From: Methylobacterium organophilum
Lineage (GTDB): Bacteria > Pseudomonadota > Alphaproteobacteria > Rhizobiales > Beijerinckiaceae
DNA length: 64,000 nt
Reading direction: 5' to 3'
NCBI RefSeq assembly: GCF_022179465.1
Contig: NZ_BPQV01000002.1
Location: forward strand, 62,001 to 126,000
Shown here: piece by piece, positions 1 to 64,000 of the stretch
How positions within the stretch are numbered: the stretch's first letter is position 1
How the letters are laid out: each line of letters begins with the position of its first letter
Position numbers and translations under genes: made by a program
The notes under the pieces: model-generated
Told to the model about the DNA's origin: nothing
What the model saw: the letters and a program-made list of their open reading frames with translations, nothing else
Database searches by the model: none

Positions 1-1
1 G

Positions 2-325
2 CTGAAGCTCGGCCTCGATGCGCCGGTCTGCGTCGACGGCCGCGACCGCATCCCCGGCCTCGCCCCGCTGGAATGCCGGGCGATCGTCGGCGGCGACCGC
101 CTGGTGCCGCAGATCGCCGCCGCCTCCATCGTCGCCAAGACGCTCCGCGATGCGCTCATGCGCCGGCTCGCGACCCGCCATCCCGCCTATGCCTGGGAGC
201 GCAATGCGGGCTACGGCACCGCCGCCCATCTCGCCGGCCTGACGGCCTCGGGTCGCAGCCCGCACCACCGTGTCAGCTTCACCGCCCGCTTCCGGGATGC
301 CGGATCGAGCCTCGCAAGGGCGTGA
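2..325 (+). CDS. rnhB: Ribonuclease HII, C-terminal part (5' end outside window)
   Basis: RNase HII cuts the RNA strand of RNA-DNA hybrids and starts removal of single ribonucleotides misincorporated in DNA; it is cytosolic. The reading frame is open from base 2 with no start, so the N-terminal part with the first catalytic residues lies upstream. The visible 107 residues carry the family's C-terminal features: the PQIAAASIVAKTLRD segment with its conserved Ser and Lys, and the conserved GYGT. The tail ASGRSPHHRVSFTARF matches the usual 'G.sp.HR.sF' ending. It runs toward the ABC cassette on the other strand. Its last 60 bases are repeated, with changes, at 3071-3130 beyond that cassette. Confidence 0.93.
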   Translation: MKLGLDAPVCVDGRDRIPGLAPLECRAIVGGDRLVPQIAAASIVAKTLRDALMRRLATRHPAYAWERNAGYGTAAHLAGLTASGRSPHHRVSFTARFRDAGSSLARA

Positions 326-330
326 TCCGG

Positions 331-353
331 CCCTTCGCCGACCCGCCGAAGGG
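331..353 (+). terminator. Possible hairpin between rnhB and the convergent ABC permease gene
   Basis: A 7-bp perfect inverted repeat (CCCTTCG / CGAAGGG) with a 9-base loop lies 5 bases after the rnhB stop, between convergent genes. No clear T-tract follows, so a terminator role is inferred from position only. Confidence 0.3.
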
Positions 354-374
354 GAGGGGCCGTCGAGGGCCGGC

Positions 375-1139
375 CTAGCGGCCGCTCCAGTGCACGAAGC
401 GGTGTTCCGTCCAGGCCGACAGGACGTTGAGCACGTAGCCGAGCGCGCCGGCGGCGAAGATCGCGGCATACATGCGCGGCATGTCGAAGATCATCTGGTT
501 GTTCATGATCCGCTGGCCGAGACCGTCCGTCGAGCCGATGAACATCTCGGCGACGATCACGATGACGAGGGCGATCGAGATGCCGTTGCGCAGGCCGACG
601 AAGGTCTGCGGCAGCGATTCCCACACGGTGACATCGGTCATGACCTGCCAGGCGCTCGCGCCCATGACGCGGGCGGCGAGCTGGCGCTGCTTGCGCGCGT
701 TCATCACGCCGTAGGCGACGTTGAACAGGATCACGAGGGCCGCTCCGAAGGCGGCCACCGCGATCTTCGTGGCTTCGCCGACCCCGAATAGGACCAAGAA
801 GAGGGGGAACAGCGCCGAGGCCGGGGTCGAGCGGAAGAAGTCGATCAGGAACTCGAGGGAGCGGTAGACCCGCTCGGAGGCGCCGAGCGCCACGCCGAGG
901 GGGACGGCGGTGACGAGGGCGATCGCGAAAGCCGCCAGGGTGCGCAGGATGGTCCTGAGCAGGTCGTTCCAGAGGGTCCCGTGTGCGAGATCCTCGGCGA
1001 AGGCCGCGACCGTCTGCTCCGGGGACGGAAGCAGGACCGCGTCGACCAGTCCGCTGCGCGAGACCAGGTCCCAGATGAGGCCGAGAAGCAGGAGGCCCAG
1101 AAGCGGCCTGAAGCGGGCGAGGAGCGCGCCTGCCGTCAT
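375..1139 (-). CDS. ABC transporter permease, NitT/TauT (SsuC/TauC) type
   Basis: This is the inner-membrane permease of an importer for small anions or organosulfur/nitrogen-type solutes. The 254 residues show a first membrane helix at about 12-30 and then five or so further hydrophobic segments. The cytoplasmic coupling loop is recognisable around residues 155-175 (RVMGASAWQVMTDVTVWESL), the EAA-like motif of the BPD_transp_1 domain. Length is normal for SsuC/TauC permeases. Its start overlaps the stop of the upstream ATPase gene by 4 bases, so translation is probably coupled. The substrate cannot be read from the sequence. The cassette interrupts the usual spacing between rnhB and the radical SAM gene and may be an acquisition. 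Confidence 0.9.
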   Translation of the reverse strand: MTAGALLARFRPLLGLLLLGLIWDLVSRSGLVDAVLLPSPEQTVAAFAEDLAHGTLWNDLLRTILRTLAAFAIALVTAVPLGVALGASERVYRSLEFLIDFFRSTPASALFPLFLVLFGVGEATKIAVAAFGAALVILFNVAYGVMNARKQRQLAARVMGASAWQVMTDVTVWESLPQTFVGLRNGISIALVIVIVAEMFIGSTDGLGQRIMNNQMIFDMPRMYAAIFAAGALGYVLNVLSAWTEHRFVHWSGR

Positions 1140-1930
1140 TTGCGGACCTCCTGCTGGAAGATGTGCAGACTTTCCGACTTCACCCGGATGAACTCGGGGG
1201 CGACGGTGGTCTCGACCGTCCGGGGGCGTGGCGCTTCGAAGGGGATGCGGCCGGCGACGCGGGTCGGCCGCCTGGTCAGGAGAAGGACCTCGTCGGCCAT
1301 GAACACGGCCTCGTCGAGATCGTGCGAAACGAGCAGCGTGGTGACGGCACGCTCGCCGAGCACCTTCTGCAGCCGATCGCGCAGGAACAGCGTGGTCTCG
1401 TAATCGAGGGCGGAGAAGGGCTCGTCCAGGAACAGCACCTCGGGTTCCACCACGAGGGCGCGCATGATCGAGACGAGCTGCTGCTGCCCGCCGGACAGCT
1501 CGTAGGGATAGCGCTGGAGATCGATGCGCACGTCGAAGCTTGCCAGCAGACGCTCGACCCGCGCCTCGGCCTCGGCGCGGCCGACACGGAGAAACTGCAG
1601 CGGGTAGCGGATGTTGTCGATCGCGCGGAGCCAGGGAAAGACGGCCTCGCGGTAGTTCTGGAAGACGTAGCCGATCACGCTCCGCCGGACGGGCTTGCCG
1701 TCGAACAGGACCGAGCCGGAATCCATCGGCAGGATGCCGGCCATCATGTTGATGAGGGTGCTCTTGCCGCAGCCGTTCGGGCCGAACACGGAGACGAATT
1801 GGCCCCGATCGATCGTCAGGTCGAAGTCGCGGTAGAGATCGACGCCGTGGAAGGCCTTCGAGAGGCCCCGCACGACGACATGGGGCGAGGCGCCCCGCGG
1901 CTCGGGAGACACCGGCTTCAGCGCCTGCAT
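1136..1930 (-). CDS. ABC transporter ATP-binding protein, NitT/TauT type
   Basis: This is the cytosolic ATPase that drives the neighbouring permease. All ABC motifs are visible in order: Walker A GPNGCGKST at residues 50-58, a Q-loop in GYVFQNYREAVFPW, signature LSGGQQQ near 145, Walker B VLFLDEPF near 165-172, and the switch His in SHDLDEA. The 264-residue length fits SsuB/TauB/NrtD relatives. The ATG overlaps the TGA of the binding-protein gene (TGATG), so the three genes form one transcription unit on the minus strand: binding protein, ATPase, permease. The substrate is unknown. Confidence 0.93.
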   Translation of the reverse strand: MQALKPVSPEPRGASPHVVVRGLSKAFHGVDLYRDFDLTIDRGQFVSVFGPNGCGKSTLINMMAGILPMDSGSVLFDGKPVRRSVIGYVFQNYREAVFPWLRAIDNIRYPLQFLRVGRAEAEARVERLLASFDVRIDLQRYPYELSGGQQQLVSIMRALVVEPEVLFLDEPFSALDYETTLFLRDRLQKVLGERAVTTLLVSHDLDEAVFMADEVLLLTRRPTRVAGRIPFEAPRPRTVETTVAPEFIRVKSESLHIFQQEVRK

Positions 1931-2910
1931 CAGATCGTCTCGATGAGGGTTCGCACGTCGATCTGTCCGGCGACGACCCCGATCGAGGCCCCGAAGTCGA
2001 CGAAGGTCTGAAAATCGCGGAGCTGCCGTTCGCTCAGGCCCTTGATCTCGACGAAGTGGCTGAGGGGCACGTCCTTCGCCAGCTCGGGCGGGACGTTCAT
2101 GTCGCTCACCAGATACGCGCGCACGCTCGGGTCGGAGGCCACGTCCTTCAGGGCGCGCGACCAGGCATGCGCGAAGCGCGCCGCTGTCTCGGGACGCGTC
2201 TTGAGCAGGCTGGCCGAGACGGCCGCACCGGCGGCGTAGGCGTCGGCGGTGCGGTCGCCGATCAGGTAGGTGGCGATGACCCCCGCCTCGATGCGCCGTG
2301 CCACGCCTTGCTGGATCAGGGCCGTGGCCACGGGCTCGAGCGTGTAGCCGCCGTCGAAGGCGCCGGATTTGAGCGCGCCGAGATGGTTGGAGAGCTGCAT
2401 CTCCTGGATCTGGTAGTCGGCCCCCTCGCGCAGCCCCGCCTTCGCCAGAACCGCCTTGGAGATGCCGATATTGGCCGGGCCGGGCGAGGTGAAGAGCCGG
2501 GCTCCCTTCAGGTCCGCCAGCGTCTTGGCGGGGTGCCCGGTGCGCACCACGAATTGTTCGAACACGTGCTCGCTGTTCTGCGCCACCAGCGAGACGTATT
2601 TGAGGGTGCCGGGCCTGCGGACGCTGATATTGGCGCCCTCCAGGGTGACGAGGTTCGACGTCGCGTCGATCGTGCCCGTGACGAGGGCTTGGACGATCAA
2701 GGCCGGCGTGCCCAGCGTGACCGTCTCGCAGGCGAGGCCGGCTTCGGCGAAATACCCGCGCTTGAGGGCGACGAAGTAGGGCAGGGCGGCGCCGACCGGG
2801 AAAACACCGACTCTCAACGGTTCCGCGGCGCGACTGGGCGCGGCGGTCAAGAGGGCCGGGGCCGCGACGGCGCTCGCGCCGAGGCCGGTGACGAAGGTCC
2901 GCCGATCCAT
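1930..2910 (-). CDS. ABC transporter substrate-binding protein, NMT1/THI5-like, Tat signal
   Basis: This is the periplasmic solute-binding protein of the cassette. I chose the ATG at 2910 because a strong GGGGGA site lies just upstream and the protein then begins MDRRTFVTGLGAS, a twin-arginine export motif. A hydrophobic stretch follows and ends at about residue 29 (PSRA), a likely cleavage site. The mature part begins LRVGVFPVGAALPYFVALKRG, typical of the NMT1/SsuA fold, and contains the family's DLKGARLFTSPG segment near residue 140. Length (326 residues) is normal. It is first in the operon. Its upstream region is AT-rich (2956-3005), unlike the flanking DNA. Confidence 0.88.
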   Translation of the reverse strand: MDRRTFVTGLGASAVAAPALLTAAPSRAAEPLRVGVFPVGAALPYFVALKRGYFAEAGLACETVTLGTPALIVQALVTGTIDATSNLVTLEGANISVRRPGTLKYVSLVAQNSEHVFEQFVVRTGHPAKTLADLKGARLFTSPGPANIGISKAVLAKAGLREGADYQIQEMQLSNHLGALKSGAFDGGYTLEPVATALIQQGVARRIEAGVIATYLIGDRTADAYAAGAAVSASLLKTRPETAARFAHAWSRALKDVASDPSVRAYLVSDMNVPPELAKDVPLSHFVEIKGLSERQLRDFQTFVDFGASIGVVAGQIDVRTLIETI

Positions 2911-3036
2911 GTCCAATCCCCCTCGACGACGTCCGAGCGCCGTCCGCACGTTTCGAGAGGTATTTAACAATATAGGATATTTTTTAACACGATCAAATTT
3001 TAGCGTGGCAGCTCAGTTTTCGCGCAGCGCGTCGCC

Positions 3037-3141
3037 GGAATGTCGGGCAATCGTCGCCCGGGCGCGGCGCGATGGCCTCGGGCCGCAGCCCGCACCGCCG
3101 GGTGCGCTTCACGGCCCGCTTCCGGGAGGCCGGGCCGGGTC
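3037..3141 (+). pseudogene. Degenerate second copy of the rnhB 3' end with an internal deletion
   Basis: Two blocks match the rnhB end at the left edge of the window, in the same order and strand. Bases 3037-3056 match 70-89 at 18 of 20 positions (protein ECRAIV). Bases 3071-3130 match 241-300 at 52 of 60 positions without gaps; the protein ASGRSPHRRVRFTARFREAG compares with ASGRSPHHRVSFTARFRDAG. The roughly 150 bases between the two blocks in rnhB are reduced to 14 here, so the copy cannot encode RNase HII. It abuts the stop of the convergent radical SAM gene, where an intact rnhB end would be expected to sit. I read it as the scar of an event that placed the ABC cassette between rnhB and its old neighbour. 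Confidence 0.8.
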
Positions 3142-4263
3142 TCAGAACAGCTTGAGCTGGCCCCCCGGCGCGTCCGGCCTGCGGAACAGCTCCGTGCTCT
3201 GGCGCAGGCGTTCCTCCGGATAGCCGAGGCGCGCCTTGGCCAGGGCGAAGCGGCGCCGGATCAGGTCGGCGTAGGGGCCGGACCCGATCATGCGCGTTCC
3301 GTAGGCGGAATCGTAGTGCTTGCCGCCGCGGGCCTCGGTGAGCAGCGAGAAGACGTGGTTCCTGCGCCCGGGATAATGCTCGGCGAACCAGTCGTCGACG
3401 AGGCCGTCGAGCTCGTGCGGCAGGCGCAGCAGCACGTAGCCCGCCTCCCGCGCCCCGGCGGTCCGGGCCGCCTCCAGAATCGATTCCAGCTCGTGGTCGT
3501 TCAGCGAGGGGATCACCGGGGCCGCGAGCACCGTCGTGGGCACGCCCGCCTCGGCGAGCGCCCGGATCGCGGCCAGACGCCGGGCCGGGTGGGGGGCCCG
3601 AGGCTCCATGCGGCGGGCGAGCACCGGATCGAGGGTCGTGACCGAGACCGCGACCTTCACCAGGTTCTGCGCCGCCATCTCCGCCAGGATGTCGAGGTCG
3701 CGCAGGACGAGATTCGACTTGGTGACGATGCCGACCGGATGCCGGAAGCGGGCCAGCACCTCCAGCACCCCGCGGGTGATGCGGTGCTGCCGCTCGATCG
3801 GCTGGTAGGGATCGGTCGCGGTGCCCAGCGCGAGGGTGCGCGGCACGTAGCCGGGGGCGGAGAGCTCCTTCTCCAGCAGGGCGGCCGCGCCCGGCTTGGC
3901 GAAGAGCTTCGTCTCGAAATCGAGCCCCGGCGAGAGCCCGGCATAGGCGTGGTTGGGCCGCGCGAAGCAATAGATGCAGCCATGCTCGCAGCCGCGATAC
4001 GGGTTGATCGAGCGGTCGAACGGGATGTCGGGGGAGCGGTTGCGGGTGATGATGCTGCGGGCGCGCTCCATCATCACCTGCGTGCGCAGGCTCGCCGGCT
4101 CCGGTGTCCCGTCCCAGCCGTCGTCGAAGCGCTCGGCATGCATCGCCTCGAACCGCCCGTCGGGATTGGCGGTCGCGCCGCGGCCGCGCCGGGACTCTGC
4201 CAGGACCCGCGCCCCGGACAGCCGACGAACGAGATCGGCCGGTCGCGCCGTCGGCTTGCCCAA
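3142..4263 (-). CDS. PA0069-family radical SAM protein
   Basis: This is a radical S-adenosylmethionine enzyme of the SplB-like PA0069 family, whose substrate is not established. The cluster motif CEHGCIYC gives Cys 92, 96 and 99 when the start is the TTG at 4263. The N-terminal RRGRGATANPDGRFE and the stretch SIITRNRSPDIPFDRSINPYRG are family hallmarks. TATDPYQPIE and SVTTLDP sit where the barrel binds SAM. The TTG start is chosen because GGGGA lies 4 bases upstream and the length (373 residues) fits; the frame stays open upstream but contains no family-like sequence. The convergent partner would have been rnhB before the ABC cassette arrived. Confidence 0.88.
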   Translation of the reverse strand: MGKPTARPADLVRRLSGARVLAESRRGRGATANPDGRFEAMHAERFDDGWDGTPEPASLRTQVMMERARSIITRNRSPDIPFDRSINPYRGCEHGCIYCFARPNHAYAGLSPGLDFETKLFAKPGAAALLEKELSAPGYVPRTLALGTATDPYQPIERQHRITRGVLEVLARFRHPVGIVTKSNLVLRDLDILAEMAAQNLVKVAVSVTTLDPVLARRMEPRAPHPARRLAAIRALAEAGVPTTVLAAPVIPSLNDHELESILEAARTAGAREAGYVLLRLPHELDGLVDDWFAEHYPGRRNHVFSLLTEARGGKHYDSAYGTRMIGSGPYADLIRRRFALAKARLGYPEERLRQSTELFRRPDAPGGQLKLF

Positions 4264-4434
4264 GGAATCCCCCGTGAAAACATCGATTCGAATGAGAACA
4301 TAACAGGAACAAAGAAGAGGAAGGATGCACAAATTGCGTGCAGAATCGGAAAATTGATCCCTGCCGGCCGGGGTAGATGTGCGTGCGCGGGCAAAGCCAC
4401 TTTGCGGGGCCCGAAAATCCGCTATGGGCGCGCC

Positions 4435-4956
4435 ATGATCTCGTGCGTCATCCATGTGTCGCGCCCGGCGGAGGCGGAAGCGATCGAGCGCCTCGCCGAT
4501 ACGCTGAGCGCCCTCGTCGAGGGCGTAGCGGCCGGGCTCGTGAGCGATGCGGTCATCGTGGCGAGCCAGGCCAACGAGGCTTTGGACACGATCGCCGACG
4601 GGGCCGGCGCCACCTTCCTGCAACGCTCGCCGGGGGCGAGCCCCTGGAGCGCCGGGGCCAAGGCGGCGCGGCGCGACTGGGTGCTCTGCCTGGAGGCGGG
4701 GGACATCCCGTCCGAGGGGTGGATCCGCCATCTCGACCGCTTCGTCGGCACGGCCCGGCCGGAGGTGAGCCTCGGCCGGCTGCGCCGTCCCCATGCGGGC
4801 CTACCCTCGCGGATCAGGGCGCGCGGCGAGCGCGTGGTCGGCGTGCGCCGGGCCCGGGCGGGCGATCTGGTGCGGCGCGAGCGCCTGGCCGGGGGCAACG
4901 CCTTCCATCCGCGCCTGCATCCACGGATGCTGCTGGCGCGGCTCGACCGGGCCTGA
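4435..4956 (+). CDS. Small glycosyltransferase-like protein, function unknown
   Basis: A 173-residue protein starting MISCVIHVSRPAEAEAIERL. The layout resembles the first half of a GT-A fold: an N-terminal strand, then DTIADGAGATFLQRSPG, then KAARRDWVLCLEAGDIPSEGWI, which resembles the region before the metal-binding DXD of family 2 glycosyltransferases. The acidic triad itself reads EAGD rather than D-x-D, and the acceptor half is absent, so catalytic activity is doubtful. It is divergent from the radical SAM gene, with 171 bases between the starts. It could be a degenerate glycosyltransferase or a protein that kept the fold for another use. Confidence 0.65.
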   Translation: MISCVIHVSRPAEAEAIERLADTLSALVEGVAAGLVSDAVIVASQANEALDTIADGAGATFLQRSPGASPWSAGAKAARRDWVLCLEAGDIPSEGWIRHLDRFVGTARPEVSLGRLRRPHAGLPSRIRARGERVVGVRRARAGDLVRRERLAGGNAFHPRLHPRMLLARLDRA

Positions 4957-4974
4957 ACGCAGCCCAGAGGCCGA

Positions 4975-5265
4975 TCAGTGCGCGGTTTCCAGGCGCACGT
5001 GCCCACCCGCGGGATCGACCTGGGCGAGGCGTGGCCCGCAGATCTGCCCGTCCGCCTGCTCCCAGGCCTCGAGGGCCGCGTTCAGCGCCGCCACGATCTC
5101 CCGGCCGTCGCGGCCGATGCGGGGCTGCGCGGCTTCGGCTAGACGGGCGAGCAGGGTCTGCTCCTGCTGAGGGTGGAACAGGGCGGTCGCCTGCTGGGCA
5201 TAGGCCGAATAGGTCAATTCGGCGAGCCGCCGGGCGGCCTGTTCGGCCTTGGTCGTCGCTTCCAC
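4975..5265 (-). CDS. Conserved-looking hypothetical protein, 96 residues
   Basis: A small soluble protein rich in Ala, Glu and Gln (MEATTKAEQAARRLAEL at the start), predicted mostly helical, without a signal peptide or membrane segment. There is one Cys, near the C terminus (DGQICGPRL). I do not recognise a family. Codon use follows the genome pattern and the frame ends 18 bases from the convergent gene, which supports a real gene. The frame on the opposite strand is short and shows no family features. Confidence 0.55.
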   Translation of the reverse strand: MEATTKAEQAARRLAELTYSAYAQQATALFHPQQEQTLLARLAEAAQPRIGRDGREIVAALNAALEAWEQADGQICGPRLAQVDPAGGHVRLETAH

Positions 5266-5347
5266 GTCGCCGCTCCCGAATCCTGCCGCCGGCGGCGGCC
5301 TCGTGTGTCAGAAACGGTCGCAGGCGCGTGGGGATCCCCGCGCCGGC

Positions 5348-5710
5348 TCAGCGCCACGGCCCCCTGCGCGGCGCGGCCGGGCCGAGGGAGAAACTCAGCT
5401 CGGTGAAGCCTTCGAGCGTCAGGATGCGGGCGGGCGGGGGCGGATAGGGGCCGGTCTCGGCGATGGCCTTGCGCAGGCGCCCATCCGGATCGCTGCCCTC
5501 CAGGAGCTCCACGCCCTCGACCGCGCCTTCCGCGCCGATGCGGACACGCACCGTCACGGTCTTCGCCGGCGCGGGCAGGGCCCCGACGCGGGAGACCACG
5601 CCCGAGACCCAGGTTCTGACGGGATCCGCCTTCTGCGCCTGGGCTGGGGCGAGCATCGCCCAGACCGCGAGAACGACCGGCAGGCGACGTCCGGCGCGGG
5701 CGAGAAGCAT
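5348..5710 (-). CDS. Secreted protein with TonB C-terminal-like domain
   Basis: A 120-residue protein with a signal peptide (MLLARAGRRLPVVLAVWAML, cleavage likely after AQA near residue 26). The body resembles the TonB C-terminal domain: TVTVRVRIGAEGAVEGVELLEGS, then DGRLRKAIAETGPYPPPP, then LSFSLG, i.e. strand, helix, proline turn, strand. Unlike true TonB it lacks an uncleaved membrane anchor and a proline-rich spacer, so it is more likely a free periplasmic TonB-like domain than an energy transducer. No transport gene is adjacent. The heme receptor at 29.4 kb needs a TonB, but nothing links this gene to it. Confidence 0.62.
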   Translation of the reverse strand: MLLARAGRRLPVVLAVWAMLAPAQAQKADPVRTWVSGVVSRVGALPAPAKTVTVRVRIGAEGAVEGVELLEGSDPDGRLRKAIAETGPYPPPPARILTLEGFTELSFSLGPAAPRRGPWR

Positions 5711-5894
5711 CGGGACACTCTGATACGCAACAACGCTGGGAAAGCCGGCTCAGCTTAGCGGCAAGCCGGGACCGAGGGCACCCGGCAGGCCCCCTTTCGC
5801 GCCGCTTATGCGCGCTCTTTTCGCCGTAGCCGGTGCAGGGTTCCCGAAAACGGGACGGGGCGCCCGAAGGCGCCCCTGGATCCGAGCCTGCGGC

Positions 5895-6104
5895 TCACAT
5901 GGTCTTCTTCTTCATTTTCATCTTCTTGTTCTTCATCGTCCCGCCGGACTTCTTCGCATTCATGCCGCCCGACTTCATGTCGGTGGCGTTCGAGCCGGTC
6001 TCCATGGTGCTGCCGCCGGCCTGGGCCATGGCGGCGGGGGCGGAGACCGTCACGACGGAGCCGCCGATCAGAAGAGCGGCGGCGGCACACATCAGGTGTT
6101 TCAT
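5895..6104 (-). CDS. Small secreted Lys/Met-rich protein (MXKDX-like)
   Basis: A 69-residue protein: signal peptide to about residue 27 (APAAMAQ), a Gly/Ser/Met-rich stretch with SGGMNAKKSGG, and a strongly basic end NKKMKMKKKTM. The start ATG at 6104 has GGGAG 7 bases upstream. The composition resembles the pentapeptide MXKDX-repeat proteins of Proteobacteria, but the repeats are not clean. The protein is probably periplasmic. Function unknown. A comparable small secreted Lys-rich protein lies at 9351-9566. Confidence 0.65.
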   Translation of the reverse strand: MKHLMCAAAALLIGGSVVTVSAPAAMAQAGGSTMETGSNATDMKSGGMNAKKSGGTMKNKKMKMKKKTM

Positions 6105-6225
6105 GGATAACTCCCTGTCGATCACGGAAAATCCAACGGGGAGAAACGGCCGCGGTTCCGCCTGAACAGAGAACGAACCTGTATGCACTGCAGCGAGGAA
6201 CAGACGATCCTCGCTGCGGAGGCGA

Positions 6226-6783
6226 TCAAACCTTGGCGGTGGCGCCGCGCTTCAGGTGTTCGTCGAGGCGCGGCAGGATTTCGACGAAGTTGCAGGGCTT
6301 GTGCCGGTAATCGAGCTGCGCCTTGAGGATGCCGTCCCAGGCATCCTTGCAGGCGCCGGGGGAGCCGGGCAGCACGAAGATGTAGGTGGCGCCGGCCACC
6401 CCCGCGGTCGCACGCGATTGCAGGGTCGAGGTGCCGATCTTGTCGTAGGAGATCCGGTGGAACACCGCCGAGAAGCCGTCCATGCGCTTCTCGAACAGCG
6501 GCTCCAGCGCCTCGGGCGTCACGTCGCGTCCGGTGAAGCCGGTGCCCCCCGTGGTCACCACCACGTCGATCCCCGGATCCCGGATCCAGCCCTCGACCTT
6601 CGCGCGGATGGCGCTCACCTCGTCGGGCACGATGTCCCGGTCGGCGAGCCGATGCCCGGCCTCCGCGATCCGCGCCGCCAGCGTGTCGCCGGACGTGTCG
6701 TCGGCGAGCACGCGGGTGTCCGACACCGTGAGCACGGCGATGGAGAGGGGGATGAAGGGGCGGGACGTCGGCGCGCTCGTCAT
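6226..6783 (-). CDS. moaB: Molybdenum cofactor biosynthesis protein B (MoaB family)
   Basis: MoaB/MogA-fold protein that binds molybdopterin; family members adenylate MPT or assist in that step of molybdenum cofactor synthesis in the cytosol. The ATG at 6783 gives 185 residues beginning MTSAPTSRPFIPLSIAVLTVSDTR. The core motif TTGGTGFTGRDVTPEAL is intact, as are the conserved DTSGDTLAARI and the C-terminal LPGSPGACKDAWDGI. The open frame continues upstream to 6942, but that extension is low-complexity and has no counterpart in the family. It is divergent from purB and has no other Moco genes beside it. Confidence 0.9.
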   Translation of the reverse strand: MTSAPTSRPFIPLSIAVLTVSDTRVLADDTSGDTLAARIAEAGHRLADRDIVPDEVSAIRAKVEGWIRDPGIDVVVTTGGTGFTGRDVTPEALEPLFEKRMDGFSAVFHRISYDKIGTSTLQSRATAGVAGATYIFVLPGSPGACKDAWDGILKAQLDYRHKPCNFVEILPRLDEHLKRGATAKV

Positions 6784-6962
6784 GACGACGATGTTGTCCG
6801 TCGGGCGCGACCGGTCAACCGTCGCGGGGCGCCGAGCCTCCAGCGTCATGCACATCCCGGCCGGAGGGGTCGGCGAGACGGCGCGTTGAGGCATCGGGCC
6901 GCGCCGTGCTACGCGCGGGGCGATTTCGCGAAACCGCGACACCTTCGAGGCTCTGGAAGACG

Positions 6963-8270
6963 ATGATCCCCCGCTACTCCCGCCCCGCGATGGCCGCGAT
7001 CTGGTCGCCGGAGAGCCGGTTCCGGATCTGGTTCGAGATCGAGGCCCACGCCACCACGGCGCTGGCGAAGATCGGCGTCGTGCCGAAAGAAGCCGCCGAG
7101 AAGGTGTGGGAGAAGGGCCGCGACGCGGTGTTCGACGTCGCCCGCATCGACGAGATCGAGGCGGTGACGAAGCACGACGTCATCGCCTTCCTCACGCATC
7201 TCGCCGAGATCGTCGGGCCGGAGGCGCGCTTCGTCCACCAGGGCATGACCTCCTCGGACGTGCTCGACACCTGCCTCAACGTGCAGCTCACCCAGGCCGC
7301 CGACATCCTGATCGCGGATCTCGACGCCCTGCTCGCCGCGCTGAAGAAGCGCGCCTTCGAGCACAAGCTCACCCCGACCATCGGCCGCTCGCACGGCATC
7401 CATGCCGAGCCGGTCACCTTCGGCCTCAAGCTCGCCCAGGCCTATGCGGAATTCGCCCGCGCCAAGGAGCGGCTGATCGCGGCCCGCAAGGAGGTGGCGA
7501 CCTGCGCCATCTCCGGGGCGGTGGGCACCTTCGCCAATATCGATCCGCGGGTGGAGGAATACGTCGCCGAACAGATGGGCCTGGCCCCGGAGCCGGTCTC
7601 GACGCAGGTCATCCCCCGCGACCGCCACGCCATGTTCTTCGCCGTGCTCGGCGTGATCGCGAGCTCCATGGAGCGGCTCGCCATCGAGGTGCGCCACCTG
7701 CAGCGCACCGAGGTGCTGGAGGCGGAGGAGTTCTTCTCCGAGGGGCAGAAGGGCTCCTCGGCCATGCCGCACAAGCGCAACCCGGTGCTGACCGAGAACA
7801 TCACCGGCCTCGCCCGCATGGTGCGCGGCTACGTGACCCCGGCGCTGGAGAACGTGGCGCTCTGGCACGAGCGGGACATCTCGCATTCCTCGGTCGAGCG
7901 CATGATCGGCCCGGACGCCACCGTGACCCTCGATTTCGCCCTGGCCCGCCTCACCGGCGTGATCGACAAGCTGCTGGTCTACCCGGCCAACATGCAGAAG
8001 AACCTCGATAAGCTCGGCGGCCTCGTCCACTCGCAGCGGGTGCTGCTGGCGCTGACCCAGGGCGGCGTCTCGCGGGAAGATTCCTACCGGCTGGTCCAGC
8101 GCAACGCGATGCCGGTCTGGCGCGGCGAGGGCGACTTCCTCACCCTGCTCAAGGCCGATCCGGAGGTCACCGCCGTGCTCAAGCCCGAGCAGATCGAGGA
8201 ATGCTTCGATCTCGGCTACCACCTGAAGCACGTCGACACGATCTTTTCACGGGTGTTCGGGGAAGCCTGA
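6963..8270 (+). CDS. purB: Adenylosuccinate lyase
   Basis: Removes fumarate from SAICAR and from adenylosuccinate, two steps of purine synthesis; cytosolic homotetramer. 435 residues from ATG 6963 (MIPRYSRPAMAAIWSPE). The fumarase/aspartase superfamily signature SSAMPHKRNP is at about 265-274 with the flexible catalytic Ser loop. Earlier conserved regions are TSSDVLDTCLN (about 96) and GRSHGIHAEP (about 141) with the catalytic His. The C-terminal part LVQRNAMPVWRGEGDF is typical of the short bacterial type. It stands alone, with no other pur genes nearby. Confidence 0.96.
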   Translation: MIPRYSRPAMAAIWSPESRFRIWFEIEAHATTALAKIGVVPKEAAEKVWEKGRDAVFDVARIDEIEAVTKHDVIAFLTHLAEIVGPEARFVHQGMTSSDVLDTCLNVQLTQAADILIADLDALLAALKKRAFEHKLTPTIGRSHGIHAEPVTFGLKLAQAYAEFARAKERLIAARKEVATCAISGAVGTFANIDPRVEEYVAEQMGLAPEPVSTQVIPRDRHAMFFAVLGVIASSMERLAIEVRHLQRTEVLEAEEFFSEGQKGSSAMPHKRNPVLTENITGLARMVRGYVTPALENVALWHERDISHSSVERMIGPDATVTLDFALARLTGVIDKLLVYPANMQKNLDKLGGLVHSQRVLLALTQGGVSREDSYRLVQRNAMPVWRGEGDFLTLLKADPEVTAVLKPEQIEECFDLGYHLKHVDTIFSRVFGEA

Positions 8271-8338
8271 GCGCCCGGCGCCCCGCGCACGAATCCTGCG
8301 TCGCGCCCGATCCGCGTTCGCGAGCCCACGAGAAGCCG

Positions 8339-9190
8339 ATGTCCCGTACCGTCTACCTGAACGGCGCCTTCCTGCCCCTGGAGGAGGCCCGTGTGCCGGT
8401 GATGGACCGCGGCTTCCTGTTCGCGGACGGGATCTACGAGGTGGCGGCGGTGCTCGACGGGACCCTCGTCGACAACGCCGCCCATCTCGCCCGGCTCGAC
8501 CGCTCGCTCTCCGAGATCGGCATCCGCAACCCGCATACGGAAGCGGAATGGACGCGGCTCGAAACGGAGCTGGTGGCCCGCAACGGGCTCACCGAGGGCC
8601 TCGTCTACATGCAGGTGACCCGCGGCGTGGCCGAGCGCGATTTCGGCTTCCCGAAAGGCGACGTGGCGCCGACCGTGGCGATGTTCACGCAAGAAAAGAG
8701 CATCACCGGCAACGCCATGGCCGAGACCGGCGCCAAGGCGATCACCGTGCCGGACCTGCGCTGGAAGCGGCGGGACATCAAGTCGGTGGCGCTGCTCGCC
8801 CAGGTGCTCGCCAAGCAGCAGGCGGTGGAGGCCGGCGTCGCCGAGGCCTTCATGGTCGAGGACGGCCTCGTCACCGAGGGCTCGTCCTCGACGGTCTTCA
8901 TCGTCACCAAGGCCGGCACGCTGGTGACCCGGCCGCTCTCCACGGCTCTGCTGCCGGGCATCACCCGCAAGGCGATCCTGGCCCTCGCCGCCGAGACCGG
9001 GATCGCGGTGGAGGAGCGCCTCATCAACGCTAAGGAGCTCGGCGAGGCGGCGGAGGCCTTCTACACCTCCGCCTCGGCCTTCGTGATGCCGGTGGTGGAG
9101 ATCGACGGCCAGCCCGTGGGCAATGGCCGCCCCGGCCCGGTCGCGACGCGCCTGCGCGCGCTCTATTTCGACTTCGCCCGCGCGGCGTAA
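8339..9190 (+). CDS. dat: D-amino-acid transaminase, PLP fold type IV
   Basis: Transfers amino groups between D-amino acids and keto acids, e.g. D-alanine and 2-oxoglutarate. 283 residues from ATG 8339 (MSRTVYLNGAFLPLEEARV). The segment VMDRGFLFADGIYEV is the D-alanine transaminase form of the fold IV N-terminal motif. DLRWKRRDIKSVALLAQVLAKQ carries the PLP Lys in the family position, and VTEGSSSTVFIV binds the cofactor phosphate. It follows purB by 68 bases in the same direction and ends before a hairpin. A second D-amino-acid enzyme (D-serine dehydratase) lies at 54.9 kb. Confidence 0.92.
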   Translation: MSRTVYLNGAFLPLEEARVPVMDRGFLFADGIYEVAAVLDGTLVDNAAHLARLDRSLSEIGIRNPHTEAEWTRLETELVARNGLTEGLVYMQVTRGVAERDFGFPKGDVAPTVAMFTQEKSITGNAMAETGAKAITVPDLRWKRRDIKSVALLAQVLAKQQAVEAGVAEAFMVEDGLVTEGSSSTVFIVTKAGTLVTRPLSTALLPGITRKAILALAAETGIAVEERLINAKELGEAAEAFYTSASAFVMPVVEIDGQPVGNGRPGPVATRLRALYFDFARAA

Positions 9191-9256
9191 GGTCGTTCCC
9201 GTCGATCGGGGCGGCGCGAAGGGAGGCTGCTCGGTACCCGGTTCCATCCCCCGGGT

Positions 9257-9276
9257 AGCGCTCAAGGAGCGCTTTT
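9257..9276 (+). terminator. Candidate intrinsic terminator after dat
   Basis: Two copies of the self-complementary AGCGCT flank a 5-base loop (CAAGG), followed directly by a short T run. It lies 67 bases after the dat stop. The stem is short and the T run has only three or four bases. Confidence 0.4.
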
Positions 9277-9350
9277 CGGCGCTCCCCGGGGCCGGCTGCC
9301 CATGGCGGCGGCGCGAGGGCTGGTCGCCTGCTCCGTCGGAGCGGACAGCG

Positions 9351-9566
9351 TCAGTTCTCGCCCTTCTTCGCGTTGTTCTCCTTGCTCTTCTGCATGTGGA
9401 GGCGCCGGTTCTCCTCGAAATCGTCGCTGGCCGCCGGGCTCTTCTTGGTGGCGCTCGCCGCCGCGGCCTGGTCCGTCTTGGCGCTCTCGGCCTGCGACGG
9501 CGTCGGCAGAGTCGCGAAGCCGGCCATGACCGCGAGTGCGAACAGAAGCTTGAATGAAGGCATCAT
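9351..9566 (-). CDS. Small secreted Lys-rich protein
   Basis: 71 residues with a signal peptide (MMPSFKLLFALAVMAGFATL, cleavage near PSQA at residue 26). An Ala/Lys/Ser linker follows, then a highly charged C terminus with RRLHMQKSKENNAKKGEN. GGGAGGA sits just upstream of the ATG. Probably periplasmic; no family recognised. The charged, low-complexity tail recalls the protein at 5895-6104, and both are single genes on the minus strand. The 302 bases between it and ppk2 are partly AT-rich, probably promoter DNA. Confidence 0.6.
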   Translation of the reverse strand: MMPSFKLLFALAVMAGFATLPTPSQAESAKTDQAAAASATKKSPAASDDFEENRRLHMQKSKENNAKKGEN

Positions 9567-9868
9567 CGTTCATTCCTCCCAATTTAACAAAACTATAATG
9601 CATGATTCGGCGGCCTCCGCAATCGAAAATCAGTATTCATCGTCATTGATCATATTAATAATCTAAATATCATAAGATGTCTTGCGGCCGATCTTTGCGG
9701 GATCGGCAAGTGCCCGGATCCGGAACGCGGGACCGGGCTGCCATCCCTGCGAAGCTCCTCGCGTGACCGTGCCGGGGAAAACCTGGAGAGCCCGGCCCGC
9801 CTTTCTCAGACCTGTCATGCGGGCATGGTCTAAGCCCCTCGATCCGTTTCATGATCGGGGCTGAGGGC
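9567..9868. other. Intergenic region between two divergent genes
   Basis: About 300 bases with no supported gene. The first 110 bases are AT-rich and probably hold the promoter of the small secreted protein. A short stem (CCGAT / ATCGG) occurs near 9690-9708. Nothing else recognisable. Confidence 0.5.
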
Positions 9869-10786
9869 ATGACCGAGGACGAGAGCAGGTGGCATGCGGC
9901 GTCGGTGGAGGCGATCCGCCGCGAGCTGACCGACAGCTACGACGAGGAGCTCGAACTCGAGCTGGAAGAGGCCCGCCTCGATCACCTGAACCCGGAGGCC
10001 CATGCCGGGCACGGGCTCGACCGACGCGTCTATTTCCGCGAGCTGCTGCGCCTGCAGCACGAACTCGTCCGCCTGCAGGATTGGGTGAAAGCCAACGGCC
10101 TGCGCGTGGTCGTGCTGTTCGAGGGCCGCGATTCCGCCGGCAAGGGCGGCGTGATCAAGCGGATCACCCAGCGCCTCAACCCGCGCATCTGCCGCGTCGC
10201 CGCTTTGCCCGCGCCCAACGAGCGCGAGCGCACGCAATGGTATTTCCAGCGCTACGTCGCCCATCTGCCCGCGGCCGGCGAGATCGTCCTGTTCGACCGG
10301 TCCTGGTACAACCGGGCCGGCGTCGAGCGGGTGATGGGCTTCTGCACCGAGGACGACGTCGAGGAATTCTTCCGCTCCGTGCCGGAATTCGAGCGCATGC
10401 TCGTCCGTTCCGGAATCATGCTGGTGAAGTACTGGTTCTCGATCACCGATGCCGAGCAGGAATTCCGCTTCCGTATGCGGATCGAGGATCCGCTCAAGCA
10501 ATGGAAGCTGAGCCCGATGGACGTGGAATCCCGCCGGCGCTGGGAGGATTACACCCACGCCAAGGAGGACATGCTCGCCCGCACCCACATCCCCGAGGCG
10601 CCCTGGTGGGTCGTCGAGGCGGTGGACAAGAAGCGTGCGCGCCTGAACTGCATCAGCCACCTGCTGACGCAGATCCCCTATGGCGACGTGGTGCACCCGC
10701 CGGTCCACCTGCCGCCGCGGGAGCGCCACGCCGATTACGTGCGGGCGCCGATCCCCGCCGAGATGCACGTGCCGAGCCTCTACTGA
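9869..10786 (+). CDS. ppk2: Polyphosphate kinase 2
   Basis: PPK2 enzymes phosphorylate nucleotides with inorganic polyphosphate, restoring GTP/ATP pools; cytosolic. Motifs: P-loop-like VLFEGRDSAGKGG at about residues 82-94, the lid region with DRSWYNRAGVE near 140, and NERERTQWYFQRYVAHLPA between them. The single-domain length of about 305 residues fits class I PPK2. Start: ATG 9869 (MTEDESRW) is preferred because GGGG lies 8 bases upstream; an in-frame ATG at 9851 would add six residues. A porin gene follows 32 bases later in the same direction, but no functional link is evident. Confidence 0.92.
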   Translation: MTEDESRWHAASVEAIRRELTDSYDEELELELEEARLDHLNPEAHAGHGLDRRVYFRELLRLQHELVRLQDWVKANGLRVVVLFEGRDSAGKGGVIKRITQRLNPRICRVAALPAPNERERTQWYFQRYVAHLPAAGEIVLFDRSWYNRAGVERVMGFCTEDDVEEFFRSVPEFERMLVRSGIMLVKYWFSITDAEQEFRFRMRIEDPLKQWKLSPMDVESRRRWEDYTHAKEDMLARTHIPEAPWWVVEAVDKKRARLNCISHLLTQIPYGDVVHPPVHLPPRERHADYVRAPIPAEMHVPSLY

Positions 10787-10818
10787 CGCCGAGGGACATC
10801 GCGCGGCGGATCGCACGG

Positions 10819-12279
10819 ATGGCGGGTTTTCGCCGCGGCCTCCTGGCCGCCCTGTTCACCATGGCGGCCGGGGTCGATGCTTCGGCGCAGGACGCCCTCG
10901 CCCGGCTCGACCTGACCGGCGCCGGCGGCGACCCGCAGACCGCGGTCGCCCAGGCGCGCACCTCCGACCAGGTCTCGCTGACCATCGGCAGCTCGATCCA
11001 GTCCTCCCTCGGCCCCTACGGCGATCCCTTCGGCCTTCGCGCCACCCTCGCCCGCTCCGGCATCACCTACGTCGTCACCTATATCGGCGAGGGCCTCGCC
11101 GACGTGCAGGGCGGGCGCCGGCGGGGCGGCACCTATGGCGGCCGCCTCGACACCTCCCTCGATGTCGATCTCGACAGATTCGCCGGCTGGGAGGGCGCCC
11201 GCTTCCACACCGACTTCTTCCAGATCCACGGGCACGGCCTCTCCCGGAAATTCGCGGACAATCTCACCACGGTGAGCGGCATCGAGGCGCTGCCGGCGAC
11301 CCGGCTGTTCGAGCTCTGGGTCGAGCAGCGCTTCCTCGACGGCCAGCTCTCGCTGAAGCTCGGGCAGATCTCGGCCGACACCGAATTCGCCATCGCCCAG
11401 TCGGCGGTGGTCTTCCTCAATGCGGGTTTCGGCTGGCCGAATATCGGTGCGGTGGTGCTGCCGAGCGGCGGCCCGATCTATCCCCTGGCGACCCCCGCGG
11501 CGCGGCTGAAATACGTGCCGAACGCCAATCTCTCGATCCAGGCCGGCCTGTTCAACGGCGACCCGGCCGGGGTGCCGGCGCGGGGGGACACCACCGACCC
11601 GCAGACGCGCAACCCGTACGGCACCAGCTTCCGTGTGAACGACCCGGCCTTCGCCATCGCCGAGATCGCCTATGCCTACAATGTCGAGCCGGACGCGGCC
11701 GGCCTGCCGGGCACGGCGACGCTCGGCGCCTGGCACCATCTCGGCCGGTTCGACAGCCCGCGCTTCGACAGCGTCGCCGGGCGTCTCCTGACGGATCCGG
11801 AGGCGAGCGGCATCGCCCGGCGCTTCCGCGGCAATCATGGCGTCTACGCCATGCTCGACCAGACCGTCTGGCAGGAGCCCGGCGCCGCGGACGAGGGCGC
11901 GAGCGTCTTCCTGCGGCTCTCCGCGGTGCCGGCCGACCGCAATCTCGTCGATCTCTATGTCGATGCGGGCATCGCCTATAAGGGTCTGATCCCGGGCCGC
12001 CCCAACGACACGATCGGCCTCGGGCTGATCCATTCCCACATCAGCCCGGTCGCGCGGGCCTTCGACCGGGATTCCCTGATGCAGGGGAAGGGCAAGGGCC
12101 CGCTCCGCAGCAGCGAGACCCTGATCGAGGCGACCTACCAGGCCGAGATCGTGCCCGGCTTCACCGTGCAGCCGGATCTGCAATACGTGATGCGCCCCGG
12201 CGGCGGCCTCGCCGACGCAAACGGCCGCCGCCTCCGCAACGCCGTGGTGCTCGGGCTGCGCAGCACGATCAACTACTGA
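10819..12279 (+). CDS. Carbohydrate-selective porin, OprB family
   Basis: Outer-membrane channel protein of 486 residues. Signal peptide MAGFRRGLLAALFTMAAGVDASAQ with cleavage at about residue 24. The body shows the OprB landmarks: LDTSLDVDLDRFAGWEGARFHTDFFQIHG, LWVEQRFLDGQLSLKLGQ (about 170-188), a region rich in alternating hydrophobic residues, and a C-terminal strand ETLIEATYQAEIVPGF ... LGLRSTINY. It is named after glucose-uptake OprB, but in Methylobacterium-like organisms the substrate is not predictable. It follows ppk2 closely, possibly as read-through. Confidence 0.88.
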   Translation: MAGFRRGLLAALFTMAAGVDASAQDALARLDLTGAGGDPQTAVAQARTSDQVSLTIGSSIQSSLGPYGDPFGLRATLARSGITYVVTYIGEGLADVQGGRRRGGTYGGRLDTSLDVDLDRFAGWEGARFHTDFFQIHGHGLSRKFADNLTTVSGIEALPATRLFELWVEQRFLDGQLSLKLGQISADTEFAIAQSAVVFLNAGFGWPNIGAVVLPSGGPIYPLATPAARLKYVPNANLSIQAGLFNGDPAGVPARGDTTDPQTRNPYGTSFRVNDPAFAIAEIAYAYNVEPDAAGLPGTATLGAWHHLGRFDSPRFDSVAGRLLTDPEASGIARRFRGNHGVYAMLDQTVWQEPGAADEGASVFLRLSAVPADRNLVDLYVDAGIAYKGLIPGRPNDTIGLGLIHSHISPVARAFDRDSLMQGKGKGPLRSSETLIEATYQAEIVPGFTVQPDLQYVMRPGGGLADANGRRLRNAVVLGLRSTINY

Positions 12280-12466
12280 GGGCGCCCCTCCCGGGGGAGG
12301 GGGTTGTCGCACGCAAGCGGCAATCTGCTCATGCGCGAGTGCTTGGTCCTGCGATTGCCCGGCTCAAAGAGGAAGGAAGGACGCGCCGCAGGGCCGGCTC
12401 CACCCGATCGATTGACATGAAACCGTATGAAAGGCGTGCCGGGCGACCGAAGGAAAGGGCCGCCCT

Positions 12467-13852
12467 CTACCCCACCCCGACCGGGTGCTTCACCACCACC
12501 GGCGTGCGCATGGTGACCAGCTCCTCGCTCGCGGTCGGGTGGACGGCGATGGTGCGGTCGAAATCGGCCTTGGTGGCGCCCATGGTCACGGCGATGCCCA
12601 CCGCCTGGATGATCTCGCCGGCATCGTGCCCGAAGATGTGCACGCCCACGACCCGGTCGCTCGCCCGGTCGACCAGCACCTTCATCAGCACGCGCTCGTC
12701 GCGGCCCGACAGGGTCGCCTTCATCGGGCGGAAGCTCGTCTTGTAGACGTCGATCTCCGGGAAGCAGCGCCGGGCCACGTCCTCATTGTGGCCGACCACG
12801 CCGATCTCCGGTGTCGAGAAGACCGCGGTCGGGATCAGCCGGTGGTCGACGCTCCAGGGCTTGCCGCCGAACACCGTGTCGGCGAAGGCGTGGCCCTCGC
12901 GGATGGCGATGGGGGTGAGCGCGGCCCGGTTGGTCACGTCGCCCACGGCGTAGATCGAGGGCACCGACGTCTGCGAGAAGGCGTCGACGGGGATCGCGCC
13001 GGCCGCGTCGAGCGCGATCCCGACCCGCTTGAGGCCGAGCCCGGCGACGTTGGGGCGCCGGCCCGTGGCGGCGAGCACGCAATCGACGGTGAGGGTCTGC
13101 CCATCGCTGAAGGTCGCGCGGATGCCGTCGGCGACGCGCTCCTGGCGCTCGACGGTGCGGCCGAGCCGCAGGTCCATGCGCTTGGCATAGGCCTCGCCGA
13201 GGGCGTCGCGGATCTCGTCGTCGAAGCCGCGCAGCAGGCGCTCGCCCCGGTGCAGCAGCGTCGTGCGCGAGCCGAGGCTCGCGAAGATGCCGGCGAACTC
13301 GACGGCGATGTAGCCGCCGCCGACGATCAGGATGCGCTCGGGCTGATGCTCCAGTTCGAACACCCCGTTCGAATCGATGGCGAGCTCGGCGCCGGGGATC
13401 TTCGGCTCGTTGGCCGGCGTCGCGCCGGTGGCGACCAGGATGCGGGCGGCGCGGATCCGGGTCCCGGCCCCGACCAGGCGGACGGTGTGGGGATCCTCGA
13501 TCACCGCGCGGTCGGCGACCAGTTCCACGCCGGCGGCTTCGAGGTTGCGCGCGTAGATGACTTCGAGGCGCCCGACCTCGGCCTCGCGGCGCTCCTTCAG
13601 CCGCCCCCAGTCAAACCGCGGCGCCTCCAGACTCCACCCGAAGCCGGCGGCGTCCTCAAACTCATCCCGATACCGCCCCGCATAAACCATCAACTTCTTA
13701 GGCACGCAGCCACGGATCACGCAGGTGCCGCCGACGCGGTACTCCTCCGCAAGCATCACGCGCGCGCCGTAGCCTGCGGCGATGCGGGCCGCACGCACGC
13801 CGCCCGAACCGCCGCCGATGACGAACAGATCGACATCGTCGCTACCGCTCAT
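12467..13852 (-). CDS. gor: Glutathione-disulfide reductase
   Basis: NADPH-dependent flavoenzyme that reduces oxidised glutathione; cytosolic dimer. 461 residues. FAD-binding GGGSGG at 13-18; redox-active disulfide Cys44/Cys49 in GGTCVIRGCVPKK; NADPH-binding GGGYIAVEFAG near 180; second FAD motif IYAVGDVTNR; and the catalytic His in AVHPTASEE near the C terminus. The pattern CVIRGCVPKK marks glutathione rather than dihydrolipoamide or mercuric reductases. Its start overlaps the end of the upstream membrane-protein gene by 11 bases, so the three genes 15610-12467 are probably one transcript. Confidence 0.95.
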   Translation of the reverse strand: MSGSDDVDLFVIGGGSGGVRAARIAAGYGARVMLAEEYRVGGTCVIRGCVPKKLMVYAGRYRDEFEDAAGFGWSLEAPRFDWGRLKERREAEVGRLEVIYARNLEAAGVELVADRAVIEDPHTVRLVGAGTRIRAARILVATGATPANEPKIPGAELAIDSNGVFELEHQPERILIVGGGYIAVEFAGIFASLGSRTTLLHRGERLLRGFDDEIRDALGEAYAKRMDLRLGRTVERQERVADGIRATFSDGQTLTVDCVLAATGRRPNVAGLGLKRVGIALDAAGAIPVDAFSQTSVPSIYAVGDVTNRAALTPIAIREGHAFADTVFGGKPWSVDHRLIPTAVFSTPEIGVVGHNEDVARRCFPEIDVYKTSFRPMKATLSGRDERVLMKVLVDRASDRVVGVHIFGHDAGEIIQAVGIAVTMGATKADFDRTIAVHPTASEELVTMRTPVVVKHPVGVG

Positions 13853-15065
13853 GCGCCCTCACTCTTGTCTCGCGTTCCGGAGCGGCTCGGCCGAACGAAA
13901 CCGCGCGCATCCACGTGATGGCCGTTCCGAGGCCGGCCGTCCACCAGGCTTGCCAAGCGCCGTGCTCCACGAACATCACCGCTACCGCCGCCGCCGCAAG
14001 GCCGAGGGCAGTCACGAAGGCCGGCTTCGGCAGCCGCATGAGGGCGCCGAGCGCGAGGACGATCACCAAGCTTGCGAGGAACGCACCGACAGTGCCGAGT
14101 TCTGCCCAGACCTGCAGGAAGCTGTTATGCGGGTGTCCAACACCGAGCATGTGGCGCATCTCCGGCTCAAGGGCCTGCGCCGCCGGCACCTCGGGAAAAC
14201 GCACGCTGATGCCATAGCCGCTGCCAATCCACGGGGCCTGCGCGACGGCGGCGCCAAAGCTCTGGGCGATCGTGACGCGGGCACGGGACGAACTCTGCAC
14301 GAGCCGTTCATGCGCCGCCTCCGGCATGAGTCCGTGCAGGATATCTCCCTCCACGGGCGCCAGCGCGACAGCAAGGAGTGCACCAAGCCCAGTCAATATG
14401 ACCCCAAGACGCCGCGGCAGGACGAAAGCCGCGAACGCCATGATGGCTCCAGCGATCAATCCCATCGCCGCCGCGCCACTGATTGAGCGCAGGATCGCCG
14501 CAGCGCAGAGCGCCAGAAGCGCCGCGGCCGCGATCCGGCTGATCCGCGCAAGCAGCAGCGCCATGGGACCGGCAACGAGCAGGATTGTCAGCACCGGACG
14601 GTTCAGGACGAAAAGCGCGACGCGCTGGCCTAGCAGCCTCTGCGGCGCGAGATCCGTCAGCAGGCTCGCGAGCACGAACAGGCAAGCGGCGGCGAGGCAG
14701 GCCGCTCCGAGAGGCACGGCGAAGGCGGGCAGCCGTCCCGGCGCGAGCCGAGCCAAGAGATAGGCCCCGAGCAGGACCGGTGCGAATTCCGAGACCGCGC
14801 GGAGCGAGCTCTGCGGGAACGGACTCCAGGCGAGAGAGACGAGGGACCAACCGAGGAAGGCCAGCGTGGCGAGCCCCAGCGGCGTACGCAGTGGCGACAA
14901 CAAGGTGACTGCCGCGGTACGGGGATCCTCCCGCAAGGCGGCGGCCAGAAACAGCACAGCCGCGATAGAGGTGAAGAGGGGGCTCGAACGGTTCGCGAGC
15001 GCCATGGCCGCGGGAACGAGCGCTAGAACGAGGGTGCCCGCGGCCGCGAGGCGTTGAGTGCTCAC
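13842..15065 (-). CDS. O-antigen ligase / polymerase family membrane protein
   Basis: Integral inner-membrane protein of 407 residues with about ten hydrophobic helices. The diagnostic part is the periplasmic loop and following helix, with GSGYGISVRF and then GHPHNSFLQVWAELGTVGAF (about 300-320), the H-x-x-N...E-x-G pattern of the WaaL/Wzy (O-antigen_lig) family that joins or polymerises surface polysaccharide on lipid carriers. The GTG start at 15065 overlaps the TGA of the preceding gene as GTGA, a clear coupling signal; longer in-frame extensions run into that gene. Ligase and polymerase cannot be told apart from sequence, and no other polysaccharide genes are nearby. Confidence 0.82.
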   Translation of the reverse strand: MSTQRLAAAGTLVLALVPAAMALANRSSPLFTSIAAVLFLAAALREDPRTAAVTLLSPLRTPLGLATLAFLGWSLVSLAWSPFPQSSLRAVSEFAPVLLGAYLLARLAPGRLPAFAVPLGAACLAAACLFVLASLLTDLAPQRLLGQRVALFVLNRPVLTILLVAGPMALLLARISRIAAAALLALCAAAILRSISGAAAMGLIAGAIMAFAAFVLPRRLGVILTGLGALLAVALAPVEGDILHGLMPEAAHERLVQSSSRARVTIAQSFGAAVAQAPWIGSGYGISVRFPEVPAAQALEPEMRHMLGVGHPHNSFLQVWAELGTVGAFLASLVIVLALGALMRLPKPAFVTALGLAAAAVAVMFVEHGAWQAWWTAGLGTAITWMRAVSFGRAAPERETRVRAHER

Positions 15066-15610
15066 TGAAGGGTATGGCCGCGCTTGCCCATCTCCGCCCG
15101 GGTCCGGACCATCACGTATTCCGAGACTTCCTGCGTCCAATCCTGCATGGCGCCGACCATGTCGTCGAGGATCTGTGGCTGAGCCTCCACATAGCGCTTG
15201 CCGGCGGGCGAGCGGAAGAAGGCCACGATGTCTTTCAGCTCCGCCTCGGTGAGGCGCTGAGCATAGATGCGCGCGGCGGTGTCGATCATCCGCTGCTTCT
15301 GCAACTCCATCTCCGGTTCAAGGCTCTTGAGCACCTCGTCGAGATCCTTGGCGAGCTCCGGCCGCGTCACCGAGTTCTTGCGGATCTGCTCGGCCATGGT
15401 CGGGATGATGCTATCGAAGGAGCGGGCGATGCCCGAGCCGAGCATGGCCTCGCGGGCGAGCGCCAGATGCGTCGGGCTGATCGCGGGCGCCGGTTGAGCC
15501 GGCGCGGGGGCTGCAGGCTTGGTCCCGGGCTTGGCCGTCTGGGCCCCCGCCGATCCCGGCATGAGCATGGCGCCGGCAAGCAGCCCGGCAAGGACGGAGC
15601 GGGGGAACAT
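15062..15610 (-). CDS. DUF2059 domain periplasmic protein
   Basis: 182 residues: signal peptide MFPRSVLAGLLAGAMLMPGSAGAQ, then a Pro/Ala linker (KPAAPAPAQPAPA), then a helical DUF2059 domain recognised by RIYAQRLTEAELKDIVAFFRSPAGKRYVEAQPQI at about 120-155. Periplasmic, function unknown in the literature known to me. It is the first gene of a coupled set with the O-antigen-ligase-type gene and gor. The start at 15610 gives the intact signal peptide; the frame upstream belongs to other DNA. Confidence 0.82.
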   Translation of the reverse strand: MFPRSVLAGLLAGAMLMPGSAGAQTAKPGTKPAAPAPAQPAPAISPTHLALAREAMLGSGIARSFDSIIPTMAEQIRKNSVTRPELAKDLDEVLKSLEPEMELQKQRMIDTAARIYAQRLTEAELKDIVAFFRSPAGKRYVEAQPQILDDMVGAMQDWTQEVSEYVMVRTRAEMGKRGHTLQ

Positions 15611-15641
15611 GCGGAACACTCCGGAGTGAATCGAAAAAGAG

Positions 15642-16352
15642 TCAGAGAGATCCGAGTACGGTGACGACGGCCGCGTCGCCCTTCGCTTCGGCCAGGATCG
15701 CCGCGGAGGCGAGGCCGATGAACAAGCCATGCTCGACTACGCCCGGCACCGCCCAAAGCTGGGCGGAGAGCTGCTCGGGATCCGGAATACTCTTCAGATG
15801 TGCGTCGAGGATGGCATGACCGCCATCCGTGACGAAGGGCTGGCCACCCGAGGCTTTGCGCAGGGAGAGATCGCCCGTGCAGCCGGAGGCGGCGACCGCC
15901 TTCTCGATTGCGTGCCGGGTCGCACCGAGGCCGAACAGGTTCACCTCGACAGGCAGCGGGAAGGCGCCGAGCATAGGCACACGCTTGGCAGCATCCGCGA
16001 TCACGACCATGCGGGTGCTGGCATGGGCTACGATCTTCTCCCGCAGCAACGCGCCGCCGCCCCCCTTGATGAGGCGAAGCTGATCGTCAAGCTCGTCCGC
16101 GCCATCGATGGTGAGGTCGAGCTGCGGGCAGCTCTCCAGGGTGGTGAGCTTGATGCCCTCGGCTTCCGCGGCGCTGCGGGTCGCCTCCGAAGTCGGTACG
16201 CCGACGACGTCGAGGCCGGCCCGCACCCGCTCGCCGAGGAGCTTGATGAAGGCGTTGGCCGTGGAGCCGGTGCCGATACCGAGGCGCATGCCGTCGGTCA
16301 CGAGGTCGAGCGCGCGTGCGGCCGCAGCGCGGCGCAGATCCGGGCCGCTCAC
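15642..16352 (-). CDS. rpiA: Ribose-5-phosphate isomerase A
   Basis: Interconverts ribose-5-phosphate and ribulose-5-phosphate in the pentose phosphate pathway; also relevant to C1 assimilation in methylotrophs. 236 residues from GTG 16352 with GGAG 8-9 bases upstream. Motifs: phosphate-binding [11 protein letters not shown] at about 25-35, catalytic region [28 protein letters not shown] near 80-107, and [15 protein letters not shown]. An upstream in-frame ATG at 16439 would add 29 unrelated residues and is not preferred. It lies 31 bases upstream of the DUF2059 gene and may be co-transcribed with it. Confidence 0.94.
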
Positions 16353-16457
16353 GCCATCGCTCCGGTTTTCGGGTGAAGAGAGGTCATCGCGGGGATCCCA
16401 CCGAGAACGGCTGGGCCCCCTAGCATGCCTCCCGCCCATGGCAAACCGGCCAATCGA

Positions 16458-16937
16458 TCAGGGCTTTCCGCCTTGTGGCGGCGTTGCGCTCGGACCCGCC
16501 CGGCCGGGAGCCGGTGCCGTTGCCGCAGCGCCGGCGCCGCTCGCCATGCCGGCCGGGGGCGGATTGGTCTGGGGCGTGCAGACCACGGCTTCCTCGCGCA
16601 CCTGCACATAGCAGATGCTCATCTCCCCGGTGCGGTAATTGACACGGAACACGCCGGCCTCGCGGGCGTGGCGGGAGGCGACGAGCCCGTATTCCGACGG
16701 CGCCTGCGGTCCGGCGCCGTCGCCGGCGGCGAAGCACAGGGTGACGCCGACGCTGTCGTCGCGCAGGCCATACTGGCAAGACGTGACCTCGCCGGTGGCC
16801 TTGTCGACTCGGTAGACGCGGTTCAGGTCGATCTGCGGCGCCGGCACGAATTCGTAGGGGCCGCCGGCTGCGGCCGGTAGCGGCTCGAGCAGGCCGGCGA
16901 GGAGCACGAGACGCGGGACGACGGGGAACAGACGCAT
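16458..16937 (-). CDS. Secreted hypothetical protein
   Basis: 159 residues from ATG 16937. Signal peptide MRLFPVVPRLVLLAGLLEPL with cleavage near AAA (residue 24). The body has two similar segments, RVYRVDKATGEVTSCQYGLRD and GVFRVNYRTGEMSICYVQVRE, each ending in a Cys-containing strand: a small internal duplication of about 25 residues. The C terminus is a disordered Pro/Ala/Gly tail. Probably periplasmic. Family not recognised. It is divergent from the gph gene. Confidence 0.7.
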   Translation of the reverse strand: MRLFPVVPRLVLLAGLLEPLPAAAGGPYEFVPAPQIDLNRVYRVDKATGEVTSCQYGLRDDSVGVTLCFAAGDGAGPQAPSEYGLVASRHAREAGVFRVNYRTGEMSICYVQVREEAVVCTPQTNPPPAGMASGAGAAATAPAPGRAGPSATPPQGGKP

Positions 16938-17101
16938 GACGGGCGGGGCATCCTCGGGAGGCCAGCGGTGAATCGCGGCGGAGCCGGAATAGAGCGGGTC
17001 CGTGGCAGAGCTTGGGCGAGCCCGGCCAAGGGCTGCGGCTTGATTGCCCTCCGGCCTCCCGTTAGCGAGCCCCAACCCTCGAAGAAAGCGCGAGATCGCG
17101 A

Positions 17102-17806
17102 ATGACCGCCCTGCCGCCCATCGCCGTGTTCGACCTCGACGGCACTCTCGCCGAGACCGCGGGCGACCTGATCGGCACGCTCAACGTCATCCTGGAGCAG
17201 GAAGGGTTGGGGGGGATGGGGGTGGGGGAGGCGCGGGATCTGCTCGGGGCCGGGGCGCGGGCCTTGATTCAGAGGGGCTTCACCGTTTCCGGCGTCACGC
17301 TGGCTCCGGAGCGGCTGGAGCGGCTCTTCGAAGCCTTCCTCGCGCATTACGCGGCGCACCTCACCGACCGTTCCCACCTGTTCCCCGGCGTCACCGAGGC
17401 CCTGGACCGGCTGGAGGCGGAGGGCTTCCGCCTGGCGGTCTGCACCAACAAGATGGAGGCCCATGCCGTCGCCCTGCTGGAGGCCCTCGGCATCGCCCCG
17501 CGCTTCGCGGCCATCGTGGGCAAGGAGACCTTCCCCTTCTCGAAGCCCGACCCGCGCCACATCACCGCGACGATCGAGCGGGCGCAGGGCGACCCGGCCC
17601 GGGCGGTGATGGTGGGCGATTCGAGCGCCGACGTGCACGCGGCCAAGGCCGCCGGCATCCCGGTCGTGGGCGTGGATTTCGGCTACACCGCCGTGCCGAT
17701 GCGCGACCTGCACCCCGACCGCCTGATCAGTCATTTCGACGCGCTGGTGGAGGCGGTCCTCGACCTGGTCCCCGGCACGGGGCGCACGGCGAAGCCGGCG
17801 GCCTGA
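17102..17806 (+). CDS. gph: HAD-superfamily phosphatase, phosphoglycolate phosphatase type
   Basis: 234 residues. HAD motif I FDLDGTLAET at 9-18 supplies the nucleophile Asp; motif II is CTNKMEAHAVALLEALG; the motif III Lys lies in FSKPDPRHI; and motif IV is MVGDSSADVHAAKAAG. The helical cap after motif I is the small type of Gph/CbbZ enzymes, which hydrolyse 2-phosphoglycolate. HAD specificity is hard to fix, so other small phosphate esters are possible. It stands alone between a divergent secreted protein and tRNA-Val. Confidence 0.88.
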   Translation: MTALPPIAVFDLDGTLAETAGDLIGTLNVILEQEGLGGMGVGEARDLLGAGARALIQRGFTVSGVTLAPERLERLFEAFLAHYAAHLTDRSHLFPGVTEALDRLEAEGFRLAVCTNKMEAHAVALLEALGIAPRFAAIVGKETFPFSKPDPRHITATIERAQGDPARAVMVGDSSADVHAAKAAGIPVVGVDFGYTAVPMRDLHPDRLISHFDALVEAVLDLVPGTGRTAKPAA

Positions 17807-17846
17807 GGCCAACTCAGCGATCACGGTGGTGAAGAAGGAGGAGGAA

Positions 17847-17921
17847 TGGTGGACGGTGTAGGGATCGAACCTACGACCTCTCCCGTGTGAAGGGAACGCA
17901 CTACCGCTGTGCTAACCGTCC
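17847..17921 (-). tRNA. tRNA-Val (anticodon CAC)
   Basis: The reverse strand folds as a full cloverleaf: acceptor GGACGGT pairing ACCGTCC, D arm GCAC/GTGC, anticodon stem TTCCC/GGGAG with loop TTCACAC (anticodon CAC), T arm GTAGG/CCTAC with loop TTCGATC, and an encoded 3' CCA after discriminator A. Confidence 0.95.
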
Positions 17922-18035
17922 AGAGCCCGTGCGGGCGGCGCGCCGTGGTGTCCGCGGCGGCGAGGACGGCCTTCTAGGGCCGCGCCCCGAGATCCGTCAA
18001 GATCCCGGAACGCGCCTGTCGACGCGAAATCGCGC

Positions 18036-18299
18036 TCAATTGCCGCCGGCGGTGCCGCTGCCGCCGCCACCGCTGCCCTGGGGCACGGCGCGGGAGGGCT
18101 GGTTCGCGTTGCCCGCCGCGGCGGAATTGGTGTCGACCGTGTCCGCGCCGGTGGCCCCGCGGGAGACCGAGACGTCGCGGCCGCCGCCGGTGTTGTTGGT
18201 GTTCCGCTCGACCGTGGGCCGCGCGCCCGAGGTGCCCGTCTGGGCGAAGGCGGGGGTCGCGAGGGCGACGGCGAGGCCGGCGATGAGAAGGGGTTTCAT
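18036..18299 (-). CDS. Small secreted Gly/Ser/Asn-rich protein
   Basis: 87 residues from ATG 18299. Signal peptide MKPLLIAGLAVALATPAFAQ, clean AxA-type cleavage at 20. The mature part is low-complexity (NTNNTGGGRDVSVSRG, GSGGGGSGTAGGN) and probably disordered. Cell envelope location is likely; no family recognised. It is divergent from gltX. Confidence 0.65.
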   Translation of the reverse strand: MKPLLIAGLAVALATPAFAQTGTSGARPTVERNTNNTGGGRDVSVSRGATGADTVDTNSAAAGNANQPSRAVPQGSGGGGSGTAGGN

Positions 18300-18468
18300 G
18301 GGTTCGGACGGTCCTGTCTGTTTCTGGTTCTTCGGGCGCACCCGGTGCGATCCGATTGTGCGCAAGGCCCTCGACAACGCTCCGGAAGGCCGCGTGTTCG
18401 GTCGCCGCCGCGAAACCGACGCGCGAATGGGCTGACGCGCCCGCCCGAAACCCGTTACGAGGGCGGCC

Positions 18469-19842
18469 ATGTCCACCTCGCCTTCCGTTTCGCCGACCGC
18501 GCCCCCCCTTGTCCGGTTCGCCCCCTCGCCGACGGGGTTCCTGCATATCGGCAATGCCCGGCCGGCTCTGCTCAATCAGCTCTTCGCCCGCGCCCGGGGC
18601 GGCCGCTTCCTGCTGCGGCTCGACGACACCGACCGGGAGCGCTCGACGGAGGCTTTCGCCGAAGCGATCCGCGAGGACCTGACCTGGCTCGGGATCGTGC
18701 CCGACCTGTTCGCGCGCCAGAGCGCCCGCAAGGCGCAGCACGACGAAGCCGCCGAGCGGCTGAAGGCGGCGGGACGGCTCTATCCCTGCTACGAGACGCC
18801 GGAGGAGCTGGAGCGGCGGCGCAAGCGCCAGCTCGGCCGCGGCCTGCCGCCGATCTACGACCGGGCCGCCCTGTCGCTCACCGCGGAAGACCGGGCCCGG
18901 CTCGAGGCGGAGGGCCGGCACCCGCATTGGCGGTTCAAGCTCGACCACAAAGTGGTGGCCTGGGACGACCTCGTTCGCGGGCCGAGCCATGTCGACTGCG
19001 CCTCGCTCTCGGACCCCGTCCTGATCCGGGCCGATGGCAGCTACCTCTACACCCTGCCCTCGGTGGTGGACGACGCGGATCTCGGCGTCACCCACGTCAT
19101 CCGCGGCGAGGACCACGTCACCAATACCGGCGTGCAGGTGCAGCTCTTCGAGGCGCTCGGCGCTGCCGTGCCGGCCTTCGGCCACCACAACCTGCTGACC
19201 ATGGCCGATGGCGAGGGCCTGTCGAAGCGGCTCGGCCACCTCTCCCTGCGTTCCCTGCGCGCGGCGGGCTACGAGCCGGCGGCCGTGCGCTCGCTGGCCG
19301 TGCTGACGGGCTCGGCCGAGGCCGTGCGTCCGGTCGCCTCCCTCGACGAACTGGCCGGCCTCGTCGACCTCTCCCAGATCTCCCGGGCGCCGGCCCGGTT
19401 CGACCCGGCCGAGCTCGACGGGCTCAACGCCCGCCTCGTGCACGACATGCCCTATGCCGAGGCCGCCGAGCGCCTGCGGGCGATGGGCGTGGCCGAGGAA
19501 TGCGCGGAGGCGTTCTGGGGGGCGGTACGGGCCAATCTCGGCCGCGTCGCCGAGGCGGAGGCGTGGTGGCGAGTGGTGACCGGGCCGGTCACCCCCGTGA
19601 TCGTCGATCCCGATGTCTCCCGGCGCGCCCTCGCGCTGCTGCCGGACGGCCCCTTCGATGCCGGCACCTGGAAGGCCTGGACGGAGACGGTGAAGCGGGA
19701 CACCGGCGCCAAGGGCCGCGCCCTGTTCATGCCCCTGCGCCAGGCCCTGACCGGCCTCGACCACGGCCCCGACCTCGCCAACCTGCTCCCCCTGATCGGC
19801 CGCGAGCGCGCGGCCAAGCGGCTCTCGGGCGAGAGCGCCTGA
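18469..19842 (+). CDS. gltX: Glutamyl-tRNA synthetase
   Basis: Class I aminoacyl-tRNA synthetase that charges tRNA-Glu, and in many alphaproteobacteria also mischarges tRNA-Gln for GatCAB. 457 residues. The N-terminal motif is [17 protein letters not shown], with the HIGH box reading HIGN at 26-29; [12 protein letters not shown] near 247-258 is the KMSKS equivalent; [11 protein letters not shown] and LHKVVAWDD-type strands are conserved. The C-terminal helical anticodon-binding domain is somewhat short. Many alphaproteobacteria carry two gltX genes. This looks like the shorter type, but I cannot say which tRNA it prefers. Confidence 0.94.
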
Positions 19843-20277
19843 GCGGGGGCGGGGGATCGAGCGGGTTACGCGTGCATCCCCTCGCCCCGCGAGCGGCATC
19901 TCGGATGCCCCCATCTCCTCCCGCTTCCGCTCGATCGGCTCCGTCGCGGCGCTTCTTTACCTCCCCCAGAGGGCAGGGCTCTCGCAGAGTAACGAGGTTG
20001 AGGAGGTCGTCTTTTCCCCAAGAGGCGCGCCTCATCTTCTTGCGGAGGGGATGTCTTCGGGGTCGGCTTCGAGGGTTTTGGGCACCGTGCGGCGCAATCC
20101 CGCGGGTCGCGCACCGGGCAGGATGGTCAGCCTCGGAGCGACCATGAGTCCGCCTCCCCAGGAGGGGGCTGACTCAGAGCCGAGCGGCCATCACAACCGG
20201 CGATCGACCCATGTCCGATTGCCCCGCCCCCGTGGGGAGGGGGCTCTCGGATCCTCCGGGTTCGTGCCGCCGGCTTC
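19843..20277. other. Intergenic region without a recognisable gene
   Basis: 435 bases between convergent gltX and the phosphate transporter gene. Reading frames are short, without family signal or ribosome site. Several GC-rich runs such as CCTCCCCAGGAGGGGGCTG (about 20153-20171) can form hairpins and may terminate transcripts from both sides. Confidence 0.5.
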
Positions 20278-21915
20278 TCAGAACAGCTGGGAGAAGACCA
20301 GGTAGAGGCTGCCCGAGAGTAGCATCGCCACCGGCAGGGTCAGCACCCAGGCCATGGCGAGGTTGCGCAGGGTCGCGACCTGCAGCCCGGAGCGGTTGGC
20401 GGCCATGGTGCCGGCGACGCCCGAGGAGAGCACGTGGGTGGTCGAGACCGGCAGGCCGAACATGTCCGCGGCCCCGATCGTGCCGGCGGCCACGAGCTCG
20501 GCCGAGGCGCCCTGGGCGTAGGTCAGGTGCGTCTTGCCGATCTTCTCGCCCACGGTGATCACGATGCGCTTCCAGCCGACCATGGTGCCGAGGCCGAGGG
20601 CGATCGCCACCGCGACCTTCACCCAGGTCGGGATGAAGCGCGTCGCCTCGTCGAGGCTGCCCTTATAGGCCTTGAGCGCCCCGGCCTCGGCGGCGGAGAG
20701 CTCGCTCGCCTTGTCCTTCATCAGGAAGCGGATCGCCTCGGAGGCGAGATACATGTCGTTGCGGGTGTTGCCCACGGCCTCCGCCGGCACCTTGGCGAGG
20801 CTGCCGTAGCGCTCGACCTCGGTGCCGATCTCCTGGATCAGCGCCGAGAGGGACGGGTAGGTGCCGGCCTCGAGCGTGCGGGCGGCGACATAGGCGGTGA
20901 CCGCCGGGCGCGGATCGCCGGTCACCGCATGGCCCGCCGCCTTCCTCGCCACCACCTCGGAGGCCGCCTGCGAGGTCGTGCGGAACTGCGCCAGGGCGGA
21001 ATCCGGCAGGGCCCGGTTGAGGGCGTAGGCGGTGGGCACGGTGCCGATCAGGATCAGCATGATCAGGCCCATGCCCTTCTGGCCGTCGTTCGAGCCGTGG
21101 GCGAAGGAGACGCCGGTGCAGGTCGCGATCAGCAGGCCGCGGATCCAAAGCGGGGGCGCCTCCTTGCCCTTGGGCTCCTGGTAGAGGGCCGGGTTGCGCA
21201 CCACGCGTTTCAGCACCAGCAGCAGCGCGCCGGCGGCCAGGAAGCCGAAGACCGGCGAGAGCAGCAGCGACCAGCCGATCTCGGTCGCCTTGCTCCAATC
21301 GACGCCGGAGGTGCCCGAGCGGCCGTGCAGCAGGGCGTTGGCCACGCCCACGCCGATGATCGAGCCGATCAGCGTGTGCGAGGAGGAGGCCGGCAGGCCG
21401 AAATACCAGGTGCCGAGGTTCCAGAGGATCGCGGCGATGAGCAGCGCGAACACCATGGCGAAGCCCGCCCCCGAGCCGACCTGCAGGATCAGCTCCACCG
21501 GCAGCAGCGAGACGATGCCGAAGGCCACCGCCCCCGAGGAGAGCAGCACGCCGAGGAAGTTGAAGAAGCCCGACCAGACCACCGCCACGCTGGCGGGCAG
21601 CGAATGCGTGTAGATCACCGTCGCCACGGCGTTGGCGGTGTCGTGGAAGCCGTTCACGAACTCGAAGCCGAGGGCGATGACGAGCGCCACGAAGAGCAGG
21701 ATGTAGGGGAGATAGGTGCCGGCATGCGCGCCGGTCTCGCTCACGTCGACGGAGATGCTGTAGGCGACGTAGAACAGCGCCGCGACGATGGCGCCCAGGA
21801 AGCCGACCGTCACGACGAGGGAGCGCTGGCCCCCGAGATCGGGCCGCCCATGCCCGGAGGGAGACTCGGATCGCGCCAGATCGGGCGCGTAGCTTCCTAA
21901 TGTCGATCCTGACAT
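20278..21915 (-). CDS. pit: Inorganic phosphate transporter, PiT family
   Basis: Low-affinity phosphate (metal-phosphate) symporter of the inner membrane. 545 residues with about eleven membrane helices. Both PiT signature repeats are present: GFEFVNGFHDTANAV with GLPASSSHTLIGSIIGVG in the N-terminal half, and SFAHGSNDGQKGMG with GLPVSTTHVLSSGVAG in the C-terminal half. A hydrophilic insertion of about 150 residues (after ALPDSALAQF to IPTWVK) separates the halves and is larger than in E. coli PitA. No PhoU-like or DUF47 gene is adjacent. The ATG at 21915 is the first in-frame ATG after a stop and leaves a 45-residue N-terminal tail. Confidence 0.93.
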   Translation of the reverse strand: MSGSTLGSYAPDLARSESPSGHGRPDLGGQRSLVVTVGFLGAIVAALFYVAYSISVDVSETGAHAGTYLPYILLFVALVIALGFEFVNGFHDTANAVATVIYTHSLPASVAVVWSGFFNFLGVLLSSGAVAFGIVSLLPVELILQVGSGAGFAMVFALLIAAILWNLGTWYFGLPASSSHTLIGSIIGVGVANALLHGRSGTSGVDWSKATEIGWSLLLSPVFGFLAAGALLLVLKRVVRNPALYQEPKGKEAPPLWIRGLLIATCTGVSFAHGSNDGQKGMGLIMLILIGTVPTAYALNRALPDSALAQFRTTSQAASEVVARKAAGHAVTGDPRPAVTAYVAARTLEAGTYPSLSALIQEIGTEVERYGSLAKVPAEAVGNTRNDMYLASEAIRFLMKDKASELSAAEAGALKAYKGSLDEATRFIPTWVKVAVAIALGLGTMVGWKRIVITVGEKIGKTHLTYAQGASAELVAAGTIGAADMFGLPVSTTHVLSSGVAGTMAANRSGLQVATLRNLAMAWVLTLPVAMLLSGSLYLVFSQLF

Positions 21916-22057
21916 GCCGGAGATCCCGCTTCATGGGCGCGGCCGTGAGGGGCCGCGAGCCTCCATGAGCACGGACCCGGCAACGGTTTCGTGACGGGAA
22001 TCATCCCGGAAGATCCGACACTTCAGGTTGTCTTTCTCGGGCCGGGCCCGGGCCCGG

Positions 22058-23722
22058 TCACTGGGTCAGGCGCAGGGCGCCGATGCTCTTGGCGATGCTC
22101 TTGAAGGCGGCGATCAGGCTCGAGGAATCGTTGGCGACATAGGCCTGCGAGGGCAGGCTCGCGCAGTTCTGCAGCAGGGTGATGCCCTGGGCGTCGATCG
22201 CATCCGAGGAGACGCTGAACCCGATCGTGTAGACCGAGATGCCCGTCGACTTGGCGTTGGTGCAGGCCTCCTGGGTCAGCGCGTCGAGGGCGTTGCGCTG
22301 CTGCGCGGTCGAGGAGACGCTCTGGTAGCGCGCGGGCAGCCGGGCGCCGGGGCCGGACCCGTCGGCATTGGTCAGGTAGCCGTGGGAGAAATACAGGGTC
22401 TGATTGTAGTTGGTGTAGGGATTGTCGGGCCAGCTATTGGCGCCGTCGGTCATCAGCACCAGGACCTTGTTGGTGGTCGCGGAGGAATAGGAGGCCCCGT
22501 CCGCGAAGACGCTTTTGGGCGAGATCGTGCGCCAGCCCCACATGAACCCTTCGTGGATGTTGGTCGAGCCGGCGGCGTTCAGGCTGCTGATCAGGGTCTT
22601 GAGGGTGCTGGCATCCGAGGTCAGCCGCTGCAGGGGCCGGCTCAGGCATTGGAAGTTCGGCCCGTTCGGGAGGCCGACGCCGCCGGAGCCGGTCGGCTTG
22701 GCGTTGCGCGGGTTCTGGTACTTGCAGGCCTGCTTCTCGGCATTGGCGAAGGAGCTCGGGCTCGCGGTGCAGTTCGAACTCGTCGTGCCGTTCCAGTCGT
22801 CGATGTAGCTGTTGAACGTGTAGTTCCCGTTCCAGGTCGTGGAGCCCGTGGTGCCGCCGCCGGGCTCGTCGGGGGCGAACATCGGCACGTAGAGGCTGTC
22901 GTTGCCGCCGGTGGCGGCGACATCCTGCACGTTCTGCGGATAGGGCAGGGTCTCGAAGCAGCCGCCCCAGGCCCAGAGCGGGCTGATGGTCTTGAGCGCG
23001 TTGAAGATCGAGAGCCGGCTGGTGAAGCCGAGCGCGTTGGCCTGGGTCTTGTCGATGTTGGTCCAGTGCAGGGACGACTTGCCGCCCGTGTCGACCCAGC
23101 TCGCCGTCGCGCTGCTCACCGGGTCCACCGCCACGGAGGCCGCGAAGGGGACGATCGAGATCCGCGTGTCGGAGGCGAAGGCGGGATCGCTCTTCACGTA
23201 GTCGACGAAGTTCGAGGCCGCCTGCTTGAGCGCGTCCATCTTCGAGCCGCTGCCGCCGGAATTCGCCATGGAGCCGGTGGTGTCGAGCACCAGGGCGATC
23301 TCGAAGGTCTTGGGCGTGGGGGGCGCGCATTGCGCCATCGCCGCGAGCGAGAGGCCGGACTTGCCGGTGATCGCGCTGAAGAAGGTCTTCGAGGTCACAT
23401 GGGTCGTCAGCGTGATCTTGCGCGGGTTCGAGGCCACGGTGAGCGGGTCGACGGTGAGCCCGACCTCGCTGCCCATGTAGCCGGACATGGTGGTGTTGGC
23501 CTGGGTCTGCAGCAAGGCGGCGGTGGTGGCGGCGTTGGCCTGGCACAGCGTGAGCGCGGTGGCGTCGGTCGCCGCCTGCAGCTTGGTCTGGAGGCGCGTC
23601 GCGAGGCCGTAATCGATCGCCATGCCCGTGAAGCCGAGCAGGGGGATGGCGGCGAGGGCGAAGACGACGGCGATCTGGCCGTCGCTGCGGGTGAGGAAGG
23701 GGCGGACCGGTGGGCGAAGCAT
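22058..23722 (-). CDS. TadG-like protein with von Willebrand factor A domain
   Basis: 554 residues. The N terminus SDGQIAVVFALAAIPLLGFTGMAIDY (about 13-38) is a TadE/TadG-type pseudopilin helix with basic residues before it. A VWA domain follows from about residue 142 with the MIDAS-like VLDTTGSMANSGG; the remainder of the domain (DTRISIVPFAAS, VLVLMTDGANSW, GISVYTIGFSV) is split by an insertion of about 150 residues rich in Asn, Gly and Ser. Such proteins are exported with Flp/Tad pilus systems and take part in adhesion or assembly. The rest of a tad machinery is not in the window. It is last in the set 25069-22058. Confidence 0.85.
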   Translation of the reverse strand: MLRPPVRPFLTRSDGQIAVVFALAAIPLLGFTGMAIDYGLATRLQTKLQAATDATALTLCQANAATTAALLQTQANTTMSGYMGSEVGLTVDPLTVASNPRKITLTTHVTSKTFFSAITGKSGLSLAAMAQCAPPTPKTFEIALVLDTTGSMANSGGSGSKMDALKQAASNFVDYVKSDPAFASDTRISIVPFAASVAVDPVSSATASWVDTGGKSSLHWTNIDKTQANALGFTSRLSIFNALKTISPLWAWGGCFETLPYPQNVQDVAATGGNDSLYVPMFAPDEPGGGTTGSTTWNGNYTFNSYIDDWNGTTSSNCTASPSSFANAEKQACKYQNPRNAKPTGSGGVGLPNGPNFQCLSRPLQRLTSDASTLKTLISSLNAAGSTNIHEGFMWGWRTISPKSVFADGASYSSATTNKVLVLMTDGANSWPDNPYTNYNQTLYFSHGYLTNADGSGPGARLPARYQSVSSTAQQRNALDALTQEACTNAKSTGISVYTIGFSVSSDAIDAQGITLLQNCASLPSQAYVANDSSSLIAAFKSIAKSIGALRLTQ

Positions 23723-23792
23723 GGTCGGGGGCTCGCGGGCAGGGCGATCGGTCCCGTTCGCGGGCGCCGGGGCGGCGCCGCGTCGGGCGGGG

Positions 23793-24431
23793 TCAGGGGG
23801 CGGTCAGGGGGCAGGGGGCGCCGCCGGGAAGCGTCACCTCGGTCGCGGTGCCGTTGTAGGTGGCCCCGCCGCGGGCGGGCCAGGGCAGGCTGACGGCGAA
23901 GGTGTAGCCGGTGCCCCCGGTGAGGTAGTTGATCAGGCTGGTGCCGATGGAAGCCTTGTAGGGCATCGTCACCTCGGTCAGCAGGTAGCGCATGCCGGCG
24001 GTCTGGAAGCCCTGCGGGACCGTGAGGTCGCTCGCCACCGCCTTGGCCGCGCGGGCCGTGGCGTTGCTGGCGATGCTGGAGCAGACATACGGCTTGAGGC
24101 TGAGCGTGGTCGGGTAGACCCCGAGGGCGCTGACGACGATCCTCGCCCGGCTGCTGTCGAAGGGGGTGAGGACGAGCTTCGACGAGGCCAGGATGTCGGT
24201 CATCGTGCTCGTATCCATCGGATCCGAGGCGCCCCCCTGGGCCGTGAGGTCGGAGACCGTGCGGGCGAGCAGGGTGACCTTGCGGTAATTGTCGATGGCG
24301 TGGGCGAATTCGACCGTCGCCATCAGGATGAGGGCCATCACCGGCAGCACCAGCCCGAACTCGACGACGCTGCCGCCCTCGGACGCGCGCAGGAAGCGCG
24401 GCAAGGGCAGGCGGGGGGAGCGCTTCGCCAT
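23793..24431 (-). CDS. TadE/TadG-like pseudopilin protein
   Basis: 212 residues. The N terminus has a Pro/Arg-rich cytosolic stretch, then EGGSVVEFGLVLPVMALILM (about 18-37) with the Glu at the position typical of TadE-like pseudopilins, then a periplasmic domain with paired Cys (LKPYVCSS, GGAPCPLT). ATG 24431 is preceded by GAGG 6 bases upstream. A GTG at 24443 overlaps the stop of the preceding gene as GTGA and is an alternative start. Either way it is translated together with the upstream TadE-like gene. Confidence 0.8.
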   Translation of the reverse strand: MAKRSPRLPLPRFLRASEGGSVVEFGLVLPVMALILMATVEFAHAIDNYRKVTLLARTVSDLTAQGGASDPMDTSTMTDILASSKLVLTPFDSSRARIVVSALGVYPTTLSLKPYVCSSIASNATARAAKAVASDLTVPQGFQTAGMRYLLTEVTMPYKASIGTSLINYLTGGTGYTFAVSLPWPARGGATYNGTATEVTLPGGAPCPLTAP

Positions 24432-24439
24432 CCCGCGCC

Positions 24440-25069
24440 TCACGAGCAGACCGCGCTCGGCGCGGAATAGGGCTCGGTGCGGAACACCGCGGTCGATTGC
24501 AGGAGGTAGGATCCGTCCGCCATCAGCAGGATGCCGGGATTGAGGAGCTTGAAGAAGGTCGGAAGCGGGACCACCGCGGAGACGATGACGATCTCCCTGG
24601 CGCGCGCGCAGGTGTAGCCCTCGAAGCTCGTGCTGATCGAACGCGAGGTGGAATCGTAGGCGTTCAGCTGGCTTCCGTTGGCGAAGCTGCTGCTCACCGA
24701 CACGTTGAGCTTCAGCGCGCTGCACGGGAACACGGTGACCATCGCCGCGCCGCCGGATTGGCACATCGTCGCCTTCAGGTTGCTCAGCAGGGTCGCCGTG
24801 TCGGTCTGGCCCATGTTGGCGTTCTGGAAGCTGCCGGTGAACAGGTTGCGCACCGCCCGCTGGACCATCTGGTCGAGGTTCTGGCCCGCCCAGATGATGA
24901 AGGCGAACTGGATGATGCCGCCGAGCAATCCGAAGAAGGGCACCAGCATCAGGGCGAACTCGACCGCAGGGCCGCCGCCTTGCGCCCGAGCGAAGCGGCC
25001 GAAGACGCGTCGCAAGCCGTTCCGTCCGTGCCCCACCGCGCCCATCGATCCTCGTCCAGCGCCCGTCAT
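24440..25069 (-). CDS. TadE-like pseudopilin protein
   Basis: 209 residues. After an N-terminal basic segment (RRVFGRFARAQ) comes GGGPAVEFALMLVPFFGLLGGIIQFAFIIW (about 31-60), the TadE membrane helix, then a periplasmic domain with several Cys. Two starts are possible: ATG 25069 with GGAG 8 bases upstream (chosen) or ATG 25045 directly after GAGGATCG. It is first of three collinear TadE/TadG-like genes, and the next start overlaps its stop. The AT-rich stretch upstream (25110-25250) probably holds their promoter. Confidence 0.8.
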   Translation of the reverse strand: MTGAGRGSMGAVGHGRNGLRRVFGRFARAQGGGPAVEFALMLVPFFGLLGGIIQFAFIIWAGQNLDQMVQRAVRNLFTGSFQNANMGQTDTATLLSNLKATMCQSGGAAMVTVFPCSALKLNVSVSSSFANGSQLNAYDSTSRSISTSFEGYTCARAREIVIVSAVVPLPTFFKLLNPGILLMADGSYLLQSTAVFRTEPYSAPSAVCS

Positions 25070-25392
25070 CCGCGGGTCTCCGCGTCGGCCATGGGACGCG
25101 GCGCTCGCCTTGAGATTGAGTTATTTCCTATTGATCGCGATCTGGTTGCCGGTCCGCTAATGCGCCGCTCGCCTCACACGGTGATAAGCGAGCGTGGTAA
25201 ATTTCTTGTTCGATAGATCTCGGAAATAATCAGGAAATACCGAAACGCCCAGGCAATCGACCGTAAAGCATTCTGGGCCTGGACAGCCTACCCTTGTCGC
25301 GTTGTTTCGTGATGTTTCCGGCGCTTCGAATCGGAGGGGCGGGCGGTGAGCTTGCCCTGTTCAGGGCTGAGCCCGCCCTCCGAGCCCATCCG
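25070..25392. other. Intergenic region, probable promoter of the TadE/G genes
   Basis: 323 bases, of which about 25110-25250 are clearly AT-richer than the surroundings (e.g. TTGAGTTATTTCCTATTG). No gene was found. Upstream elements of the minus-strand TadE-like operon are expected here. Confidence 0.4.
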
Positions 25393-25701
25393 TCAACGGA
25401 TGCCGCCGCCGATCCGGACGAAGGAGCGGACAGGGCCGTAATCGGACGAGCTGAGTGCATCGACGGAGACGCGTCCCTGCAGCGGTCGCGCGGCCGAGTC
25501 GGAGGTATGGCCGAGAGCGGCATCGGCGGCCACCCGGCCCGAGAGGCGGAGACAGGTCGAGGTGCCGGGGATGCGGCCGAAGCCCGCCCCATATTCCGGG
25601 CAGGCTTCCATCGGCGTCTCGGAGGGGAGCGGCGCGCGGTCGCGGGCAGGGGCCGGGCCCATGGCCAGAAGCAGCGTCGCGAGCGCGAGGATGGATCGCA
25701 A
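25393..25701 (-). CDS. Short protein resembling the N-terminal part of alphaproteobacterial porins
   Basis: 102 residues with a signal peptide (MRSILALATLLLAMGPAPA). The segment ACPEYGAGFGRIPGTSTCLRLSGRVAADAALG at about 33-64 matches the start of the alphaproteobacterial porin family (Omp2b type), which begins with a Cys-bounded loop and a first strand 'GRV'. Full porins are four to five times longer; here the frame ends after VRSFVRIGGGIR. It may be a truncated porin remnant or a small protein that keeps only this motif. Periplasm or outer membrane. Confidence 0.6.
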   Translation of the reverse strand: MRSILALATLLLAMGPAPARDRAPLPSETPMEACPEYGAGFGRIPGTSTCLRLSGRVAADAALGHTSDSAARPLQGRVSVDALSSSDYGPVRSFVRIGGGIR

Positions 25702-25799
25702 GGCCGTTGCCCCTTCCCGCCGTCGAGCGGCCGGGCGAGTTTGGGCGATCTGACGCCGGCCGGCAACCGGATCGCCGGGCGCAGGCCGGACCTCGCGCG

Positions 25800-26126
25800 C
25801 TATGATGCGGACGGCGGCACCACCGTCTGAATCACCTCGAAGCCTTCGAATTGCGGATGCCCCAGGGTCGTGGGCCGGGCGCTGGGGGCGCCGGCATGGG
25901 CGCGGCGAAACTGGTCCGAGCGCGTCCAGTTCTCGAAATCCGCCTTCGAGGCCCAGACGGTGTGCGAGGCGTAGAGGACATGGTCCTCCCGCTCGGGCCC
26001 GCGCAACAGGTGGAAGGCGATGAAGCCGGGGAGTTCGTGAAGGCTGCTCTCCCGCGTCAGCCAGACCTGCTCGAAGGCTTCGGTGCTGTCCTCGAGAACC
26101 TGGAACCGGTTCATCGCGATGAACAT
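25800..26126 (-). CDS. Antibiotic biosynthesis monooxygenase-fold protein, probable heme-degrading enzyme (IsdG/HmoA-like)
   Basis: 108 residues, single ABM ferredoxin-like domain: MFIAMNRFQVLEDSTEAFEQVW at the start, then LPGFIAFHLLRGPEREDHVLYASHTVWASKADFENW, and a C-terminal strand GFEVIQTV. The 'MFIAMNRF ... W ... SHTVW' pattern is that of IsdG/HmoA-type proteins, where an Asn near the N terminus, a Trp and a His bind and open heme in the cytosol; Asn6, Trp22 and the His in SHTVW are present. It is transcribed away from hemP, sharing 161 bases of control DNA, which strongly suggests degradation of the heme imported by that operon. A generic ABM activity cannot be excluded. Confidence 0.78.
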   Translation of the reverse strand: MFIAMNRFQVLEDSTEAFEQVWLTRESSLHELPGFIAFHLLRGPEREDHVLYASHTVWASKADFENWTRSDQFRRAHAGAPSARPTTLGHPQFEGFEVIQTVVPPSAS

Positions 26127-26241
26127 GGACGGTCTTCCCTGCGTGTTCGTTCGGGGGCGTACAAACCCCCGCGTGAACGGCCTAGCTTAACTTGCGTCAG
26201 GTCGAAAGCCCTTCTAGTAAAGATCTATCGAAGTATCTGTA

Positions 26242-26264
26242 CTTTAGAATTTAAACATTCAAAG
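26242..26264. promoter_or_regulatory. Candidate iron-responsive (Irr/ICE-like) operator upstream of hemP
   Basis: An imperfect palindrome: left arm CTTTAGAAT and right arm ATTCAAAG separated by six bases. The half site TTTAGAA is that of the iron control element (ICE) bound by Irr in Hyphomicrobiales. It is AT-rich in a GC-rich setting and ends 23 bases before the hemP start, between the divergent monooxygenase and hemP genes. Binding is inferred. Confidence 0.45.
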
Positions 26265-26287
26265 GTGCAGATTGTCAGAATTCCAAG

Positions 26288-26497
26288 ATGGCAAACATCG
26301 GCAACCGTTCGGACCTCTCCTTCACGCAGGATCCCGCCGGCAGCGACGGCGAGACCGACGAATCCGATCCCGCATCGGGCGACACGATCGACTCGGCGGC
26401 CCTGATGCGGGGCCGGAGGGAAGTCACGATTCTCCATGCGGGCGAGCGCTACCGCCTCCGCGTCACCGCCAACGACAAGCTGATCCTCACCAAATGA
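26288..26497 (+). CDS. hemP: Hemin uptake protein HemP
   Basis: 69 residues. The C-terminal half, GRREVTILHAGERYRLRVTANDKLILTK, is the conserved HemP domain ('G.r.v.I.H.G..Y.Lr.T...KLILTK'). HemP is a small cytosolic protein near heme uptake genes and has been reported to promote expression of heme uptake in related bacteria. The stop overlaps the hmuT start as ATGA, so it leads the hemP-hmuTUV operon. The N-terminal half is acidic and probably disordered. Confidence 0.92.
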   Translation: MANIGNRSDLSFTQDPAGSDGETDESDPASGDTIDSAALMRGRREVTILHAGERYRLRVTANDKLILTK

Positions 26498-27384
26498 GCG
26501 CGCTGTCCGCCCTCTCGCCCTGGACCCGCCGGGCCGTGTTGGCCGGTCTCTTCGGCCTCGTGGCCTTGCCCGGGCGGCCGGGGGCCGCCCAGCCGGCGGC
26601 GCGCATCGCCTCCCTCGGGGGCGCGGTGACCGAGACGCTCTGCCGCCTCGGCGCCGCGGGGCGGATCGTGGCGGTCGACACCACCAGCGTCTATCCGCCC
26701 GAGATCCTGCGGGAGAAGCCGAATGTCGGTTATCTGCGGGCGCTCTCGGCGGAGGGCCTGCTCTCGGTCCGGCCGGATCTGGTGATCGCGGCGGAGGGGG
26801 CCGGGCCGCCGGACGTCCTCGCCCTGCTGCGCGAGGCGGGCATCCCCGTCTCCCTGGTCCAGGAACCGCCGACGCCGGAGGGCGTCCTCGACAAGATCGC
26901 GACGGTCGGGCACCTGGCCGCCCTCGACGGGCCGGCCGAGGCGCTGTCCCGAGAGGTCGGCGCCGGCTTCGCGGAGCTCGCCCGGCAGCGCGCGCGGATC
27001 AGCCGTCGGGCCAGGGCTCTCCTCGTCCTGTCGCTCGCCAATGGCCGCGTCATGGTCGGCGGCCGCAACAGCAGCGCGGACGGCATGCTCGCCCTCGCCG
27101 GCGTCGAGAACGCTGCCGGCGGCCTCGAGGGCTTCAAGCCGATCGGCGACGAGGCGATCGTCGCCGCCGCGCCGGAGGCCGTGGTGATGATGCGCAACGG
27201 CCCGGACGCGCCGGGGCCGGAGGCCGTGTTCGCCTCCGGCACGGCGCTCGGCCAGACCCCCGCCGCCGCGAAGCGGGCCCTCGTCGCCATGGACGGCCTC
27301 ACGCTCCTCGGTTTCGGCCCGCGCACGCCGGAGGCCGCCACGGCGCTGATGCGGGCGATCTATCCCGATCTGTTCCGTGGCTGA
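26494..27384 (+). CDS. hmuT: Heme ABC transporter, periplasmic heme-binding protein
   Basis: Binds heme in the periplasm and delivers it to HmuUV. 296 residues. The N terminus SPWTRRAVLAGLFGLVALPG has a twin-arginine and a hydrophobic stretch, so Sec or Tat export is possible, with cleavage near GAAQ. The mature part starts ARIASLGGAVTETLCRLGA, the usual first strand and helix of class III (BtuF/HmuT-type) binding proteins; VGYLRALSAEGLLSVRPDLVIA follows. The axial Tyr expected in HmuT lies in this Tyr-containing loop. It overlaps hemP by 4 bases and hmuU by 8. Confidence 0.92.
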   Translation: MSALSALSPWTRRAVLAGLFGLVALPGRPGAAQPAARIASLGGAVTETLCRLGAAGRIVAVDTTSVYPPEILREKPNVGYLRALSAEGLLSVRPDLVIAAEGAGPPDVLALLREAGIPVSLVQEPPTPEGVLDKIATVGHLAALDGPAEALSREVGAGFAELARQRARISRRARALLVLSLANGRVMVGGRNSSADGMLALAGVENAAGGLEGFKPIGDEAIVAAAPEAVVMMRNGPDAPGPEAVFASGTALGQTPAAAKRALVAMDGLTLLGFGPRTPEAATALMRAIYPDLFRG

Positions 27385-28441
27385 GGCGGCGGCATCGCTG
27401 GCCCCGCGGCGCAGTCTGCTCGTCTTCGCCGGGCTCGCGGCGCTGCTTGCCGTCGCCGGAATGCTCTCCCTGGGGCTCGGCGCGATCGCGATCCCGCCGG
27501 GGCGGATCTTCGACGTGTTGCTGTCGGGCGGCACCGATCCGGCCTCGGCGCGCGACGCCCTGGTGGTGCTCAACATCCGGCTGCCGCGGACGCTCCTCGG
27601 AGCCCTCGTCGGAGCCGGGCTGGCCGTCTCCGGAGCCCTCCTGCAGGGGCTCTTCCGTAACCCCTTGGCGGATCCCGCCCTCGTCGGCGTTTCCGCCGGG
27701 GCCGGCCTCGCCGCCGCCACCCTCATCACCCTCGGCGACCGGACGTTGCACGCCTTCGGAATGGCCGGCCCGCTGCCCTATGCCGTGCTGCCCGCGGGCG
27801 CCTTTCTCGGCGGAGTGTTGGCCACCTTCGGCCTCTATCTCGTCGCGACCCGCGCCGGCCGCACCTCGGTGGCGACGATGCTGCTCGCCGGCCTCGCGCT
27901 TGCGGCGCTGAGCGGTGCGCTGACGGGCCTCCTCGTCTACGCGAGCGACGACCGGCAATTGCGCGACCTGACCTTCTGGACGCTGGGCAGTCTCGGCGGG
28001 GCGACCTGGGCCAAGGTCGCGGCCACCGCCCCGGCGATCCTGCCGGTGCTTTTCGCCGTGCCCTTCCTCGGGCGCGGGCTCAACGCGCTGGTGCTCGGCG
28101 AGGCGGAGGCCTTTCATCTCGGTGTTCCGGTCGAGCGCCTGAAGCGCGCGGTCATCCTGCTGGTGGCGATCACCGTCGGTGCAGGCGTGGCCGCGGCCGG
28201 GATCATCGGCTTCGTCGGTCTGGTGGTGCCGCACACCCTGCGCCTGCTGATCGGGCCCGAGCATCGCCGGCTGCTTCCGGCCTGCGCCCTGCTCGGCGCC
28301 GCGCTGCTGGTGCTGGCCGATGTCGCGGCCCGCCTCATGGTGGCGCCGGCGGAACTGCCGATCGGGATCGTCACGGCCCTGGTCGGCGCCCCGGTCTTCC
28401 TGTGGCTGCTGCTCGGCCGGGCGAAGGCCCTCGATGTCTGA
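27377..28441 (+). CDS. hmuU: Heme ABC transporter permease, FecCD family
   Basis: 354 residues from GTG 27377, about ten membrane helices. FecCD hallmarks: LGALVGAGLAVSGALLQGLFRNPLADPALVGVSAGAGLAA at about 75-115, with the conserved 'NPLADP..lG.s.GA', and the ATPase-contact loop with AFHLGVPVERLKR, then GFVGLVVPHTLRLLIGPEHRRLLP. The start overlaps the hmuT stop by 8 bases and its stop overlaps hmuV by 8 bases, so the genes are co-translated. Confidence 0.93.
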   Translation: MAEAAASLAPRRSLLVFAGLAALLAVAGMLSLGLGAIAIPPGRIFDVLLSGGTDPASARDALVVLNIRLPRTLLGALVGAGLAVSGALLQGLFRNPLADPALVGVSAGAGLAAATLITLGDRTLHAFGMAGPLPYAVLPAGAFLGGVLATFGLYLVATRAGRTSVATMLLAGLALAALSGALTGLLVYASDDRQLRDLTFWTLGSLGGATWAKVAATAPAILPVLFAVPFLGRGLNALVLGEAEAFHLGVPVERLKRAVILLVAITVGAGVAAAGIIGFVGLVVPHTLRLLIGPEHRRLLPACALLGAALLVLADVAARLMVAPAELPIGIVTALVGAPVFLWLLLGRAKALDV

Positions 28442-29258
28442 GCCCGGTGCCCTCGTCGCGGCGCGCGACCTCGTCTTCGAGGTGGGCGGGCGCGCCCTCG
28501 TCGCCGAGATCTCGCTCACGATCGCCCCCGGCAGCTTCCAAGTGATCGTCGGCCCGAACGGGGCCGGCAAGTCCACGCTGCTGCGCCTGCTCAGCGGGGA
28601 GCTGCGACCGAGCCGGGGCGATGTGCTCTACGAGGGCGTGCCGGTCGGCGAGATCCCGTCCTGGCGGCTTGCGGCCCAGCGGGCGGTGCTGCCGCAGAGC
28701 GCGCGTCTCGCCTTCCCCTTCTCCGCGGCCGACGTGGCGCGGATCGGTCTGGACGGGATCGGCCGCGGTCTCACGCGCCGGGACAGGCAGAGGATCCTGG
28801 CCGAGTCTCTGCAGAAGACGGATGTGGCGCATCTCGCGAGCCGCTCCTATCCGACGCTGTCGGGAGGCGAGCAGGCGCGCGTTCAGTTCGCCCGGGTGCT
28901 CTGCCAGCTCGCCGCAGGACGCACGTTGAGCACCGGACAGGCTCTGTTCCTGGACGAACCCACCGCCAGTCTCGACCTGCATCACCAATCCACCCTGCTC
29001 GAAGCGGTGGATGGCCTGAGGCGCGCGGGCGTTGGCGTTGTCGCGATCCTGCACGATCTGAACCTCGCGGCAGCCTATGCCGACACGCTGCTGGTCCTGG
29101 AGGGCGGTCGCATGGTCGCGAGGGGCACGCCCGACGCGATTCTCACCGATGCGTTGGTCGCCCGCGTCTTCGGGGTCTCCTGGCCGGTCGGGCAAGTTCC
29201 GAAGCCGCCGCAGCCTTTCGTGCTGCCACACCGAGTGTTGCCGGACGGCAACGCGTAA
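28434..29258 (+). CDS. hmuV: Heme ABC transporter ATP-binding protein
   Basis: 274 residues from ATG 28434, which sits inside the end of hmuU. Walker A GPNGAGKST at about 40-48, Q-loop in VLPQSARLAFPF, signature LSGGEQARVQFARVL, Walker B ALFLDEPTASLD, and switch His in ILHDLNLAAAYAD. The short spacer LCQLAAGRTLSTGQALFLDEP between signature and Walker B is typical of HmuV. It powers heme import through HmuU. The TonB-dependent receptor follows 186 bases downstream with its own start region. Confidence 0.94.
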   Translation: MSEPGALVAARDLVFEVGGRALVAEISLTIAPGSFQVIVGPNGAGKSTLLRLLSGELRPSRGDVLYEGVPVGEIPSWRLAAQRAVLPQSARLAFPFSAADVARIGLDGIGRGLTRRDRQRILAESLQKTDVAHLASRSYPTLSGGEQARVQFARVLCQLAAGRTLSTGQALFLDEPTASLDLHHQSTLLEAVDGLRRAGVGVVAILHDLNLAAAYADTLLVLEGGRMVARGTPDAILTDALVARVFGVSWPVGQVPKPPQPFVLPHRVLPDGNA

Positions 29259-29444
29259 GTCGGGAGAAACGCGCGTCTGGAACGGTTTTAGTCTTTCGCA
29301 GAAGCGGCTTGGACTCGCACCAAACTGATGAGATCAAGCTTCCGTTGACCGATCCGTGATCGCGGCCCCATCACGGTATCCAGCCAGCCAGCCCTCCGCC
29401 AGCCAGCCAATGTCGAAACGCTGCCCTGTCTTGCGGAACCGGCC

Positions 29445-31589
29445 ATGTCCTCCCGTCACGCCCTCCTCGCCAGCCTCGCGGCGAGCGTCTCCCTGCTCTC
29501 GCTCGATCTCGCCCGCGCCCAGAATGCAGCGGCTCCCCCGCCGGTCGTGCCTTCGGAAGTCGTGAGCCTCGACACGATCTCGGTGACCGCCACCAAGACC
29601 GAGGAGAGGGCGATCGACGCGCTCTCCGGCACCAGCGTGATCACCCGCGAGCAGATCAACCGAATCCAGCCGAGCCGGTTGTCGGAGGTGCTGCGGGACG
29701 TGCCCGGCGTGACCACCCAGGAGAACCAGAACGATCCGGCCCAGGCCATCAACATCCGTGGCCTGCAGGATTTCGGTCGCGTGAACGTGCTGGTCGACGG
29801 GGCGCGCCAGAACTTCCAGACCTCGGGCCACAGCGCCAACGGCGTGTTCTATCTCGATCCGGAACTGGTGGGCGGCGTCGACATCACCCGGGGTCCGACC
29901 TCGACCATCTACGGCTCCGGCGCCATCGGCGGCGTGGTCGCCTTCCGCACCCGCTCGATCGACGACATCCTCGCCCCCGACGAGACCGCCGGCGCGGTGC
30001 AGAAATGGGGCTTCGGCACCAACGGCCAGAAATTCCTGAATTCGACGGCCCTCGGCGCCCGCATCGGCGCCGGCGCGGACGTGTTCGGCCAGTTCGTCTA
30101 TCGCAACAACGATCCCTATCGCGACGGCCTCGGAAACCTCGTGCGCGACACGGGCAACGAGCTGACCTCCGGTCTCGCCAAGATCAATCTCCGGCCCGCG
30201 GACGGCCACGAGATCAGCGGCACGGCGCTCATCCAGAATTTCGACTTCGCCAATAACGGCAGCAGCAATGCCGGCGCGCGCTTCCAGAACGCCGTTCAGG
30301 CCGACACCTACACCCTCGGCTACCGCTTCGCCCGGCCGGACGTGCCCTTGGTCGATCTCAGCGCCAAGGGCTACTACACGACCACGCACAACACCCTGAC
30401 CTTCCTCAACGACACCGCGAGCGGGCTCTACCGCAATCTCGGCGTCAGGGCCGGTGACCGCATCACCTACGACATCGAGACCACCGGCTTCGACGTCCAC
30501 AACACGGCCCGCTTCGACACCTGGGCGCTCAGCCATGCCCTGACCATCGGCGGCGACGCGGTGTTCGACCGGGTGAAGACGACGGACGAGGCCGGCGGCT
30601 TCGGCTCGGCTTTCACCCCCTCGGGCGAGCGCAGCCTCGCCGGCGCCTTCATCCAGGACGAGCTGCGCTACGCCTCCTGGCTGCGGGTGATCGGCGCCCT
30701 GCGCTACGACCATTACGACCTCTCGGGCGGAGCCTATCGTGCGAGCGGCGATCGGATCTCCCCCAAGATCACCGTCGGAATCTCGCCCTTCGAGGGGATC
30801 GAGTTCTACGGTACCTATGCCGAGGGCTACCGGGCGCCCTCGATCACCGAGACCCTGGTCCAGGGCATTCACCCCTTCCCGGCCTTCAACATCCTGCCCA
30901 ATCCGACTCTGCGGCCGGAGGTGGCCCACAACATCGAGGGCGGCATCAACCTCAAGTACAATCAGATCTTCGCGCCGGGCGACACGTTCCGGGCCAAGGT
31001 CAACGTCTTCCAGAACGCGATCGACAATTACATCGACATCTCGTCCGTCGGCCCGACCTATTTCGTGCCGGCGATCCCCGGCATCCCGGCCTCGATCTGC
31101 ACGCGCATTCCCGGCCGCTTCCCCTGCGTGATCCCGGTGCAATCGTTCCAGTATCTCAACATCGCCCAGGCGGAGCTGTCGGGCGTCGAGCTGGAGGGCG
31201 CCTATGATTGGGGCGGCGGCTTCGTCTCCTTCGCGGCGACGCATGTGGAGGGACGCAACCGGCAGACGCGCGAGACGCTGCTGAGCGTGCCGCCGGATCG
31301 GATCAGCACCACCCTCGGCCTGCGCTTCCTCGACGAGAGCCTGACGGTCGGCAGCCGCCTGACCTTCGTGGACAGTCGTCTCGACGTGCCCGCCGGAACG
31401 ACGATCCCGGCAACCAAGGCCTATGCCCTGGTCGACTTCTTCGCCTCCTACCGCGTCAACGACCGCATCCGGGCGGATTTCATCGTCCAGAACGCGTTCG
31501 ACAAGCGCTACACGCAGTACCTGAACCTGCTGGGGAGCCCGGGGCTGACCGCGAAGGCGGCGATCAGCATCAAGTTCGCCACGCGGTAG
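29445..31589 (+). CDS. hmuR: TonB-dependent heme/hemoglobin receptor
   Basis: Outer-membrane receptor of 714 residues. Signal peptide to about residue 26; TonB box DTISVTATKTEE at 43-54; plug domain with SEVLRDVPGVTTQENQND and INIRGLQDFGRVNVLVDG; and a TonB-dependent barrel ending KAAISIKFATR with the terminal aromatic-containing strand. The receptor landmarks FRAP and NPNL appear as YAEGYRAPSITETLVQG and LPNPTLRPEVAHNIEGG (about 460-500), and a His lies between them (QGIHPFP), as expected for heme receptors. Position beside hmuTUV supports heme as the ligand. Confidence 0.92.
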   Translation: MSSRHALLASLAASVSLLSLDLARAQNAAAPPPVVPSEVVSLDTISVTATKTEERAIDALSGTSVITREQINRIQPSRLSEVLRDVPGVTTQENQNDPAQAINIRGLQDFGRVNVLVDGARQNFQTSGHSANGVFYLDPELVGGVDITRGPTSTIYGSGAIGGVVAFRTRSIDDILAPDETAGAVQKWGFGTNGQKFLNSTALGARIGAGADVFGQFVYRNNDPYRDGLGNLVRDTGNELTSGLAKINLRPADGHEISGTALIQNFDFANNGSSNAGARFQNAVQADTYTLGYRFARPDVPLVDLSAKGYYTTTHNTLTFLNDTASGLYRNLGVRAGDRITYDIETTGFDVHNTARFDTWALSHALTIGGDAVFDRVKTTDEAGGFGSAFTPSGERSLAGAFIQDELRYASWLRVIGALRYDHYDLSGGAYRASGDRISPKITVGISPFEGIEFYGTYAEGYRAPSITETLVQGIHPFPAFNILPNPTLRPEVAHNIEGGINLKYNQIFAPGDTFRAKVNVFQNAIDNYIDISSVGPTYFVPAIPGIPASICTRIPGRFPCVIPVQSFQYLNIAQAELSGVELEGAYDWGGGFVSFAATHVEGRNRQTRETLLSVPPDRISTTLGLRFLDESLTVGSRLTFVDSRLDVPAGTTIPATKAYALVDFFASYRVNDRIRADFIVQNAFDKRYTQYLNLLGSPGLTAKAAISIKFATR

Positions 31590-32061
31590 GAGGGGACGAC
31601 GCCTCGGCGCGCACGGCCCTGTGTGTGCCCTCGCGCGGGAGACGGACGCGATTGCGTCACGACCGGACCCGGTTCCCCATCATTGTCCGCGGCCCACCGC
31701 GCGGAACGGATGCTGGAAATGCGGCGGCGAAGCACCCTGAAGATCGCCGCTGACAGCTTGATTGTTATGACGTGGGAGGCCGTTTCCGGCGGAGGTTGAG
31801 AGGCGCGGATGTTGGCTCTGGTGGCAGATTTTCGAGAAATTGGCCGATCGTGCTCCAACGGTGTCGGACATGTGCACACGTTCTTGATGCCGAAATGCTT
31901 TCTGCGCCTGTCGGTGCACGTTGCGGATCTGCGAGATTTGGCGTCGCGCTAGAAGACGGATGCCAGATTGCGCTAGTGAAATTTGTTCGGAAATTATAAA
32001 AATAATATATATTGTTTTTATGAGCCAAATATATTGGCGCAAATTTCATTATATGCGCCAA
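31590..32061. other. Intergenic region, GC drops toward its right end
   Basis: 472 bases after the receptor gene. No gene could be supported on either strand. From about 31970 the sequence becomes strongly AT-rich (e.g. AAAAATAATATATATTG), marking the left edge of a composition pocket. Confidence 0.5.
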
Positions 32062-32310
32062 CTATATAAATATACGAAAAAATTCTTTGTCACTGCTATT
32101 GTCGCGCGCAACGAGGACCCAACTATCGTCGGCATCGTTGAGTTCGCCGCTGGTGCGCATTTCTTCCACCACGGCGAGGGCATCCTTGAAGGCTCGCTCG
32201 GGGTCGTCGATTTCAACACCGACTTCGTCGCGAATGATTTTGCGATGACTTTGTAAGTCAAAATAATAGCGTGCCAAATCAATCACTCCATACGTCGTGT
32301 GTTTCAGCAC
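32062..32310 (-). CDS. DUF6894-like small protein
   Basis: 82 residues. The pattern RYYFDLQSHRKIIRDEVGVEIDDPERAFKDALAVVEEM is that of the small DUF6894 proteins common in Methylobacterium and Bradyrhizobium ('RYyFd...g..v.DeeG.el.d...A...A...l'). The C-terminal part SWVLVARDNSSDKEFFRIFI completes the two-strand end. A GTG at 32286 could be the true start, giving the usual short N terminus. Function unknown, presumably cytosolic. It lies in an AT-rich pocket, and a second family member is at 34597-34863. Confidence 0.7.
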   Translation of the reverse strand: MLKHTTYGVIDLARYYFDLQSHRKIIRDEVGVEIDDPERAFKDALAVVEEMRTSGELNDADDSWVLVARDNSSDKEFFRIFI

Positions 32311-33217
32311 CGCCGCCTCGGCCGCTCATCGTTGCGACGATAATCCAGACGTTCTCCGTAAGCGCATGGAAAATACGTAGATCTACTCGTTGTGGTTGTG
32401 TGTGCATAATTGTACGATGAACGACAATTTTTGATATCTTGTTGGGCGCTAGTGAAAAATCAATAAAAATACAAAAACAGCGGGGATAAAAGATCGATAA
32501 ATCGTAGACTTTGGAGTTATTAGACGATGTCGCTCGTGGTTTGCCTCGACTTTTATTTTGCGAATGAGGTCCCCTCTCCGGAGAGAGATAGGGTCCGCGA
32601 ACACGTGCGAAGAGTGCTCCGCAAGCTCATAAAACAGCTTTCCGACAAAAAACATGGGCAGGGGTAAAAACTTCTTTTACAGGCCGACACCATATGCGCT
32701 GATCGCGTCAGCCTATGGCGTTTGCTGCAAACTCATCGCCTTGCAGATGCGCTGTCCTCGATCTTCACTGCCCCACCGAGTTCTCTCATCTTCCGAATTA
32801 GGGCCGCCTTAGTAGCGGCCGAACAGAGCGCCATGTGCTGGGACGGCACGCCGGAGTGGCTACGGCGGATCGATCTGCCATGGCGGCGACGCACAAGTCT
32901 TTTCCATTATCCTTTCGAGAGGGGCTCGGGTTCAAAAAAGATCCTCGACGGTGGCCACCCCTCCCGTGTGCCTGCACATCCCGTGTTTTTGTGCGGCAAA
33001 CGTCATCGTTTACCCTTGGTCGGAGCGGGCAAGGGTTCATGGGGCCGTGCGACAGCTGGGGAATCCGGATCCTGCGTCCTGAGGGGACGGGACGCATGCG
33101 ATACGACGCGTCTCGATGGGGCGCTGCGTCATGACTGACCGGGAGCCGTGACGGAACCGGATCCCATATGGACCGGGAAGGCTGTCCGGCGGACCAAGGC
33201 GGCGAGGTCCTGCAAGC
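32311..33217. other. Gene-poor stretch of mixed composition
   Basis: About 900 bases. The left half is AT-rich and holds only one short candidate frame (32527-32667). The right half returns to normal GC with overlapping open frames that show no family features. A perfect 6-bp-arm hairpin (GGCCGC / GCGGCC) lies at 32802-32820. I see no tRNA or IS ends. Confidence 0.5.
32527..32667 (+). CDS. Possible small protein, 46 residues
   Basis: A short frame beginning MSLVVCLDFYFANEVPSP and continuing with a basic, probably helical region (REHVRRVLRKLIKQL). It has no clear ribosome site and no known relative; the evidence is only the protein-like composition in an otherwise empty AT-rich stretch. It could equally be chance. 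Confidence 0.25.
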   Translation: MSLVVCLDFYFANEVPSPERDRVREHVRRVLRKLIKQLSDKKHGQG

Positions 33218-33562
33218 ATGTCCATCCTCGAAACCCCGGACGGACGCTACATCGTGGTGCGTGGCCGCTTGTGGCGTCGACAGCGGCCCGATCTCCCGTC
33301 CCCGCAGCGGGATCGACTCGTGCATGACCTCATGGAGGCACGCCGCGCCGTCAAAGCTGCCAAGAGGAGCGGTGACGAGAGGGCGCTGGCACAGGCGCGC
33401 CACGCCGTGGACGACGCCAAGCGCGGACTGGGCGAGCGGGGGCCGGTCTGGTGGACGGATGGCGCGCCCGATCTCAACCGTCGCCTGATCGGAAACACGT
33501 GCTACACCCGGTGGTATGCCGGCCTGTCGGATGCCGAGACGTCTCCGCGGGACAGGCGTTGA
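33218..33562 (+). CDS. Conserved hypothetical protein with WWTDGAPD motif
   Basis: 114 residues, soluble. It starts MSILETPDGRYIVVRGRLWRR, continues with a charged helix (RDRLVHDLMEARRAVKAAKR ... HAVDDAKRGLGERG) and ends with PVWWTDGAPDLNRRLIGNT and TRWYAGL. This order (short strand-rich start, coiled helix, Trp-rich end) looks like a small protein I believe is widespread in Methylobacterium, but without an assigned function. It lies alone between two gene-poor stretches. Confidence 0.65.
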   Translation: MSILETPDGRYIVVRGRLWRRQRPDLPSPQRDRLVHDLMEARRAVKAAKRSGDERALAQARHAVDDAKRGLGERGPVWWTDGAPDLNRRLIGNTCYTRWYAGLSDAETSPRDRR

Positions 33563-34079
33563 TTCCGGCGTGTCATGGGTCGCTTGCGCGCTCCTGAAAA
33601 GATCGGTGCGGGCGCAAGTTCGATGGCCAAGCCTTGAAGCTTCGCTGCGCTGCGCAAGATGATGCGGGAGACCGATGCGTGATCTTTCGAGAGGAGAATG
33701 TCTTGCCGCGACCGAGCCGCAATGCCTTGGACCAGGTCCCATCGCGCGTGGGCAGCATCGATCTGCTGGATCGCCTCGGTATCAAGACGGTCGAGGATCG
33801 AAATGCGGATCGTCGGAGGCTCGAGCGCAAGGCGCGGCTGGTGGCGCAGGCCAGGGAGGTGGGCAAGGATGCGCAACCGGCCCTGAGACCCCGCAGTCTT
33901 TCGACCTCGGATTAGCCCGGAGCCTTTTCCGCGATCACCGATGCGGCGTCGCCTGCGAGTCCTTCGAGGTGACTGTGTCGAGCGCCCTGCTGGCCTCCCT
34001 GAAGACGTGCGGTTCGTGCGCCATAAGGCGCGCCAGGATGAACCTGGACGGTTCCGGACCCAAGCTCTAGCCTCCCTGC
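33563..34079. other. Intergenic region without a supported gene
   Basis: 517 bases of near-normal GC. A plus-strand frame across 33634-33915 reads protein-like in part (GSIDLLDRLGIKTVEDRNAD) but has no ribosome site or recognised family; it may be a gene remnant. Confidence 0.4.
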
Positions 34080-34586
34080 ATGCTCGATGATCGCTTCCGG
34101 TCTGATCCACGGCTAGTGCGCGCTGCCGATCTCATGGATGCGGCCCAATCGCTGGACGACGTGGTGGTGGCCCTGCGGCAAACCGCACGATGGATCGTGG
34201 GTGCTGACGGCATTGCCATCATCCTGAGGGAGAACGACTTTTGCCACTACGTGGCCGAGGATGCGTTCGAGCCGCTCTGGAAGGGGTGCCGTTTTGCGCT
34301 CCACGACTGCGTGTCGGGCTGGGCGATGCTGCACGGTGAGACGGTGATCGTCCCCGACATCCGGCGCGACCCCCGCGTCCCGGCGGCCCCCTATGCGAAC
34401 AAGTCGTTGCGGAGTTTGGTGGTGGTGCCTGTTGGGGAGCCGGCGGTCGCGGCTCTGGGGGCGTATTGGTGCGCCATGGTGTTGCTGGATGACGGGACGG
34501 TGTCCCGCCTCGAAGCCCTGGCCCGTTTCGCCGGAGACGCCCTCGCCCGCCTCGAAGCGGCCGGGGAACTGAGCAGGACCGCCTGA
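34080..34586 (+). CDS. GAF domain protein
   Basis: 168 residues made up almost entirely of one GAF domain. The helix SLDDVVVALRQTARWIVGADGIAIILRENDFCHYVAED opens it; then FEPLWKGCRFALHDCVSGWAMLHGETVIVPDIRRDPRVP, the typical 'G..g.v....p..i.D...D.r' core; and SLRSLVVVPVGEPAVAALGAYW closes the sheet. No output domain is attached, so it would act as a free sensor, binding a small ligand or sensing redox through its Cys residues. It ends 10 bases from the convergent DUF6894 gene. Confidence 0.85.
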   Translation: MLDDRFRSDPRLVRAADLMDAAQSLDDVVVALRQTARWIVGADGIAIILRENDFCHYVAEDAFEPLWKGCRFALHDCVSGWAMLHGETVIVPDIRRDPRVPAAPYANKSLRSLVVVPVGEPAVAALGAYWCAMVLLDDGTVSRLEALARFAGDALARLEAAGELSRTA

Positions 34587-34596
34587 GCCTCCGCGC

Positions 34597-34863
34597 TCAG
34601 TGGAGCGTCTCGCCCTCCGAGCCCGGTTCCGGCGCGGCCGCCAGCGCCTCGGTCAGGGCGAATTCGAGGACGATGGCGCGGGCCTCGTCCTCGACGAACA
34701 GCACCGCCTTGAGCAGATCGGGATCGCTGCCGGCGCCCTGGAGCAGCTGCAGGGCGAGGAGCCGGGCCGCCTCCCAGGCGGCATCCGGGTTCGCCAGCTC
34801 CCGCCCCTCGGGATCGACCACCACGTCGTCCCCGATATGCGTGTGGAAGAAGTAGCGTGGCAT
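34597..34863 (-). CDS. DUF6894 family small protein
   Basis: 88 residues beginning MPRYFFHTHIGDDVVVDPEGRELANPDAAWEAARLLALQLL, the family consensus almost unaltered. The C-terminal half (KAVLFVEDEARAIVLEFALTEAL) forms the expected strand-helix end. Function unknown. It is convergent with the GAF gene. Unlike its relative at 32062-32310 it has normal high-GC codon use. Confidence 0.82.
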   Translation of the reverse strand: MPRYFFHTHIGDDVVVDPEGRELANPDAAWEAARLLALQLLQGAGSDPDLLKAVLFVEDEARAIVLEFALTEALAAAPEPGSEGETLH

Positions 34864-34963
34864 CGGCGGCGCGCCCTGTCCCTCGGCCCCGCCCCATGGC
34901 GCGGACCCGGCCTCTCTCTTAGCCGATCCGGCCCCGGAGGGGAGGGCACTCCGCCCGGGCGCC

Positions 34964-35383
34964 TCATCGCGGGCCGGAGGCGCCCGGCCGCCGCCGGCCG
35001 AGGGCCCGCTCGTATTCCCGGCGCTTCTCGTCGATGGCGTCCCGGCAGGACGGCAGCGGCCCGCGCGCCACGCCGGAACCGAGCCGGTCGGCCGGTGCGG
35101 CCCTGAGGGCCAGCCGGTCGCCTCCGTGGTCGATCGTCAGGGTCCAGCCGCTGCCGGTGCCGTAGCGGGCGGCGAGGGCCGCGTTGCAACGCTCGAGGAA
35201 GTCGAGCCGGGCGGTGTCCGCGTGGTCCTCATGCGCGGCGGCCTGCGCCAGCGCCGCGCAGATCAGATCCGAATCCGCGCGGTTCAGCCAGAGCGTCGCG
35301 GTGGAGAAACCCTCGCGCTCGGCCAGGCTCATCTCCTGCGACACCCGCTCCGCGAGGGCCGTGCGGCGGGATTTCTCGTCCAT
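34964..35383 (-). CDS. Hypothetical protein, 139 residues
   Basis: Soluble protein starting MDEKSRRTALAERVSQEMSL at ATG 35383, with AGGAAGG 6 bases upstream. Charged helices predominate (REGFSTATLWLNRADSDLICAALAQAAAH, TARLDFLERCNAALAARYG), followed by a strand region WTLTIDHGGDRLALRA and a basic tail (EYERALGRRRPGA). Not recognised. Codon use is normal and it follows the DUF6894 gene's orientation with 100 bases between them. Confidence 0.55.
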   Translation of the reverse strand: MDEKSRRTALAERVSQEMSLAEREGFSTATLWLNRADSDLICAALAQAAAHEDHADTARLDFLERCNAALAARYGTGSGWTLTIDHGGDRLALRAAPADRLGSGVARGPLPSCRDAIDEKRREYERALGRRRPGASGPR

Positions 35384-36083
35384 GAGGCCTTCCTGTTGGT
35401 CGAGAGCGTCGCTCCGGCCCCGTCGTGGCGGGCGCCAGGGGCTGGAGACAATTCCCAGAGGCGGGAGCCGTTGCGCCATCACCGCTCTGCCGATGCGGAT
35501 CCGGCCTGCGGAAGCATTCGGCGCCTGGCCAGCAACAGAAGAGATGCAACGTCCACGCGCGAACGGAGCATCGGTACAGCTTCGTCAACCATCCGTTAAG
35601 GTTAACAATCCAGAAACGTCCCGCAGCGCCCTCATGGCCGCCGCCGGGCGCTTCCGACGCCTGTCCTCATGAGTCCGGTCCCGATGGATCTGGTGCCTTC
35701 CCGCCCGGGGGAGGCGACAAGGTGAGCGCACGGCGATGACAGGCAATCCTGACAGGCAATGTCGGCCGGATGGGGCCCGCGGACGGGTTCGCTCCCGTCG
35801 CGGTTCTTCGTGCTGCCCGAAGATATTTCATCTGTAGTTGTAATTTGCCGGCATCATGAAAAAGAAGCTGTGTCCATGATCCGAAGCATCCAAAAGAAAA
35901 ATTGGGTGTTCGTTTCAGGTCACAGTCCTTTGTTCGTGCTCCCTATACGATGAAGGTGCGGCGCCAGGAATGCAGGCACGTTGACGGATCGTCGTGTCAT
36001 AGTCCGACGCTCAGCATTCATGTGCCCGCATTGTCAGGTTCTGCACCTATCCGACGCGATACTCTGCGTATCGAAAGGACTGC
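35384..36083. other. Long intergenic region before the autotransporter gene
   Basis: 700 bases. No gene is supported. A stretch around 35820-35900 is AT-richer (GATATTTCATCTGTAGTTG), compatible with promoter DNA for the autotransporter. An inverted repeat could not be convincingly identified by eye. Confidence 0.45.
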
Positions 36084-39000
36084 ATGTCGATGACCGCCTC
36101 TCCCATGCCCCGGCCTTCCCGGCAGATCGACGCAACCCGGATCGGCCGGGCCGTCGCATTGCTGGCGGGGGTGAGCGTCGGCGCGCTCATGACGGCGCAG
36201 GGGGGCAGGGCCTGGGCCCAGGACGCCGCCCGCTCCTTCGTGCAGCGCGGGAGCGACGGTCGGGAGGGGGTGGACTGCGCCCTGTTCATCGGTTGCCTGG
36301 GTAAGCGGCGGCCCGCGAACGACGGCGACAAGGGGCCGGACCTGCAGGTCACCCAGGGCGATACGCTCTCGAACGTGCAGGGCGTGGCCGTCGAAGCGAA
36401 ATCGATCGGCGGTGCGGGAGGCCGCATGCCGAAGGCCCTTACTTCCGACAACGAGGCCGGGAACGGCGGAAACGGTGGCGCGGTCACCCTCAACGAGACC
36501 GGGGCCGTGAGCGGCGGTGTGGATCGTCAGATCGGGCTCGCGCTGATCAACGTCGCTTCCCAGGGCGGCAAGGGGGGCGAGGGCGGCAATGCCAGCATCG
36601 CTCGGGGCGGTGCTGGCGGGTCCGCCCGCCTCATCCTGCAGGCGCCGGTCTCCGCCTTCGGGGATCGCACCTCGGGCGTCTCGGTCCAGTCCAAGGGCGG
36701 CAAGGCGGGCGACGGCGCGACCTCCGCAAGCAAGCGCTTGGTGCAGACGGGCGGCCAGGGCGGCCTGGCGGAACTCGACGTCACCCCTTCGGGCAGCATC
36801 GTGACGCGCGGCGTCTCCGCGCCCGGCGCCGTGGTCGAGTCCCTCGGCGGTGATGGCGGCATGAGGAATACGCGGGGCGGCAGCGACCTCCCCGGCGATG
36901 CGGGAGCCGGTGGAGAGGCCGTGCTCGTCAACCGCGGCTCGATCGTCACCGAGGGCGCGACCTCGGTGGGCGTGCTCGTCCAGAGCGTCGGCGGCGCCGG
37001 CGGCGGCGATACCACCGGCATCAACGGCTCTGCGGGCGGCAAGGGCGGCGCCGGCGGCGCGGTCACGGTGGACCAGAGCGGGACCCTCGCGACGCTCGGG
37101 GCCTACAGCTCGGCCCTCATCGCGCAATCGGTCGGCGGTCCGGGCGGCGATGGCGGCCGCGCACCCTTCGGCAGCGGCGGCGATGGCGGCGCCGCCGGGG
37201 CCGGCGGCGCGGTGAAGGTGACCCAGTCGGGCACGATCAGCACCTGGGGGACCGGCTCGATGGGCATCCTGGCCCAGAGCGTCGGCGGCGGCAACGCCCT
37301 CGATGCCTTCCAGGCCTCGGCTCCGCAGACCGGGCGCGGCGGCGGCAGCGGTGGCAAGGCCGGCATCCTGCCTTTCACCTCCGGTGGCACGGGCGGCATG
37401 GGCGGCCTCGGCGGTGCGGTCACGGTATTGCAGCAGAACGGGATGATCGAGACGGCCGGCACGGACGCCTACGGCATCCTGGCCCAGAGCATCGGCGGCG
37501 GCGGCGGCGTGGGCGGCGCCGCGATCAAGCCGGGCGCCTTCTTCAGCTACGCGTTGGGTGGCGGCGGCGGGGCCGGGGGTCATGCCGGTAAGGTCCTGGT
37601 GCAGACGACGGGCGGGTCGATCACCACCTCCGGGGACGGGGCGAGCGCAATCCTCGCCGAGAGCATCGGCGGTGGCGGCGGCGCCGGCGGCGTCGCCACG
37701 GCCACGACCGCGAGCCCGGCCTTTGCGGTCGCCCTGTCCGTGGGCGGCAGCGGCGGCGGCGGCGGCAAGGGTGGCGAGGCCCGGATCGAGAGCAGCGCCA
37801 GCGTGAGCACCAGCGGTCGCGCGGCGGTCGGCCTCGACGCGCTCAGCATCGGCGGCGGCGGCGGCGTCGGCGGCTCGGCGCGGTCCACGGCCATCGCGAC
37901 GCCGCTGGTCCTGCCCAATGGCAAGACTCTGCCAAGCATCGCCGTCTCGGCCTCGGTCGGCGGCTCCGGCGGACTCGGCGGCGAGGGCGGCCTGGCCAAG
38001 GTGATCAATGACGGCAGCGTCGTCACCTATGGCGGCGCCTCGATCGGCGTGCAGGCCCTCAGCATCGGTGGTGGCGGCGGCCTCGCCGGCGATGCCTTTG
38101 CCTACGCGCTCGCGGTCGCGCCGCCCGGCGAGGTGGCGTTGAGCTTCAGCACCACGCTCGGCGGAACCGGCGGCGGCGGCGGCAAGGGTGGCCGGGCCGA
38201 GATCACCAATAACGGCTTCGTCTCGACCTCCGGCGACGAGGCCGTCGGTCTTCAGGCGGAGAGCATCGGCGGCGGCGGCGGCAATGCCGGCAAGTCGGAT
38301 GCGACGAGCAACAGTCTCAGTTTGCATCAGAACATCGCCGCCGCGCAGGCCATCGGCGGCAAGGGCGGCAGCGGCGGCGACGGCGGTACGATTGGCGTCG
38401 ACAATCTCGGCACGGTGGTGACCGGCGGCAGCTTCGCCCACGCCATCCTGGCGCAGAGCATCGGCGGCGGCGGCGGCAATGGCGGCAGCGCCACCGGGCT
38501 CGCCATGCCCGGCCTCTCCTTCGACAAGACCCTGAACGATCTGGTCGGCAAGCTCCCGGTGGCGGACACCCTGTCGGTGACCCGCACCATCGGCGGCGAG
38601 GGCGGGGGCGGCGGCAAGGGCCAGGCCGTCACCGTGACCAATGCCGGCGCCCTGCGGACCGGCGGCTCCGACGCCATCGGCATCTTCGCCCAGAGCATCG
38701 GCGGCGGCGGCGGCACCGGCGGCGATGTCCAGGGCGCCGCCCAGGGCAAGCTCAAGGTGAACCTCACCCTCGGCGGCAAGGGCGGCAGCGGCAATACCGG
38801 CGGCGGCGTCACCATCACCAACGCCGCGACGGGCGGAATCGAGACCTGGGGCGACGGCGCCCACGGCATCGTGGCGCAGAGCATCGGCGGCGGTGGCGGC
38901 CAGGGCGGCAGCGTGGCGGCGCGCAAGGCGTCGACGCCGGATGCGGTCGGTGCGATCTGGACCCAGATCAAGCAGGCGATCGGGGTCGAGGCCTATCAGG

Positions 39001-42000
39001 ACTGGGCGAAGGACAAGAAGAACAAGGACACCAAGGAAGCCCTCGATCAGTTCCTGAAGGACATCAAGGAGACTGACAAGTACAAGTCCCTTGCGGCCAA
39101 GATCAAGAATTCCGACTTCGCCAAGATGCTCCAATCCTACAGCAAGAGCGCGTCGGACTATCTGGCGGCTCAGAAGAAGGGCAGCGTCAAGCTGCCCGAC
39201 GTGTCCGCGACCCTGAGCCTCGGCGGCGACGGCGGCAGCGGCGGCAAGGGCGGCGCGGTCACCGTCACCAATGACGGGGCCATCACCACCCTCGGCGCCG
39301 TGGCCCACGGCGTCTTCGCCCAGAGCGTCGGCGGCGGCGGCGGCCAGGGCGGCATGGCCTTCGCCGCCGCGACCAACGCCAACAACTACCGGGCCGTCCT
39401 CGGCGGCACGGGCGGCGACGGCAACGAGGGCGGCACGGTCTCGATCGTCAACCGCGGCGCCGTCGCGACGGCGGACGACATGTCCTACGGCCTTTACGGC
39501 CAGAGCGTCGGCGGTGGCGGCGGCAGCGGCGTGGGCGCCACGACCACCGGCAGCAGCAAGGAGGGCAGCCTGGTCGTCACCCTCAATGTCGGCGGCAACG
39601 GCGGCAAGGGGGGCAAGGGCGGCGACGTCTCGGTCGAGAACACGGGCGCGGTCGTCACCGCCGGCAGCGAGGCCCACGGCATCGTGGCGCAGAGCGTCGG
39701 CGGCGGCGGCGGATCGTTCCTGCTGCCGGTTGCCAAGGAGGCCGGCAAGACGGACGCCTCCGCACAGACCGGCAAGGCGCAGGCGGAGAAGACCCAGTCC
39801 GACAGCGATGCCAAGGAACTCGCCAGTGCGCTGCTGGCGGCGATCGGGATCGAGACGATCCCCGAACAGCCTTCGTCCGAGGGGGCGCCGAAGAGGTCCG
39901 GCAGCCTGACCCTGGGCGGTTCCGGCGAGGCGGCCGGCGACGGCGGCGCAGTGACGGTGACGCAGGGCGGCGCCATCACCACCAGCGGCTTCGGCGCCCT
40001 CGGCATCCTGGCCCAGAGCGTCGGCGGCGGCGGCGGCATGGCAGCGGCGGCGGCCAGCGCCAGCGGCGACGCCTACACCTTCGGGATCGGCGGCTCGGGC
40101 GGCGCGACCGGCAACGGCGGCGCGGTGGGCGTGACCCTCTCGGCCGGCGCGCGGGTGACGACCACGGGCGATGCCGCGACGGCGCTGCTGCTGCAATCGA
40201 TCGGCGGCGGCGGCGGCTATGCCGGTGCGCATCAGGTGATGGGCTACGCGGTGCCGTTCCTGCTCGAGGAGGGTTCGAAGGGCTCGGGGGGCGCCCTCTC
40301 CGTCACCCTCAAGGAGGGCGCCGCGATCCGGACCAGCGGCGAGCGCGCCCACGGCATCCTGGCCCAGAGCCTCGGCGGCGGTGGCGGCCTGGTCGTGGAC
40401 CTTTCCAACCCGATCCTCGCCTCCGGCGCGCTGGTCCAGGCGTCGGATCCGCCCAAGTCGCGCGCCACCTCCACCGGCTCCGGCGGCAGCATCACCATCG
40501 AGAGCGCCGGGTCGATCGTCGCCTCGGGCAAGGATGCCAACGCCATCTTCGCGCAGAGCGGCGTCCAGGGCGGCGACGGCCGCCTCGATCCGACCCGCGC
40601 GGGCGGCACCATCGCCATCACCGTCAAGGACATCGTCAGCGGCGGCAGCGGCACCGGCGCGGCGATCCGCCTGGAGGGCGGCGATTACAGCAACCGGATC
40701 CTGATCGACGAGCGGGCCGTGGTCAGCGCCGCCTCCGGCCGCGCCATCGTCGGGACGATCAACCCGGTCAATATCAAGAACCGAGGCGTTCTGATCGGCG
40801 ATATCGTTCTGACGACCCTCCCAGGGACGATGAGCACCCTGACCAACGGGGCGGATGGCTACGGCGCAGCGATCCTGCGCACACGCCAGGGCGGCGTGAT
40901 CGATCTGGGCGGCAGCGGCAACGGCTCGATGACGAACAACGCCACGCTCGATATCGGCGGGGTCGGCACCGTCGCCCGCACCGACGTGAAGGGCGATTTC
41001 GAACAGCGCAGCAGCGGCCAGTTGCTGGTCGACGTCGCCCCCCTCGCCCCGGCCGGCGCCCTGCGCGCCGACCTTCTGGCCGTGAGCCGCAGTGTCTGGC
41101 TGGACGGCACCGTGCGGCCCAACGTCATCGGAGGGCTCCTGCCTGGGCAGTACACCTTCCTGACGGCGGGCAGCATCGAGAACGCCAACGCGGCGACCTC
41201 GTCCACGACGATCCAGTCTGACTCGGTGCCGGTCTCCTGGGAGATCCTGCGCTCGGGCAACAGCCTCGCCCTGAGCCCGACGGCGCGCTTCACCGCGCCC
41301 GTCGGGATGACGCTCACCGGCGACCAGAAATCCACGGCCGAAGCCCTGCAGACGCTGTGGAACAACGGCTCGATCGGCGAGGCCGGCCTGTTCGCCCGCT
41401 TCCTCTCCGTGGAGAGCAAGAAGAGCTACGCCGCGGCGCTCGACGATCTGAACCAGGAATCGAACCAGTACGTCCTGACCGGCCGCACCCTCGACACCCG
41501 GGCCGGCCTGAAGCGGGCGATGAGTTGCCCCGCCTTCGAGGGCTCCGGCACCCTGTTGCGCGAGGGCGAGTGCGTCTGGGGCCGGGTCACGGCGGCCCGC
41601 ACCAGCCTGTTCTCCTCACCCGGCGAGGGCGGCTACCGCCAGAACGCGCTCAGCTACCAGGGCGGCCTGCAGACCGAGTTCGCCCCGGACTGGTTCTTCG
41701 GCCTGTCGGGCGCCTATACCCGCGCCTACCAGAACGACTCCGACCGCATCAGCGGGACGACGAGCGACGCCGCCGACGTCTCGATGGCGCTCAAGCACCA
41801 GGTCGGCCCCTGGCTGTTCGCGGCCTCGGCCAATGTCGGCTACGCCTGGCAGAACAATCTCCGCTCGGTCAGCATCGGCGACGGGATGTGGTCGGCGCGC
41901 AGCAAGTCGGAGGTGCTGACGGCGGGCGGGCGCCTGCGGGCGAGCTACCAGTTCCTGTTCGACGGCTGGTACATCAAGCCCTACGCCGACCTCGACCTGC

Positions 42001-42395
42001 TCTACACGCACAGCCCGGCCTATTCGGAGACGGGCGCGCCGGAGGTCAATCTCGACATCCGCGCCATGAGCAAGACCCTGGTGGCCTTCAGCCCGAACGT
42101 CGAGATCGGCGGCCGCTTCGATTTCGACAACGGCCGCTGGCTGCGCCCCTACGGCATCCTCGGCGTGACGCTCCTGTCCGACGACCACTTCACCGGCCTG
42201 GCGAGCTTCCAGGGCAGCGGCGGCCTCGGGGTGTTCGCCACCGCCTCGCGCATCCCGGACACGATCGGCGAGGCCGGCCTCGGCTTCCAGATCGGGCTCG
42301 GCGGCGGCATCGAGCTGACGGGCGAGTACCAGGCCCATGTCGGCGACCGCTTCCTCTCGCATACCGGCACCGCCCGCCTCTCCGCACGGTTCTGA
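36084..42395 (+). CDS. Giant glycine-rich autotransporter (type V secretion)
   Basis: 2,103 residues. A long signal peptide ends at AWAQ (46). The passenger, about 47-1800, consists of some twenty imperfect units of about 60-80 residues with a core like 'GGAVTVTNxGxIxTxG...HGIxAQSIGGGGGxGG', which should form a right-handed beta-helix with Gly-rich turns. Two stretches break the pattern: about 952-1032 (Lys/Asp-rich, e.g. DWAKDKKNKDTKEALDQFL, probably helical) and about 1213-1272 (KEAGKTDASAQTGKAQAEK). The C-terminal translocator, about 1828-2103, is an autotransporter barrel (VWGRVTAARTSLFSS onward) ending in ARF with the terminal Phe. Surface display and adhesion are likely roles. The start could also be the second Met (M3). 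Confidence 0.92.
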   Translation: MSMTASPMPRPSRQIDATRIGRAVALLAGVSVGALMTAQGGRAWAQDAARSFVQRGSDGREGVDCALFIGCLGKRRPANDGDKGPDLQVTQGDTLSNVQGVAVEAKSIGGAGGRMPKALTSDNEAGNGGNGGAVTLNETGAVSGGVDRQIGLALINVASQGGKGGEGGNASIARGGAGGSARLILQAPVSAFGDRTSGVSVQSKGGKAGDGATSASKRLVQTGGQGGLAELDVTPSGSIVTRGVSAPGAVVESLGGDGGMRNTRGGSDLPGDAGAGGEAVLVNRGSIVTEGATSVGVLVQSVGGAGGGDTTGINGSAGGKGGAGGAVTVDQSGTLATLGAYSSALIAQSVGGPGGDGGRAPFGSGGDGGAAGAGGAVKVTQSGTISTWGTGSMGILAQSVGGGNALDAFQASAPQTGRGGGSGGKAGILPFTSGGTGGMGGLGGAVTVLQQNGMIETAGTDAYGILAQSIGGGGGVGGAAIKPGAFFSYALGGGGGAGGHAGKVLVQTTGGSITTSGDGASAILAESIGGGGGAGGVATATTASPAFAVALSVGGSGGGGGKGGEARIESSASVSTSGRAAVGLDALSIGGGGGVGGSARSTAIATPLVLPNGKTLPSIAVSASVGGSGGLGGEGGLAKVINDGSVVTYGGASIGVQALSIGGGGGLAGDAFAYALAVAPPGEVALSFSTTLGGTGGGGGKGGRAEITNNGFVSTSGDEAVGLQAESIGGGGGNAGKSDATSNSLSLHQNIAAAQAIGGKGGSGGDGGTIGVDNLGTVVTGGSFAHAILAQSIGGGGGNGGSATGLAMPGLSFDKTLNDLVGKLPVADTLSVTRTIGGEGGGGGKGQAVTVTNAGALRTGGSDAIGIFAQSIGGGGGTGGDVQGAAQGKLKVNLTLGGKGGSGNTGGGVTITNAATGGIETWGDGAHGIVAQSIGGGGGQGGSVAARKASTPDAVGAIWTQIKQAIGVEAYQDWAKDKKNKDTKEALDQFLKDIKETDKYKSLAAKIKNSDFAKMLQSYSKSASDYLAAQKKGSVKLPDVSATLSLGGDGGSGGKGGAVTVTNDGAITTLGAVAHGVFAQSVGGGGGQGGMAFAAATNANNYRAVLGGTGGDGNEGGTVSIVNRGAVATADDMSYGLYGQSVGGGGGSGVGATTTGSSKEGSLVVTLNVGGNGGKGGKGGDVSVENTGAVVTAGSEAHGIVAQSVGGGGGSFLLPVAKEAGKTDASAQTGKAQAEKTQSDSDAKELASALLAAIGIETIPEQPSSEGAPKRSGSLTLGGSGEAAGDGGAVTVTQGGAITTSGFGALGILAQSVGGGGGMAAAAASASGDAYTFGIGGSGGATGNGGAVGVTLSAGARVTTTGDAATALLLQSIGGGGGYAGAHQVMGYAVPFLLEEGSKGSGGALSVTLKEGAAIRTSGERAHGILAQSLGGGGGLVVDLSNPILASGALVQASDPPKSRATSTGSGGSITIESAGSIVASGKDANAIFAQSGVQGGDGRLDPTRAGGTIAITVKDIVSGGSGTGAAIRLEGGDYSNRILIDERAVVSAASGRAIVGTINPVNIKNRGVLIGDIVLTTLPGTMSTLTNGADGYGAAILRTRQGGVIDLGGSGNGSMTNNATLDIGGVGTVARTDVKGDFEQRSSGQLLVDVAPLAPAGALRADLLAVSRSVWLDGTVRPNVIGGLLPGQYTFLTAGSIENANAATSSTTIQSDSVPVSWEILRSGNSLALSPTARFTAPVGMTLTGDQKSTAEALQTLWNNGSIGEAGLFARFLSVESKKSYAAALDDLNQESNQYVLTGRTLDTRAGLKRAMSCPAFEGSGTLLREGECVWGRVTAARTSLFSSPGEGGYRQNALSYQGGLQTEFAPDWFFGLSGAYTRAYQNDSDRISGTTSDAADVSMALKHQVGPWLFAASANVGYAWQNNLRSVSIGDGMWSARSKSEVLTAGGRLRASYQFLFDGWYIKPYADLDLLYTHSPAYSETGAPEVNLDIRAMSKTLVAFSPNVEIGGRFDFDNGRWLRPYGILGVTLLSDDHFTGLASFQGSGGLGVFATASRIPDTIGEAGLGFQIGLGGGIELTGEYQAHVGDRFLSHTGTARLSARF

Positions 42396-42452
42396 GATCG
42401 GCGGGCGCGGCGGGGTCGATCTCAACCAGGCCGGCGCCCGGTGCGGAGGCGG

Positions 42453-42833
42453 TCAGCCCCCGTCCGCCTCGTTGGGCGCGGCGGTGACCAGGGGTGGCGT
42501 CTGCTGGTGCTGGACCACGCGCCAGGTCTCGTGCGCCAGCCGCCGGTAGGTCGAGGTGCAATGCGCCTCGTAGGCTTCGCCGTCGCGGCGGGCCTTGGCG
42601 TGATAGGCGATCACGATGAGGCCCTCCTGCGGCCGCGCGATCTGTCCCTCGGAGAGCGCGACCTCGGTCCAGCGCGGCGTATCGGCCACCGCCTCGATCG
42701 CCTGCCGGCCGCTCATGACGAAGGGCGGCTGCGGCAGCACCATCAGGCACGCATCGTCGACCAGTTCGCGGTAGTGATCGGCGTCACCGGTCCAGAGGCT
42801 CTTCTCGAAGGACCACACGCGATCGTCGTCCAT
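42453..42833 (-). CDS. NTF2-like fold (DUF4440/SnoaL-type) protein
   Basis: 126 residues. The start MDDDRVWSFEKSLWTGDADHYRELVDDACLMVLPQPPFVMSGRQAIEAV has the helix-helix-strand opening of small NTF2-like proteins; RWTEVALSEGQIARPQEGLIVIAYHAKARR and AHCTSTYRRLAHETWRVVQHQQTP form the curved sheet. Catalytic or binding use is unknown; many relatives are uncharacterised. It is convergent with the autotransporter gene, 57 bases apart. Confidence 0.72.
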   Translation of the reverse strand: MDDDRVWSFEKSLWTGDADHYRELVDDACLMVLPQPPFVMSGRQAIEAVADTPRWTEVALSEGQIARPQEGLIVIAYHAKARRDGEAYEAHCTSTYRRLAHETWRVVQHQQTPPLVTAAPNEADGG

Positions 42834-43043
42834 TCCAACCTCCTCGATGCCAGAGTGCCTGGAGAAGAGACGGGGAGGGCGGTCCGTTCCGGGCGCGACA
42901 GCGTGTCGTGTTCCCTCCGCGTCCCTTTCCCTCCGCGTCCCTCTGCCGGTCCGTTTCCCGCGGCTGCGTCATGGCGTGGCCGGCGCCCGGCCGGGTGAAC
43001 CCTTCCCGGGCTGGCCGGTTCTCCTTCGCCGAAGGAGATGCGC

Positions 43044-43340
43044 ATGTCGAAGACCATCACGTCCCGGTTCCGGTCGCGGTGAGACGCCGAGACCGCCGTC
43101 GAGCATCTCGTGCAGGAGCATGGCATCGACCGCGCGGCCGTGCGCATCCTGTCGGCCTCCGAGGCCAACAGCGCCGGCGTCGAGGCGGCCGGAGCCGATC
43201 TCGAAGACGGCCGCGCGAAAACCGTCACGGAGGGCGAGCCCGCCCTCGCGGGTGAGATCGCCGTCTCCGCCACGGTCGAGGCGGACCGGGCGGAGGCGGT
43301 GATCGCGTCGTTCAAGGCCTATGGCGGAGTCGGGACCTGA
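43044..43340 (+). pseudogene. Small stress-type protein gene interrupted by an in-frame TGA
   Basis: ATG 43044 has AAGGAG 7 bases upstream, an excellent site, and begins MSKTITSRFRSR, but codon 13 (43080-43082) is TGA. The same frame continues without interruption as DAETAVEHLVQEHGIDRAAVRIL ... ISVSATVEA-like strands to 43340 (AVIASFKAYGGVGT). Joined, the product would be about 98 residues with a 'TIT.lfdsr.dAetAv..L...gi....i.il' layout that I associate with small stress-related proteins of alphaproteobacteria. One substitution (CGA or GGA to TGA) would explain the stop. Re-initiation at a later GTG is possible but would lose the first strand. Confidence 0.65.
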
Positions 43341-43461
43341 ACGAGGCGACGCCCGGCTCCGAGAGCGCTCTGCGCCGAAGCGGACACCGGTTCGGCGTGA
43401 GAAAGCGCGTCACGACAAAGGCCTGGAGCCGCTCCCGGTGGCAACGGGATCGGAAGCGGCT

Positions 43462-44367
43462 CTAGACCGCGAAGCCCGTCAGGAAGCACATCATCCCCCA
43501 CACGTCCTGGAAGGTCCCGCGCGGGCGGCGGGTGTCGCGGCGGCCGGCGGCTTTCGCAAGGCGGGCGCTGGCCGCGCGAATCTCGGGCTCGGCATCGGCC
43601 GGCTTGCCGAAGAGGCGCCCGACCAGCACCGGCAGGAGCCATGCCCGCACCTCCGCAGGGCGCACGCCGCTCGCCCGGCAGTACCAGTCGACATAGAGGC
43701 GCGCGAGGAGGGCGCGGATCGGCCCGATCGGCAGGACGCGCCCGTACCATCCCAGCTTCGCGCTGCCGTAACGCAGCAGCATCGCGCTGCGCGCCACGTC
43801 CGCGGCCGGGGCGCCGATTCCGGCCTTCTGCCAGTCGATGATCTGCAACCCGGCCGCGGTGACGACCACGTTGTCCGCGTGCAGGTCGCCGTGACAGAAG
43901 CTGTCGCCGCGCGGCAACCGATGCAGGGCCTCGAGGGCGGCCTGCCTGGTCGGCTCGGGCACCGGGGCCTGCTGGATCTGAAGGCGCAGCGTGTCCTCCA
44001 GCCGGCCCAGGGGCCGGGGCGCTTCGCGGACGTGGATCTCCCTCTGCAGCCGCGCGAGCCGGCGCAGGCCGAGGACGTAGCGAAGCGGGTGCCGGAGATA
44101 GGCGTCGTGCATGACCGGGCCGTGCAGCCGCTCGAACACGATGCCGCTGCGCTCGCCCCGCTCCACGACCTCCACCGGCTTCGGTACCGGCAGGCCGAGG
44201 CGATGGGCATGCCGGGACGCGGCGAACTCGCCCTCTACAGCGGCCGGATCGAACGGAATCTTGTAAAGTTTCAGGACGTATTGCGATCCGAGCGCGAAGA
44301 CTTCCGCGCTGCGCCCAAGACCAAGTCTCGGTCCCGAAGGATGATCCGGCATCGAAGGCTTCGACAT
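43462..44367 (-). CDS. Phosphotransferase of the APH / protein-kinase-like fold
   Basis: 301 residues. The N-terminal lobe has RSAEVFALGSQYVLKLYK, a G-loop-like start with the ATP-binding Lys, then PVPKPVEVVERGERSGIVFERLHG as hinge. The catalytic loop FCHGDLHADNVVVTAAG (about 160-176) and metal-binding LQIIDWQKAGIG follow, as in aminoglycoside and choline/homoserine kinases (Brenner motif HGDLHxxN). The small-molecule substrate is unknown; no resistance role should be assumed. The C terminus TFQDVWGMMCFLTGFAV is hydrophobic. ATG 44367 is preferred to the GTG two codons upstream. Confidence 0.85.
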   Translation of the reverse strand: MSKPSMPDHPSGPRLGLGRSAEVFALGSQYVLKLYKIPFDPAAVEGEFAASRHAHRLGLPVPKPVEVVERGERSGIVFERLHGPVMHDAYLRHPLRYVLGLRRLARLQREIHVREAPRPLGRLEDTLRLQIQQAPVPEPTRQAALEALHRLPRGDSFCHGDLHADNVVVTAAGLQIIDWQKAGIGAPAADVARSAMLLRYGSAKLGWYGRVLPIGPIRALLARLYVDWYCRASGVRPAEVRAWLLPVLVGRLFGKPADAEPEIRAASARLAKAAGRRDTRRPRGTFQDVWGMMCFLTGFAV

Positions 44368-44555
44368 GCGCACCGCCGCTGTGAAGCCGCCCTCGACATA
44401 ACCCTAGCAATACAACCTTTAGTTGGCAACGCTCATCGGACTCATCGGGGCCGCCGCGCCGGAGAGCTTGCCGCCCCGGCGCGACAGGGCGGAATCTCCC
44501 CGGACGCATCGTCCGAACCGGGGGCCGGACGATGCGCGCCGGCGGGAGGGGCGGG

Positions 44556-44912
44556 CTAAGGCAGGGCGCCGGCCTTCTCCTTGGCCTTCATCACCGTCTG
44601 CCGACACGCCTCGGCCTTGCCGGCCTTCTCCTCCTCGCTCGCCTGGGCCAGCAACGTCTTGGCCTCGCCGAGGCCGCCCGCGGTCGGCTTGCTGCCCGGG
44701 TCGGAAGGCTGGCCCGCCGGCGGCTTCTTGAGGGCCTTGGGGGAGTCGGACGAGGTCGGGCCGGCGGCCGGCGCCGTGCCGGTCACCTGTTCGGCGCCCG
44801 CGCTGTCGAGACGCCGCTGCAGCGTGGCGATCTCCTCCGAGCAGGAGGAGGCGAGGGCGGGGCCGGCGGCGAGCACGAGCAGGGCGGCCGGCAGGGCGAA
44901 GGGCAGGCGCAT
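44556..44912 (-). CDS. Periplasmic hypothetical protein
   Basis: 118 residues: signal peptide MRLPFALPAALLVLAAGPALA, then SSCSEEIATLQRRLDSAG, a disordered Pro/Ser/Lys linker and a helical C terminus EAKTLLAQASEEEKAGKAEACRQTVMKAKEKAG with a second Cys. The two Cys could form a disulfide. Similar short proteins with this pattern occur next to respiratory or envelope genes in Methylobacterium-like genomes, but I have no function. It is downstream of the cytochrome gene on the same strand. Confidence 0.68.
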   Translation of the reverse strand: MRLPFALPAALLVLAAGPALASSCSEEIATLQRRLDSAGAEQVTGTAPAAGPTSSDSPKALKKPPAGQPSDPGSKPTAGGLGEAKTLLAQASEEEKAGKAEACRQTVMKAKEKAGALP

Positions 44913-45029
44913 GGGATGGATCTCCGTCGGACGGGGGGAGGCCCTGGACAGGGCGCGGTGAGGAAAGTCCTTCGCCCGCGCGCTTTCTCCCTCCCCCGCT
45001 CCGGCTGCGGCGATCGACCGCCCGGGTCC

Positions 45030-45473
45030 CTAGCGGGAGGCCGCCTGGAGATAGGCGATGACATCCGCCCGATCGAGTGGGTCGGGCAGGCCCGGAAAGG
45101 TCATGCTCGTGCCGGGCGCGAAGGCGGCCGGGGCGGCGAGCCAGAGATCCATCCTGTCCGGCGACCAGACGCCGCCGGCCCGCAGCAGGGAGCCGGTATA
45201 GCCGAACCGGGTGCTGCCGCCGCCGACCGGCTTGCCGATGATCCCGAAGAGGTTGGGGCCGTTCCGGTCGCCCGCGCCCTTGCCGATCGTGTGGCAGGCG
45301 CCGCATTGGCCGAACAGGCGGCGGCCGCGCCCGGCGCTGGCGACGCGCATCGCATCCTCGAAGCTCGGATGAGGCCCCAGGGCGCGCCGCCGTTCGGCGG
45401 CATCGTCCGAGCAGGCCGCCAGGACGAGGAGCATGAGCGGCCCGAAGCGCCGAACGAATCTTCCGCCAAACAC
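45030..45473 (-). CDS. Class I c-type cytochrome, probable lipoprotein
   Basis: 147 residues from GTG 45473, with GGAG 6 bases upstream. The N terminus GPLMLLVLAACSDD carries a lipobox (LAAC), so membrane anchoring by Cys21 is likely. Heme attachment CGACH at 57-61, and the distal Met ligand probably in GTSMTFPGLPDP. The fold follows the mitochondrial-type cytochrome c plan (RRLFGQCGACHTIG, GPNLFGIIGKP, ADVIAYLQAAS). It would shuttle electrons in the periplasm; no oxidase or dehydrogenase genes are adjacent. A longer frame upstream to 45584 lacks signal features. Confidence 0.87.
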   Translation of the reverse strand: MFGGRFVRRFGPLMLLVLAACSDDAAERRRALGPHPSFEDAMRVASAGRGRRLFGQCGACHTIGKGAGDRNGPNLFGIIGKPVGGGSTRFGYTGSLLRAGGVWSPDRMDLWLAAPAAFAPGTSMTFPGLPDPLDRADVIAYLQAASR

Positions 45474-45629
45474 GCCGGGCTCCGAACCGTGCCGTTTCAG
45501 TTGCCCGCGCCGAGTGGCCCGAGAGGCCACGGCAAAGCAAGGGCCGCACGAAAAAGCGGCCGCCCCGGCGTGACGGCCGCTCATCGCGAAAAGGGGCGCG
45601 CCGAGGGCGGCGTCGCCCGGTCCGTGCCG

Positions 45630-45740
45630 TTAGCCGAAGCTCGCGGGCAGGGCGAGGCTCTGCGCATACAGGGCAAGAGCGGTGGCGGTGCCCAGGAGAC
45701 CAAGAACGGTGAGGGTGAAACGCGCTTTCAGGCTGGTCAT
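45630..45740 (-). CDS. 36-residue hydrophobic small protein
   Basis: Starts MTSLKARFTLTVLGLLGTAT and ends ALYAQSLALPASFG. The ATG at 45740 has a near-perfect AAGGAGG 7 bases upstream, the best ribosome site of the neighbourhood. The basic start and single hydrophobic helix suggest a membrane peptide or signal-like peptide. It lies in the same orientation as, and about 220 bases downstream of, the two double-glycine leader peptide genes. No relative is known to me. Confidence 0.6.
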   Translation of the reverse strand: MTSLKARFTLTVLGLLGTATALALYAQSLALPASFG

Positions 45741-45883
45741 GACTGGCCTCCTTCGTGCCAGATGTTGATTTGCAAGCTCAACGCGGTGTTAAGGCCAAGG
45801 TTTCACGGCTCAAGTGTGCCGACGCACCTGGGCCGTGGCCAGATGTCCGCGTATCTCGGGGGGCGAGGCGCCGACGATGCGAT

Positions 45884-45975
45884 GGCGATCCGGCCAGAAA
45901 CGAACAAGCCCGCCGCGGCGAACCGGGCGGGCCGAAATGGCGCGGCTTGGGACGGTGTTCGCTTACCGGCGGAAG
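45884..45975 (-). repeat. 92-bp repeat, copy A (3' end and terminator of leader peptide gene A)
   Basis: Matches 46641-46732 at 90 of 92 positions, same orientation. It contains the last four codons of peptide gene A and all of its downstream region including a hairpin terminator. Beyond the repeat the identity falls off quickly on both sides, except in the last part of the coding frame. Confidence 0.9.
45908..45932 (-). terminator. Intrinsic terminator of leader peptide gene A
   Basis: On the minus strand, GCCCGCC and GGCGGGC form a 7-bp GC stem around an 11-base loop, followed by TTGTTCGTTTCT. It lies about 30 bases after the stop of the peptide gene. Confidence 0.75.
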
Positions 45976-46202
45976 GTGTTCCGCGTGAGCGTCTTCGTCT
46001 TGCCACGGCTCCCTTCGCTCTCGTGGCGATACTCCCCATGCAAGGGGCGCTTGCTCGTGACACGTGCCATGGTGTTGAAAAAGTCTTCGAACGCCGAGCG
46101 GGCACCGCCATGGACCTGATCGAGAGCGTCGTCGGAAAGAAGAACGGGCTTGGCGCCGATGGTCTGATCGGTGGTCATCGCGGTCATGTCACGGTGGGTC
46201 AT
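45963..46202 (-). CDS. Double-glycine leader peptide A (bacteriocin/RiPP-like precursor)
   Basis: 79 residues from ATG 46202, with AGGAG 8 bases upstream. The leader ends LLSDDALDQVHGG at residue 33, the hydrophobic/acidic pattern of double-glycine leaders cut by C39-peptidase ABC exporters. The predicted core (46 residues, starting ARSAFEDFFNTMARV) is basic at its end, RGKTKTLTRNTFRR. A paralogue at 46720-46944 shares the leader pattern, the SAF.D start of the core and RGKTKT.T...FRR at the end. No exporter, modification or immunity gene is visible nearby, so secretion is inferred from the leader only. Function unknown. Confidence 0.72.
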   Translation of the reverse strand: MTHRDMTAMTTDQTIGAKPVLLSDDALDQVHGGARSAFEDFFNTMARVTSKRPLHGEYRHESEGSRGKTKTLTRNTFRR

Positions 46203-46640
46203 GGGAAGATCTCCTGATGTCGGTGCGACGTCTTGTTGGCGTCTGTCGTGATTGACACCGGATCGCCCCGGCTTGGCTGTGTTCGGGAGCACGCGGCCAC
46301 GCTTTGCCGCCGCGGCGATCCACAGGGCACCGGGGCCGCCGAAAGAAGGGCCGTCAGGACACGACTTCGGAGAGGCCGGCCTCCTGAGAACGGTGTGTCG
46401 GAGATCACGCGTGGGCGGCATCGGGCGACGGCTTCGGAGCATCGCATCCGAACCTCACGCCCAGGCGGTCGGCAAGGCCGCGACCGGCGTGGCGGAGTGC
46501 GGCGAGCGCAACGCGAACTTGGTCGACCTGTCCTTGCGGGCGCGCTCCAGCGCGCGTTGCAGGACTCCATCGCCGCCATCAAGGGCCGGAGCGCTCGCGG
46601 TTGAGCGGCCCGATCGGTGCCTGGGCGCGATTTCTGCGGC
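46203..46640. other. Spacer between the two leader peptide genes
   Basis: 438 GC-rich bases. No supported gene on either strand; short frames show no family. The promoter of leader peptide gene A is expected in the right-hand part next to 46202. Confidence 0.45.
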
Positions 46641-46732
46641 GGCGATCCGGCCAGAAACGAACAAGCCCGCCGCGGCGAACCGGGCGGGCCAAAATGGCGC
46701 GGCTTGGGACGGCGTTCGCTTACCGGCGGAAG
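46641..46732 (-). repeat. 92-bp repeat, copy B (3' end and terminator of leader peptide gene B)
   Basis: Matches 45884-45975 at 90 of 92 positions. It covers the last four codons and the downstream region of peptide gene B. Confidence 0.9.
46665..46689 (-). terminator. Intrinsic terminator of leader peptide gene B
   Basis: Same hairpin as in copy A (GCCCGCC / GGCGGGC, 11-base loop), followed on the minus strand by TTGTTCGTTTCT. Confidence 0.75.
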
Positions 46733-46944
46733 TGGCTCTGCGTGACCGTCTTCGTCTTGCCGCGGACCGTCTGGCTCTCCTGATGGTAGCTCACCTGGGT
46801 CGCGCCGTTGCCGATGCCGCGCTTGATGTCGTTGAACATGCTGTTGAGGTCTCCGAACGCCGACCCGGCGCCGCCGTTGACCGACTCGAGCTCGTCGTCG
46901 TTCAGGCGAACCGGGGCATTCTGCTCAGCGGACTTGGTCGTCAT
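46720..46944 (-). CDS. Double-glycine leader peptide B (bacteriocin/RiPP-like precursor)
   Basis: 74 residues from ATG 46944; AGAGG lies 7 bases upstream, and an ATG two codons earlier is too close to that site. Leader MTTKSAEQNAPVRLNDDELE-SVNGG ends in the double glycine at residue 25, a textbook L-x-x-x-E-L-x-x-V-x-GG pattern. The core AGSAFGDLNSMFNDIKRGIG... is about 49 residues, contains no Cys, and ends VRGKTKTVTQSHFRR like peptide A. Absence of Cys argues against lanthipeptide or sactipeptide processing. Its upstream region differs from that of gene A, while the 3' regions are nearly identical. Confidence 0.75.
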   Translation of the reverse strand: MTTKSAEQNAPVRLNDDELESVNGGAGSAFGDLNSMFNDIKRGIGNGATQVSYHQESQTVRGKTKTVTQSHFRR

Positions 46945-47199
46945 GATCATACCTCTGATGGATGGTCTGAAAAGTCGTTCGCCTTTCAGATGAAAAGACC
47001 CTAGCCGTCGGATGTTTCTCTCTTCTTGCTTCGAATGCGCGCAATTTTCATCAATGCGCGGCGGCCGATGACAGCGTTAACGCGCTCTTCGACCGCGCAT
47101 CATGCTGGGAGAATGAGAGCCAGGGTTGTCGTCCGAACGATCGAAGCACGTGCGGAAGGACGGCTGATCAGGCCGGTGCCGATCGCGGCCCCGCGGCGC

Positions 47200-48123
47200 T
47201 CAGACGCCGTCCTCTGTCGCCAGGCGGCGACTTGACGCCGGCAGCGCGGCGACCAGCGCGTTCAGGAAGGCTTTCACCGCCCGCGGAAGGGGGCGGTCGC
47301 GCATGGTCTGGACCTGGATCCCGCGCAGCAGGCTGCTTTTCGTCCGGACCGGGATCTGGATCAGCTCGCCGAGCTGCACCGGGGTCTGCACGGTGAAGGC
47401 CGACATCAGGGCGAGGCCCTGCGTGTGACGCACGAAGGGCAGGAGGGAGGACAGCACGTTCGAGGTCAGCACCGGCTCGATCGCGATCCCCTCGGCGGAG
47501 CAGGCCGCCTCGAAGACGAGGCGAACCGTGGTGTCGCGGGTGGGCAGCGCCAGCGGAAAGGCGGCGAGATCCGGGAGCTGGATCATCGGCGATCCCGCTA
47601 GGGGATGATCCGGCGCGCATACGGCGATCATCTCGACCTGCGCCTCGTAGACTACGGCCACCGGCTGGGTCGAGGCCAGCTTGAAGGTCACGCCGATATC
47701 GGCCTCGCCGGCGGCGACCACCTGGGTGACCTGCGCCGGGGGCAGCATCGTCAATTCGAAGCGGAGACCGGGATAGCGGCGATGGAAGTCCGCGATGACC
47801 CTCGGCACGAGATCAATGGCGAAGCCCTCCGAGCAGGAAATCCGGATCAGGCCGCGGACGAGGCCCCGCAATTCCTGGATCTCGGTGACGACCTGCTCGG
47901 CCCGCTGCAGCACGTGATGGGCGTGCTGGGCCAGGAGCTCCCCGGCCGGGCTCGGCACCATGCCGCGCGGGCGCCGCTCGAACAGCACGCAATCGAGCTC
48001 GGCCTCGAGATTGGCGATCTGCCGGCTGATCGCCGAGGCGGCGACGTTGAGTTGGCCCGAGGCGGCGGCGATCGAGCCGGTTCGGGCCACCGCCAGGAAG
48101 TAGCGCAGGCTGGTCGTCTGCAC
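47200..48123 (-). CDS. LysR-family transcriptional regulator
   Basis: 307 residues from GTG 48123. N-terminal winged HTH TTSLRYFLAVARTGSIAAASGQLNVAASAISRQIANLEAEL at 3-43, then linker helix and the type 2 periplasmic-binding-like effector domain from about 90 (GLIRISCSEGFAIDLVPRVIADFHRRYPGLRFEL). It is divergent from the peptide ABC transporter operon (161 bases between starts), so it most likely controls that operon in response to a substrate or breakdown product. The ATG at 48174 would add 17 residues not usual in the family. Confidence 0.9.
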   Translation of the reverse strand: MQTTSLRYFLAVARTGSIAAASGQLNVAASAISRQIANLEAELDCVLFERRPRGMVPSPAGELLAQHAHHVLQRAEQVVTEIQELRGLVRGLIRISCSEGFAIDLVPRVIADFHRRYPGLRFELTMLPPAQVTQVVAAGEADIGVTFKLASTQPVAVVYEAQVEMIAVCAPDHPLAGSPMIQLPDLAAFPLALPTRDTTVRLVFEAACSAEGIAIEPVLTSNVLSSLLPFVRHTQGLALMSAFTVQTPVQLGELIQIPVRTKSSLLRGIQVQTMRDRPLPRAVKAFLNALVAALPASSRRLATEDGV

Positions 48124-48284
48124 GGCCCGGTCATTCCCCCTGCCTTGCCGAAACGGCAACGATGCAATCGCCAAATTCTACTTGCTGCGATTGCTTCTGC
48201 ACAACACTATAGCACGGTGAAAAAAGCGGCACGGCCGGAATGGAGATTCGGGCGGGGACCGCCGTGCTTCCGAGGCGGATCGAC

Positions 48285-49796
48285 ATGCTGAGACAGACGC
48301 TCGCAGCCCTGCTGCTCACCGCGACCGCGCTTCCGGCGCTCGCCGGCAAGGCGAACGACACGCTGGTCTACGCCTCGGACAGCGAGCCCGAGAACATCAG
48401 CCCCTATCACAACAGCCTGCGCGAGGGCGTCATCCTCGCCCGCAACGTCTGGGACACGCTGATCTACCGCGATCCGGCGACGGGCAGCTACAAGCCGATG
48501 CTGGCGACCGGCTGGACCTGGGTCGATCCGGTTACCCTGGACCTGACGATTCGCGAAGGGGTGCTCTTCCACAACGGCGACGCGCTGTCGCCCGAGGACG
48601 TGGCCTTCACCGTCAACTACGTCCTCAGCCCCGAGGCCCGGGTCGTGACCAAGGGCAACGTGGACTGGATGAAGGGCGCCGAGGTGACGGGGCCGCACGG
48701 CGTCCGCATCCACCTCAAGGCGCCGTTCCCCGCCGCGCTCGAATACCTCGCCGGGCCGATCCCGATCTTCCCGGCCGCCTATTTCAAGAAGGTGGGGCTC
48801 GACGGCTTCAGCAAGGCGCCGGTCGGCACCGGCCCTTACCGGATCGTCCGTGTCGAGAACGGCAAGGGCGTGACGATGGAGCGGTTCGAGTCGTACTGGT
48901 CCGGCGGCCCGATCGCGAAGCCGAAGATCGGCAAGCTCGAATTCCGCATCATCCCGGACGGCGACAGCCGCATGGCCGAGCTCGTCACCGGCGGCATCGA
49001 CTGGATCTGGCGCGTGCCGAGCGACCAGGCCGAGCAGCTGAAGACCTCCCCCGGCGTCACGGTGCTCTCGGCCGAGACCATGCGGGTCGGCTTCCTGCAG
49101 TTCGACAGCCTCGGCCGCGCCCAGGCGAACTCGCCGCTGAAGGATGCCCGCGTCCGGCAGGCGATCGCCTACGCGATCGACCGCAAGGCCATGGTCGACA
49201 ACCTCGTCCGCGGCGGCGCGCGGGTGATGAACTCGGTCTGCTTCATCGATCAGTTCGGCTGCACCGATCAGGGCATGCCGCGCTACGGCTACGATCCGGC
49301 CAAGGCGAAGGCGCTCCTGAAGGAGGCGGGCTATCCGGACGGGTTCGAGATCGATCTGTCCGCCTATCGCGAGCGGGAATACGCCGAGGCCGTGATCGGG
49401 TATCTGCGCGCGGTCGGCATCAAGGTGCGGCTGAACTACCTGCGCTTCGCCGCCTTCCGCGACGCGCTGCGGGCCGGCAAGACCTCGATCGGCTTCCAGA
49501 CCTGGGGCTCCTTCTCGGTCAACGACGTCTCCGCCTTCACGGGCGTCTATTTCCGCGGCGGCGAGGAGGACCTGACCAAGGATCCGGCCGTGATCGCGGC
49601 GCTCCAGGCGGGCGACACCGGCAGCGACCCGGAGGCCCGCAAGGCCAAATACGCCGAGGCGCTGACGCGGATCGCGCAGGAGGCCTACGCCCTGCCGATG
49701 TTCTCCTACCCCTCGAACTACGCCTTCACGCAGGACCTGAACTTCACCGCCCAGCCGGACGAGGTGCCGCGCTTCTACGCGGCCTCGTGGAAGTGA
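48285..49796 (+). CDS. ABC transporter substrate-binding protein, peptide/opine type (SBP_bac_5)
   Basis: Periplasmic binding protein of 503 residues. Signal peptide MLRQTLAALLLTATALPALA. Family features: NDTLVYASDSEPENISPYHNSL at the mature start, LREGVLFHNGDALSPEDVAFTVNYVL-type segment near 95-120, APVGTGPYRIVR, and DARVRQAIAYAIDRKAMVDNLVRGGA. First gene of a five-gene plus-strand operon with two permeases, an M20 peptidase and a fused double ATPase. Peptides or peptide-like conjugates are the likely substrates. Confidence 0.92.
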   Translation: MLRQTLAALLLTATALPALAGKANDTLVYASDSEPENISPYHNSLREGVILARNVWDTLIYRDPATGSYKPMLATGWTWVDPVTLDLTIREGVLFHNGDALSPEDVAFTVNYVLSPEARVVTKGNVDWMKGAEVTGPHGVRIHLKAPFPAALEYLAGPIPIFPAAYFKKVGLDGFSKAPVGTGPYRIVRVENGKGVTMERFESYWSGGPIAKPKIGKLEFRIIPDGDSRMAELVTGGIDWIWRVPSDQAEQLKTSPGVTVLSAETMRVGFLQFDSLGRAQANSPLKDARVRQAIAYAIDRKAMVDNLVRGGARVMNSVCFIDQFGCTDQGMPRYGYDPAKAKALLKEAGYPDGFEIDLSAYREREYAEAVIGYLRAVGIKVRLNYLRFAAFRDALRAGKTSIGFQTWGSFSVNDVSAFTGVYFRGGEEDLTKDPAVIAALQAGDTGSDPEARKAKYAEALTRIAQEAYALPMFSYPSNYAFTQDLNFTAQPDEVPRFYAASWK

Positions 49797-49803
49797 GGCG
49801 GCC

Positions 49804-50718
49804 ATGCTCGGCTTCGCACTCCGCCGCATCCTGGTCGCGGTCAGCGTCGCGGTGACCGTGTCGGTGGCGAGCTTCATGCTCCTCCACCTCTCGGGCGACC
49901 TCGCGACGGCGATCGCCGGCCCCGAGGCCACGAGCGAGCAGATCGCGGCGATCCGCCGGCAATACGGGCTCGACGAGCCGCTGCTCGCGCAGTTCATGGC
50001 CTGGGCGGGGCGGGCGCTCCAGCTCGATTTCGGCCATTCCTTCTACTTCCGCGAGCGGGTGACCGACCTCATCGCCGCGCGCCTGCCGGTGACGCTGACG
50101 CTCGGCGTCATCGCCCTCGGCGTGGCGCTGGTCGTGGCGATCCCCCTCGGGGTGCTGGCCGCGGTGAAGCGCGACACCTGGATCGATCGGGCGGCGCTCG
50201 CCGTCTCCGTGATCGGCCAGGCGATGCCGAGCTTCTGGTTCGGCCTGACCCTGATCATGGTCTTCTCGGTCAATCTGCGCTGGCTGCCGGTCTCGGGGAA
50301 CGCGACCTGGAAGCACTTCGTGCTGCCGGCGGTGGCGCTCGGCTACTACGCCATGCCCGCCGTGATGCGGCTGACCCGCAACGGCATGCTGGAGGTGCTG
50401 GCCTCCGACTACGTGCGCACCGCCCGCGCCAAGGGCCTCCCGCCGCACAAGGTCCTGCTCCGCCACGCCCTGCGCAACGCCGTCATCCCGGTGATCGCGC
50501 TCGCCGCCGTGCAGTTCGGCTTCATGCTCGGCGGCTCGATCGTGATCGAGGCGGTGTTCTCGCTCCAGGGCCTCGGCCAGCTCGCCTGGGAATCGATCGC
50601 CCGCAACGACTTCCCCGTCGTCCAGGCGATCGTGCTGGTGCTGGCGATGGTCTACATCGCCCTGACGCTGGCCGCCGATCTCCTCAACGCCCTCTTCGAT
50701 CCGCGCCTGCGCTCATGA
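49804..50718 (+). CDS. ABC transporter permease, DppB type
   Basis: 304 residues, six membrane helices. Begins MLGFALRRILVAVSVAVTVSVASFMLLHL, then the DppB-typical GPEATSEQIAAIRRQYGLDEPLLAQFMAW. The EAA loop is DYVRTARAKGLPPHKVLLRHALRNAVIPVI at about 200-230. It starts 7 bases after the binding-protein gene and overlaps the next permease by 4 bases. Forms the channel with the DppC-type partner. Confidence 0.93.
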   Translation: MLGFALRRILVAVSVAVTVSVASFMLLHLSGDLATAIAGPEATSEQIAAIRRQYGLDEPLLAQFMAWAGRALQLDFGHSFYFRERVTDLIAARLPVTLTLGVIALGVALVVAIPLGVLAAVKRDTWIDRAALAVSVIGQAMPSFWFGLTLIMVFSVNLRWLPVSGNATWKHFVLPAVALGYYAMPAVMRLTRNGMLEVLASDYVRTARAKGLPPHKVLLRHALRNAVIPVIALAAVQFGFMLGGSIVIEAVFSLQGLGQLAWESIARNDFPVVQAIVLVLAMVYIALTLAADLLNALFDPRLRS

Positions 50719-51677
50719 CGACCCAGCCCGCCTCCCCCATGGCCGCGTCCGGCCGCGCCGCCGCCCCGGAGATGCCGATCCCGGCCGCCCCGGAGAACGC
50801 TGCGCCGCTGGCGCCGGCCCGCTCGCCGACGGCGCTCGCGCTCCGGCGCGGCCTCCACCATGGCGGCTTCCTGCTCGGGGCCGGCATCCTCGGCATCATC
50901 GTCCTGGCCGCGCTCGCCGCCCCGCTGATCGCGCCCCACGACCCCTATGCCCAGGACGTCGCCCGGCGCCTGATCCCCCCGGTCTGGCAGGCGAAGGGAA
51001 GCTGGGAGCACGTGCTCGGCACGGACAAGCTCGGGCGCGACTATCTCAGCCGCCTGATCTATGGCAGCCAGATCTCCCTGCTGATCGGGCTCTCGGCGGC
51101 GCTGATCTCCGGCCTCATCGGCACCACGCTCGGGATCGTGGCCGGCTATTTCGGCGGCCGGGTCGACGCGCTGGTGAGCTACGTCGTCACCACGCGCCTC
51201 GCCATGCCGGTGGTGCTGGTCGCCCTCGCCATGGCCTCCCTGGTCGGCGGCTCCCTGAAGGTGGTCGTGCTGGTGCTCGGCCTGCTGCTCTGGGACCGCT
51301 TCGCCGTCGTCACCCGCGCGGCGACCCGGCAGGTGCGGGGCCAGGACTTCGTGGCCGCCGCCCAGGCCGCGGGCTTCGGCACAGCCCGGATCCTGTTCCA
51401 GGAGATCCTGCCCAACATCCTGAACGCGCTGATCGTGGTCGCGACCCTCGAAATGGCGCACGCGATCCTGCTCGAGGCGGCGCTGTCCTTCCTCGGTCTC
51501 GGCGTGCAGCCGCCGCTGCCCTCCTGGGGCCTGATGATCGCCGAGGGCAAGCAGTACATGTTCTTCCAGCCCTGGGTGATCACCATCCCGGGGGTGGCGC
51601 TCCTCGTTTTGGTGCTGGCCATCAACCTGCTGGGCGATGGCGTGCGCGACATCACCGCGCCCGAAGGCCGGCACTGA
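50715..51677 (+). CDS. ABC transporter permease, DppC type
   Basis: 320 residues. An unusually long Pro/Ala-rich N terminus of about 40 residues precedes the first helix (GFLLGAGILGIIVLAALAAPL), then the DppC motif HVLGTDKLGRDYLSRLIYGSQISLLIGL and the EAA loop AAQAAGFGTARILFQEILPNILN. Ends LAINLLGDGVRDITAPEGRH as usual for DppC. Start ATG overlaps the DppB stop (ATGA). Confidence 0.93.
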   Translation: MTTQPASPMAASGRAAAPEMPIPAAPENAAPLAPARSPTALALRRGLHHGGFLLGAGILGIIVLAALAAPLIAPHDPYAQDVARRLIPPVWQAKGSWEHVLGTDKLGRDYLSRLIYGSQISLLIGLSAALISGLIGTTLGIVAGYFGGRVDALVSYVVTTRLAMPVVLVALAMASLVGGSLKVVVLVLGLLLWDRFAVVTRAATRQVRGQDFVAAAQAAGFGTARILFQEILPNILNALIVVATLEMAHAILLEAALSFLGLGVQPPLPSWGLMIAEGKQYMFFQPWVITIPGVALLVLVLAINLLGDGVRDITAPEGRH

Positions 51678-51724
51678 AAGCCGGCTCCCCCGACCGTCCC
51701 GACCATCAGACCCCACGGAAAGCC

Positions 51725-53143
51725 ATGTCCCGATCCGACGCCGTCGACCTGGCGGAACGGCACTACGACGACGGAACCTTCCTCGCCGCCCTGCAGGACG
51801 CGGTCGGCCGTCCCACGGAGAGCCAGGCTCCGGGCCAGCTGCCCCGGCTCCAGGCCTATCTGAGCGACTTCGTGGAGCCGGCGATCGCCCGGCTCGGCTT
51901 CGAGAGCCGCATCCTCGACAACCCGGACGGCGTGAACGGCCCCTTCCTGATCGGCAGCCGCCACGAGGGCGACGCACTCCCGACCGTGCTGGTCTATGGT
52001 CATGGCGACACCGTGCGGAACTATCCCGAGCAGTGGCGCGCGGGGCTGCATCCGCTGAAGGTCGTCGTCGAGGGCGACCGCTGGTACGGCCGCGGCACCG
52101 CCGACAACAAGGGCCAGCACGTCATCAATCTCGGCGCGCTGGAGGCGGTGATGCGGGCCCGCGGCGGCCGGCTCGGCTTCAACGTGAAGCTCCTGATCGA
52201 GATGGGCGAGGAGGCCGGTTCGCCCGGGCTGCGCGAGATCTGCCGGCAGGAGGCGGAGACGCTCCGGGCGGATCTCCTCATCGCCTCGGACGGGCCGCGG
52301 GTCAGCGCCGAGCGGCCGACCCTGTTCCTCGGCTCCCGCGGCGGCTTCAGCTTCGAACTCGCCGTGAACCTGCGCGAGCGCGGCCACCATTCCGGCAACT
52401 GGGGCGGGCTCCTGCGCAATCCCGGCACCGTGCTGGCGAGCGCCATCGCCAGCCTCGTGGACAAGCAGGGCCGGATCCTGGTCGAGGCGCTGCGCCCGCC
52501 GCCGATCCCGGAAGGCGTGCGCGCGGCCCTCAGCGACATCGCGGTCGGGACCGATCCCACCGCGCCGGCGATCGACCTGGATTGGGGCGAGCCCGGCCTC
52601 ACGCCGGCCGAGCGCGTCTTCGCCTGGAACACCCTGGAGGTGCTGGCCTTCACGTGCGGCGATCCCGAAGGGCCGGTCAACGCCGTGCCGCCCTCCGCCA
52701 GGGCGACGCTGCAGCTGCGCTTCGTCGTCGGCACCGACTGGGAGAACCTGATCGCCGCCGTCCGGACCCATCTCGACCGGCACGGCTTCCCGATGGTCGA
52801 GGTCCGCCGCAGCCCCACCGAGATCTTCCGCGCCACGCGCCTGCCGGTCGAGGATCCGTGGGTGTCCTGGGCGCTCGCCTCCCTCGCGGCGAGCACGGGC
52901 AAGCGGCCGGCGCTGCTGCCCAATCTCGGCGGCTCGCTGCCCAACGACGCCTTCTCCGAGATCCTCGGCCTGCCCACCCTCTGGGTGCCGCATTCCTATC
53001 CGGCCTGCTCGCAGCACGCCCCCGACGAGCACCTGCTCGGGTCGCAGACCCGCGAGGCTCTCGGGCTGATGGCCGGGCTGTTCTGGGACCTTGGCGCGTC
53101 CGGGGCGGACGTGCTCGCCCGCCGCCGCGCAGGAGCGCACTGA
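51725..53143 (+). CDS. M20-family metallopeptidase / amidohydrolase
   Basis: 472 residues, no signal peptide, so cytosolic. Dinuclear zinc-site motifs: VLVYGHGDTV (first His and Asp) near 95-104, GRGTADNKGQH with the bridging Asp, and EMGEEAGSPGL with the catalytic Glu and metal Glu; a late His is in PHSYPACSQHAPDEHLLG. The dimerisation lid lies in between. M20 enzymes cut dipeptides, N-acyl amino acids or carbamoyl amino acids. Position inside the peptide ABC operon, 2 bases before the ATPase gene, indicates it processes the imported compound. Confidence 0.9.
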   Translation: MSRSDAVDLAERHYDDGTFLAALQDAVGRPTESQAPGQLPRLQAYLSDFVEPAIARLGFESRILDNPDGVNGPFLIGSRHEGDALPTVLVYGHGDTVRNYPEQWRAGLHPLKVVVEGDRWYGRGTADNKGQHVINLGALEAVMRARGGRLGFNVKLLIEMGEEAGSPGLREICRQEAETLRADLLIASDGPRVSAERPTLFLGSRGGFSFELAVNLRERGHHSGNWGGLLRNPGTVLASAIASLVDKQGRILVEALRPPPIPEGVRAALSDIAVGTDPTAPAIDLDWGEPGLTPAERVFAWNTLEVLAFTCGDPEGPVNAVPPSARATLQLRFVVGTDWENLIAAVRTHLDRHGFPMVEVRRSPTEIFRATRLPVEDPWVSWALASLAASTGKRPALLPNLGGSLPNDAFSEILGLPTLWVPHSYPACSQHAPDEHLLGSQTREALGLMAGLFWDLGASGADVLARRRAGAH

Positions 53144-53145
53144 CC

Positions 53146-54777
<1,632 letters not shown>

Positions 54778-54873
54778 CCCCATGGCGGGGGCGATCTCCC
54801 GGCCACGGTTCCTCGCAGGGGTAGGGGCGGCGCGGGAGGCGCGGTATAGGCGCAGCCGACTTGCGAGGATGCG

Positions 54874-56175
54874 GTGACCCTTCCCCCGATGCCGGCCGCT
54901 GGGCCGGAACCCCGCCCGCCCGGGCCTGCGGTGCCCGCGCCCGTCCTGCGGGCGGAGCCGACCGTCTGGTTCAACCCGCGCCGGGGAGAGGCCGCGGCGA
55001 TCCTGCCGGGCCTCGCCCTCGCTGAGGTCGACATGCGCTCGGCGCAGGCGCGCTGGCGCCGCTTCGATCCCCTCCTGGCCCGGCTGTTCGACGGGCTCGA
55101 GGACGGGCGGATCGACTCGCCCCTCATTCCCCTCCCGCCGGAGACGGCCCGCAGCATCCTGCACGGCGCACCCGGCGCGGTCTGGGTCAAGGCGGATCAC
55201 GACCTGCCGGTCACCGGCTGCATCAAGGCGCGCGGCGGCGTCTACGAGGTGCTGGCCCATGCCGAGGCGCTCGCCGGGACAGCCGGCCTGCTGCGCCCCG
55301 GCCTCTCCTATGCGGATTTCGCGACGGAGCCCTTCCGCGCCCTCTTCGCGGGGCACACGATCGCTGTCGGCAGCACGGGCAATCTCGGCTTCAGCGTCGG
55401 CGTGATGGGACGCGCGCTCGGCTTCGCGGTCGAGGTGCACATGTCCCACGACGCCAAGGACTGGAAGAAGCGGCGCCTTCGCGCGCTCGGGGCCCGCGTC
55501 GTCGAGCATCCGGGGGATTACGGGCTCGCGGTGGCGACGGCGCGGGCGGCCTTCCGCGGCCGGAGCGACGCGCATTTCGTCGATGACGAGGATTCGGTCG
55601 ACCTGTTCCTGGGCTATGCCGCGGCGGCCCTCGACCTGCAGAAGCAGCTCGCGGCGGCGGGAATCGTGGTCGACGCGGCGCATCCGCTCTTCGTCTATCT
55701 GCCCTGCGGCGTGGGCGGGGCGCCGGGCGGCGTGGCCTTCGGACTGAAGCTGCTGTTCGGCGACGCGGTGCGGCCGGTCTTCGTCGAGCCGGTGGCCGCC
55801 CCCTGCATGCTGGTCCAGCTCGCCTCCGGGCTGGATCGCCCCGTCAGCGTCTACGATGTCGGCCTCGACAATCGCACCGCCGCGGACGGGCTGGCCGTGG
55901 CCAGCGCCTCCCTGCTCGTGGCGCGGACCGTGGGGGGCCTGATCGAGGCGGTCGTGACCGTGACCGACGACGCGCTGTTCGGCTGGCTCAAGGCGCTCTG
56001 GACCGGCGCGGGCCTGCGCCTCGAACCCTCCGCGGCCGCGGGCTTCGCCGCCGCCGGCCGGTTCGTCGCCGCGGCGGGCGCGCCGGATCCGGCCCGGGCC
56101 ACCCACGTGATCTGGACGACGGGAGGCGCCCACCTCCCGGAGGCCGAATTCGAAGCCGCCCTCGCCCGCGGCTGA
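54874..56175 (+). CDS. dsdA: D-serine ammonia-lyase (D-serine dehydratase)
   Basis: PLP enzyme that turns D-serine into pyruvate and ammonia. 433 residues from GTG 54874 with GAGG 5 bases upstream. The PLP Lys is in TGCIKARGG (Lys118 by this start), phosphate binding is in AVGSTGNLGFSVG, and FHVDDEDSVDLFLGY-like and CGVGGAPGGVAFGLK segments are typical of DsdA. It follows the fused ATPase by 96 bases in the same direction and is probably co-regulated with the peptide transporter and M20 enzyme. A short plus-strand tail of 290 bases follows before the AT-rich island. Confidence 0.92.
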   Translation: MTLPPMPAAGPEPRPPGPAVPAPVLRAEPTVWFNPRRGEAAAILPGLALAEVDMRSAQARWRRFDPLLARLFDGLEDGRIDSPLIPLPPETARSILHGAPGAVWVKADHDLPVTGCIKARGGVYEVLAHAEALAGTAGLLRPGLSYADFATEPFRALFAGHTIAVGSTGNLGFSVGVMGRALGFAVEVHMSHDAKDWKKRRLRALGARVVEHPGDYGLAVATARAAFRGRSDAHFVDDEDSVDLFLGYAAAALDLQKQLAAAGIVVDAAHPLFVYLPCGVGGAPGGVAFGLKLLFGDAVRPVFVEPVAAPCMLVQLASGLDRPVSVYDVGLDNRTAADGLAVASASLLVARTVGGLIEAVVTVTDDALFGWLKALWTGAGLRLEPSAAAGFAAAGRFVAAAGAPDPARATHVIWTTGGAHLPEAEFEAALARG

Positions 56176-56468
56176 CGCCCGCTTTCAGAAGCGACGGCGG
56201 TGCCGAGCCGGCCGCCATGGGCCGCATTGCTGTCTCTCCGCCGCCTGCGCCCGCACGAACCGGCGGACGCCAGGAGCCGCCATAGGAGCCCCGGTGGTTG
56301 ATCCGAAGGACGCGTCGACTCGAAATGTCATCGTTGCCATCAGAGAGAGCATCCGCGGTGCGTCAACTGCAGCTTGACAGCTCAGGCTCATCTTGTGGGC
56401 GGATCCCTCATAAGGAGAGTAGATCAACGCATGAAAAAATCAAATTATTAAATTATATTATTATTTTA

Positions 56469-57343
56469 CTAGAATTGCGGAATGTCTTCTGAGGGGAGGT
56501 TTCCAAGAAAAGATTTGTACGCTTGAGAGAACGCACTAGGATCCTTATATCAGCCATCAATGCAATTGTCTTTATTTCATAAATACCAAGTTTTATCTGA
56601 TCTCTTGCCCATTCAAGGGCAATTTTCCGAGAATAAAGCCCTGGAGACTGTCCGAATATTTCTTTAAATCCTTCATTTAACAAATTTTTATTCAAGCCAG
56701 ATCTCCGGCATATTTCTTCTATGTTGGGAGGGTTCCCGATTTCTTGACGAAAAATATCCGCGGCAATCTCGATTTTTTGCTTCATGATCTGATCTTTGGA
56801 ATAACTAGACATAAGATTTGGCTTGCCGCGCGCGACACTCAAGGCATGAACAAGCTCGCAGACGAGTTCTTCTACTTTTGATTTAAAAAAATTATCTTTT
56901 AATTTTCCAGTCATGTCCGTTTTTTGCAGCATTTCTATGGATAGAATGCTGCGCTGCGGAAGCGCGATCTTGAAAGCGCTTGTCGGCGAATTTGGATTGA
57001 AAAGATGTCTTTTAAACGAGGGGGGCAACCAATCAGGGTCTAATCCATAGTGATCGACTAAGGCCATTGGCTCTATAAGAAAATTTATTCCTTTAATGTG
57101 CATGCCTTGCGGCGCTATCAGGCTTACACATTCTTTGCCCTTGATAACAAGCGCCTCTCCACAAGTCATGGATTGTATGCCGTATAGATGATTGAACTTA
57201 TGGGATTCACGTAGATAGAAGCTTATCCGTATCAATCCCCCATAGTAACCATTTAATTTGATTGATTTGTGGAATAAGGTGTCAATGTGAAAATAATATC
57301 CGACGCCATAATGATCTAATCCAAATGTTTTATTTTCAGACAA
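56469..57343 (-). pseudogene. AraC-family regulator with a frameshift in its second HTH
   Basis: The frame from ATG 57343 (MSENKTFGLDHYGVGYYFHI) encodes a ligand-sensing N-terminal half and an AraC DNA-binding domain: IEEICRRSGLNKNLLNEGFKEIFGQSPGLYSRKIAL is the first HTH and linker helix. The second HTH starts IKTIALMA and then goes out of frame at 56550/56551. Adding one base there restores GYKDPSAFSQAYKSFLGN, the canonical second recognition region, with a stop at 56469. As it stands the frame runs to 56453 with an unrelated tail, so DNA binding is probably impaired. Base composition is far more AT-rich than the host genome, indicating transfer. Confidence 0.8.
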
Positions 57344-57774
57344 TGATCTGATTCCTCCAATATCGCTGTGATAGAAATAAACTTTCCTCGTTGATCTCAG
57401 ATCAATGCATAAATCATCGAAAAAACATCAGACTTAATTGGCCTGTATCTTGCCATAATAAGCTCCATTTTATCTGATGGATTTCTTATAGACTGAAATA
57501 TTAGAATTGATAGTGAATTTATTGCGCCTCTAAATCAAATCTAATTGAATCATCAGCGGCTGGTCTCTTGAGTGGCCGAACCGGCAGATTGTCACAAACT
57601 GCATGCCCGGCGTCACACCTGGAAAATCTCCCATTGAGAATATGAATATAAGCAGTATTCTGCCCGGTTTGATTTGATAGTATGCTGTATAAATATTTGT
57701 TATTTTCTTGAGTTAATACAATATTAATCATTATCTTGCAACGTCTACAGAATTGAAGTCGAGAGGCACATGAT
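57344..57774. other. AT-rich intergenic region between AraC and the PAS-MCP gene
   Basis: 430 AT-rich bases between divergent genes, probably carrying both promoters. No gene was found. The stretch includes several A/T runs such as CTTTCCTCGTTGATCTCAGA and TTATTTTCTTGAGTTAATAC, but I cannot identify operators. Confidence 0.45.
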
Positions 57775-59253
57775 ATGTTCCGGATCATCAGCAGCAACCG
57801 CGAGGGGATTCAAGGGACGATCACGCTGGATGCCCTGCGCACCAATGTGATGGTTGCCGATGCAGGCTTGAATATTACTTATATAAATCCGTCGCTTAAA
57901 TCGTTCATGAAAGAAGCTGAGCAGGATCTCAAAGCCGAGCTTCCCCGATTTAGTCTGGAGACTCTGATCGGCAGCAATATCGATATTTTTCATAAAGACC
58001 CAGGCCATCAGCGCAGATTGCTTTCTGCTCTTGTGAAACCGCACTCGGCGACCATCCGCGTTGGACCACGGGTCTTCGATCTCCTCGTTACCCCTCTCAT
58101 GGACGGGATGAAGTCGATTGGCTTCGTCGTCGAGTGGAGCGATGCCAGAGAACGTCTGCTGAATCTTGACTATAATGCGCAGATTGCCGCCATAGGCCGC
58201 TCCCAGGCGGTGATCGAATTTGCTCCGGACGGTCACATCCTGACCGCCAATAATATTTTTACTGATTTGATGGGCTACAAAATCGAGGAAATATCCGGAA
58301 AACATCATAGTTTTTTTGTTGAACACGAGCAAATCTCAAGCAATGATTACTCAAAATTTTGGGATAATCTCCGTTCTGGCCAGTTTCAGGCCGGAAAGTT
58401 CAAGATGATTACTAAGATTGGCAATGCGGTATGGCTCGATGGGTCTTACAACCCAATTTTTGATCGATATGGTAAGGTATCAAAGGTCGTAAAATTTGCA
58501 TCGGATGCCACATCTCAGGTCAAGCTGTTCGCGGATCTGAAGACGCTGATCGATAAAAACTTCTCCGATGTCGATGCGGCGGTCTCGGTGTCTTTATCGG
58601 GGGTTCAACAAACGCGTCAGGCCGCCGCGCAGGCCTCTGACAGCGTGCAGACTGTAGCGGCTGCGGCCGAGCAGCTGGCCTCATCGATCAACGAAATTTC
58701 TGCGAGCATGACCAAGGCTCGCCAGATCAGTGACGACGCTCATTCGCAAGTCTCTGTTGCTGGAGATTTGACGCGTAAACTGACTGAAACCGCAAATGCA
58801 ATGACGAGCGTTGTGGATGTGATCAATTCGATTGCGGGCCAGATCAACCTCCTTGCCCTGAACGCCACGATCGAGGCTGCGCGTGCTGGGCCTGCCGGCC
58901 GCGGTTTTGCTGTCGTGGCCGCTGAAGTCAAGAATCTCGCCGCTCAAGCGAGCCGCGCCACAGACCAAATCGCGAGTCAGATTAGCAATATACAAGGCGT
59001 ATCGGGTGGGGTTGCGAATAATCTGTCTGAAGTATTGCATTCTGTCGAGACGATGCGGATGCATGTCTTGGGAACTGCGTCTGCTGTCGAGGAGCAAAGT
59101 GTCGTCACGCGCGACATGTCTGTGACGATGCAAGATGCGGCAGATCGCGTCCAGGTCATTACAAGGAGTTCTCAGGAAATATCTCAATCCGTCGATCGGG
59201 TTTCGCAGGCCGTCGAGGCCACCAAATCCGCTGCAATTGTACTGTCACGGTGA
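57775..59253 (+). CDS. Soluble PAS-PAS methyl-accepting chemotaxis-type transducer
   Basis: 492 residues without membrane helices. Two PAS domains: about 15-125 ([20 protein letters not shown]...) and about 140-255 ([36 protein letters not shown]). A cytosolic MCP signalling domain follows at about 275-490, whose hairpin tip is visible in [39 protein letters not shown] (about 350-388). The layout is that of BdlA/Aer-like soluble sensors for redox, oxygen or small ligands, which signal through CheW/CheA. No che genes are adjacent. GTGA overlap joins it to the next gene. AT-rich and likely acquired together with the AraC gene. Confidence 0.9.
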
Positions 59254-59642
59254 ATGAGATGACGAACATTCACGTGATTTTGCCGAAAAATGAAGAAGAT
59301 GTGCAAAGACAGATAGACATTATCTCCTACGCATTGCGTGAAGGATTTGATCTGGGGTCTAGGAGGGATCACATACGCGCACTCAGCATTTCTCTCCATG
59401 GCATGCTGTTGGATCTGATCAAAATGATCGGTCAAGACACTAACCGCGCATTGTACACATGTAGTTTAAATGGAAAGCGCTCTCTGGAGCAGCTTCTGAT
59501 TGCCTATCTGCAAAATATCGAAAATATCATAGGTCTGGCGGACGATAGTCAGAGCAGGCTCGAAGCGAATTTGAATCTAAAGCTGTCTGGCGATCGAGGC
59601 GATCAGAGTTCTAGAGCGGCATCTGATCAGGTTGCATCGTAG
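59250..59642 (+). CDS. Small protein coupled to the PAS-MCP gene, 3' end rewritten by IS630
   Basis: 130 residues from GTG 59250, which overlaps the MCP stop (GTGA); ATG 59259 is an alternative. The protein is helical and soluble ([44 protein letters not shown]) and not recognised. The IS630 element begins at 59614, so the last nine codons and the stop come from the IS end. Removing the IS and one TA gives tct-aag-tga, i.e. a native end ...GDQSSK and stop. The native protein was therefore 122 residues and the present one is longer by an IS-encoded tail. Probable partner of the transducer. Confidence 0.72.
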
Positions 59643-60226
59643 CCAGCGGCGGCGAGGTAGGCTCGGCACTCGGCTGGCGCGAAGCGGGTCAGGCTGCGTC
59701 GGATGGCGTCCCAGAGGTCCGGGATGGTCCGCGCCGCCGCGCTGCGCAGCAGCGCCTTCAGCTTGGCGAAGGCCATCTCGATCGGGTTGAAGTCGGGGCT
59801 GTAGGCCGGGCGGTAGAGCAGCCGGGCTCCCACGGCCTCGATGCGTCGCGGACGCCGCTGACCTTGTGGGCCGGCAGGTTGTCGAGCACGACGGTGTCGC
59901 CGGCCTTGAGGGTTGGGGCGAGCACGTCGGCCACATAGGTGCGGAAGGCCTGCCCGTTCATCGCACCGTCGAGCAGCCACGGTGCGATGATGCCGTTGCT
60001 GCGCAAGGCCGCCGTGACGGTGGTGGTCTTCCAGTGGCCCTGAGGCACGCTCATCCGACAGCGCTCGCCGCGGGGCGCACGTCCGTAGCGGCGGGCCATG
60101 GCAGTGTTGGCGGCCGTCTCGTCAATGAACACGAGGCCATCCGGATCGAAGTCGAGCTGGCCCTCGAACCACGCCTCGCGCGCCGCCCTCACATCCGGCC
60201 GGTCCTGCTTGGCGGCGTGGCCCGTG
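59627..60226 (-). pseudogene. IS630 transposase, DDE part, frameshifted
   Basis: After the A8 run the frame reads NTGHAAKQDRPDVRAAREAWFEGQLDFDPDGLVFIDET..., with the first catalytic Asp in FIDET and the second in VVLDNLPAHK. Near 59843 the frame breaks: one base is missing in what would be VRDAIEAVGARLLY, and the continuation YRPAYSPDFNPIEMAFAKLKALL, with the final Glu, lies in another frame that ends at 59627. Apart from this deletion all three DDE residues are present. Expression normally needs -1 slippage from the upstream frame. Confidence 0.85.
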
Positions 60227-60572
60227 TTTTTTTTCGCGAGATGCCATGGCGCTTGAAGAAGCGCGAGAGGCTGCTCTGGGCCACGCTGACGCCGCGCTCG
60301 GCCAGGGCCGCACGGAGTTCATGCAGGTAGATGCCGGGCTGCGCCTCGTAGAGCGACAGGATCAGGTCGGCCTGCGTCTCAATCCGGTGCGAGCGTCGAT
60401 CGCCGCCCATCGGCTTGGGCGCGACGTGGCCCGCCCGGGCGCAGTGCCCGCACCAGCGGCTGGCGCTCGCCAGACTGACCCCGAAGCGTTCAGCCGCCTG
60501 ATGCCGGGACGCCCCAGCCTCGACGGCATGGACCACGCGCTCTCGCAGATCGACGGACAAGGCTGAGGACAT
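60189..60572 (-). CDS. IS630 transposase, N-terminal helix-turn-helix part (OrfA)
   Basis: 127 residues from ATG 60572, with AAGGAGA 6 bases upstream. SVDLRERVVHAVEAGASRHQAAERFGVSLASASRWCGHC is the IS630 HTH (about 6-44). A second HTH-like segment GIYLHELRAALAERGVSVAQSSLSRFFKRHGISRKK ends at the A8 run, where ribosome slippage would join it to the DDE part. Without slippage it ends TRATPPSRTGRM. Confidence 0.88.
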   Translation of the reverse strand: MSSALSVDLRERVVHAVEAGASRHQAAERFGVSLASASRWCGHCARAGHVAPKPMGGDRRSHRIETQADLILSLYEAQPGIYLHELRAALAERGVSVAQSSLSRFFKRHGISRKKTRATPPSRTGRM

Positions 60573-60641
60573 CGGCACTCTCCTTCACCGACCAACCTCA
60601 TCACCCTGCCAGTCGTGTCAGCCCGCTCGGATGCCGCTCTA

Positions 60642-61228
60642 AGTGATGGCCGACCACGGTCGGGATGAACCCGATGGCCCGCTCGCGCTCGATCAGTCCG
60701 AGCAATTCGGTCTTCCGGGCGGGAGAGGTCTGGCGGCAGGAAACGAGGTGCGCGCCACGTTCAAAGCTGAAGCCGTTGCAATCACCGGCGGTGTCCCCGC
60801 CGCGGGGAGCGCGAGGACAATTTTGGGGCCTGGTTCCAAAGTCAATGCAGGGTCAGGATCACTGGGGCGTGATGCCCGTCTATAGGGCTATCGTCGCGTG
60901 TCGCGCGCCCGGCGGCCGCTCAAGGGCGGGCATCGGGATTGCCCGTCATCCCGCCGCCGCCTCCTTGCCCTCCATCAGACGCAGAGTGCGGCGCAGGGGC
61001 TGTGGTGGGTGGCCGAAAGCGCGTCGCATGCGGTCGCGGTCGGTAAAGCTGAACCGGCAGTCGAAGCAGCGGATCTCAGGAGTTGGCTGAATGGCGTGCA
61101 GGCGTTGATCGAAGACCTGACCATTCTACCGGATGGGCCTGTAGCAGGCTTTGCGATCTAAGCCTGTGAACGCCTCATCGAACGGGCTGGTATCTCAGAG
61201 CCGCTGCGGATCGATAGTGGGGTTGAAG
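60642..61228. other. Intergenic region between IS630 and tRNA-Met
   Basis: About 590 bases. The first TGA belongs to the pre-insertion stop of the small protein gene at 59250. The rest returns to high GC with short frames without family signal; some (e.g. ALIEDLTILPDGPVAGFAI on the plus strand near 61100-61160) look protein-like and may be remnants. Confidence 0.45.
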
Positions 61229-61305
61229 TGGTAGCGAGGGAGGGATTTGAACCCCCGACACAAGGATTATGATTCCTCTGCTCTAACCAGCTGAGCTACC
61301 CCGCC
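61229..61305 (-). tRNA. tRNA-Met (anticodon CAT, elongator type)
   Basis: Cloverleaf on the minus strand: acceptor GGCGGGG pairing CCTCGCT with two wobbles, D arm GCTC/GAGC, anticodon stem GAGGA/TCCTT with loop ATCATAA (CAT), T arm GGGGG/CCCTC with loop TTCAAAT, discriminator A and encoded CCA. The paired first base argues against the initiator tRNA, as does the lack of the GGG/CCC anticodon stem. Confidence 0.92.
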
Positions 61306-61892
61306 ACACGCGGGCATCGGCTTGCGCCGGGATGCCGTTGCGGGGCGGGGTATAGGGAGAAGGGCGCGGCCGTGTCAACGGAATCCCGCGGCGCGCGCGG
61401 AAGAATCCCGCATGGACGATCGGAGGGGCCTCGTCCCGGTTGCGGAGGGGGAGAACCGGGTTGGCCGATCGGGTGGCGGGCGGCCGGCCGCTTATGGGAA
61501 CGTGGATCCTGGGCTTGCGGATCCTCGCCCCGGAGCATGTGGGTGGCTCCGCCTGGTCTCGGCAGGCCGTTGCCCTGCTGCCCGCGTGAAAGGTTTCCTT
61601 CTGGCGTCCGTCGCCCTCGCCGGCCAAGGGCCGGTCGGGCTCGGCCCATGCCCGTCCGGTCCGGCTGTCCGGACGGGTCGCGCCGCGGCATCGGCCGTCG
61701 TCCCGGGCCGAAATGGGGGCGTGCGCCGCGGCACCGGCACGGATGGCGGCGCTGGGCGCAGCGGTAGGGCCGGGGGGCTTGTGCGAGGCGAACGCTTTGC
61801 CCGGCTCCAGCGGAGAGACGGACGTCGCAGGGATCGGGCCCGGCGCGTCGGAGCTTTGTGCAGTGTCGGCGGGATCAGGAGCGGGGCGTCGT
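61306..61892. other. GC-rich intergenic region between tRNA-Met and tRNA-Ala
   Basis: 587 bases of very high GC. Several frames are open on both strands but none has a ribosome site or family feature. No further tRNA was found. Confidence 0.45.
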
Positions 61893-61968
61893 TGGTGGAG
61901 CTAAGCGGGATCGAACCGCTGACCTCCTGCATGCCATGCAGGCGCTCTCCCAGCTGAGCTATAGCCCC
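61893..61968 (-). tRNA. tRNA-Ala (anticodon GGC), first copy
   Basis: Acceptor GGGGCTA pairs TAGCTCC and includes the G3-U70 wobble that identifies tRNA-Ala; D arm GCTC/GAGC; anticodon stem CCTGC/GCAGG with loop ATGGCAT (GGC); T arm AGCGG/CCGCT; CCA encoded. Confidence 0.96.
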
Positions 61969-62001
61969 ACGGTCAACACGACGTGGTCACGTAGATGAGT
62001 A

Positions 62002-62077
62002 TGGTGGAGCTAAGCGGGATCGAACCGCTGACCTCCTGCATGCCATGCAGGCGCTCTCCCAGCTGAGCTATAGCCCC
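62002..62077 (-). tRNA. tRNA-Ala (anticodon GGC), second copy
   Basis: Identical over all 76 bases to the copy at 61893-61968, with a 33-base spacer between them. Same orientation, so both may be cut from one transcript. Confidence 0.96.
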
Positions 62078-62236
62078 ACTCTCAACACCCCGGCGGCTGG
62101 TCGGCGCGGGGTGGTCGATACGCCGGCGGGGCGTCCCGTCGGCGTGAGCGGCTCTATAAGCGGGCGGCGGATCGGACTCAAGCCCCGAACCACATCCGCC
62201 CGTCGTTTTTTAGCCGGCGGACTTGGGCGGCGGGCT

Positions 62237-62614
62237 TCAGCCCTCTTCGTCGCCGTCGCCCTCGTTGTCGATCAGGTCGGAGACGTCGTCGTCGCCGTCC
62301 TCTTCCTCGAGGAACGTGTCGTCGTCGCCGCCGGCATCGGTGCCGCCTTCCTCGTCGTCCACGTTGATATCGTCCACGTCGTCCTCGGAGGCTTCGACCT
62401 CATCGAGGGAGACCATGTCCGGGCCGGCCTTCTCCTCGTCCTCGTCATCCTCCTGCGTGGCGCGGGCGGCGACGGGGGCGGCGACGCGGCTGCTGGCGGC
62501 GACCTGGTAGATGGTTCCGCATTTGGGGCACACGGCGGGATCGCGGTCGAGGTCGTAGAACTTGGCGCCGCAGCTCATGCATTGACGCTTCAAGCCGAGT
62601 TCCGGTCTTGCCAC
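62237..62614 (-). CDS. TIGR02300 family protein (FYDLN-type zinc-ribbon, acidic tail)
   Basis: 125 residues from GTG 62614. N-terminal zinc-ribbon-like part MARPELGLKRQCMSCGAKFYDLDRDPAVCPKCG with Cys 12, 15, 29 and 32; FYDL is the family name motif. From about residue 50 the protein is extremely acidic (DDEDEEKAGPD, EDDVDDINVDDEEGG, FLEEEDGDDDVSD), probably disordered. Function unknown, conserved in alphaproteobacteria, commonly beside aroA as here (divergent). Confidence 0.9.
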   Translation of the reverse strand: MARPELGLKRQCMSCGAKFYDLDRDPAVCPKCGTIYQVAASSRVAAPVAARATQEDDEDEEKAGPDMVSLDEVEASEDDVDDINVDDEEGGTDAGGDDDTFLEEEDGDDDVSDLIDNEGDGDEEG

Positions 62615-62812
62615 GGGCGGTAACCTCAAGAAAACGGGGGGAAAGCGGCCGGTTAGTCGGCCCTGGCGGCCATGTCAAATACTGTCGGCCGCGCTCGAAT
62701 CCGGGGGATGCCGGACGCCGCACGCTCGGGCTCCGGCGGGGCGTTTCGCGCAGCGCTCCGAAAGGGCCGCTGCGGGGCCGCCGCGGATGACGCGGCGGCG
62801 AGGCCGTGGTAA

Positions 62813-64000
<1,188 letters not shown>

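Follow-up and report, generated by a model that had tools for sequence, protein, structure and literature searches.

What do two neighbouring small genes encode when their products carry double-glycine (GG) leaders and no partner gene is recognised beside them, and by which exporter would such products leave the cell? The window, i.e., the whole stretch of 64,000 nucleotides of Methylobacterium organophilum analysed here, raises this question through two minus-strand genes, those for the peptide A precursor (45963..46202) and the peptide B precursor (46720..46944). Our reading, which we consider probable and which was reached by sequence comparison, is that A and B are unlinked short-leader substrates of an NHLM-type ABC exporter, with cores that are cut and exported as part of a dispersed GG set. 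Specifically, both would be precursors of small basic peptides; the exporter's C39 peptidase domain would recognise their leaders (33 and 25 residues), and cutting after Gly-Gly would be followed by export of cores of 46–49 residues. The sequences themselves show the ORFs, the GG leaders, the exporter genes, a common upstream element and a leader/core mosaic; cleavage, export, the choice of exporter and co-regulation are inferred from them.

The A gene starts with an ATG at 46202, has AGGAG 8 nt upstream (46211-46215) and ends its stop codon at 45963; the product of 79 aa divides into a 33-aa leader (MTHRDM...LSDDALDQVHGG) and a 46-aa core (ARSAF...TFRR). The B gene starts with an ATG at 46944, 7 nt from AGAGG (46952-46956), and ends its stop codon at 46720; an alternative in-frame ATG at 46950 lies only 1 nt from AGAGG. 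Its product of 74 aa consists of a 25-aa leader (MTTKSAEQNAPVRLNDDELESVNGG) and a 49-aa core (AGSAF...HFRR). The leaders end in LSDDALDQVHGG (A) and LNDDELESVNGG (B), neither protein contains Cys, and the cores are basic (computed pI 11.3 for A and 10.4 for B; computed masses when unmodified 5431 and 5385 Da), each with an SAF.D start and an RGKTKT.T...FRR end. Read on the minus strand, both ORFs thus bear out the GG leaders, Cys-free basic cores, shared core ends and ribosome sites of the original prediction. The duplication that it described holds as well and runs 79 nt beyond the stop codons with 2 mismatches, into two copies of a G+C-rich, terminator-like hairpin repeat recognised by comparison with each other (45884..45962 (-) downstream of A; 46641..46719 (-) downstream of B). 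Both terminator folds are no better than those of shuffled sequences (z -0.35 for 45890-45962 and 0.10 for 46645-46719).

PHROGs returned no listing for A, B or the third paralogue C (below) at E<=0.1, and the best PDB match by sequence had an E of 0.71. An AlphaFold2 model of B (76-aa form, 4 sequences; mean pLDDT 65, pTM 0.29) has a C-terminal beta-hairpin as well as a helix over residues 18-47 that spans the GG site, in blocks of mean pLDDT 76-82; as a whole it is too weak for a fold search.

A and B are paralogous, as predicted, but the pair is not alone. The source genome (G000; 113 contigs, 5.06 Mb in total) carries a third full paralogue, C, at G000:C2:408075-408326, as well as D at C2:219.8 kb, which is related through its leader only, and further dispersed GG peptides, and a genome taken as Methylorubrum zatmanii LMG 6087 (G111) carries a homologue 64% identical to B. 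The GG and the reading frame are kept in all four full members of what we call core family I (A, B, C and the G111 homologue), as is the leader form L-x4-L-x2-V-x-GG; the loss of GG from homologues, which would have spoken against the prediction, is seen in none. The third copy and the G111 homologue, with GG and frame intact, thus make the A/B observation more than chance. A search across genus genomes found strong matches to the family in 2 of 112, G000 and G111 (best one E 1.3e-24 or better), with four further genomes at E 0.07-0.09. Beyond the genus set, a contig scan gave one locus, in M. zatmanii; the A2 alignment run against a draw of 397 order genomes, among whose matches G111 is absent, gave two weak partial matches outside G000 (E 0.008 and 0.009); peptide A, searched in a draw of 199 family genomes, had no match below E 0.004 other than in G000; and plasmid searches gave no match to the A/B family. 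Literature searches returned no title on these peptides among the matches listed, and no paper combining Methylobacterium with a peptidase-containing ABC transporter.

The paralogues form a leader/core mosaic. At the DNA level, A and C agree at 97 of 99 leader positions and, over the N-terminal core half, at 48 of 72, whereas B and C agree at 47 of 81 leader positions and at 73 of 81 in the compared core part; in C, therefore, the leader of A is combined with a B-like core, and the switch falls at or close to the GG site. The likeness of A and C continues ahead of the start codon (97% over 170 aligned nt), where B differs from both. In its leader region B resembles D instead (72% over 75 nt), the core of which is different. 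In front of their start codons the two genes with a B-type leader, B (46945-47010) and D, show a CTGAA..TTCAG inverted repeat, which may be chance. On our reading, new precursors would come about through copying and through exchange of a 5' block (upstream element plus leader) against cores.

Which exporter, then, would serve such precursors? A PF03412 search of the source genome returned two C39 exporter genes, in agreement with the prediction of a C39-peptidase exporter elsewhere; the evidence below points to the NHLM one. The absence of recognised partner genes, also claimed, holds locally but not genome-wide, where these two exporters are present. The first is an NHLM-type ABC1 gene (G000:C5:150094-152229) adjoined by ABC2 and HlyD genes, all three over the cut-offs of the NCBIfam NHLM models TIGR03796/97/94 (ABC1 960.3 vs 853.3, ABC2 811.3 vs 709.4, HlyD 228.7 vs 156.2 bits). 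The C39 catalytic motifs are present near the start of the exporter protein, as ECGAAC and NHFVVL. This ABC1 belongs to a supported clade of ten (G000, G100, G011, G032, G111, G039, G110b, G002, G079 and G103; 70-85% identity to that of G000), separate from a second clade of eight at about 48%. The second exporter gene, a C39 ABC exporter with HlyD at G000:C3:256728-258779, falls under the NHLM cut-offs. Near it lie two glycine-rich GG-leader peptides (L004:5621-5839 (-) and 7974-8195 (+), i.e., G000:C3 ~252.6-255.2 kb), Cdz-like in look on reading, one of which reaches 20.3 bits against PF10439 (cut-off 27.1). With A and B on contig C2 and the NHLM exporter on C5, the source genome offers no linkage between them. 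Against our reading, moreover, no GG precursor was found in 20 kb around this genome's own NHLM exporter, even with GG allowed up to residue 130.

Leader sequences, genus-wide distribution and linkage in relatives suggest that the NHLM exporter, rather than the other C39 exporter, handles A and B. The leader profile A3 was built without window sequences from 18 GG leaders picked by eye in motif scans near NHLM ABC1 genes (20 stretches from other genus genomes); on reading, some of these resemble the last part of longer, Nif11-like leaders. Searched in six frames against the source genome (5.06 Mb), the profile placed B, A and C first to third (E 0.0126, 0.0173 and 0.0194, values that are modest for leaders alone). 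Next came the GG peptides of C12:121.4 kb, C4:306.5 kb (GG after SAA) and C6:84.5 kb, and one of the glycine-rich C3 peptides appeared at E 0.5. The C4 locus comprises two matches 360 bases apart (G000:C4:306520 and 306880; L073, L077), near-identical peptides with the leader end SAAGG and Cys in the core, and the C12 peptide (G000:C12:121454, L072) has a GG paralogue on another contig (G000:C6:275134, L078), the two sharing WSFFPxPDI...KYKDGKY cores.

Over the genus, profile matches at E<=0.1 occur in 29 of 112 genomes: all 19 that are NHLM+ (an NHLM ABC1 over cut-off) and 10 of 93 that are NHLM-. Without the 12 genomes supplying or sharing training leaders, the comparison is 7/7 NHLM+ vs 10/93 NHLM- (Fisher 1.2e-6, kinship uncorrected) and, at E<=0.005, 5/7 vs 0/93. 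Among the ten NHLM- matches, four (G014, G095, G098, G099) are glycine-rich GG peptides ~2 kb or less from a non-NHLM C39-type match, and the other six have no GG site. The most matches in any of the 112 genomes, nine on six contigs (C12, C15, C34, C47, C59, C81), belong to G031. Both genomes with strong family I matches are within the 19 NHLM+.

The alternative that fares best, though we think it unlikely, is that the C3 exporter cleaves and exports both precursors, either by itself or alongside the NHLM one. Its C39 domain is over the Pfam cut-off, it probably has GG substrates of its own nearby, and C39 exporters can be promiscuous. A leader PSSM that compares NHLM-linked leaders with those of other exporters nevertheless favours the NHLM class by ~9 bits for A (24.9 vs 16.0) and ~16 bits for B (29.3 vs 13.4); the other-exporter class rests on four leaders, and in leave-one-out runs all four were placed correctly and 2 of 18 NHLM-linked leaders were misplaced. 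The strongest genus-wide matches to the leader profile likewise go with NHLM. The leader profile, its distribution over the genus and the exporter linkage seen in relatives (below) together argue for the NHLM exporter.

That linkage emerges from a conserved element directly upstream of A (46203..46289 (-)), which contains the dyads GTG-N8-CAC and GRYGC-N7-RCRTC. It is common to A, C, the peptide at C6:84k and nine sites in three other genomes; as points against our reading, it was not found upstream of B, nor in the 170 nt upstream of the NHLM exporter's HlyD gene. A sequence-only model (R1; built from 7 sites and run on the 112 genomes, with stricter filters that may lose weak sites) reached E<1e-10 at 12 sites, three in each of G000, G111, G039 and G103, all NHLM+. 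Every one of the 12, including all five outside the model, immediately precedes an ORF with a GG or AG leader. Two weaker sites (L152 and L153; E 2.6e-4 and 0.0015) have no GG peptide, and 21 further sites at E 0.005-0.05 stand outside the count of inspected sites. GTG-N8-CAC is present at all 12 sites, and the second dyad, near the ribosome site, has all five pairs in eight and lacks one pair in four. The element may be an RNA hairpin or a DNA operator: across the 12 sites 92.6% of cells pair in the hairpin, a level that 89 of 500 shuffles also attain; one pair shows compensatory changes (three sequences), and the covariation score is attained by 15 of 500 shuffles. Its presence in 4 of the 10 genomes of the G000-type exporter clade requires three changes on the exporter tree and does not define one clade, a further point against our reading. 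As an upstream element in common, it would bring A, C and the C6:84k peptide under co-regulation.

Behind this element stand four core families: I (A, C and the G111 homologue), II (WDHSGK..SM.VT), III (glycine-rich) and IV (DLFGV.HHTMGT). The 5' region of A also precedes GG peptides with unrelated cores, at C6:84k and, before glycine-rich ones, in G039, G111 and G103, and family IV leaders match A's leader without gaps at 18, 17 and 17 of 33 positions. Linkage to the exporter is seen only for core family II and only in other genomes: in G111, in G011 and in G079, with the gene there truncated at the contig end, the distance to NHLM ABC1 is 3-4 kb; in G000, G103 and G039 family II is unlinked to the exporter and lies behind the element. 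The family II peptide at C6:84k (L144:6479-6715) has a match to PF15544 (Ntox6; E 5.8e-4, 19.9 bits, cut-off 25) that is probably chance, and PF15544 is not listed for its G111 homologue. When orthologous cassettes were compared together with flanking DNA, the shared part was only 339-556 bp in 9 of 10 pairs, the exception being family III of G111 and G039, which is syntenic over 8 kb; the unlike flanks of the nine thus give no indication of a conserved immunity or modification gene. From these patterns we would give an even chance to a broader proposal: that in one Methylobacterium clade the NHLM exporter serves scattered, co-regulated, unmodified short-leader peptides, encoded in stand-alone cassettes of ~340-560 bp (element, leader and core) without linked immunity or partner genes, at sites that differ by species and with a common 5' block before at least four unrelated cores. 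Our main reading already counts A and B among the members of a scattered group of GG peptides that differ in their cores.

Selection on the cores bears on a second alternative. Pooled over non-independent pairs, core dN/dS is 0.22, 0.17 and 0.14 for families II, III and IV, values low enough to indicate constrained, real peptides. For family I, on the same pooled and non-independent basis, it is 1.13 for cores and 0.62 for leaders; the window family thus diversifies or drifts, and the numbers are too few to choose. A core value of ~1.1 gives no constraint signal on the mature part and to that extent counts against our reading. The family I copies could accordingly be drifting duplicates, their leaders alike through recency and recombination and their cores unconstrained, and the restriction of strong family I matches to two genus genomes fits such a history. 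Diversifying selection would, however, be expected to yield the same ratio, and all four copies keep the frame, the GG, the AGGAG/AGAGG site and the FRR end, with alignment indels that are whole codons. We regard drift as improbable, more so than use of the C3 exporter.

A third alternative arises from the known NHLM systems. NHLM exporters have been described with NHLP and N11P precursors, the GG sites of which end on average at residues 83 and 70 (PMC2887384). As far as the available part of that account goes, likenesses to A/B include the TIGR03794/03796/03797 exporter, the GG motif with an acidic/Leu pattern, and precursors that are paralogous, vary in their cores and in some cases lie far from partner genes. 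A and B might, by extension, be modified RiPP precursors with a tailoring enzyme encoded elsewhere; the described association of these exporters with modified precursors and the Ser and Thr in the cores speak for this. The A/B leaders are, in contrast, short (33 and 25 aa against averages of 70-83 aa in the available part of that account), the cores are Cys-free, there is a shared upstream element, and a reading of the ORFs listed for the 20 kb surrounding the NHLM exporter, where the family search covered the three exporter genes, recognised no tailoring enzyme. We accordingly hold modification to be very unlikely. Nif11 (PF07862) has no Pfam listing at E<=10 for either peptide and is absent in 7/7 genomes tested, G000 included (the control matched in Synechococcus elongatus), and NHLP (TIGR03793) is not listed for either in NCBIfam at E<=0.1.

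Class II bacteriocins share the leader pattern through their GG-leader families (PF10439, TIGR01847, NF038167), yet the A/B cores are unrelated. B stays under the cut-offs of PF10439 (15.0 vs 27.1), NF038167 (18.7 vs 32) and TIGR03949 (16.9 vs 21.5), A under that of NF038167 (14.7 vs 32), and TIGR01847 is not listed for either at E<=0.1; the C12 peptide of the source genome passes this last leader model (17.4 vs 15.7 bits). Two other systems resemble A/B by description, with sequences left aside and within the parts of the reports at hand. Cyanobacterial EbfG1-4 are small GG proteins whose secretion needs the C39 exporter PteB and which are needed for biofilm (PMC4997328), the likeness lying in small GG proteins combined with a C39 transporter. 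The Caulobacter peptides CdzC and CdzD, of a system that includes CdzAB and CdzI, are small, type I-exported and kill on contact (PMC5380434), again alphaproteobacterial small peptides with type I secretion; a Cdz-like composition is apparent on reading in the glycine-rich peptides near the C3 exporter and in core family III. Unlike what the available part of the Cdz report describes, the A/B cores are basic and not glycine-zipper, the exporters lie on other contigs, and no immunity or exporter gene was recognised beside A/B. Taken together, these family comparisons suggest that A and B work like C39-exported GG peptides, with NHLM as the inferred exporter, and they class them neither as bacteriocins nor as NHLP/N11P. 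The last alternative, chance GG motifs in cytosolic, non-exported small proteins, would account for a short motif with modest leader-only E-values, but is hardly credible beside the top three genome ranks, the NHLM association over the genus and the element before GG/AG peptides at all 12 strong sites.

The original observation is thus confirmed, and its interpretation, in which an exporter encoded elsewhere cuts and exports the cores as a toxin, signal or adhesin, is partly supported. What the cores would do outside the cell we can only guess, apart from any computation: antagonism of neighbours seems the leading candidate, though somewhat short of even odds, a surface or biofilm role is possible but clearly behind it, signalling is doubtful, and some other role is slightly less likely again. 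According to the available part of its account, the NHLM exporter is more widespread than its long-leader precursors, which leaves a chance of finding more precursor families (PMC2887384). The A/B set provides concrete short-leader candidates together with a leader profile that finds them, and the element model led to GG/AG-leader peptides at all the strong sites outside its own training. If the broader proposal above is right, the set would represent a Gram-negative peptide-secretion regulon made by leader/core exchange, and substrates could be named for NHLM exporters in genomes that lack Nif11-type long-leader precursors.

The surroundings of the pair vary among relatives. On reading, the genes that neighbour A/B in the window encode a LysR-type and a cytochrome c-like protein; the region was matched in 25 of 61 genomes in an empty-site test, which found no clean empty site. 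The two neighbouring genes lie apart in all four relatives showing both (G024, G029, G043, G105), which makes the window junction variable. An Rfam search of 45700-47300 gave one sub-threshold match, taken as chance. Between A and B, the spacer 46377-46620 is a mosaic of pieces, 55-100 nt long, that have 84-90% matches on contigs C16, C7 and C14 of the source genome. Elsewhere in the window, 36084-42395 (+) holds an ORF of 2103 aa with many GG-rich repeats and, on reading, an autotransporter-like C-terminal region.
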